Of a stretch of DNA of 35,838 bases, positions 1 through 35,838 are shown piece by piece. This DNA is from Oscillospiraceae bacterium (GTDB taxonomy: Bacteria > Bacillota > Clostridia > Oscillospirales > Oscillospiraceae), in contig CADAAM010000005.1 in the NCBI GenBank assembly GCA_902785905.1, positions 1 to 35,838 on the forward strand, in the 5' to 3' direction. The position numbers and the translations under genes are program-made. Below the pieces are notes generated by a model. The model did not search any database. It was given only the letters and a program-made list of their open reading frames with translations, and was not told the origin of the DNA. The first letter of the stretch is position 1; each line of letters starts with the position of its first letter.

Positions 1-333
1 CCCGCCGTCTCCGCCTTCCGCACCGACGTGCTGGATACCGGCGACGCCTTCAAGCTCGAGGCGGAGCTGCCCGGCTTCAAGAAAGAGGACATCAAGATCG
101 ACATTGAAAACGACTGCCTGACCATCAGCGCCGTCCGCAATGCCGACAACAAGGAAGAGAAGGACAACTACGTCAAGCGCGAGCGCTTCTACGGCTCCTT
201 CACCCGCAGCTTCGACGTCTCCGGCATCAACGTGGACGCCATCGAGGCCGCCTATACCGACGGCGTGCTGACCGTGACGCTGCCGAAGAAGGCCGCCGAG
301 GTGCCCGCCAGCCGCAGACTCGAGATCAAGTAA
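1..333 (+). CDS. Hsp20/alpha-crystallin small heat-shock protein (5' end outside window)
   Basis: The frame is open from base 1, so the gene begins upstream of the window; the GTG at 28 is internal. The visible 110 residues are an alpha-crystallin domain: an opening like V-LDTGDAFKLEAELPGFKK, the ERFYGSFTRSF stretch, and the C-terminal DGVLTVTLPKK strand typical of bacterial Hsp20. The family forms ATP-independent oligomeric chaperones that hold unfolding proteins in the cytoplasm. The final residues lack a clear I-x-I/V motif. The gene stops at a TAA just before a shared terminator. The family call is secure, but the missing N-terminal arm prevents a finer assignment. Confidence 0.93.
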   Translation, partial: PAVSAFRTDVLDTGDAFKLEAELPGFKKEDIKIDIENDCLTISAVRNADNKEEKDNYVKRERFYGSFTRSFDVSGINVDAIEAAYTDGVLTVTLPKKAAEVPASRRLEIK

Positions 334-364
334 TCCATCTCCGCCCCCGGAAGGGAAAGCGAAA

Positions 365-404
365 TAAAAAAGCGAGAGCGCCGAAAAGCGCTCTCGTTTC
401 TTAT
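365..404. terminator. Bidirectional intrinsic terminator between hsp20 and the symporter gene
   Basis: A perfect 9-bp stem (CGAGAGCGC at 373-381, GCGCTCTCG at 388-396) closes a 6-base loop. T-rich sequence follows on the plus strand, and an A-rich run (365-371) gives a U tract on the minus strand. It can end both converging transcripts. Confidence 0.9.
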
Positions 405-413
405 TCAGTTTTA

Positions 414-1841
414 TTACTTCTTCGCGTTCGCGGCCATGTGCTCCTTCGTGAGCTTGATGGTCACGCCGGACAGGGCCAGCAGGGCGATGAGGTTCGGGAT
501 GGCCATGAAGCCGTTGAGGGCGTCGGCCAGGTTCCAGGCGTCGGCCAGACTCATGGTGGCGCCGATGATGATGAAGCAGATGAAGAGGATCTGGTACACG
601 CGCACGGACTTGTGGCCGAAGATGTACTCGCAGCAGCGGGTGCCGTAGAGGGACCAGCTCAGGATGGTGGACAGGGCGAAGAGGCTCAGGCAGACGGCGA
701 TGATGATCGCGCCGAACTTGCTGCCGAGCACGGAGCTCATGGCCGCCGCGACGTTGGAGCCGTTGCCGCCGCTGCCCCAGGTGATGTCGATGCCGCCGGC
801 GCAGTAGGCGGACAGCACGGTCAGACTCGTCAGGGTGCAGATGACGATGGTGTCCATGAAGACCTCAAAGATGCCGTAGAGACCCTGCTTGACGGGATCG
901 GTCTCGGAGGTGGCGGCGTGAGCGATGGGCGCGGAGCCAAGGCCGGCCTCGTTGGAGAAGCAGCCGCGGCCGACACCCTTCTTCATGCTGGTCATAATGG
1001 TGATGCCGATGGCACCGCCGACGGCGGCGGTGGGATTGAAGGCGCCCTCAAAGATCAGCGCAAAGACCTTGCCGATATGGGTGATGTTTGCGAAAATGAC
1101 AACCAGAGCCGCGATGATGTAGACGACAGCCATGAAGGGGACCAGCTTCTCGGTGACCTGACCGATGCGCTTGATGCCGCCGAGCACGACCAGACCGACA
1201 AAGACGGCGACGATGCAGCCGATGACAAAGGTGCTCACGCGGACTTCACTGCCGAGGAACATGAAGGTGGAGGCGGCGTTGGGCGTGAAGCTGTCGATGG
1301 CGTTGTTGACGGCGTCGGCGATGGACTGCACCTGGGTGGCGTTGCCGATGCCGAAGGCGGCGAGGGCGGCCAGCGCGGCGAACACGCCGCCGAGCCAGGC
1401 CCAGTTCCGGCCGAGGCCGTTCTTGATGTAGTACATCGGGCCGCCGACCCAGTCGCCCTTGGCGTTGCGCTCACGGTACTTGACGGCGAGCAGGACCTCG
1501 GAGTACTTGGTCATCATGCCGACGAGGGCCGCAACCCACATCCAGAAGACCGCGCCGGGGCCGCCGATGAAGATGGCGCCGGTGACGCCCGCAATGTTGC
1601 CGGTGCCGACCGTGGCGGCCAGCGCCGTGGTCAGCGCCTGGAAGGGCGTGACCTCGCCCGCACCGGCCTGGTGCTTGTCAAAGAGCTTGCCTGCGGTGTT
1701 CTTCCACCAGTAGGGGATGCGGCTGAACTGCAGAAAGCCCATCCGGAAGCTCAGGTAGAAGCCCGTGCCGACCAGCAGGAGCAGCATTACGGGACCCCAG
1801 GCGATGTCGTCGATGGTGGAGATGAATTGGCTGAGTGTCAT
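414..1841 (-). CDS. AGCS-family sodium:alanine/glycine symporter, glycine riboswitch controlled
   Basis: This 475-residue polytopic membrane protein of the alanine/glycine:cation symporter family imports small amino acids with Na+. The family signature is clear: SNEAGLGSAPIAHA followed by DP-KQGLYGIFEVFMDT, plus an N-terminal GTGNIAGV segment. The length is typical for AlsT/AgcS-type carriers. The ATG at 1841 is chosen because an AAGGAGG ribosome binding site lies 7 bases upstream. A glycine riboswitch about 350 bases upstream on the same strand argues that glycine is a substrate or signal. A MITE-like insertion lies between the two. The transport direction and the exact substrate (alanine or glycine) are inferred from family and leader, not shown by the sequence. 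Confidence 0.93.
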   Translation of the reverse strand: MTLSQFISTIDDIAWGPVMLLLLVGTGFYLSFRMGFLQFSRIPYWWKNTAGKLFDKHQAGAGEVTPFQALTTALAATVGTGNIAGVTGAIFIGGPGAVFWMWVAALVGMMTKYSEVLLAVKYRERNAKGDWVGGPMYYIKNGLGRNWAWLGGVFAALAALAAFGIGNATQVQSIADAVNNAIDSFTPNAASTFMFLGSEVRVSTFVIGCIVAVFVGLVVLGGIKRIGQVTEKLVPFMAVVYIIAALVVIFANITHIGKVFALIFEGAFNPTAAVGGAIGITIMTSMKKGVGRGCFSNEAGLGSAPIAHAATSETDPVKQGLYGIFEVFMDTIVICTLTSLTVLSAYCAGGIDITWGSGGNGSNVAAAMSSVLGSKFGAIIIAVCLSLFALSTILSWSLYGTRCCEYIFGHKSVRVYQILFICFIIIGATMSLADAWNLADALNGFMAIPNLIALLALSGVTIKLTKEHMAANAKK

Positions 1842-1859
1842 GTGTATTCCTCCTTATAT

Positions 1860-2084
1860 GGCAACACCGCACAATCCGCCTTCGGCGCCTTGCGGAAAAA
1901 CTGTGCCACGACTTTGTCACTTTTTCTTGAAATACAAAATGCGGCTCACTGCGTTCGCGTGCATAAGTTCGCGTCGGCCAAATCAAAGATATGGACGCTC
2001 ACTTAAGTATTCCTGCAAAAAACTGCCATCGTCGGAACCCGATTTTTCTCGAAATTCGCTCTCGCCGAACTGTGCGGTATTGCC
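1860..2084. mobile_element. MITE-like element with 14-bp terminal inverted repeats
   Basis: GGCAACACCGCACA (1860-1873) and TGTGCGGTATTGCC (2071-2084) are inverted repeats matching at 13 of 14 positions, with weaker pairing further inside. The 225-bp interior has no convincing gene. It holds an imperfect direct repeat: an AAAAACTG block followed by a TTTTTCT-TGAAAT-like block, near 1899-1938 and again near 2018-2055. The flanks are AT-rich (TTATAT, TTATTA) without a certain target duplication. The left end lies 4 bp from the symporter's ribosome binding site. No second copy was found in the window, so the mobile nature is inferred from the repeats and size. Confidence 0.65.
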
Positions 2085-2118
2085 TTATTAAACCCTGTCA
2101 TTTCTCTCCCCGGAGAGA

Positions 2119-2146
2119 AAATGAAAAGAGCGCTGATTTCTCAGCG
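2119..2146 (-). terminator. Expression-platform terminator of the glycine riboswitch
   Basis: Read on the minus strand, CGCTGA-GAAA-TCAGCG (2146 to 2131) is a 6-bp stem with a GAAA tetraloop, followed by CTCTTTTCATTTT. It lies 45 bases downstream of the aptamer, between it and the symporter gene, as expected for a transcriptional expression platform. A further inverted repeat (2101-2120, TTTCTCT/AGAGAAA) follows. Confidence 0.7.
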
Positions 2147-2190
2147 GCTCCGGAAATGAGAACCCATTGCCCCGTGAAAGGGGATGGGCA

Positions 2191-2336
2191 CTCTGTCCTT
2201 TTGCCTGAGAGATTCGGCCTTGCGGCCTTGCACCTTCGGCACTCCGCCAAGGGACACGGGCGGAGCTTCTCCAGAGTTTCCTCGGTCGACAGTTTCCCGA
2301 AAGATCCTGACGGCGTCAGAGGTATTGAAATGACAG
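2191..2336 (-). ncRNA. Glycine riboswitch (single aptamer)
   Basis: The minus strand carries the near-invariant glycine aptamer 3' end CTCTCAGGCAAAAGGACAG (ending near 2192). Upstream are GCCGAAGG-GCAA (about 2241-2228) and the 5' half CTCTGGAGA (about 2276-2268), which pairs with TCTCTCAG. Only one aptamer is visible. 5' of it is a small hairpin CTGAC-GCC-GTCAG, and TCTGTC near the predicted transcript start can pair with GACAGA at the 3' end. This resembles the truncated partner ('ghost' aptamer) of singlet glycine riboswitches; that detail is inference. It controls the AGCS symporter downstream, probably by transcription termination. Confidence 0.9.
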
Positions 2337-2340
2337 ACAT

Positions 2341-2369
2341 ACTATAGCATCCGGGGAAAAACTGCGCAA
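2341..2369 (-). promoter_or_regulatory. Promoter for riboswitch and symporter
   Basis: On the minus strand TTGCGC (2369-2364) and TATAGT (2346-2341) are separated by exactly 17 bases. The predicted start, around 2335, coincides with the 5' end of the riboswitch structure. Confidence 0.7.
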
Positions 2370-2495
2370 GTGCTTTTCTTTAAATCGGCAAAGTGATAAA
2401 GATGAACGGTATGTGAACAGGCCCGCATGTTGAAATGCAACAAAACGCAGGGGCTTTCTCTATGAAAAACGCGCGGTCTTTCTCAAAGACGGGGC

Positions 2496-2524
2496 TTGTC
2501 AGCGCGGGGACATTGTGATAAAAT
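2496..2524 (+). promoter_or_regulatory. Promoter for yebC
   Basis: TTGTCA (2496-2501) and TAAAAT (2519-2524) with a 17-base spacer lie 45 bases upstream of the yebC start codon. Confidence 0.65.
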
Positions 2525-2568
2525 ACCCCCTGTTGAGTTTATACTTTCAGGAGAAGGAGAGAATATAT

Positions 2569-3277
2569 ATGTCCGGACATTCCAAGTGGCATAATATACA
2601 GAAGACCAAGGGCGCGGCCGACGCCAAGCGCGCGCAGGCCTTTACCAAGAGGCGGCGGCGGAGATCCGCGCAGCAACTCCAAGCTCGCCACCGTTATCGC
2701 CAAGGCCAAAGCCGCCAACATGCCCAACGACAATATCAAGCGCACCATCGACAAGGCGCTGGGTGCGGGCAACACCGAAAACTACGAGAAGATCGTCTAT
2801 GAGGGCTACGGCCCCCAGGGCGTCGCGGTCATCGTCGAGACCATGACCGATAACCGCAACCGCACCGCCGGCGAGATGCGCCACTACTTCGACAAGTACG
2901 GCGGGAACATGGGCGCTGCCAACTGCGTGTCCTGGTCCTTCGACCGCAAGGGCGTTATCGTCATCGACAATGAGGACGAGGAGCTGGACGAGGATACCGT
3001 GACCATGGACGCACTGGACGCGGGCGCCGCCGACTTTGAAAACGAGGGCGAGACCATGACCGTCTACACCACCGAGGACGATGTCGCCGCCGTGGCCGAC
3101 GCGCTGACCGCGAAGGGCTACACGCTGCTGAGTGCCCAGGTGGAGATGCTGCCCCAGAACGGCTACGTCAAGATCACCAACGAGGACGACGCCAAGAAGT
3201 TCCAGAAGATGCTCGACATGTTCGAGGATAACGACGACGTGCAGAACGTCTGGCACAACTGGGAAGACGCGGAATAA
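2569..3277 (+). pseudogene. yebC: YebC/TACO1 family protein gene broken by an internal deletion and frameshift
   Basis: The ATG at 2569 has a strong AGGAGAAGGAG site and starts the family N terminus MSGHSKWHNIQKTKGAADAKR through AFTK (about 2649). The rest of the family sequence (GGGGDPRSNSKL, then AKAKAANMPNDNIKR to the C terminus) continues in a different frame from 2651. Relatives have about 11 residues between FTK and the Gly run; here only one base remains, so about 32 bases are missing. Without frameshifting, the first frame runs on as junk to 2802. An internal start such as ATG 2720 could make only the C-terminal domains. YebC proteins were long annotated as DNA-binding regulators and have more recently been linked to translation of difficult (proline-rich) sequences. 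The alternative is an assembly or consensus error in a GC-rich tract. Confidence 0.85.
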
Positions 3278-3300
3278 ACGTCTGCCCGGCATAAGTAAAG

Positions 3301-3339
3301 AATACTGTCCCGACGAGAACGTGGGACAGTATTTTTTTT
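3301..3339 (+). terminator. Intrinsic terminator after yebC
   Basis: An 11-bp stem AATACTGTCCC (3301-3311) / GGGACAGTATT (3323-3333) runs into a T tract ending at 3339. Confidence 0.93.
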
Positions 3340-3378
3340 CGTTGATTTAACATGTTTTCTTGATAAATCGCGCAGCTT

Positions 3379-3412
3379 TTCCTTTACAAAGGAAGGTATC
3401 ATGCGGTATACT
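3379..3412 (+). promoter_or_regulatory. Promoter with palindromic operator candidate for the HTH/AT-hook gene
   Basis: TTTACA (3383-3388) and TATACT (3407-3412) are separated by 18 bases. The perfect palindrome TTCCTTT-AC-AAAGGAA (3379-3394) covers the -35 box. That is a plausible operator position for self-regulation by the downstream HTH protein, but this is an inference. Confidence 0.6.
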
Positions 3413-3471
3413 ATATGGCAGAAACAGACTATGGCAGGGACCATTAACGATTGATGAAAGGACAGACAAAC

Positions 3472-4056
3472 ATGACGCTGAAAGAATTGCGCAAAAAACG
3501 CAGCCTCACCCAGATCGCCCTTGCCAAGGAGCTGGGCGTGAGCGGCAAGACCGTCTCCCTGATTGAGGTTGGCAAGCTGAAGCTCAGCAAGAAGCTCTCC
3601 GACCGCATCCGGGAGGTCTATGGCGAGCTGGTTGAGCCCGCTGCCGCCGCTGCGGCCGAGGCCGTGCTGGAGACCGAAAAGAAGGTTCAGAAGAGAGGCC
3701 GCAAGGCGAAGGCCGGGGTGCAGACCGACAAGCCCGCCGTGGAGGCCGCCGCCGAGGCCGCGGTCGAGACAGCTGTCGAGATCGAGGAGAAGGTCGTCAA
3801 GAAGGCGAGAAGAGGCAGACCGCCCAAGGCCGCCGCGGAGAAGCCCGCAAGGCCCGCCGCCGAGAAGAAGCCGAGAAAGGCCGCCGGGAAGAAGAGCGCC
3901 CCCGCGCTGGTGATCCAGTCCCCCTTCGGCGGAGAGATCACGCCCGACGAGATCTATGCGAAGATCGGCGAGGCCGACATGGTCTATGTCCGCGTCGATC
4001 AGAACAAGGCCTATTGGGTCAAGGGTGAGGAGACCGGCGCAGTCGATCTCTGGTAA
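3472..4056 (+). CDS. HTH / AT-hook protein with C-terminal DUF6465-like domain
   Basis: This 194-residue protein has three parts. Residues 1-52 are a Cro/XRE-like helix-turn-helix (LTQIALAKELGVSGKTVSLIE). Residues 55-145 are an Ala/Lys/Pro-rich, low-complexity, highly basic linker with two AT-hook-like motifs (KRGRKAK near 74-80, RRGRPPK near 113-119). Residues 146-194 form a compact domain, ALVIQSPFGGEITPDEIYAK ending YWVKGEETGAVDLW, which I recognise as DUF6465-like from Clostridia. The ATG at 3472 has AAAGGA 9 bases upstream; the TTG at 3451 has no better site. The basic linker resembles histone H1-like tails, so a nucleoid-associated or chromatin-like role is plausible but unproven. The gene is single, with its own promoter and terminator. 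Confidence 0.82.
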   Translation: MTLKELRKKRSLTQIALAKELGVSGKTVSLIEVGKLKLSKKLSDRIREVYGELVEPAAAAAAEAVLETEKKVQKRGRKAKAGVQTDKPAVEAAAEAAVETAVEIEEKVVKKARRGRPPKAAAEKPARPAAEKKPRKAAGKKSAPALVIQSPFGGEITPDEIYAKIGEADMVYVRVDQNKAYWVKGEETGAVDLW

Positions 4057-4073
4057 AGCACCAAAAATATGAC

Positions 4074-4130
4074 TCCGGCTTTCAGCCGCTTTCTCCGCGA
4101 GGAGAAACGGAGGGGAGCCGGACTTTTTTT
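4074..4130 (+). terminator. Branched intrinsic terminator
   Basis: The outer stem TCCGGCT (4074-4080) / AGCCGGA (4116-4122) encloses an inner hairpin TTTCTCC-GCGA-GGAGAAA (about 4090-4107) and runs into seven Ts (4124-4130). Confidence 0.88.
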
Positions 4131-4148
4131 GCCGCTGCGAACTTTTCA

Positions 4149-4247
4149 TACTGTTTTTCGTTAAAACGGTTCGTTTTAACGAAAAGGCATCGCGCAAAGC
4201 GCGCTGCCAGTTTTGTGCCCTTGGGCACAAAACACGTCTCATAGGTA
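4149..4247 (+). repeat. Three-hairpin intergenic repeat, copy 1
   Basis: There are three consecutive hairpins: TTTTCGTTAAAACG/CGTTTTAACGAAAA (4155-4185), GGCATCGCGC-AAA-GCGCGCTGCC (4186-4208) and GTTTTGTGCCC-TT-GGGCACAAAAC (4210-4233). The end signature ACGTCTCATAGGT follows (4234-4246). An almost identical inverted copy lies at 16101-16199. A copy with the same layout but different stem sequences is at 9408-9483. Confidence 0.88.
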
Positions 4248-4253
4248 AAGCAC

Positions 4254-4282
4254 TTGATGATGGAGAGAGAAGTTGCTATAAT
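4254..4282 (+). promoter_or_regulatory. Promoter for the secreted-protein gene
   Basis: TTGATG (4254-4259) and a perfect TATAAT (4277-4282) are separated by 17 bases, immediately after the repeat and about 40 bases before the start codon at 4324. Confidence 0.8.
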
Positions 4283-4323
4283 GATTCATAGAATTTTTGT
4301 ATGTTGGACTGGAGGGAACACGC

Positions 4324-5022
4324 ATGAGGCGAATCGTTTCGCTGATGCTCATGCTGGGCCTGGCGCTCAGCTTCTGCGCCGGGGCACAGGCCGAAGGGCC
4401 GAGGAAGAACAGCGTGTCGGAGCTCTACAGCGCGGAGGGCATATATACCGATGACGTGGGCAATGTCGAAAACTACAGTTACCATGTGCCTCAGCTTTGC
4501 GCGGACACTCCGGCGGCCGCGGAGATCAACCGGGAGATTGTCGACCGCTTCGGAGAAAAGGTCGAGGCACTGCTGAAGAATATGGAAGGGGGCTTTTCCC
4601 TCTGGATGTGGGAGTGCGCCTGGCACGCCTACTGGCAGGGCAGCCGCCTGTTCCTCATGGTTTCCTCCGACTTTGTAGACGGCTCCACCGACTACGCCGC
4701 CTGGGGCTACGACTTTGAGACGGGCGGCCGCGTGGATAACGCCATGATCCTGGAGTCCCTCGGCATCTCCGGGGAGGAGTATCTCGAAAACCTGCGCGAG
4801 AAGGTCGGCCTCATGTTTGAGAGCATGAACAGCTCTCTGACCGACGAGCAGTGGGAGCGCTTCGGCTGCGACAAGATGCTGGAGGACACGCTCTCCTGGC
4901 TGGATCTGGAGCAGCCCATGTATATCGACGGCAGCGGCCAGATCGTGACCATCGTCAGGATCGCCTCCGTCGCGGGGGCCGGCTGGTATTATCATCTCGC
5001 AACCCCCTTCTCCTACGGCTGA
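4324..5022 (+). CDS. Secreted protein of unknown function, RsiV/DUF3298-like features
   Basis: This 232-residue protein has a classical signal peptide (MRRIVSLMLMLGLALSFCAG, predicted cleavage after AQA at 23). The ATG at 4324 has GGAGGG 7 bases upstream; a longer in-frame start at 4297 would bury the signal peptide. The mature part reads like extracytoplasmic DUF3298/DUF4163 (RsiV or PdaC-type) domains: an early YSYHVPQL strand, an AAAEINREIVDRF helix, then strands rich in aromatic residues and a late LSWLDLEQPMYI segment. I did not see the full signature, so this is a fold-level guess. The gene stands alone between its own promoter and a terminator. No catalytic motif is apparent. Confidence 0.75.
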   Translation: MRRIVSLMLMLGLALSFCAGAQAEGPRKNSVSELYSAEGIYTDDVGNVENYSYHVPQLCADTPAAAEINREIVDRFGEKVEALLKNMEGGFSLWMWECAWHAYWQGSRLFLMVSSDFVDGSTDYAAWGYDFETGGRVDNAMILESLGISGEEYLENLREKVGLMFESMNSSLTDEQWERFGCDKMLEDTLSWLDLEQPMYIDGSGQIVTIVRIASVAGAGWYYHLATPFSYG

Positions 5023-5112
5023 GCGGGAGCGAAAGGCGGGCGACAGGGAGTCTGCGGCCTGTCAGGCGGACAGGCCCTGCACTTCCTTTGCGGCCATTCT
5101 ATATAGTGCACC

Positions 5113-5149
5113 AAAACAGACAGCTCTTTGCGGAACTGTTTGTTTTCCG
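5113..5149 (+). terminator. Terminator after the secreted-protein gene
   Basis: AAAACAGACAG (5113-5123) pairs over 11 bp with CTGTTTGTTTT (5136-5146), with one G-U pair and a 12-base loop. The U-rich tract forms part of the stem. A second, GC-rich hairpin (GGCCTGTC 5056-5063 / GACAGGCC 5069-5076) lies just upstream. Confidence 0.6.
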
Positions 5150-5239
5150 TTCATGCTCACCAAGCTCGTCCAAAGCCCTGAACATACGGCGCCATCACAT
5201 CAGCCCATGTTAGTGAAGAGGAAAATTCCTTAAAATATC

Positions 5240-5268
5240 TTGATGTTTCCGGAACGGTTCTGTATAAT
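5240..5268 (+). promoter_or_regulatory. Promoter for the EAL-domain gene
   Basis: TTGATG (5240-5245) and a perfect TATAAT (5263-5268) are separated by 17 bases. The predicted start near 5275 leaves an unusually long leader of about 235 bases before the start codon at 5511. Confidence 0.8.
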
Positions 5269-5449
5269 ATATACAATTATCTTGAGCGTCGACAAAAAGT
5301 GCATCAATCGCCGGAAACTGTCGGAATGAATTCTGAGGGATGAAACAGTCAGCCCCTTCGCGCTGCGCTGCCTGATCGTCCAGGCACTCATAACACGTTT
5401 CTGCCTGCGCGTTTTCATTGTTTACCATGCTCAGCGAGATCATGAAGTG

Positions 5450-5488
5450 CCGGTTTGGCATCGGACAAGCTCCGGACGCCGAAACCGG
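5450..5488 (+). promoter_or_regulatory. Leader hairpin next to the EAL-gene ribosome binding site
   Basis: CCGGTTTGGC (5450-5459) pairs with GCCGAAACCGG (5478-5488) with one bulge. The inner part can fold further (CGGA/TCCG). ATTTT follows, and the GAGGGG ribosome binding site (5499-5504) is 10 bases further on. It could act as an attenuator or shield translation. It does not look like a c-di-GMP riboswitch to me. Confidence 0.45.
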
Positions 5489-5510
5489 ATTTTGCCATGA
5501 GGGGTGCAAT

Positions 5511-8500
5511 ATGGAAAAATACCGCTTTTCAGAACATGAACAGATACTCATGGAAAACATGCAGATCCCGTTTGCCGTCTTCCAGCTTGTGGACAAGAGC
5601 ATCGTAACGCTTGTTGTCTCCAAAGGCTTCTGCGAACTGCTCGGTTCAAATGATCGTGCCAAAGTCTATGAGGCCATGGATCACGATACATACAGAAACG
5701 TCCATCCCGAGGATGTGGCAAGGCTCGGCAACGCCGTCTTCCGCTTTATGAGAGACGGAGGGAGATTTGAGTCTGTATACCGCCTGAAGAAGCAGAATGA
5801 AGAGGGGTATCTTGTCATCCACGCTTTCGGCCGGCACATCTATTCGGACACCGGCGTCCGGCTGGCCCAGATCTGGTATGCCGATGAGGGCACTTACAGT
5901 GTGGACGAAAACGGGGAGGGGTCGAGACTGAGCCGGTCTCTCAGCAATGCCATTCACGAGGAGGGCCTGCTGAAAGCCAGTTACTATGATTATCTGACCG
6001 GCCTGCCGAGCATGACGTATTTCTTTGAGCTGGCCGAGGCCAGCAAACAGGCGATCCGGGAGAAGGGCGACAATCCCGCACTGCTGTATATGGACCTGTG
6101 CGGGATGAAATTCTATAATACCCGCCATGGCTTTGCAGAGGGGGACAAGCTGCTTCGGGCCTTCGCGCGTATCCTGATCAAGATCTTTGGGGCCGAGCGC
6201 TGCTGCAGAATCGGCGCCGACCATTTTGCGGTACAGACAGAAGAGACGGGGCTGAAAGAGAAGCTCAGGCTCCTTTTCCGGGAGTGCCGGGAGATGAACG
6301 ACGGCAATACGCTTCCGCTCCACATCGGGGTCTATCCGCGGCAGTCCGAGAATATCCATACCAGCGTTGCCTGCGACAGAGCGAAGCTGGCCTGTTCAGC
6401 CCTCAGCGGGCGTTATGAGACGGCTGTAAACTACTACAGTCGGGATCTGAACGAGGGCGCCGAAAAGAAGCAATACATCATCGAAAACATAGACCGCGCA
6501 ATTCGTGAAAAATGGATTCAGGTTTACTATCAGGCCATCATCCGGGTCGCCAACGACAAGGTATGCGATGAGGAGGCTCTGGCGCGCTGGATCGACCCCG
6601 TCAGAGGCTTTCTGTCTCCGGGCGATTTTATTCCTGCGCTTGAAGAGGCCAGACTGATCTACAAGCTGGATTTATACGTGGTGGATCAGGTTCTGGAAAA
6701 AATCAAAAAACAGTCCGAGTTCGGCATCTATGTCAATCCCCAGTCCGTGAACCTCTCACGCTACGACTTTGACAGCTGCGATATTGTCGAGGAGATACGC
6801 GAGCGCGTGGACGCGGCGGGCGTTGACAGATCCCTGCTGACCATCGAGATCACCGAGAGTGTCATAGGCAGCGATTTTGACTTCATGAAGGAGCAGGTGA
6901 AGCGCTTTCAGCAGCTCGGCTTCAAGGTGTGGATGGACGACTTTGGAAGCGGGTATTCCTCGCTGGACGTTCTGCAGAGCATCCACTTTGACCTGATCAA
7001 GCTGGACATGCGCTTCATGCAGCAGTTTGACAGCGGGGATGAATGCCGGATCATCCTGACGGAGCTTGTTAAAATGGCCATCGGTCTGGGCGTCGAGACC
7101 GTGTGCGAGGGCGTGGAAAAGCCCGAGCAGGTGGAGTTTCTGCAGGAGATCGGCTGCACAAAGGCGCAGGGCTACATTTACTGCAAGCCTGTGCCGTTCA
7201 GCTGGATACTTGAGCGCTTTGAGAGCGGCATCGACATCCGCGTGGAAAACCCGGCGGAGTCGGATTACTACGCCACGCTGGGCAGAGTTAACCTCTATGA
7301 TATCTCCGTGATTGCAGGCGAGGGTGACGACTCCCTCAGCCGATTCTTTGATACGCTGCCGATGGCAATTCTGGAGGTCAGCGGCGACAAAATGCAGTAT
7401 GCGCGCTGCAACAAGTCCTACCGCGACTTTATGGAACGCTTTTTCGGGATTGCCATGACCGGCAAGGTGCTGGACATAAACGCTGTAGCCGCCTCGGATG
7501 CCTTCCTGGGGGCGGTATTGCGCTGCAGCAGAGACGGAAACAGGGCGATCATAGACGAGCAGCTCGACGAGCAGACCACGGTGCATACGTTCATACGGCG
7601 CGTGGCCGTCAATCCCGTCACAGGTACGGCCGCCATTGCCGTCGCCGTTCTCGCGGTCATGAACGAGCAGAGAGAGGACGAAGCCAGCTTTGCCGGCATC
7701 ACGCGGGCTCTGTCCTCGGACTATATCAACCTCTATTATGTCGATATCGAGACAGAGACCTTTATTGAGTATACGCCGGATGCCGGGCATGAGCATCTGG
7801 CGATGGAACGCCGCGGCTCCGACTTCTTCCGCGCCAGCGCAGAGGATGCGCAGCTGTTCATCTATAAGGAGGACAGAGACTTTTTCCTCAATTCCTTTAC
7901 AAAGGAAAACGTGCTGCGCTGTATGGATGAGCATGGCACGTTTACGCTGACATACCGCCTGCTGATCGACGGCCGGCCGACCTATGTGAACATGAAGGCG
8001 GTGCGTATGCATGCGGACGACGCGCATATTATTGTGGGCGTCAGCAATGTCGATGTGCAGAAGCGCCAGCAGGAGGCGATGGCCAGACTCCAGGAGGAGC
8101 ACATCACCTATTCGAGAGTCAGCGCGCTGACAAAGGGCTTCATCTGCATTTATACGGTCGATCCGGAGACAGGTCATTACGACGAATATCTCTCCAACGG
8201 GGCGTATGCAGGGCTGGACATCGAGAAGGAAGGCAGTGATTTCTGGGCGCAGGCCCGCAAGGACAGTGCCCGGCATGTGTACCCCGAAGATGTGGAAAAA
8301 TTCCGGACACACATGGTGCGGGAAGTCGTCATGTCAGAGATCGGGAAAAACGGGATGTTCTCCCTGCAGTATCGGATGCTCCTGAACGGAGTGCCGAAAT
8401 ATGTGACAGCACAGGCGACGATGGTTGAAGAGAAGGACGGGCCGCAGTTGATTATCGGCATTAACAATGTGGACGACCTGGTACGGCGTGAGCTGGAGTA

Positions 8501-8552
8501 TGAACGCATGCTCAAGGAGGCGCGTCAGCCCAATCCCGATCCGCAGGGTTAA
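5511..8552 (+). CDS. PAS - degenerate GGDEF - EAL c-di-GMP phosphodiesterase with C-terminal PAS-like repeats
   Basis: This cytoplasmic protein has 1013 residues. It has an N-terminal PAS-like domain (about 15-130), a GGDEF-type domain (about 155-315) whose active site reads RIGADHF instead of GGDEF, and an EAL domain (about 325-575). The EAL catalytic set looks complete: E355 in EALARW, N414 in NLSR, E449 in ITES, D476/D477 in DDFGSGYSS, K497 in LIKLD, E533 in CEGVE and Q553 in AQGY. It should therefore hydrolyse c-di-GMP but not make it. The C-terminal 430 residues hold one diverged PAS-like segment and two similar PAS-like repeats (each with a GSDF, a TL-YR/SLQYR and an IIGVSNVD/IIGINNVD block), with no further output domain. 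The ATG at 5511 is chosen for its GAGGGG site 6 bases upstream; earlier in-frame starts lack one. It has its own promoter. Confidence 0.92.
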   Translation: MEKYRFSEHEQILMENMQIPFAVFQLVDKSIVTLVVSKGFCELLGSNDRAKVYEAMDHDTYRNVHPEDVARLGNAVFRFMRDGGRFESVYRLKKQNEEGYLVIHAFGRHIYSDTGVRLAQIWYADEGTYSVDENGEGSRLSRSLSNAIHEEGLLKASYYDYLTGLPSMTYFFELAEASKQAIREKGDNPALLYMDLCGMKFYNTRHGFAEGDKLLRAFARILIKIFGAERCCRIGADHFAVQTEETGLKEKLRLLFRECREMNDGNTLPLHIGVYPRQSENIHTSVACDRAKLACSALSGRYETAVNYYSRDLNEGAEKKQYIIENIDRAIREKWIQVYYQAIIRVANDKVCDEEALARWIDPVRGFLSPGDFIPALEEARLIYKLDLYVVDQVLEKIKKQSEFGIYVNPQSVNLSRYDFDSCDIVEEIRERVDAAGVDRSLLTIEITESVIGSDFDFMKEQVKRFQQLGFKVWMDDFGSGYSSLDVLQSIHFDLIKLDMRFMQQFDSGDECRIILTELVKMAIGLGVETVCEGVEKPEQVEFLQEIGCTKAQGYIYCKPVPFSWILERFESGIDIRVENPAESDYYATLGRVNLYDISVIAGEGDDSLSRFFDTLPMAILEVSGDKMQYARCNKSYRDFMERFFGIAMTGKVLDINAVAASDAFLGAVLRCSRDGNRAIIDEQLDEQTTVHTFIRRVAVNPVTGTAAIAVAVLAVMNEQREDEASFAGITRALSSDYINLYYVDIETETFIEYTPDAGHEHLAMERRGSDFFRASAEDAQLFIYKEDRDFFLNSFTKENVLRCMDEHGTFTLTYRLLIDGRPTYVNMKAVRMHADDAHIIVGVSNVDVQKRQQEAMARLQEEHITYSRVSALTKGFICIYTVDPETGHYDEYLSNGAYAGLDIEKEGSDFWAQARKDSARHVYPEDVEKFRTHMVREVVMSEIGKNGMFSLQYRMLLNGVPKYVTAQATMVEEKDGPQLIIGINNVDDLVRRELEYERMLKEARQPNPDPQG

Positions 8553-8754
8553 GGTCCCGCCGCATCATTCGGCAAGAGTGGTTTTCAAGGAAACCGGGTT
8601 TTGCTGAAGGCCGTTTTTCGCCGGAATACGCGGAACGTCTCTGACGACAGTCAAAGCCATCGATGGATCGCCGGACAAAGACGGAATGTGCAGGCGGGCG
8701 GATCGTGAGTGGGATGAACGGAAGAAAGGCCGAACGGGAAAATTGAGAACGTTT

Positions 8755-9327
8755 ATGGATATCTTGTTGAACGCAGTTATATTTGTCCTGACGTTGATAC
8801 TCGTCGCGCTGTTTTTCAAAAAGGACGGGGAGTGGCATCTGAGCAACGGCACCAGGGCTTTCCGCTTTTTTACGGTACAGAGCAATATCCTCTGTGCGGC
8901 TGCGGCGCTGCTGATGTGCATGGCGCCTTCACTGCGGTGGGCATGGACGCTGAAATACACCGGAACCGTCGCGGTCACGGTGACGATGCTGACGGTTTTC
9001 CTGTTCCTCGGCCCTACTCTGGGATATAAGAAGATGTTCACAGGGACAGAGCTGTATATGCACCTGGTGACACCGCTGCTCGCGATCGTCTCCTTTTTCT
9101 GTTTTGAAAAGCGCCCGATGTCATTTGTAACGGCGCTGTCCGGATTACTGCCGGTGGCGCTGTACAGCGTGCTGTATCTGTATAAGGTGATATACGCACC
9201 GGAGGACAGACGATGGGATGATTTTTACGGATTCAACAGGGGCGGAAAATGGCCGATCTCACTGGTTGCGATGCTGGCAGGGAGCTTTGCCCTTTGTATG
9301 ACGTTTATGCTTCTGCAAAATAGTTGA
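8755..9327 (+). CDS. Pr6Pr-like integral membrane protein
   Basis: This protein of about 190 residues has six predicted membrane segments. It carries the hallmarks I associate with the Pr6Pr family: F-FTVQSNIL after the first segment, LYMHLVTPLLAI in the middle, and W-DFYGFN before the last helix. The function of this family is unknown. The start is uncertain. ATG 8755 directly precedes the first membrane helix but has a poor ribosome binding site; TTG 8743 and ATG 8686 are in-frame alternatives that add charged residues. The 200 bases between the EAL gene and this one show no strong promoter or terminator, so read-through from the EAL gene is possible. Confidence 0.75.
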   Translation: MDILLNAVIFVLTLILVALFFKKDGEWHLSNGTRAFRFFTVQSNILCAAAALLMCMAPSLRWAWTLKYTGTVAVTVTMLTVFLFLGPTLGYKKMFTGTELYMHLVTPLLAIVSFFCFEKRPMSFVTALSGLLPVALYSVLYLYKVIYAPEDRRWDDFYGFNRGGKWPISLVAMLAGSFALCMTFMLLQNS

Positions 9328-9407
9328 GCCGTGAGGCAGAAATATACCGTAGTTTTTGCCTCCGTTCGGCGATGCAGACAAGCTGTATATTTGCTTAATA
9401 CTATTAC

Positions 9408-9511
9408 TTGATTAAATTCTTTAATCAAGTAAGCCGCAGTTCCTGCGGCGTTTTCAGCGTGAAACACTGAAAACACGTCTCATACAAGAACCTAGGTTTT
9501 CATGAGGTTCT
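9408..9511 (-). repeat. Three-hairpin intergenic repeat, copy 3 (different stem sequences)
   Basis: It has the same layout as the repeats at 4149 and 16101 but with different stems: TTGATTAAA-TTC-TTTAATCAA (9408-9428), GCCGCAG-TTC-CTGCGGC (9433-9449), GTTTTCAG/CTGAAAAC (9450-9474), then the shared end ACGTCTCAT (9475-9483). A fourth hairpin AGAACCT/AGGTTCT (9487-9511) follows. Conservation of shape rather than of sequence suggests the folded form matters. Confidence 0.75.
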
Positions 9512-9526
9512 AGTATAACAACACAA

Positions 9527-9571
9527 CCAGCCCGTATCACACACTGAGCGAAGTGCGTTGATACGGGCTGG
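9527..9571. terminator. Terminator hairpin between converging genes
   Basis: A perfect 13-bp stem CCAGCCCGTATCA (9527-9539) / TGATACGGGCTGG (9559-9571) lies between the converging Pr6Pr and phosphatase genes. Neither side has a strong U tract (TTGTGTTGTTATA follows on the minus strand). Confidence 0.65.
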
Positions 9572-9633
9572 CTGCGTTGCTGACGGGACTTATCCAGATC
9601 TTCAATGGCGCATTGCACCGTTGAAGATCAATA

Positions 9634-10944
9634 TTATGCGGCGATCTCCGACTCCTTGTATCGCTCCTGAAGCTCGCGGAACGCTTCTATTTTTTCTGTA
9701 AAGAGCCCCATGAAATCCTTCTCGGCCATCATTCCGTGTTCATCCGCTGCCACGCCTTCAAAAGAAAGCGGGACAATCATGGGCGGCTCGTCCGAAGACA
9801 GCGCCTGAATGGAACGAAGCTGCTCGGTACCCTGGTAGATCAGTTCAACCTTATAGAAGGCTTCGCCTTCCCGATTCGTCCAGCGCTCGAATACCACATT
9901 GACGCCGATGGGGGTCGTCGGCTCAACAGCGCCCGGCAGCACATAGTCTTCGACGCCGAGCGCGGCAAGGACGCTCGCGATCGTGCAGTCGTGCCCGCAG
10001 AGAAAAGAAAACTTCCGCTCCGGGGTATGGAGCTCCGCGAAGAGCTCTTTCAGCATCGGATGGGCCAGATTGACCGCGAGCAGCGGCGAGGTGAACAGAA
10101 TTTCCTCATAGGTTCCAAGCACACTGCCGATCTTCTTCCAGTCATCCATGCTGAGCTCGTGGCCGAAAGCCGCTTTCAGATCGTCCGCTTCTTCGTAGTA
10201 TTGGAGAATCAGGGCGTCTGCCACAGAATTTGCCATTTGAATCGGGCCGGACAAAGACGGTGTATCTCCCTCAAACAGGTACATTTCCGTCTCATCTGTC
10301 AGAAGGTCTCCGAACGCGCCGCTCCTGTAGGCCTCGCTCGCCTCCATATCGGTCACATCCATCAGAAGGGCGAGCGCTTCGCCGAGAGATTCCCGGTATC
10401 CGCAGAGCCCTTCTCCGCCGCCCCTCTCCGTGATCTCTTTCCGAACGTCCCGGGCGTAGGCCTCGTTCATAAAGAGAATCAGCGGGAGGAACAAAGCGTC
10501 CATCTGGTTGTATTCGACATGACACTCCACCGGCACAGGCGATGCCGGAAAAAGCCCGGCCGAAAAACAGCGCGCAGTCGCCTGGGTGCGCTGCAGGCCG
10601 TTTGCATAGAAACGCACCGCCCCATCGCCGGGGACTTCATCCTCCGCAAACAGTCCTTCTTTTTCAAGCCACAGGCGGAAGTACCGGCCCATGGCCGCCG
10701 CCAGCATCGCGCCGCGCGGCGACAGCTCCCCGGGCTTTGAGGTCCACTCAAACCAGTTGTGCGGCGTGATCCGGTCGATCCAGGACCCCTTGTCGGCCAG
10801 AGGTGAGCGGATCTGGTGCCTGCCGAGCACCACAAGCTGCCTGAGCTGCCGGCCCGGGCCGACAGACTCCTCTGCGCAGGCATTCGCCGCACAGCTCCAG
10901 AACAGCACAGCACACAGCAGCAGTGCCAGTATTCTTCTGTACAT
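9634..10944 (-). CDS. Secreted histidine acid phosphatase (phytase/glucose-1-phosphatase-like)
   Basis: This 436-residue protein has an N-terminal signal peptide (MYRRILALLLCAVLFWSCAA, probable cleavage at ANACA near 24). The branch-2 histidine phosphatase signature RHGxRxP appears as RHQIRSP (42-48), with Gly replaced by Gln. The distal catalytic pair is HD at 318-319 in CGHDCTIASVLAALG. The family hydrolyses phosphomonoesters (sugar phosphates, phytate, nucleotides) outside the cytoplasm through a phosphohistidine. ATG 10944 is chosen because GGTGGG lies 8 bases upstream and the signal peptide then starts properly; longer in-frame starts exist. It is the third gene of a minus-strand unit, 76 bases after the BMP gene. 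A hairpin TGCCCG/CGGGCA (10994-11019) in that gap might attenuate it. The substrate is unknown. Confidence 0.88.
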   Translation of the reverse strand: MYRRILALLLCAVLFWSCAANACAEESVGPGRQLRQLVVLGRHQIRSPLADKGSWIDRITPHNWFEWTSKPGELSPRGAMLAAAMGRYFRLWLEKEGLFAEDEVPGDGAVRFYANGLQRTQATARCFSAGLFPASPVPVECHVEYNQMDALFLPLILFMNEAYARDVRKEITERGGGEGLCGYRESLGEALALLMDVTDMEASEAYRSGAFGDLLTDETEMYLFEGDTPSLSGPIQMANSVADALILQYYEEADDLKAAFGHELSMDDWKKIGSVLGTYEEILFTSPLLAVNLAHPMLKELFAELHTPERKFSFLCGHDCTIASVLAALGVEDYVLPGAVEPTTPIGVNVVFERWTNREGEAFYKVELIYQGTEQLRSIQALSSDEPPMIVPLSFEGVAADEHGMMAEKDFMGLFTEKIEAFRELQERYKESEIAA

Positions 10945-11020
10945 GCTTCGATCCCACCAAACAGTTCCCATATTGGTTTGTCCCATGCGAAAGTGCCCGT
11001 TATTGAAGCGTTTCGGGCAG

Positions 11021-12208
11021 TCAGTCTTCGATGGTGATGATATCCGTGAGAATATAATGAAACAGCGGATAAGAGCAGTGCTCATTCTCTATGTAGCCTG
11101 TCCGCAGATTGCAGGTGTCGAGGGGATTGTTCGGGTTCACGCCGGTATAGTTGCCCTGAAATACAAAATCGACATTTCCTCGCTGGAACATCTCTATGGC
11201 GCGGTCCATAGCTTCCTGTGTCCCGGGAGCAGCGGCCTGGAGGTTCAGATCGACCATCTCCACCCAGCCCTTCTCAAAGCCGGCGGATACATCAGACCCG
11301 TGAACACGGCCGGGCACGAGGGATTCGATCCGTCTGTTTCTCATGACGGCGTCCACCGCCGAAAGCACATACGGCTCCCAGCAGATCCTGGAGGTGACCA
11401 GGGATGCGGTGGGCGCGACCTCCGACATGCTGTGATTGTATCCGACAAAGTATACGTTCAGCGGCGACTCTTCACAGGCGATAGCCGGGCCGATGGTGTC
11501 CGTATGCTGGGAGAGGATCACGCATCCTTCGTCGATCAGCTTCTGTGCCGCGCTCTTTTCCTGCGCATAGCTGCTCCATGTCCCTGTGTAGCACACGCGC
11601 ATCACGGCCTGCGGAACCACGGAACGGACACCCAGCAGAAACGCGGTGTAGCCGGAAATGACTTCGGAGGTGGGAAACGCCGCGACAAAGCCCACAACGG
11701 CTTGCTCTTCACCGATCAGCCCTTCCGTGATCATCTGACGGATCTTCATGCCGGCAGCAATGCCGCTCACGTAACGGCCCTGATACGCCTCTCCCTTAAA
11801 GCTGTGGTAATTGTCGGGGACTGTCAGCCCGCTCATATCCATGTAGGAGGTCTGGCAGAACTGGGTATCCGGGTATTCGGGCGCAAGGGCCATGACAAGC
11901 TCGCTGTAGCCGTTGAAGAAGATAATGTCGCAGCCCTTTTCGGCCAGCTCTCTGAGCGGTTCTTCCATCTCCTCATCCAGCACGTTGCTGCACGTCAGGA
12001 TCTCGACCCTGTCCCCGTATTTCTTTTCCACCGCGTCCTTCGCGAGAGAGAAGTTGTACGTATACGGCGTGCTCTCGTCGTTGTCGTAGATAAATCCGAT
12101 TTTCAGATCATCCCGTTCGCCGTTGATATTCAAAAGACGAAAGCAGCCAAAGAAGACAGCCAGTACGGCCAGACAGGTCAGTGCGGTGGTGATCATAACC
12201 CGCTTCAT
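11021..12208 (-). CDS. BMP-family (PnrA/Med-type) extracytoplasmic substrate-binding protein
   Basis: This 395-residue protein has an N-terminal hydrophobic segment (about 5-22) ending in VFFGC, a poor lipobox, so it is either a lipoprotein or a membrane-tethered protein. The body is a periplasmic-binding fold of the BMP family: LKIGFIYDND start, GCDIIFFNGYSELVMALA, YQGRYVSGIAAGMK, VGFVAAFPTSEVISGYTAFLLG, and VILSQHTDT before the second lobe. BMP proteins typically bind nucleosides for ABC importers, but no permease or ATPase gene is nearby. Its ATG overlaps the stop of the sensor gene by 4 bases (ATGA), so the two are probably translated together. It most likely serves as a ligand-binding partner of that sensor, which is inference. 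Confidence 0.9.
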   Translation of the reverse strand: MKRVMITTALTCLAVLAVFFGCFRLLNINGERDDLKIGFIYDNDESTPYTYNFSLAKDAVEKKYGDRVEILTCSNVLDEEMEEPLRELAEKGCDIIFFNGYSELVMALAPEYPDTQFCQTSYMDMSGLTVPDNYHSFKGEAYQGRYVSGIAAGMKIRQMITEGLIGEEQAVVGFVAAFPTSEVISGYTAFLLGVRSVVPQAVMRVCYTGTWSSYAQEKSAAQKLIDEGCVILSQHTDTIGPAIACEESPLNVYFVGYNHSMSEVAPTASLVTSRICWEPYVLSAVDAVMRNRRIESLVPGRVHGSDVSAGFEKGWVEMVDLNLQAAAPGTQEAMDRAIEMFQRGNVDFVFQGNYTGVNPNNPLDTCNLRTGYIENEHCSYPLFHYILTDIITIED

Positions 12209-15200
12209 GATTCGGTCTCCTTTCCCGACTTAAGGGAATTTTCTTTCTCCTTTTTCATCTTGGCGGCCTGAATTTGCCTGTCTTCCTCGACACGCCGCGC
12301 AAGCTCCTCCTGCGCCTTCTGGTCGGCGTTCTGAATCTCCGCGCTCTTCTGGGCGTAGAGCTTGTCGGGATCGATCACGCCTTTTTCAACCAGACGGAAG
12401 AAGGCGTCCAGAGCCTCGGGATCAAACTGGGTGCCCCGCCCGCGCGCCATCTCGTTCATCACATAATCGGTATCCATGTGACTGCGATAGACGCGGTTGG
12501 AGGTCATGGCGTCAAAGGCGTCCGCCACGCCGATAATCCGGGCAAAGAGCGGGATCTCATCTCCCTTCAGGCCGTCCGGATAACCGCGGCCGTCGTAGCG
12601 CTCATGGTGATATCGCGTTCCGTCCACGACGTGCTCGACCAGTGTGAAGTCCTTCAGGATCTCGGCGCCGCGCTCCACATGGGACTTCATCTCAACGTAT
12701 TCCTCATCCGTCAGGCGCCCGACTTTGTTCAGCACGCTGTCCGGGATGGCGATCTTGCCGATATCGTGCATCTGGGCAGCCTTGCGCAGACTGGAGAGCA
12801 TTTTGTTCCGCTGCCACCATTTGAAACAGTTCATCTCCTGCGCGATCAGCACGGAGTACTCCGCCACACGCATGGAGTGCTGATGCGTTCGCACATCCTT
12901 GGCATCGACGGCGTTTGCTATGGCCATCACCGTTTCATTCGCCATGTTCAGCTTGATCTGCTGCGCGTTCAGCTGCCTCTGCACGACAAACCAGGTCGTC
13001 CAGATCAGAAACAGTGACAGGAGCGTCAGCATGTAGATGGTAAAGCCCGGCTCTTCATAGATCTCGCCAACCTTGACCAGCTCAAATTTGCGCTCCTCGA
13101 GGACACGTTCGCCCGCGCTGTCGACAATCGCGAGGTGAAAGCTGTAGGTACCCGCCGGGAGGTTTGTGTACACGATATTGTTCAGGCTGCTCTGCGGGAT
13201 GATCGTCCACTGTGTGTCATAGCCCTCGAGAAAATAGCCCACGTTGGGCTCCTGAATCGTGTAGTTCAGGATCTCCGGCCCGAGCTCTACACGGCTGACG
13301 CCCTGACCCACCGTAATGGCCCCGGTGCGGTCAAGAGGCTGCAGGACGCCGTCCAGACGGACGGAGGCCAGCTGCATCCGGTAAGAGCGGACGTCGCTGT
13401 TGTATTTCTCAACGTCAATGACGTAGACGCCCGTATCGCAGGGCAGAAACAGCAGGCCGTTGCCGTCGTAATAGTTCCAGGAATTTGCGGTCAGAGAGGT
13501 CCCCAGACCTCTTCGCGCATCCAGCAGCTCCCAGACCATATCGCCGCCGGCCACCAGCTCGTCGCGCTCCACGACATAGATCCCGGCGCTGGACATGACA
13601 AAGAGCGTATCCTCATCCTTGACCCAGATGTCGTAGTTGTTGAAGTAGGGGAATTTGTCCAGCACGCGGATGGAGCCGTCCGGCTCAAGATAGCACAGGC
13701 TGTTGCTGGTGACGAGAAAGACGCCGTCGGACTTCGGGTCCTTGATCGAGCGCAGGATGACGCCGCTGCTGAGCCCGTCCTCGCGCGTGAGCATATCCGT
13801 GACCACGCCGTCTTTCAGCACAGCCATTCCGTCGCCGTCCGTACCGGCCAGAATCGTGCCGTCGCTTCGTTCGGTCAGCGTCAGGATCATGGAATTGATC
13901 AGGCCGTCCTCGTTGCGTATCGTACGCTTGATCTCATGATCCCGGATATAGCTGATGCCGGTATCGCCGGCGGCCAGAATTGTCCCGTCCGAGAGGCCTG
14001 TCACCACGCGGGCGCGATTGCCGAAGCTGCCGTTGTCCGCGTTGTACATCCAGGATTCTCCGCCCGGCGAGAATTCCATCAGGCCGCTGCCATAGGTGCA
14101 TACCCACAGATGGTTCTGACTGTCTACGTACATACAGCGGATACGCCTGCCGTCCAGAATCTCGGTAAGCTCATTGCGGATCTGGCGCCGGCAGGCTTTG
14201 TCCACAATGTCCAGTCCCTTATCGGTACCGATGTAATAGTCGCCCTGCCATTTGACAATCGTGTTGACCACTCGGCGCTCCATGCCGATGGTGCCGTAGA
14301 CGTCCTTGAAGGCCGACTTGGCCAGACGCAGAAGGCCGAGCCTTGAGGATGTAAACCACAGGTTGCCCTGATAGTCGTACAGCATGTTGTCGATCGAATT
14401 GTTGAAATCGTTCGTGTTTACCCGGTGATAGCCGTCCGCGTCCACATAGGATACGCCGCTGTCGGTGGAGATGAACAGCGTTCCGTCACTGAGGTAGTTC
14501 AGGTTGTTGATGCAGGCGACGCCCTCGCAGGTCATGACGTCGAGCAGTTCAAAGCCGCCGTGGGAGACATCATAGCGATAGATATGATTGGTGGAGGAGC
14601 CGACCATCAGCGTCCCGTCCGGCGCGAAGGCGCAGCAGTTATACAGCTCCTGACCGTCTGTCAGCTGCAGGGAGGACAGAATCTTTCCCCCCGCCATCAG
14701 GAAAAGACGACCGTCGGAGGAGATGACGGCTACACGGCCATTGCGGTCCGCGGTGATGCTGTCGGCGTAGTTGACCTCCTGCAGGGTGTTGACCACCTTC
14801 AGACCGTTGTTCATCACCAGTATCTGCAGACTGCTGGTGGTGCCGATATAGTAATACCCGTCCGAAGCGCGGATAATGCAGCGTACGGAATTGGAGGACA
14901 GGCCGTGCGCCTGATCGAGGACGTTCACGACCTTCTCCCGGATCACGATCGACAGCCCGTTGTCATTGGTGCCGATCCACAGGCGGCCTTCTTCGTCAAC
15001 ATAGAGGCAGTTTACATTTCGGACGGATTCATAGTTGTCCACCCAGCGGAACTCACGCCCGTTATAGCGGTACAATCCCGCATAGGTGCCGATCCACAGC
15101 ACGCCGTCATTGGTCTGCGCGATGTCGTTGGCCTCGCCGCAGGGCAGACCGTTGCTGCTGCTGTAAACGCTCTGGACATAGTCGTTGTAGTCGGTGCCTT

Positions 15201-15855
15201 CGGGCTGCACGCTGTCCTCCGCTCTGACGTCTGCGGGCGCGCCCAGAGAAAACCACAGGACCAGGACCGCCGCCATGGCGGTACCCTGCCGGAGCAGGCG
15301 GGTGCTATTGCGGTTTTCGCGCCAGCGCCGGATGAGAACGACGAGATATACAGCGGCGATGGTAAGGAGCTTGTCGGCAAATTCGATCGCAAGCTGTCCC
15401 AGAATGCTGCACAGAAACGGGGGCCAGTCTTTTTCCACGAGGTAATCGATAACGCCATTGCCCCATACGTTCCCGGTATAACCGTCGGCAAGAATGATAT
15501 TCAAAGGCACGGAAACAAGCAGAGCCGCGATCAGGGTCAGCGTTGCCGCCTTCATAAAGCCGTAAAACTGATCAAACCACTTCCGCCGTGTGGCGATGCC
15601 GACAATCACGCCCAGGGCGATGCTGGTGATCGAATAGGCGGCAGAGAGATGGTTGACCGCGCTGTATGCCAGATTTCCGGTTAAGCCCACCAGCGCGCCG
15701 CAGACTGGGCCCCCGATATAAGCACACAGCGCCGTGCCGAACGAGTCTGCCCACAGGGGCAGATGAAACCAGACAGCCAGGAGTCTTCCGCCCACATTCA
15801 GGCAAACGCATAACGCAACAAACAGAGCAATTTGCCATGTTCGCCATTTTTTCAT
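12205..15855 (-). CDS. Membrane sensor: ECF-S-like domain, propeller, Y_Y_Y and HD-GYP c-di-GMP phosphodiesterase
   Basis: This protein has 1216 residues. In order it has a six-helix membrane domain resembling ECF-transporter S components (about 8-180, with LPLWADSFGTAL and GGPVCGALVGLTGN), a further membrane helix (about 191-210), and a long two-component-regulator propeller with repeated LWIGT-type blades (about 225-850). A Y_Y_Y domain (863-928), a membrane helix (about 940-960) and a complete HD-GYP domain follow (HDIGKIAIPD at 1030; HHERYDGRGYPDG ending near 1095). A charged Lys/Glu-rich tail ends the protein. The topology places the propeller outside and HD-GYP inside. Start 15855 has GGGGAGG 9 bases upstream; an in-frame ATG at 16044 would add 63 residues unlike the domain and lies upstream of the promoter. 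It leads the operon with the BMP and phosphatase genes. Confidence 0.92.
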   Translation of the reverse strand: MKKWRTWQIALFVALCVCLNVGGRLLAVWFHLPLWADSFGTALCAYIGGPVCGALVGLTGNLAYSAVNHLSAAYSITSIALGVIVGIATRRKWFDQFYGFMKAATLTLIAALLVSVPLNIILADGYTGNVWGNGVIDYLVEKDWPPFLCSILGQLAIEFADKLLTIAAVYLVVLIRRWRENRNSTRLLRQGTAMAAVLVLWFSLGAPADVRAEDSVQPEGTDYNDYVQSVYSSSNGLPCGEANDIAQTNDGVLWIGTYAGLYRYNGREFRWVDNYESVRNVNCLYVDEEGRLWIGTNDNGLSIVIREKVVNVLDQAHGLSSNSVRCIIRASDGYYYIGTTSSLQILVMNNGLKVVNTLQEVNYADSITADRNGRVAVISSDGRLFLMAGGKILSSLQLTDGQELYNCCAFAPDGTLMVGSSTNHIYRYDVSHGGFELLDVMTCEGVACINNLNYLSDGTLFISTDSGVSYVDADGYHRVNTNDFNNSIDNMLYDYQGNLWFTSSRLGLLRLAKSAFKDVYGTIGMERRVVNTIVKWQGDYYIGTDKGLDIVDKACRRQIRNELTEILDGRRIRCMYVDSQNHLWVCTYGSGLMEFSPGGESWMYNADNGSFGNRARVVTGLSDGTILAAGDTGISYIRDHEIKRTIRNEDGLINSMILTLTERSDGTILAGTDGDGMAVLKDGVVTDMLTREDGLSSGVILRSIKDPKSDGVFLVTSNSLCYLEPDGSIRVLDKFPYFNNYDIWVKDEDTLFVMSSAGIYVVERDELVAGGDMVWELLDARRGLGTSLTANSWNYYDGNGLLFLPCDTGVYVIDVEKYNSDVRSYRMQLASVRLDGVLQPLDRTGAITVGQGVSRVELGPEILNYTIQEPNVGYFLEGYDTQWTIIPQSSLNNIVYTNLPAGTYSFHLAIVDSAGERVLEERKFELVKVGEIYEEPGFTIYMLTLLSLFLIWTTWFVVQRQLNAQQIKLNMANETVMAIANAVDAKDVRTHQHSMRVAEYSVLIAQEMNCFKWWQRNKMLSSLRKAAQMHDIGKIAIPDSVLNKVGRLTDEEYVEMKSHVERGAEILKDFTLVEHVVDGTRYHHERYDGRGYPDGLKGDEIPLFARIIGVADAFDAMTSNRVYRSHMDTDYVMNEMARGRGTQFDPEALDAFFRLVEKGVIDPDKLYAQKSAEIQNADQKAQEELARRVEEDRQIQAAKMKKEKENSLKSGKETES

Positions 15856-15955
15856 TTCCTCCAACCTCCCCAACATACCTTGAGGCAGCGAATCGGCGAT
15901 CGATGCGATGTCCCTTGTCTTCTGCCGATCGCAGTCTGATTTTTCAGACATCCTG

Positions 15956-15984
15956 ATTCTATCAGAAGTCACAGAACAATTCAA
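15956..15984 (-). promoter_or_regulatory. Promoter of the HD-GYP sensor operon
   Basis: On the minus strand TTGAAT (15984-15979) and TAGAAT (15961-15956) are separated by 17 bases. The predicted start lies near 15949, about 95 bases before the start codon. Confidence 0.75.
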
Positions 15985-16055
15985 GACAGGTACAGCGGAA
16001 ATCGCAGGTTCGACGCGCTGCCATCCGGAAAAAAGCCGCTTCATACTGGTCTCCC

Positions 16056-16199
16056 ATAAAACGGCTTAAAGCCGTTTTATAGCGCCAAAGGCGCGTCGGA
16101 GACCTATGAGACGTGTTTTGTGCCCTTGGACACAAAACTGGCAGCGCGCTTTGCGCGATGCCTTTTCGTTAAAACGAACCGTTTTAACGAAAAACAGTA
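16056..16199 (-). repeat. Three-hairpin intergenic repeat, copy 2, with two extra hairpins
   Basis: Positions 16101-16199 are the reverse complement of 4149-4247 with very few differences, beginning ACCTATGAGACGT and ending at the ACAGTAT flank. Next to it lie ATAAAACGGC-TTAAA-GCCGTTTTAT-like (16056-16080) and GCGCC-AAA-GGCGC (16082-16094) hairpins, possibly a second unit. It sits between the PEP-synthase-like gene and the sensor operon promoter. Confidence 0.85.
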
Positions 16200-16312
16200 T
16201 CACAGCAGATCCGGGGAAAGGTTTGGCCTCTGCCTTTCATAATTGTGCTTGGCATGAGGTGTACTTCAGGGAACAGTATCAAAACGAGGCTCTCGCTTTA
16301 TCCAGGAAAAAG

Positions 16313-16352
16313 GATATCCCTCCGGGCAAAGGATGCTCAGAGGGATATTTTT
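16313..16352. terminator. Terminator of the pyrG-gltB-gltD operon
   Basis: A 9-bp stem ATATCCCTC (16314-16322) / GAGGGATAT (16340-16348) is followed by CCTTTTTCC on the minus strand and TTTTTCG on the plus strand. It lies 45 bases past the stop of the last operon gene. The rest of 16200-16393 shows nothing I can name. Confidence 0.8.
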
Positions 16353-16393
16353 CGTTTTATTTCGCATGGCAAGAAAAAGAGCAAAACTCTCCT

Positions 16394-18973
16394 TCACCGG
16401 ATTCTCCGGGCAATAACGAATCGTTCCCCGGAGAGGTCGTAATACTCCCAGATCTCGCCATGCTCTATGCGGTGCAGATAGATGATATTCTCCATGCCGT
16501 CCGGCAGATCGACAAGCTCCGCGAGGTCGTTGCCGGATTTCAGCTCCTGCTCTCGGAAAACGCGCGTGCTCGCCCCTTCAAAGACGGCCGAGTACAGGAT
16601 CTCCGCCTCCACAAGATCCTGAAAGATATGGCTGCCGTAGCTGAGCTCGGGCATATACCCGGCCCGGCGGTCCGCAAGCTCCAGGATCGTGTCAAACTCG
16701 CTGATGTCGGAAAACTCCGTCGGCACCCCAAGCTCGGGAGAACTGGTGCAGATCCGGCCAGGCGTGATGAGCAGCATGCGCTTGTGCTGCCCGCGCAGAC
16801 GCCAGTTGATCGCTGAAAGAGTCTGCTTGACGCGGTATTTGTCGCGATAGGGCAGGTTATAATAGGCGACCGGATCCACATATACCAGCACATCCAGAGG
16901 AAAGCTGCGGGAAAAGCCCATGGAGGTGCCGACCGTTTCAATCAGAATATCCTCATCCTTCAGATCTGCCGGGATAGTGACCTTGTCGCCGGTGCGGGTC
17001 AGCTGCAGGGGGCGGCATTGGAGCAGGCTGATGACATACTCGCCGCGAGATGAGCAGTTGATGGTGTACTCAATATCGACCGGGTAGGCGTAGGTATCCT
17101 GCAGCAGGCGCAGGATCTCGCCCATATCCCGCATCAGGTCCCTGTTGCTGACAAGCCCCTCGCAGGAGACGTACAGCACATCCTCTCGTATGCCCTGTTC
17201 CCGCAGGATCGTCTCCGTCTCCCGGTCGTGGGAGTAGAGCAAAGCGCTCAGATAGGGCGGGAGTGCCGCGCGGATGCTCTCGGCGTCCCGGCTTTCCACA
17301 CCGTCGGACTTGTCACTGACGACATCGACCAGGCGCTGGGAGAACTGATGGCGGTCTGCCGAGGAGGTCTGCCACACGACAGAGGGCTTGTCCAGCGCCA
17401 CCATGCGCGGATAGGAGCCCGTGCGGCGATCCACCGCGGCGGTGCCGAGACCGCATACCAGGCGGAGCATGCCCTTCTCGGGATGGTCGACGCCAAAGCG
17501 GTAGGGGCTGGACGAATAGCCGACGCCCGCCGCGCACGGCATGAAAAAGCCCTCAAAGTGGGAGCCGGAGACCCGCTGGACAAGAATGCCCATCTGTTCG
17601 TCCAGATGCTCAAGCCCGCGCCGTTTCCGGTAATCCAGCGCCGAGAGGCTGAGCGTGCTGGCATAAACAGTGCGGATGGCCGATTCAAAGGCATGCAGGC
17701 GCTCCTCCGGCGACCCGTGGTTGCTGCAGAAGACGGATTCGTATTTCCCGGCGAAGGCGTTGCCGAAGCCGTCTTCCAGAATGGAGCTTGAGCGCACGAT
17801 AATGGGCTCGTTGCCGTAGTACTCCAGAAGCTGGCGGAAGTGGGTGCGCAGCGCCGGAGAGAACATGCCGCCGAGCAGGGCTTCAGAGAAAGCCTGCGCC
17901 TGAGAAAAATACCCGTCCGCCGTCTTCTGGCTGAGCTTGAGGTCCCAGAGGCCGTTGTCCACAATGAAGGAGTAGAACACGTCGGAGCCGATGTAAAAGG
18001 AATCGTGGGGCTCGATGCGCTCAAAAAGCGCCGCGTCCCGGTTCTGGATGATCTTTCTCGACAGCAGCATCCCGCAGGCCTTGCCTCCGATCAGTCCGGT
18101 GCCGATCATGCGGTCATGGATCTCAAAATAGTCCTCGGGCTGAAACTGCTCTACGATCATATCCCGCATACGTTTATCGCGTGTGAGCATGATGTCGCAC
18201 ATCCGGTCACACTCCTGCCGGATGTCCAGCCCCGCGTCGAATTTGACACGGGCAGCGTGGAAGAAGCGCTCCCAGCTGTCCATGCTCTGGCTGTTCTTGA
18301 GACCCTTCGCGTCGTTCAGGCTGCGATAAAAGCGGCTGAGCTCCACGCTCTCCGAGACGGGATAAAAGCTGCCGTCCCGGAGATCGCAGCCAAAGGGCTG
18401 GGCCAGATGGGCAAGCGGCCTCTCCCAGACCTTTTCGGCCCGGAAGAAGAGCTTGTCCCGGCCACCGGGGAAAACGTCCAGAAAAAGCTGCGTGGTGCTC
18501 GCAATAATGTCGATCGCGTCGAAGGAATGCCTGCCCCGCAGGACAGGGAAGTAGGCGACCGTATCCAGAGAGAAGAGGAAGGGACAGGTCAGGTGAAAGA
18601 AGTTTCCCATCATGAGATCGGTTGCCCAGGCCTCCTCCAGCTCGGAGAGACAGTCAAAGACATAAAAGGCGTCGCGCCCCTCCCGTTCGATCAGATTGTG
18701 AATGTCAACGGTGAAGGATTCAAAAAGGTGGGAGAGCGGCACATGCACCTGACGCACGCCGGGCATGGGAGGCAGGATGGGAGCGTGTTCGGCAAAACGA
18801 ATATAGAGGATATTTCGACCGTCCCGGACGGCCTGCTCGGCAAAGGCTCTGGCGAAGACACGAAATTCATCCAGCCGGGATACCTGCCAAACCACATTGT
18901 CACCGAGGCGGATAGAGTCGAGACAGCGGTCCAGCCCGGGGATGCCGGACAGGATCGGTTCAAAAGCAGCCAT
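16394..18973 (-). CDS. KaiC-like N terminus fused to PEP-synthase-type ATP-grasp domain
   Basis: This protein has 859 residues. The N terminus (about 1-200) resembles a RecA/KaiC fold (SGIPGLDRCLDSIRLGDNVVW, FYVFDCLSELEEAW as a Walker-B-like strand) but lacks a Walker A P-loop. Residues about 290-660 are the PEP synthase/PPDK N-terminal nucleotide-binding domain: GLIGGKACGM (294-302), IIVRSSSILEDGFGNAFAGK (391-410) and a late VDIEYTI...LLQCRPLQ. The phosphohistidine swivel domain and PEP/pyruvate-binding barrel are absent, so it cannot be a complete PEP synthase. The ATG at 18973 has GGAGGG 6 bases upstream and lies 14 bases after the gltD stop, which indicates cotranslation in the GOGAT operon. 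The function is unknown; ATP-dependent phosphorylation or a metabolic sensing role are possibilities. Confidence 0.82.
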   Translation of the reverse strand: MAAFEPILSGIPGLDRCLDSIRLGDNVVWQVSRLDEFRVFARAFAEQAVRDGRNILYIRFAEHAPILPPMPGVRQVHVPLSHLFESFTVDIHNLIEREGRDAFYVFDCLSELEEAWATDLMMGNFFHLTCPFLFSLDTVAYFPVLRGRHSFDAIDIIASTTQLFLDVFPGGRDKLFFRAEKVWERPLAHLAQPFGCDLRDGSFYPVSESVELSRFYRSLNDAKGLKNSQSMDSWERFFHAARVKFDAGLDIRQECDRMCDIMLTRDKRMRDMIVEQFQPEDYFEIHDRMIGTGLIGGKACGMLLSRKIIQNRDAALFERIEPHDSFYIGSDVFYSFIVDNGLWDLKLSQKTADGYFSQAQAFSEALLGGMFSPALRTHFRQLLEYYGNEPIIVRSSSILEDGFGNAFAGKYESVFCSNHGSPEERLHAFESAIRTVYASTLSLSALDYRKRRGLEHLDEQMGILVQRVSGSHFEGFFMPCAAGVGYSSSPYRFGVDHPEKGMLRLVCGLGTAAVDRRTGSYPRMVALDKPSVVWQTSSADRHQFSQRLVDVVSDKSDGVESRDAESIRAALPPYLSALLYSHDRETETILREQGIREDVLYVSCEGLVSNRDLMRDMGEILRLLQDTYAYPVDIEYTINCSSRGEYVISLLQCRPLQLTRTGDKVTIPADLKDEDILIETVGTSMGFSRSFPLDVLVYVDPVAYYNLPYRDKYRVKQTLSAINWRLRGQHKRMLLITPGRICTSSPELGVPTEFSDISEFDTILELADRRAGYMPELSYGSHIFQDLVEAEILYSAVFEGASTRVFREQELKSGNDLAELVDLPDGMENIIYLHRIEHGEIWEYYDLSGERFVIARRIR

Positions 18974-18987
18974 GCGTAACCCTCCGA

Positions 18988-20379
18988 TCATATCAGATTC
19001 GTGTAGCCCATTAAAAAGCGGTCGACTTCGGCGGCGCAGGCGCGGCCCTCCGCAATGGCGTGGACGACCAGGGACTGCCCGCGGTGCATGTCGCCGGCGG
19101 TGAAGATATGCGGCACGCTGGTCTGAAAGGAGCCTGCCTCAGTTTTCACAGTGCGGTCGAGCTCCACGCCGAAGGCGGCGCAGACATCCTCCCGGCACCC
19201 GGCAAAGCCCGTCGCGGCAATGAGCAGTTCACAGGCAAGCCGAGTCCCGTCCTTTGTGACAACGGCTGTGAGATTGCCCGCTTCGTCGGTTTCCAGCGAG
19301 GCGAGACTCTGCGAGAACAGGCGCGGGTCGCTGCCGAAGACAGCCTCTGCCTCTTCCTGCGCGTAGTCCTGCGGGAGACTGCCGTCGGGGGCAAGATAAT
19401 CCTCCCTCGGTCTGCGCACGAGCTGTGCGATGCTTCTGCAGCCCTGGCGCAGGCTCGTCGCCACACAGTCGCTCGCGGTGTTGCCGGTGCCGATGACGAT
19501 GACATTTTTCCCCTCGGCGGAGGGGACGGCGGGGGAGAGGGACAATTGCTGACGCTGGACTGCGGCGGGCAGAAAGTCCATGGCAAAGCACACGCCCCGG
19601 ATGCCCTCCGCATCGACCCCGAGCGGGCGCGGCTTTTCCGCCCCGCAGCAGAGCACCACCGCGTCATATTCCAGCATGAGGCGCTGGGCGACGGCCGGAT
19701 CGGCGGCGTCGAGGCCGGTCACAAAGCTCACGCCCTCGCGTGTCATGAGCTCCATGCGGCGGCGGACGACGGCTTTCGGCAGCTTCATATTCGGAATGCC
19801 GTACATCAAAAGCCCGCCGGGGTGTTGCCGCTTCTCAATCACCGTGACGCAGTGCCCCCGGTGGTTGAGCTGATCGGCCACCGCAAGCCCCGCCGGGCCG
19901 GAGCCGACCACCGCGACATTCTTTCCCGAGCTGTGAGGCGAAAAGCGCGGCTCCATCAGATGATGAGCGAAGGCGTACTCGATGATGCTCAGCTCATTGT
20001 CGTGCACCGTAACGGCATCGCCGTACAGCCCGCAGGTACAGGCCTGCTCGCAGAAGGCGGGGCAGACGCGCCCGGTAAACTCGGGGAAGTTGTTCGTTTT
20101 CAACAGTCTTGACAGCGCGTGGGCAAAGTTTCCGTCCATGATGCTGTCGTTCCACTCGGGGATCAGGTTGTGCAGCGGACAGCCGAGCTGCTTTCCCTCA
20201 AACTGCACGCCCGCCTGACAGAAGGGTACGCCGCAGTTCATGCAGCGCGCGCCCTGCTCGCGCCGCTGTTCTTGAGAAGAGGGAAGATGAAACTCCTCCC
20301 AGTCGTTTATCCGCTCCAAAGGCGGACGCACAGGATTCGCCCTGCGTTCATATTCCAGAAATCCGGTCGGTTTTCCCAT
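18988..20379 (-). CDS. gltD: Glutamate synthase (GOGAT) small subunit
   Basis: This 463-residue FAD/NAD(P)H oxidoreductase passes electrons to GltB for reductive transfer of the glutamine amide to 2-oxoglutarate. The N-terminal iron-sulfur region has RCMNCGVPFCQ, LGCPLHNLIPEWN and CPAFCEQACTCG. The FAD-binding site is VAVVGSGPAGLAVA, the NAD(P)H site is VIVIGTGNTASD, and the C-terminal FAD motif is HIFTAGDMHRGQSLVV. Length and motifs match GltD. ATG 20379 is chosen because GGAGG lies 8 bases upstream; a GTG at 20388 would overlap that site. It follows gltB by 13 bases and precedes the PEP-synthase-like gene by 14. Confidence 0.96.
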   Translation of the reverse strand: MGKPTGFLEYERRANPVRPPLERINDWEEFHLPSSQEQRREQGARCMNCGVPFCQAGVQFEGKQLGCPLHNLIPEWNDSIMDGNFAHALSRLLKTNNFPEFTGRVCPAFCEQACTCGLYGDAVTVHDNELSIIEYAFAHHLMEPRFSPHSSGKNVAVVGSGPAGLAVADQLNHRGHCVTVIEKRQHPGGLLMYGIPNMKLPKAVVRRRMELMTREGVSFVTGLDAADPAVAQRLMLEYDAVVLCCGAEKPRPLGVDAEGIRGVCFAMDFLPAAVQRQQLSLSPAVPSAEGKNVIVIGTGNTASDCVATSLRQGCRSIAQLVRRPREDYLAPDGSLPQDYAQEEAEAVFGSDPRLFSQSLASLETDEAGNLTAVVTKDGTRLACELLIAATGFAGCREDVCAAFGVELDRTVKTEAGSFQTSVPHIFTAGDMHRGQSLVVHAIAEGRACAAEVDRFLMGYTNLI

Positions 20380-20392
20380 CACGTCCACCTCC

Positions 20393-26540
<6,148 letters not shown>

Positions 26541-26548
26541 TCAAAACA

Positions 26549-26697
26549 CATTCAATTCGTGTTTGGGGCAGCTTTGCCGCCTCAAACACACCACAGGCGA
26601 GCAAAGCGAACCCTCGCACCGACCAAACGCGGCGTCTCACGCGCGCCGCGTGCGATAAGTGCGAGTCTTTCGATTGAAAACATTGTTTTCAATCGAA
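26549..26697 (-). repeat. Structured leader element, copy A (pyrG leader)
   Basis: Read in the pyrG direction there are three parts. P1 is TTCGATTGAAAAC/GTTTTCAATCGAA-like (26697-26669). P2 is CTCGCAC...GTGCGAG with a TTATCG / TTGGTCG internal loop and an inner GC stem (GCGGCG/CGCCGC). P3 is a GTGTTTG...CAAACAC hairpin with GGC...AAA...GCC at its tip (26589-26559). It matches 28979-29120 and 33246-33425, with compensatory changes in the stems. It could be a regulatory RNA domain or a dispersed hairpin repeat. Confidence 0.82.
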
Positions 26698-26698
26698 T

Positions 26699-26750
26699 AA
26701 CAAAGACGCCCATCCGGGGATAGTAATCCCAGATGAACGTCTTTGTTCAA
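26699..26750 (-). promoter_or_regulatory. pyrG-gltBD leader switch: hairpin with AxxG hexaloop overlapping a terminator-like stem
   Basis: From the predicted transcript start, TTGAAC-AAAGAC-GTTCAT (26750-26733) folds with a 6-base loop having A1 and G4, the signature of ANTAR-recognised loops. The same bases form the 5' arm of a longer stem AACAAAGACG (26747-26738) / CGTCTTTGTT (26708-26699) with an inner GGGAT/ATCCC hairpin. The two folds exclude each other. The terminator U tract is weak here (TTTGTTATT). Confidence 0.6.
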
Positions 26751-26757
26751 TACGGTG

Positions 26758-26786
26758 AGGATACACCGCGGATGCCGCTTTGTCAA
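26758..26786 (-). promoter_or_regulatory. Promoter of the pyrG-gltB-gltD operon
   Basis: On the minus strand TTGACA (26786-26781) and TATCCT (26763-26758) are separated by 17 bases. The -35 box overlaps the stop codon of the ANTAR gene. The predicted start is at about 26751, the first base of the leader hairpin. Confidence 0.8.
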
Positions 26787-27367
26787 GAATATGTTTTGAT
26801 GATGTTCTCCGCGGCCCGGCGCTTGGTGATGCGCTGATCCATGCTCTGCCGTTCGATATAGCGCTGGGCGTCAGCCTCCGTCATGCTCAGACATTCGATC
26901 AGCAGCCATTTGGCCCGGTTCACAAGGCGGATCTCTTCGATCTTGTCCTCCACGCTCTGCTGCTTCTGCTCCATGCGCCGCAGCCTCTCCCGCTGGGCGC
27001 AGAGCATGCGCAGGCTCTGGCTTACGAGGGCGCTGGCGCTGGGCATGGAGAGCGTCACCACCCCGTACTCCATCACGCGGGCGTTGATGCTGTCATAGAG
27101 TTCGGCCTTGACAAAGAGCAGCGCGCCCGCGGCACTGTCGGCACAGACGTCAATGGCGAGCTGTGTGCCGAAGTCGTCCTTGAGCGGGGTGTTGATGAGC
27201 ACCAGGTCAAAGCTCGTCTCCAGCAGCAGGCGTCTCGCCTCGCCGACGCTCCTTGCGCTCTGTACCGGGTAATACTCCGTTCCGGGAAGAAGGCCGCGCA
27301 GCTGATTATCCAGTTTTTCGGACGCGGAAACGATCAAAACGGAATAGGTCCGTTCCTGAAAGATCAC
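26783..27367 (-). CDS. ANTAR-domain RNA-binding antiterminator with pseudo-receiver (NitR-like)
   Basis: This protein has 194 residues. The receiver-like domain (about 8-120) has lost the phospho-acceptor: the usual Asp is Asn59 in DLVLINTPL, and the acidic pair at its start is replaced by VSASEK. The conserved Lys is kept (K87, LFVKAE). A coiled-coil linker (about 122-142) leads to an ANTAR domain (139-194: KIEEIRLVNRAKWLLIECL, TEADAQRYIERQSMDQR, AAENIIKTY). ANTAR proteins bind paired RNA hairpins with A1/G4 hexaloops and prevent termination. The GTG at 27367 has GGAGG 8 bases upstream; the ATG at 27373 is only 2 bases from it. It lies downstream of a type I glutamine synthetase gene, as in clostridial glnA-nitR pairs. 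Control by something other than phosphorylation is implied. Confidence 0.9.
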   Translation of the reverse strand: MIFQERTYSVLIVSASEKLDNQLRGLLPGTEYYPVQSARSVGEARRLLLETSFDLVLINTPLKDDFGTQLAIDVCADSAAGALLFVKAELYDSINARVMEYGVVTLSMPSASALVSQSLRMLCAQRERLRRMEQKQQSVEDKIEEIRLVNRAKWLLIECLSMTEADAQRYIERQSMDQRITKRRAAENIIKTYS

Positions 27368-27390
27368 GCGCATTCCCTCCTTTCCAATAC

Positions 27391-27486
27391 CCTCTCCGCC
27401 CCAGTGTGCGCACTGGGGCACCTCCCCCAAAGGGGGAGGCAAGTGCCTGAGTTCAAATCATGGGCTTGGCTCCCCCTCTGGGGGAG
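27391..27486 (-). repeat. CCCCAGTG/CTCCCCC hairpin repeat upstream of the ANTAR gene
   Basis: The modules are CCCCAGTG-TGCG-CACTGGGG (27399-27418), CCTCCCC/GGGGAGG (27421-27439) and CTCCCCC/GGGGGAG (about 27472-27486). In the ANTAR-gene direction the order matches the repeat before glmS (31296-31410). One stem differs in a compensated way: CCTCCCCC/GGGGGAGG here, CCTCTCCC/GGGAGAGG there. It is an intergenic repeat of a type common in this group of bacteria. Confidence 0.85.
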
Positions 27487-27557
27487 CATAGCGACGCGCG
27501 GGAAGCGCGCGACGATCCAAGATTGCCGGCACGGCGCGTCTCACGCAAGCGCCGCGA
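27487..27557 (-). repeat. Partial copy D of the structured leader element
   Basis: In the minus direction a CGGCGC...GCGTGAGACG...GCGCCG hairpin (27554-27532) resembles the core of copies A-C. It is followed by GGATCGTCGCGCGCT/GCGTCGCTATGCTC (27517-27485), nearly identical to the extra arm present only in copy C (33350-33383). It lies between glnA and the ANTAR gene. Confidence 0.6.
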
Positions 27558-27566
27558 CTGAGAGAG

Positions 27567-28778
27567 TCAGCGCTCGCAATAGGCGGCGATGATCGCCTCA
27601 GGGACAGTGCGCCGGACAAAGGCGCTCTCAAGGGCCAGGGCGTTTGCCTCCCGGAGAGAGCTCGGCAGGCGCTCAAAGCCGCGCAGAATTTCCTCGGGCG
27701 CGGTGAAGAGGTTGAGATCGGCGCTCGGCGGCAGGGGAAGTCCGGCCTCGATGCCGTCAAGCCCCGCGTGGATCAGAAGGGCAAAGGCCAGATAGGGGTT
27801 CACGCCGGGATCGGCGGAGCGCAGCTCTGCGCGCTTGTTAAGGCCGGGAGCCGCAGGGATGCGGATCAACTGGGAGCGGTTTTCACTCGACCAGGAGAGA
27901 TAGCCCGGCGCTTTCCGGCTGCCGAGACGGAGATAGGAGTTCTCCGTCGGGTTGAGAAAGGCGGTGATCTCCCGGATGCGGGCCATGATGCCGGCGATCA
28001 CCTGCCCGAGAAGGTCGCGTCCGTCCCGGCTCTCCACGGAAATGTTGATGTGCATCCCGTTTCCCGCCTGATCCGGGAGCGGCTTGGGGGAAAAGTCCGC
28101 CGCCAGGCCGTTTCGCGCGACGATGGCCTCCACCACGGCGCGGAAGGTCAGGGCGTTGTCGGCGGCGGTCAGGGGATCGGAGTAGCGAAAGTCGATCTCG
28201 TTCTGCCCCGGTCCCTCCTCGTGGTGGGAGCACTCCGGCTGTATGCCCATCTGGCTGAGGGTGAGGCAGATTTCGCGCCGCACATTCTCGCCCCTGTCCA
28301 TGGGGGCGATGTCCATGTAGCCCGCCCGGTCGAAGGGGATCTTGGTCGCCTCGCCGTCCTCATCGGTCTTGAAAAGATAAAACTCCATCTCCGTGCCGAA
28401 GGCAAAGGTGATCCCGTTTTTCGCCGCTCGCTCCACGGCCTTTTGCAGCAGGGCGCGGGAATCCGTCTCCAGCGTCGTCCCGTCCGGGTGGGCGACACCG
28501 CAGAACATGCGCACCACCTGGCCGTTTTCACCCCGCCAGGGCAGGGAGGCGAGGGTGGCGGGATCGGGGTGCAGAAAGAGATCGGAGCGCACCTCGCCCC
28601 CGAAACCGGCGATGGCGGAGGCGTCTATGGCGATGCCGTGCCGAAAGGCGCGGTCCAGCTCTGTCGGCAGGATGGCGATGTTTTTCTGCTTTCCGAATAC
28701 GTCGCAGAAGGCCAGGCGGATAAAGCGCACATCCTCCTGTTCCACATACTGGCGTACTTCCTGTTCGGTAAAGTCCAT
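27567..28778 (-). CDS. glnA: Type I glutamine synthetase (short form)
   Basis: This 403-residue enzyme catalyses ATP-dependent ligation of ammonia to glutamate. Family motifs are clear: FIRLAFCDVFGKQKNI, IDASAIAGFGG, MDIAPMDRGENVRREI, a metal-site stretch ECSHHEEGPGQNEIDFRY, and SENRSQLIRIPA at the glutamate/ATP site. It is about 40 residues shorter than classical GlnA. The usual GSGMHxHxS reads GNGMHINIS, and no adenylylation-site Tyr loop is evident. The ATG at 28778 has AAAAGGGG 5 bases upstream. It is followed on the same strand by the ANTAR gene and is divergent from a type III synthetase, sharing the promoter region. It is probably ammonium- or glutamine-regulated. Confidence 0.93.
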   Translation of the reverse strand: MDFTEQEVRQYVEQEDVRFIRLAFCDVFGKQKNIAILPTELDRAFRHGIAIDASAIAGFGGEVRSDLFLHPDPATLASLPWRGENGQVVRMFCGVAHPDGTTLETDSRALLQKAVERAAKNGITFAFGTEMEFYLFKTDEDGEATKIPFDRAGYMDIAPMDRGENVRREICLTLSQMGIQPECSHHEEGPGQNEIDFRYSDPLTAADNALTFRAVVEAIVARNGLAADFSPKPLPDQAGNGMHINISVESRDGRDLLGQVIAGIMARIREITAFLNPTENSYLRLGSRKAPGYLSWSSENRSQLIRIPAAPGLNKRAELRSADPGVNPYLAFALLIHAGLDGIEAGLPLPPSADLNLFTAPEEILRGFERLPSSLREANALALESAFVRRTVPEAIIAAYCER

Positions 28779-28815
28779 GATAAAAACCCCTTTTCCGATT
28801 CGTTCAACATGACGA

Positions 28816-28845
28816 AAGATACCATTGAACAGAATCCCTTGTCAA
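28816..28845 (-). promoter_or_regulatory. Promoter of glnA-ANTAR operon
   Basis: On the minus strand TTGACA (28845-28840) and TATCTT (28821-28816) are separated by 18 bases. The predicted leader is only about 30 bases. An imperfect inverted repeat (GTTCAACATG / CATTGAAC) brackets the -10 box. Confidence 0.7.
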
Positions 28846-28874
28846 TGCAAATCGGTGAAAAAATTTGAACGAAC

Positions 28875-28903
28875 TTGACAAGAGCGCCGAACGGGTCTAT
28901 ACT
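28875..28903 (+). promoter_or_regulatory. Promoter of the type III glutamine synthetase gene
   Basis: TTGACA (28875-28880) and TATACT (28898-28903) are separated by 17 bases. It is back to back with the glnA promoter; the two -35 boxes lie within 41 bases and are inverted copies (CTTGTCAA / TTGACAAG). Confidence 0.85.
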
Positions 28904-28913
28904 CACGAGCGTC

Positions 28914-28974
28914 TTGAGACAACGACGTCTCAGTGGGCTGAGTGCCCCTGTACGTCGTTGTCTCTTTTTTTGTT
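28914..28974 (+). promoter_or_regulatory. Leader attenuator of type III synthetase: AxxG hexaloop hairpin versus strong terminator
   Basis: TTGAGAC-AACGAC-GTCTCAG (28914-28933) is a hairpin with a hexaloop carrying A1 and G4. The alternative fold is a 12-bp terminator stem AGACAACGACGT (28917-28928) / ACGTCGTTGTCT (28952-28963) with an inner GGGC/GCCC hairpin, followed by a long T tract (28965-28971). The terminator starts about 7 bases after the predicted transcript start, and there is no upstream plus-strand gene to end. It must therefore act on this transcript or make a short RNA of about 60 bases. Confidence 0.75.
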
Positions 28975-28975
28975 T

Positions 28976-29169
28976 TAGTCGATTGCGAAACTCTGGTTTC
29001 GCAATCGAGGACTCACGCTTATCGCACGCGGCAAGGCGTGATATGCCGCGTTTGGTCGGCGTGAGGCCTCGCAAAGCTCGGCTCAGGGTGTTTATGAGAA
29101 AGCAAAGCTCTCTCATAAACGGATCGGATTCCCTCCGTGATACATGAACGAGACTGTCGCAATCGACTA
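28976..29169 (+). repeat. Structured leader element, copy B (type III synthetase leader)
   Basis: P1 is TCGATTGCGAAAC/GTTTCGCAATCGA (28979-29008). P2 is CTCACGC/GCGTGAG (29012-29065) with the conserved TTATCG / TTGGTCG internal loop and a GCGGC/GCCGC inner stem. P3 is GTTTATGAGA/TCTCATAAAC (29090-29120). It is bracketed by a perfect 12-bp inverted repeat TAGTCGATTGCG (28976-28987) / CGCAATCGACTA (29158-29169), which competes with P1 for the same 5' arm. Confidence 0.82.
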
Positions 29170-29199
29170 TGTTTTCAAATTTTGAAAGGGTGAATTGAA

Positions 29200-31293
29200 A
29201 TGAAATCCGTACCGGAAACCTTCGGCAGTCTTGTTTTTGACGACCGCACCATGAAGGCCCGTCTCACCGGCGAGGTCTATCGCGCCATGAAGCAGACCAT
29301 GAAGAAGGGCCAGCCCCTTGACCCCAAGGTGGCAAACGCCGTCGCGACCAGCATGCGCGACTGGGCCGTGGAGCACGGCGCCACACACTTTACCCACTGG
29401 TTCCAGCCCCTCACCGGCGTCACGGCGGAGAAGCACGACAGCTTTATCTCTCCCGCGCCCGACGGCGGCGTCATCATGGAGTTTTCCGGCAAGGAGCTCA
29501 TCCGCGGGGAGCCTGACGCCAGCTCCTTCCCCTCCGGAGGCCTGCGTGCCACCTTTGAGGCGAGAGGCTACACCGCCTGGGACCCCACCTCCTACGCCTT
29601 CATCAAGGGCAAGGTACTGTGCATCCCGACGGCCTTTTGCTCCTACGGCGGCGAGGCCCTGGACAAAAAGACCCCGCTGCTGCGCTCCATGGAGGCCCTC
29701 AACCGGGAGGCGCTGCGCATCCTTCGGCTCTTCGGAAACCTCGATGTCCAGCACGTCAGCTGCTCGGTAGGGCCGGAGCAGGAGTACTTTCTTGTGGACC
29801 GCGAGCTTTACAAAAAGCGCCGCGACCTCATCTACACCGGACGCACCCTGTTCGGCGCAAAGCCGCCCAAGGGGCAGGAGCTGGACGACCACTACTTCGG
29901 CGTCATCAAGCCCCGCGTGCAGGCCTATATGGAGGAGCTGAACGAAGAGCTCTGGAAGCTCGGCATCCTCGCCAAGACCGAGCACAACGAGGTCGCTCCC
30001 TGTCAGCATGAGCTCGCGCCCATCTACTCCACCACCAATATCGCAACCGACCACAACCAGCTCACCATGGAGATCATGCAGAAGGTCGCCGAGAAGCACG
30101 GCCTTGTGTGTCTGCTGCATGAAAAGCCCTTCGCGGGCGTCAACGGCTCCGGCAAGCACAACAACTGGTCCATCGCCACCGACACGGGGATAAACCTCCT
30201 GTCTCCCGGCGAATCCCCCTATGAAAACGCGCAGTTTCTGCTGTTTCTGATCGCGGTTATCGAAGCCGTGGACGAGTACGCCGATCTCCTGCGGGCAAGC
30301 GTCGCCACCGCCGGGAACGACCACCGCCTGGGCGCCAACGAAGCGCCGCCCGCCGTGGTCTCCGTCTTCCTCGGGGATGAGCTCACGGCGGTGCTGGAGG
30401 CGCTTGAGAAGGAGGAGCCCTACGCCGGGACTACGAGGCCCGAGATGATGCTGGGCGTGCTGACCCTGCCGCGCTTTCTGCGCGACACCACCGACCGCAA
30501 CCGCACCTCGCCCTTCGCCTTTACGGGCAACAAGTTCGAGTTCCGCATGGTGGGCTCCTCCAACTCCATCGCCTGCGCGAACATCATGCTCAACGCCGCC
30601 GTGGCGGACACCCTGCGGAAGTTTGCCGATGAACTTGAAAAGAGCGCGGACTTTGACGCGACCCTCCACGCCCTGCTGATCGGGAGCCTCAAGGCCCACA
30701 AGCGCATTCTCTTCAACGGCAACGGCTATGACGACGCCTGGATCGAGGAGGCAACACAGGTGCGCGGCCTGCACAACCTGCGCACTACGCCCGACGCCAT
30801 GAAGGCCCTGCTGGATGAGAAAAACAGGGAGATGCTGCTCAAACAGAAGGTCTATTCCGAGACGGAGCTGCGCTCCCGCTATGAGATCATGCTGGAAAAC
30901 TACTGCAAGACCATCATCATCGAGGCCCACACCATGGCGGAGATGACGCGCAAGGAGATCCTGCCCGCCGTGACAAAGTACTGCGCCGCCGTAGCAGAGG
31001 GGGCGGGAAAGAAGCGCGCGCTTGTTCCGACGCTGCCCTGCGCCTATGAGACGGGGCTTGTGGAAAAGCTCTCGGTACTGTCCGATCAGATCGAAAAGAG
31101 CGTGGAGGCGCTGGAGGGAACGCTCGTAAAGCTCTCCACAGTTTCGGAGATCACCGCGCTTTCCGAGGCGATCCGCGACACGCTGCTGCCCGGTATGGCG
31201 GAGCTTCGCGCCGTGGCGGACGAGGCGGAGCTCCTGACGGCAAAGGAATACTGGCCCTTCCCGACTTACGGCGACCTGCTTTTCGCCATGTAA
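29200..31293 (+). CDS. glnN: Type III glutamine synthetase
   Basis: This 697-residue GSIII enzyme is full length for that family, which is common in Bacteroidetes, Clostridia and cyanobacteria. It makes glutamine from glutamate, ammonia and ATP. Characteristic segments are the N-terminal [46 protein letters not shown], the glutamate-binding [10 protein letters not shown] and [28 protein letters not shown], and [14 protein letters not shown]. The C-terminal GSIII helical region follows to the end. The ATG at 29200 has AAAGGG 9 bases upstream. The roughly 290-base leader carries the attenuator and element B. It is divergent from glnA and starts a plus-strand run with glmS, guaA and amt. Confidence 0.96.
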
Positions 31294-31295
31294 AA

Positions 31296-31410
31296 CCCTC
31301 TCAGTCACCAGTGCAGGCACTGGTGACAGCTCCCCCCAAAGGGGGAGCCAAGAAACTTGCCTCTCCCTTTGGGAGAGGTGCCCCAGTGCCGCAACACTGG
31401 GGCGGAGAGG
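31296..31410 (+). repeat. Hairpin repeat in the glmS leader
   Basis: Four hairpins in a row: TCACCAGTG-CAGG-CACTGGTGA (31305-31326), GCTCCCCC/GGGGGAGC, CCTCTCCC-TTT-GGGAGAGG and CCCCAGTG/CACTGGGG (31381-31402). It is related to 27391-27486, with compensated differences. No glmS ribozyme core is present in this leader. Confidence 0.85.
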
Positions 31411-31444
31411 ATCTGCACAAATTAAAGGAAGAAGGAACAACATC

Positions 31445-33241
31445 ATGTGTGGGATCGTTGGATTTACCGGAGCGCGGGCTGCGGCGCCCGTCTTGCTCGG
31501 GGGACTGGAGAGGCTCGAATACCGGGGCTATGACTCCGCCGGAATCGCGGTGCTTCACGGCGGGGCGATCCGGGTGGAGAAGGTCAGCGGGCGTATCGCC
31601 AAGCTGCGAGAGAAGACGGGGGACGGCGCTTTGACGCCCGGCTCCGCCGGCATCGGCCACACCCGCTGGGCGACCCACGGCGCGCCGACGGACTTGAACG
31701 CCCATCCGCATCTGTCCAATGACGGGCGCTTTGCCGTCGTTCACAACGGCATTATTGAAAACTACCTCGAGCTTCGCAGAGAGCTCATCAAAGACGGCTA
31801 CGTCTTTCAGTCCGAGACGGACACGGAGACCATCGTCCACCTGCTGGAAAAATACTATGACGGCGACATCAAGACCGCCGTCATGAAAACCGCCGCGCGG
31901 CTGGAGGGCTCCTACGCCCTCGGCATCGTCTGCACTGACACGCCGGACGCCCTCTATGTTGTGCGGGAGGCAAGCCCGCTGATCCTCGGCGTCGGCGTGG
32001 GGGAGAACTACTTCGCCTCGGACGTGACGGCGCTGGTGTCGCATACGAAAAACGTGATCTATCTGGAAGACGGCGAGTTTGCAAAGCTCACGCCGGACAG
32101 CATCATGGTCTGCGACTGCGCCGGGCGGGAGCTGAAAAAGCCCATCAGCCGCGTGACCTGGAGCGTGGAGGCTGCGGAGAAGGGCGGCTATGAGCACTTC
32201 ATGCTCAAGGAGATCATGGAGCAGCCCGCCGCCGTCAAAGCCGCTCTCGCGCCGCGCATCCATGAGGGCCGCGTACAGCTCGACGGCTTTGAGCTGAGCG
32301 CGGATGAGCTCAGGGGCGTCGGCAAAATCATCATCACCGCCTGCGGCTCGGCCTACTACGCGGGCTGCTCGGGCCGCTACGCCATCGAACGCCTCTGCCG
32401 AGTCCCGGTGCAGGTGGAGCTTGCCAGCGAGCTGCGCTATTCCGATCCCATGGTGGATGAGCACACGCTGGTGCTGGTGATCTCCCAGTCCGGGGAGACG
32501 GCGGACACCATCGCCGCGCTCAAGGAGTGCAAGGCGCGCGGGGCGAAGGTGATCGGCATTGTAAACGTGGTGGGCAGCACGATTGCCAAGCTCGCAGACC
32601 ATGTCCTCTACACCTTCGCCGGGCCGGAGATCGCCGTCGCCACCACCAAGGGCTACACCACACAGCTCACGGTGCTGTACCTCTTCGCCCTGTACCTGGC
32701 CGAAAAGCTCGGGCGCATCGACGCGGACAGCTATGCCGCGCTGGTAAAGGAGCTCCAGCATCTGCCGCGAAAAATCCAGCAGACCATCGACATGAACTGG
32801 CAGCTTCCGAAACTTGCAAGCCGGTATTCCAGCCGCTCGCTGTTCTTCATCGGGCGCAACACGGACTACGCCGTGGCGCTGGAGGGCGCGCTCAAGATGA
32901 AGGAAATCTCCTACCTCCACGCCGAATCCTACGCGGCCGGAGAGCTCAAGCACGGCACCATCGCCCTCATTGAGGAAAACCAGCCGGTCATCGCCGTCTG
33001 CTGCAACGAGGCGCTCATGGACAAGACGCTCTCCAATATCGTGGAGGTCAAGGCCCGCGGGGCCAAGGTAAAAATCGTCTCCCAGGCGGACGACGTGATC
33101 TTCATCCCGCGTGCGGAGACGGTGTTTTCGGCAGCGCTCGCGGTCGTGCCGCTGCAGCTGCTGGCCTATTATGCGGCAAAGGAAAAGGGCTGTGACATCG
33201 ACAAGCCGAAGAACCTGGCAAAATCCGTGACGGTGGAGTAG
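31445..33241 (+). CDS. glmS: Glutamine-fructose-6-phosphate aminotransferase (isomerizing)
   Basis: This 598-residue enzyme uses the glutamine amide to make glucosamine-6-phosphate, the first step toward UDP-GlcNAc and peptidoglycan. The N-terminal nucleophile Cys2 is in MCGIVGFTGA, followed by RLEYRGYDSAGIAV and HTRWATHGAPTDLNAHPH. Two SIS domains follow (ACGSAYYAGC; SQSGETADTIAAL; a late HAESYAAGELKHGTIALI), ending in the typical DIDKPKNLAKSVTVE. The ATG at 31445 has AAGGA 10 bases upstream. It lies 151 bases after the type III synthetase gene with a repeat between them. In many Firmicutes glmS has a ribozyme, but none is seen here. Confidence 0.97.
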   Translation: MCGIVGFTGARAAAPVLLGGLERLEYRGYDSAGIAVLHGGAIRVEKVSGRIAKLREKTGDGALTPGSAGIGHTRWATHGAPTDLNAHPHLSNDGRFAVVHNGIIENYLELRRELIKDGYVFQSETDTETIVHLLEKYYDGDIKTAVMKTAARLEGSYALGIVCTDTPDALYVVREASPLILGVGVGENYFASDVTALVSHTKNVIYLEDGEFAKLTPDSIMVCDCAGRELKKPISRVTWSVEAAEKGGYEHFMLKEIMEQPAAVKAALAPRIHEGRVQLDGFELSADELRGVGKIIITACGSAYYAGCSGRYAIERLCRVPVQVELASELRYSDPMVDEHTLVLVISQSGETADTIAALKECKARGAKVIGIVNVVGSTIAKLADHVLYTFAGPEIAVATTKGYTTQLTVLYLFALYLAEKLGRIDADSYAALVKELQHLPRKIQQTIDMNWQLPKLASRYSSRSLFFIGRNTDYAVALEGALKMKEISYLHAESYAAGELKHGTIALIEENQPVIAVCCNEALMDKTLSNIVEVKARGAKVKIVSQADDVIFIPRAETVFSAALAVVPLQLLAYYAAKEKGCDIDKPKNLAKSVTVE

Positions 33242-33245
33242 TTCG

Positions 33246-33425
33246 TCAATTGCGAAACGGTGTTTTGCAATTGAGACACTCGCGCTTATCGCGCGCGGCG
33301 CGCGGGAGACGCCGCGCTTGGTCGGCGCGAGGCCTCGCACTGCAAGCATGGATCGTCGCGCGCTACCCGCGCGTCGCTATGCTCGGCTCAAGGTGTTTCT
33401 GAGGCGGCAAAGCTGCCTCAAAAAA
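33246..33425 (+). repeat. Structured leader element, copy C (guaA leader)
   Basis: P1 is TCAATTGCGAAAC/TTTTGCAATTGA (33246-33274). P2 is CTCGCGC (33279-33285) / GCGCGAG (33325-33331) with TTATCG / TTGGTCG and GCGGCG/CGCCGC. An extra arm AGCAT...ATGCT (33345-33383) is unique to this copy and shared with partial copy D. P3 is TGAGGCGGC-AAA-GCTGCCTCA (33400-33420). It lies between glmS and guaA, in the guaA orientation. Confidence 0.82.
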
Positions 33426-33491
33426 ACGATTTGAATTCCTTGTATTTGTTTCAGTGTTGCCCTAAGGAAAATTTGTAAAACGGAGTGTGTT

Positions 33492-35027
33492 ATGCAGGAA
33501 AAAATTCTTGTGCTGGACTTCGGCGGCCAGTATAACCTGCTGATCGCGAGGCGAATCCGCCAACAGCATGTCTATGCCGAGGTGAAATCCTACAGCGGCA
33601 TCACGTTAGAGCAGATCCGGGGGGAAGGCTATAAGGGCATCGTCTTTACCGGCGGGCCGAACAGCGTTTATGATCCGGCCGCGCCGCACTTCGACCCAGA
33701 GATCCTCAGACTCGGTATTCCGATCCTCGGCATCTGCTATGGTCATCAGCTTCTGGCCTGGATGGCGGGCGGCGGGATTGAGGCGGCCGAAAACGGCAGC
33801 GAGTACGGCAGGGTAACGCTCAGGTCTTCCGGGGGCGTCCTGTTCGACGCGGTTCCGGCCGAGAGCGTCTGCTGGATGAGCCACACGGATTTCGTGAAAA
33901 GCGTACCCGACGGCTTTATCGTGACTGCCTCCACAAAAAACTGCCCCTGTGCCGCCATGGCGGACGACGAGCGAAATCTCTACGGCGTGCAGTTTCACCC
34001 TGAGGTCACGCACACCGCCTGCGGCAGTCAGATTCTGCACAATTTCCTGTTCAAGGTCTGCGCCTGCCGGGGAGACTGGACAATGGAGGATTTTGTCTCC
34101 AAGTCCATTGAGAGCCTTCGCCTGGAACTGTCCGGCAAGAATGCCCTGTGCGCCCTGTCCGGCGGAGTGGACTCCGCCGTGGCTGCGGTGCTGCTGCATC
34201 GGGCCGTCGGGGAGCGCCTGACCTGTGTTTTCGTGGATCACGGCCTGCTGCGCAAAGGGGAGCGGGAGCAGGTGGAGCAGGTGTTTCGACGCCGCTTTCA
34301 GATGAATCTGATTGTTGTTGACGCGCGGGAGCGCTTTTTCACAAGGCTCAGAGGCGTCACGGAGCCGGAACGAAAGAGAAAGATCATAGGCGAAGAGTTT
34401 ATCCGCGTCTTTGAGGAAGAAGCCAAAAAGCTCGGAAAACAGGACGTGCTGGTGCAGGGCACCATCTACCCCGACGTGGTGGAGTCCGGCGCGGGAAACG
34501 CTTCTGTGATCAAGAGCCACCACAATGTGGGGGGCCTTCCGGATAGGATCGGCTTTGAGCGCATCGTCGAGCCCCTGCGGGAGCTTTTCAAGGATGAAGT
34601 TCGCGCCGTGGGATTGAAGCTCGGCATCCCGGAAGAACTGGTCATGCGCCAGCCGTTTCCGGGCCCCGGTCTCGCCATCCGCGTGATGGGCGAGATCACG
34701 GAGGAAAAGCTCACGGTGCTCCGGGAGGCGGACGCCATTTTCCGGGAGGAGATCGTGAGTGCCGGACTTGCGGACGCACCGAGCCAGTACTTCGCCGTGC
34801 TGACGGATAACCGCAGCGTCGGCGTCATGGGCGACGCCCGCACCTACGGCTGGGTCATCGCGCTGCGCGCGGTGTCAACAGACGACTTTATGACCGCCGA
34901 CTGGACGCGCCTGCCCTGGGAGCTGCTGGCCCGGGCTTCGTCCCGCATCACAAACGAGGTCCGCTCTGTCAGCCGCGTGGTCTACGACATCACATCCAAA
35001 CCGCCTGCAACGGTGGAATGGGAATAA
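33492..35027 (+). CDS. guaA: GMP synthase (glutamine-hydrolysing)
   Basis: This 511-residue enzyme converts XMP to GMP using glutamine. The N-terminal class-I amidotransferase domain has [19 protein letters not shown], the nucleophile in [12 protein letters not shown], and the catalytic His/Glu in [11 protein letters not shown]. The ATP pyrophosphatase domain has the P-loop [18 protein letters not shown], and the C-terminal dimerisation domain ends [14 protein letters not shown]. Length is standard. The ATG at 33492 is preceded by a moderate CGGAGTG site 6 bases upstream. No good promoter was found in the 250 bases before it, so it may be read from the glmS transcript through element C. Confidence 0.97.
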
Positions 35028-35041
35028 AGAAATACCGAAAA

Positions 35042-35085
35042 CAAAAAAAGACAGCCGCCACCCTGGAAAAGTCACGGCTGCCTTT
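35042..35085. terminator. Terminator-like hairpin after guaA
   Basis: CAGCCG (35052-35057) / CGGCTG (35075-35080) is a 6-bp stem followed on the plus strand by CCTTTAT. Its better U tract is on the minus strand (seven As at 35043-35049). It may partly separate guaA from amt. Confidence 0.55.
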
Positions 35086-35096
35086 ATAGAGGCAAT

Positions 35097-35126
35097 GGAG
35101 GGCAAAAGCACTCATCACCGCCCTCC
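35097..35126 (+). promoter_or_regulatory. Second leader hairpin before amt
   Basis: GGAGGGC (35097-35103) pairs with GCCCTCC (35120-35126) around a 16-base loop, followed by ACTTTAG. It lies 41 bases before the amt start codon. The sequence TGCCT-TTATAG-AGGCA between the two hairpins can also fold, so alternative structures exist; its loop lacks the A1/G4 pattern. Confidence 0.45.
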
Positions 35127-35167
35127 ACTTTAGCAAAGAAACAGTGAAAAGTCAAGGAGGGCTTCTT

Positions 35168-35838
35168 ATGACAGTAGAATTCTGGTATCTGATCGGCGCG
35201 GCGCTGGTTTTCTGGATGCAGGCGGGCTTTGCCATGGTGGAAACGGGATTTACCCGCGCAAAGAACGCCGGCAACATCATCATGAAAAACCTGATGGATT
35301 TCTGCATCGGCACCGTGGTGTTCTCGCTCTTGGGATATACGCTGATGATGGGGGAGGACTGCTTCTTCGGACTCATCGGCAAACCGAATCTCGAACTGTT
35401 CACCCATTATAAGGCGTTCATTGCCTCGCCGGAGGAGGGCTTCACCGGCGCAAGCACCTTCGTGTTTAACCTCGTGTTCTGCGCCACGACCGCGACGATC
35501 GTCTCCGGCGCCATGGCGGAGCGCACGAAGTTTTCCGCCTACTGCATCTATTCCGGCGTCATCAGCCTCGTGGTTTATCCCATTGAGGCGCACTGGATCT
35601 GGGGCGGCGGCTGGCTTAGTCAGCTTGGTTTTCACGATTACGCGGGCTCCTGCGCGATCCATATGGTTGGCGGCATCGCAGCCCTGATCGGCGCCATCCT
35701 GCTGGGCGCGAGAATCGGAAAATATGTGAAAGGCCCGGACGGAAAGGTCGTCAAGGTCAACGCCATCCCCGGCCACTCGATCCCTCTCGGCGCCCTGGGC
35801 GTGTTTATCCTCTGGCTCGGCTGGTACGGGTTCAACGG
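35168..35838 (+). CDS. amt: Ammonium transporter, Amt family (3' end outside window)
   Basis: The frame stays open from the ATG at 35168 to the end of the window (223 complete codons). AAGGAGG ends 7 bases upstream. The protein begins directly in a membrane helix without a long signal peptide. It shows Amt signatures: GFAMVETGFTRAKNAGNIIM, MAERTKFSAYCIYS, HWIWGGGWL, IHMVGGIAALIGAILLG and LGWYGFN at the cut end. The family forms trimers that conduct ammonium. Its position after the two glutamine synthetases, GOGAT and amidotransferases fits nitrogen assimilation. A GlnK/PII gene, often next to amt, would lie outside the window if present. Confidence 0.95.
   Translation, partial: MTVEFWYLIGAALVFWMQAGFAMVETGFTRAKNAGNIIMKNLMDFCIGTVVFSLLGYTLMMGEDCFFGLIGKPNLELFTHYKAFIASPEEGFTGASTFVFNLVFCATTATIVSGAMAERTKFSAYCIYSGVISLVVYPIEAHWIWGGGWLSQLGFHDYAGSCAIHMVGGIAALIGAILLGARIGKYVKGPDGKVVKVNAIPGHSIPLGALGVFILWLGWYGFN

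Follow-up and report, generated by a model that had tools for sequence, protein, structure and literature searches.

The leaders of pyrG and glnN in an Oscillospiraceae bacterium are probably one-hairpin ANTAR antitermination switches. A probability of about 0.85 is assigned to this reading, in which binding, antitermination and the nitrogen signal are predicted. The window analyzed is the whole stretch of 35,838 nucleotides, positions 1 to 35,838 of contig CADAAM010000005.1 (assembly GCA_902785905.1). The first-pass annotation had interpreted the two leaders as ANTAR switches, and its reading is supported by the comparative data, which also point to a single hairpin located at the 5' end of the predicted transcripts. 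The features discussed are the following (positions in the window).

18988-20388, minus strand: gltD, glutamate synthase small subunit (TIGR01317)
20393-24910, minus strand: gltB, glutamate synthase large subunit (NF008730)
24900-26513, minus strand: pyrG, CTP synthase (CTP_synth_N and GATase domains), first gene of the putatively controlled unit
26696-26747, minus strand: predicted pyrG terminator; the stem (26699-26747) overlaps the leader hairpin
26734-26749, minus strand: pyrG leader hairpin TGAAC(AAAGAC)GTTCA, predicted ANTAR site and antiterminator; covariance-model match
26758-26786, minus strand: pyrG leader promoter, TTGACA (26781-26786), 17-nt spacer, TATCCT (26758-26763); promoter score 9.0
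26783-27373, minus strand: ANTAR protein gene (PF03861, E 1.2e-12)
27567-28778, minus strand: glnA-I, type I glutamine-synthetase-like protein of 403 aa, directly upstream of the ANTAR gene
28875-28903, plus strand: glnN leader promoter, TTGACA-17-TATACT; promoter score 9.6
28914-28933, plus strand: glnN leader hairpin TTGAGAC(AACGAC)GTCTCAG; covariance-model match
28916-28976, plus strand: predicted glnN terminator; the stem (28916-28964, with a 13-bp outer stem) overlaps the hairpin and is followed by a T tract (28965-28976)
29200-31293, plus strand: glnN, type III glutamine synthetase (GSIII_N, Gln-synt_C-ter), putatively controlled gene

Organization of the two leaders

What the first-pass annotation had noticed in the two leaders was confirmed. 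Hairpins with A1/G4 hexaloops are located close behind strong promoters in both leaders, A1 and G4 being present in the pyrG (26739-26744) as in the glnN (28921-28926) loop, 13 and 17 nt, respectively, separating the end of the -10 box from A1. Both terminator stems reuse the loop and the 3' arm of the hairpin, and the TGGG...CCCC similarity is seen in the apical part of both. The U-rich tail of the pyrG terminator, UUUGUUAUU (26696-26704), is weak, as had been stated, and is partly included in the stem. The gltB and gltD genes follow pyrG on the same strand, gltB and pyrG overlapping by 11 nt. The ANTAR gene, which starts with the ATG at 27371-27373 preceded by GGAAAGGAGG, resides between the two leaders; PF03861 has no other match in the genome (85% complete). 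The glnA-I gene upstream and the breadth of the regulon extend beyond what the first-pass annotation had described.

In the proposed mechanism, RNA polymerase would initiate a few bases upstream of the hairpin. By default, the RNA would form the long terminator, the 5' arm of which includes the loop and the 3' arm of the hairpin, and transcription would stop before pyrG-gltBD or glnN. When nitrogen (glutamine) becomes limiting, the ANTAR protein would bind the A1/G4 hexaloop fresh from the polymerase and stabilize the short hairpin; the terminator would be blocked, and the genes transcribed. No upstream P1 hairpin would be involved, a single hexaloop right at the 5' end being sufficient for binding.

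Both leaders fold into structures more stable than any of 200 shuffles (z -8.7 for glnN; z -10.4 for an 85-nt pyrG piece, which includes the next hairpin). The terminator is favored at -32.0 kcal/mol, vs. -12.1 with the 5' hairpin enforced, in pyrG, and at -35.0 vs. -15.4 kcal/mol in glnN. The short hairpins alone are ordinary in energy, being matched by 47/200 (pyrG, for a piece one base short; the complete hairpin folds at -3.4 kcal/mol) and 20/200 (glnN) shuffles. The two leaders alone are therefore not decisive, and it is the comparative tests that decide. A tail of about 120 nt common to the two leaders (TTATCGCACGCGGC...GCCGCGTTTGG) was considered as a second structured element and rejected. 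Its core pattern occurs nine times in the genome, with a degenerate copy before guaA, and the tail is therefore a dispersed repeat, not a part of the switch.

Conservation of the hexaloop unit

Hexaloop units were monitored in 94 upstream regions from 40 related loci of the family plus the window, and in a wider set of 120 relatives' loci, made up by the 40 family loci and 80 named loci. The two sets are not independent, since five of the family loci have a middle part identical to that of a named locus. In the 94 regions, 36 of 39 terminator-overlapping hexaloop hairpins are of the A1/G4 type, spread over 30 leaders; in a shuffling control, which covered hexaloops only, none of 20 sets gave more than one positive leader. 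Loops of other sizes were without consensus in the same scan. Among hexaloop units linked to a strong promoter (score cut-off 8), 33/34 in the family loci and 82/84 in the named loci, for a total of 115/118, feature A1/G4, and the 115 units correspond to 106 distinct sequences. Orthologous leaders thus retain both the loop and the terminator overlap, as the earlier reading required. Strong-promoter units were found in 24/40 family and 56/80 named loci, many of the loci being short; the unit is therefore not in every locus.

The stems covary (0.70, vs. at most 0.20 for a slid alignment), pairs 3 to 6, counted from the loop, changing on both sides. The rows of this alignment had been pre-selected for stems of at least 5 bp, which makes the value partly circular, and the analysis was repeated without stem selection. 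With promoter and loop letters as the only selection, stems of 5 bp or longer were present in 64 of the 76 distinct sites, whereas reassigning the 3' flanks gave 23 on average and 33 at most. The stem pairs, first noted to covary between the two leaders of the window, are maintained by compensatory changes in orthologs.

A covariance model was built from an alignment of 60 of the 66 listed units (L081, L090, L094, one of L153, L158 and L163 were left out by hand). Three of the six omitted units end the loop without C, and the invariant C6 is therefore partly due to selection. In the genome under study the model identifies, at E 0.01, exactly the pyrG and glnN leaders. A sequence-only pattern used to search the same genome for further sites gave no signal (30 matches with at most 2 mismatches, vs. 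34 for the reversed pattern). It is confirmed that the likeness of the pyrG and glnN leaders is not due to chance.

In the 120 loci, units precede glnN, GOGAT, pyrG, glnA, guaA, gdhA, amtB-PII and purine genes. Almost all targets function in nitrogen assimilation, glutamine-using reactions or purine synthesis; one unit in L153 precedes asparagine synthase B. The L160 unit (loop ATAGTC, one of the 115) is found upstream of a Ku gene, probably by chance.

A single hairpin at the predicted 5' end

The 115 promoter-linked A1/G4 units start -2 to 7 nt from the assumed +1, as predicted from the promoter alone, and none leaves the 14 nt between +1 and stem taken as room for P1. In the stretch from 70 nt before the -35 box to the unit, none of the 115 has an additional A1/G4 hexaloop on a stem of 5 bp or longer, and 102 of them have none between unit and gene. 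Neither leader of the window has a second A1/G4 hexaloop. The same scanner detected P1 in 9/25 units located beside distant ANTAR genes, vs. 1/201 units here and 7/500 after shuffling. The distant comparators include two near-duplicate pairs (L284/L285 and L290/L291), and 9/25 is a low estimate, as some of the comparator units counted without P1 are the P1 of the next unit. The absence of P1, suspected from the window, is thus the rule across the orthogroup. As no second hairpin is found, the unit is classed as a variant, not as a canonical dual-hairpin element. It is a predicted one-hairpin, 5'-terminal form of ANTAR antitermination, simpler than the previously known form with two hairpins.

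Co-occurrence with the ANTAR gene

By the same criteria, the unit was found in 19/26 glnN leaders where the ANTAR gene is present vs. 1/24 where it is absent (p 4e-7), and in 9/21 pyrG leaders vs. 0/10 distinct genes (p 0.03), tests which are not independent of phylogeny. The remaining 7/26 glnN and 12/21 pyrG leaders of ANTAR-bearing family loci had no unit by these criteria. Among genomes at least 90% complete, covariance-model matches were found in 28/39 with an ANTAR ortholog vs. 3/25 in which no ANTAR was found, and the unit follows the ANTAR gene in most same-genus contrasts. No match was obtained in 17/56 genomes carrying an ANTAR ortholog; conversely, matches occur in 9/51 genomes in which no ANTAR gene was found. 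Three of these, G049 (99% complete), G130 (94%) and G037 (93%), are at least 90% complete, and their units look genuine by eye. The six strongest exceptions have E < 2e-4, and four of them come from assemblies with a completeness of 67-85%, split into 200-370 contigs. The unit thus tracks the ANTAR gene, with exceptions.

Alternative explanations

The pyrG gene of Bacillus subtilis is subject to CTP-dependent reiterative transcription. The same control might act on pyrG here, the likeness to glnN being unrelated; pyrG is a target in both cases, and in a relative (L059) GGG occurs close to the predicted start. The window pyrG leader has no G run at this position, however, and the hexaloop unit is found also before glnN, GOGAT, guaA and other genes, which makes this explanation extremely improbable. 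The chances are just as slim that the leaders carry ordinary constitutive terminators, or stem-loops stabilizing 5' ends, in which A1/G4 reflects coincidence or shared ancestry only. The unremarkable energy of the hairpin alone and the weak U tract of pyrG would fit such elements, but not the near-invariance of A1/G4 in the promoter-linked hexaloops next to loops of other sizes lacking a consensus, the changes on both sides of pairs 3 to 6, or the presence of the unit before many unrelated nitrogen genes.

Two further alternatives retain regulation. The leaders might be classical two-hairpin ANTAR elements, P1 having been overlooked because its stem is imperfect, or because it is provided by transcripts of a promoter located further upstream. 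Short P1 stems are possible, and two hairpins are the published rule in the accessible parts of PMC3369931 and PMC8164766. The lack of room in all 115 units, the lack of additional A1/G4 hexaloops upstream in all and downstream in most, and the detection of P1 in distant ANTAR systems by the identical scanner render this quite improbable. Somewhat less improbable, yet still unlikely, is that the leaders are regulated attenuators whose hexaloop is recognized by an RNA-binding protein other than ANTAR, or by a small ligand. ANTAR binding is a prediction, and model matches in genomes in which no ANTAR gene was found would be accounted for. Against this, A1 plus G4 is the ANTAR signature (PMC3369931, PMC3369936), units follow the ANTAR gene in the family, same-genus contrasts mostly included, and the strongest exceptions are in large part incomplete assemblies. 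In addition, an Rfam scan of the window gave one match only, a glycine riboswitch located elsewhere. One-hairpin ANTAR antitermination is the preferred reading.

The ANTAR protein and its GlnA-I neighbor

The ANTAR protein is made up by a receiver-like domain, a coiled coil and a C-terminal ANTAR three-helix domain. Its AlphaFold model (pLDDT 90.8) matches EutV, Rv1626 and AmiR in Foldseek, with a TM of 0.76-0.79 to RNA-bound EutV. Receiver positions were assigned from the alignment to Rv1626. The residues of a phosphorylated two-component receiver, a phosphoacceptor Asp closing strand 3 and an acidic pair at strand 1, are not found in this protein. In 120 orthologs, the phosphoacceptor position is occupied by Asn in 102, Gln in 7, His in 6, Asp in 3 and other residues in 2, and the acidic-pair position in strand 1 by Ser in 116. 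At the position of the EutV tyrosine which stacks on G4, His is found in 108 and Gln, the residue present in this genome, in 12 of the 120; EutV Arg142, which also contacts G4, corresponds to Ile here, as read off the alignment. Both differences from EutV count against the proposed reading. Because the receiver mostly lacks the phosphoacceptor Asp, the activity of the ANTAR protein is probably set by the adjacent GlnA-I, which would hold it as AmiC holds AmiR.

The glnA-I gene adjoins the ANTAR gene in 120/121 loci, the pairing being judged by adjacency and strand only. The flap Glu (Glu304 of Bacillus) is replaced by Lys289 in this GlnA-I, and 115 orthologs have Lys (111), Arg (1), Ser (1), a gap (1) or Glu (1) at this position. 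The residue is kept in 16/16 readable GlnA proteins encoded beside other ANTAR genes (20 loci examined), and in 11/11 glutamine synthetase matches among 25 ANTAR-free genomes. Eleven positions, presumably metal-, nucleotide- and glutamate-binding, are conserved in 105-114 of the 115 orthologs. By analogy, it is fairly likely that GlnA-I acts as the sensor for the ANTAR protein, and it is a candidate pseudo-enzyme sensor, for which little or no synthetase activity is predicted. At odds slightly better than even, the whole would be a self-contained nitrogen module of gut Clostridia. A sensor-only glutamine-synthetase-like protein lacking the flap Glu would hold or free a non-phosphorylated ANTAR protein, and the latter, once freed, would decide termination at one 5'-terminal hexaloop per operon, in front of genes for ammonium assimilation and of glutamine-using nucleotide and amino-sugar genes.

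Comparison with known systems

An RNA-level nitrogen regulon of this kind would serve many gut Clostridia, in parallel to GlnR/TnrA. Fierro-Monti (1992) reportedly dealt with nitR/glnA antisense in C. acetobutylicum. ANTAR-linked nitrogen regulons have been proposed in Desulfotomaculum and others (PMC3369931), and an ANTAR gene lies beside GS/GOGAT in Clostridium thermocellum (PMC4676874); in the available sections of these sources, glutamine and glutamate synthase genes are thus already proposed to have ANTAR proteins nearby and ANTAR RNAs upstream. Deletion of Clo1313_2031 in C. thermocellum DSM 1313 reportedly deregulates nitrogen metabolism (Rydzak 2017). The RNA searches described there used dual hairpins, and the one-hairpin, promoter-abutting form does not appear in those sections. 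Published covariance searches, which in the same sections modelled two hairpins, would tend to overlook one-hairpin units.

The eut leaders of Enterococcus faecalis, controlled by EutV/EutW, are the dual-hexaloop ANTAR antitermination system in the excerpts of PMC3369931 and PMC8934654. The units described here are alike in A1/G4 hexaloops, the C-G closing pair and the 3' part of the antiterminator common to the terminator, and the ANTAR proteins in having a receiver-like domain and a coiled coil. They differ in having one hairpin, which starts at the predicted transcription start, in place of P1 plus P2, a receiver mostly lacking the phosphoacceptor Asp, and a nitrogen-assimilation regulon. 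Antitermination by EutV in vivo required both hairpins, which counts against the one-hairpin reading. In the EutV-RNA structure paper (PMC8934654), the minimal ANTAR site was newly defined as one hexaloop. The paper went on to ask why antitermination nevertheless needs both hairpins, proposed a recruitment model, and left open the extent to which single-hexaloop sites are used. As natural, widespread one-hexaloop terminators are predicted here, with no room for a second hairpin, the question becomes directly testable.

AmiR of Pseudomonas aeruginosa (PMC3369936) is, as proposed here, an ANTAR protein not driven by phosphorylation and held by a partner, AmiC, and NasT is held by NasS (PMC3795266); relative to both, the proposed partner here is glutamine-synthetase-like, and the targets are many operons. 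In GS-GlnR of Bacillus (PMC9249791), glutamine synthetase is encoded beside the regulator and is the nitrogen sensor, a role here proposed for the adjacent GlnA-I. The glutamine-synthetase-like partner here mostly lacks Glu304 and Arg62, which fix the feedback-inhibited state in Bacillus (PMC9249791), and the regulator would act on RNA, whereas GlnR acts on DNA.

Two leaders with a hairpin overlapping a terminator

The genome of the window (2.73 Mb in 191 contigs, 85% complete, the window being contig 5) gives a single match to PF03861, the ANTAR gene of the window. This gene lies between two leaders that start with a hexaloop hairpin overlapping an intrinsic terminator (hereafter the unit):

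26734-26749, minus strand: pyrG leader, promoter TTGACA-17-TATCCT, then hairpin TGAAC(AAAGAC)GTTCA
28914-28933, plus strand: glnN (type III glutamine synthetase) leader, promoter TTGACA-17-TATACT, then hairpin TTGAGAC(AACGAC)GTCTCAG
Around the two leaders, minus strand: gltD, gltB, pyrG, the ANTAR gene, glnA-I (type I glutamine-synthetase-like)
Around the two leaders, plus strand: glnN, a glmS-type gene, guaA

In both leaders, the loop and 3' arm of the short hairpin are also part of the terminator 5' arm. Folding yields -32.0 kcal/mol for the pyrG terminator vs. -12.1 with the short hairpin enforced, and -35.0 vs. -15.4 for glnN. The whole leaders fold far below shuffled sequences; the short hairpins alone do not, and comparison across relatives was therefore needed. 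As proposed, the ANTAR protein would bind the hairpin and prevent termination.

A near-perfect second hairpin, CGATTG...CAATCG, lies directly 3' of each terminator (26669-26697, minus; about 28979-29008, plus), within or adjoining a dispersed structured repeat, TTATCGCACGCGGC...GCCGCGTTTGG, found at 26613-26665 (minus), 29012-29065 (plus) and about 33290-33420 (plus), with 9 exact-core copies genome-wide. The repeat sits between terminator and coding start at both pyrG and glnN, where the outer helix differs in sequence and keeps its pairing. A glycine riboswitch (Rfam RF00504, 58 bits) is found at 2183-2284 (minus), upstream of a sodium:alanine symporter family gene (414-1841, minus).

Conservation of the unit

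Of 150 family genomes, 56 encode an ortholog of the ANTAR protein. Loci from 40 of these 56 were compared, along with named loci (the best 80 of 590 confirmed). Among the latter, the closest by ANTAR protein (93-95% identity) are five MAGs with RUG names, four Ruminococcaceae and one Clostridiales, read as rumen genomes.

The first-pass annotation implied that orthologous leaders keep the loop residues A1 and G4 and the terminator overlap, and this is borne out by 94 regions upstream of glnN, pyrG, glnA-I and guaA (40 loci and the window): A1 and G4 are present in 36 of 39 hexaloop hairpins overlapping a terminator, while loops of 4, 5, 7 and 8 nt (20, 2, 2 and 8 hairpins) show no consensus. 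Positive leaders number 30, vs. 0 or 1 in each of 20 shuffled sets. When a strong promoter just upstream is demanded (strong units, both strands), A1/G4 loops make up 33/34 in the 40 family loci and 82/84 in the best 80 of 590 named loci; with this demand dropped, the shares are 54/145 and 110/297. The resulting 115 strong A1/G4 units correspond to 106 distinct sequences, usually of the form C-A-A-N-G-R-C-G, and are present in 24/40 family and 56/80 named loci.

Covariation of the stems, claimed from the two leaders, extends to the relatives. When 62 units that had been selected for the stem were aligned (both window units and 60 from a list of 66), 94.4% of cells paired and the covariation score was 0.70, vs. 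at most 0.20 when slid. A stem-blind test demanded nothing more than AANGNC at 12-18 nt past a strong promoter: the 528 strong promoters gave 114 sites, vs. 10 to 20 at four control distances. Stems of 5 bp or longer are present in 64 of the 76 distinct sites, vs. a mean of 23 and a maximum of 33 with the 3' flanks dealt anew.

Genes behind the 115 strong units were named by best match to window proteins: glnN (49), a GOGAT amidotransferase-like subunit of about 365 aa labelled gltB (25), pyrG (15), glnA-I (8), guaA (3), glmS (2; one is asparagine synthase B by family search) and others (13). According to family searches, the last comprise glutamate dehydrogenase (5), amtB-PII fusions (2), adenylosuccinate synthase (2), and one each of a GOGAT-like glutamine-amidotransferase subunit, a DHODB-type electron-transfer subunit, a Peripla_BP_6 binding protein and Ku, the unit before Ku being probably due to chance.

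Co-occurrence with the ANTAR gene

glnN leaders carry the unit in 19/26 ANTAR-bearing family loci and 39/47 named loci (best 80 of 590), vs. 1/24 in genomes at least 90% complete without a found ANTAR gene, by the same criteria. The figures for pyrG are 9/21, 12/33 and 0/10 distinct genes. In family loci with the ANTAR gene, about one quarter of the glnN leaders and more than half of those of pyrG lack the unit by these criteria, so targets vary between species.

The covariance-model search suggested by the first-pass annotation covered 56 + 80 of the 150 family genomes (14 left out), and matched 39/56 ortholog-bearing vs. 17/80 ortholog-free genomes. Another ANTAR gene resides in 29 of these 80, none being found in 51; the 17 matched genomes split into 8 and 9, respectively. 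Among genomes at least 90% complete, matches occur in 28/39 with the ortholog vs. 3/25 without ANTAR. In the window's genome the model finds exactly the pyrG and glnN leaders.

Shared ancestry, as a cause of the association, is not fully removed by these presence/absence tests. Eleven genera hold both ortholog-bearing and ANTAR-free members, some of the latter being incomplete genomes: the match is in the bearer only in 7, in both members in 2, in the ANTAR-free member only in 1, in neither in 1. Within the window's genus, G109 and G004 lack ANTAR: in G109 glnN and pyrG are without the unit, and G004 has no glnN or pyrG match.

Convincing one-hairpin units were also seen in three genomes with no ANTAR gene found: L273 (4530, plus, G049) before a purC-purA operon ending in guaA-pyrG, L274 (3643, minus, G130) before purF, and L275 (1033, plus, G037) before glnN. 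The G130 pyrG start (L241, 2-274, minus) is 97% identical to the window pyrG over 91 aa, a likeness read as recent transfer or contamination, although the G130 glnN is 63% identical.

A single hairpin at the predicted transcription start

The lack of P1, the first hairpin of classical dual-hairpin ANTAR RNAs, had been remarked in the two window leaders, and proves general in the orthogroup: P1 accompanies 1/201 units, and an adjoining strong promoter 142/201, vs. 9/25 and 0/25 when the same scanner is run, as positive control, on the best 30 loci with a distant ANTAR gene from the phylum. Shuffled upstream sequence gives P1 in 7/500. With the 7th base after the -10 taken as +1, all 115 strong units have a stem beginning between -2 and 7 nt from it, and none leaves the 14 nt that a minimal P1 requires. 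In the stretch that opens 70 nt upstream of the -35 and ends at the unit, none of the 115 has a further A1/G4 hexaloop (stem at least 5), and 102 have none between unit and gene. In eight leaders a complete second unit follows in tandem (glnN of L064, L066, L068, L070, L074, L081 and L083; glnA-I of L073), which could sharpen the response.

The ANTAR protein and GlnA-I

The ANTAR protein model (pLDDT 90.8) matches Rv1626, EutV and AmiR, best of all RNA-bound EutV (TM 0.76-0.79). RNA contacts given for EutV include Arg142, Lys143, Lys147, Lys149, Glu160 and Tyr164, the last stacking on G4 (PMC8934654). By our own alignment of 120 orthologs, the three lysines correspond to Arg (120/120), Arg or Lys (118/120) and Lys (120/120), and Glu160 is kept in 120/120; Tyr164 is replaced by His in 108 orthologs and by Gln in 12, that of the window among them, where Ile also stands for Arg142. 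At the phosphoacceptor position, 102 of the 120 have Asn and 3 have Asp, so phosphorylation is unlikely as a general signal.

glnA-I adjoins the ANTAR gene on the same strand in 120/121 loci. Its flap Glu (Glu304 of Bacillus) is Lys in 111/115 proteins, and the position equated, by our own mapping, with Bacillus Arg62 is Arg in 0/115; metal and substrate residues are kept, and GlnA-I may retain activity. In Bacillus, Glu304 and Arg62 are described as holding glutamine in the feedback-inhibited state read by GlnR (PMC9249791). The flap Glu is normal in all 16 readable GlnA beside other family ANTAR genes (20 loci examined), and in 11/11 glutamine synthetase matches among 25 genomes that lack ANTAR and are at least 90% complete, the other 14 having no match at E 1e-10. 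Of these 25 genomes, 22 have glnN and none was found to have a Lys-flap GlnA-I, the distribution predicted for a GlnA-I working for the switch and not for synthesis. By inference, the sensor partner of the ANTAR protein is probably GlnA-I. In C. thermocellum, ANTAR gene Clo1313_2030 is numbered next to type I synthetase Clo1313_2031 (PMC4676874, PMC9888227), and deletion of type I glutamine synthetase reportedly deregulates nitrogen metabolism (Rydzak, 2017).

A second glnA-ANTAR subfamily, with catalytic-type GlnA, lies upstream of gltB in L226 and L228; there, hairpin GAGAC(AATGCA)GTCTC, an A1/G4 form between ANTAR and gltB, abuts a terminator without clear overlap.

Comparison with known ANTAR RNAs

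In the published accounts consulted (PMC3369931, PMC8164766, PMC3369936), the defining feature of ANTAR RNAs is a pair of stem loops, and dual-hairpin matches are reported before glutamate and glutamine synthase genes of diverse bacteria, including Desulfotomaculum (Ramesh 2012, PMC3369931). The minimal binding site is given as a single hexaloop by Walshe 2022, its use being left open there (PMC8934654). Searches of the open-access PMC literature gave no account of one-hairpin ANTAR terminators at transcription starts, subscription papers and supplementary tables being outside the scope; the one-hairpin form is thus regarded as new, and ANTAR antitermination as known. Published ANTAR RNAs feature two hairpins, whereas the units described here have one, placed at the predicted transcription start.
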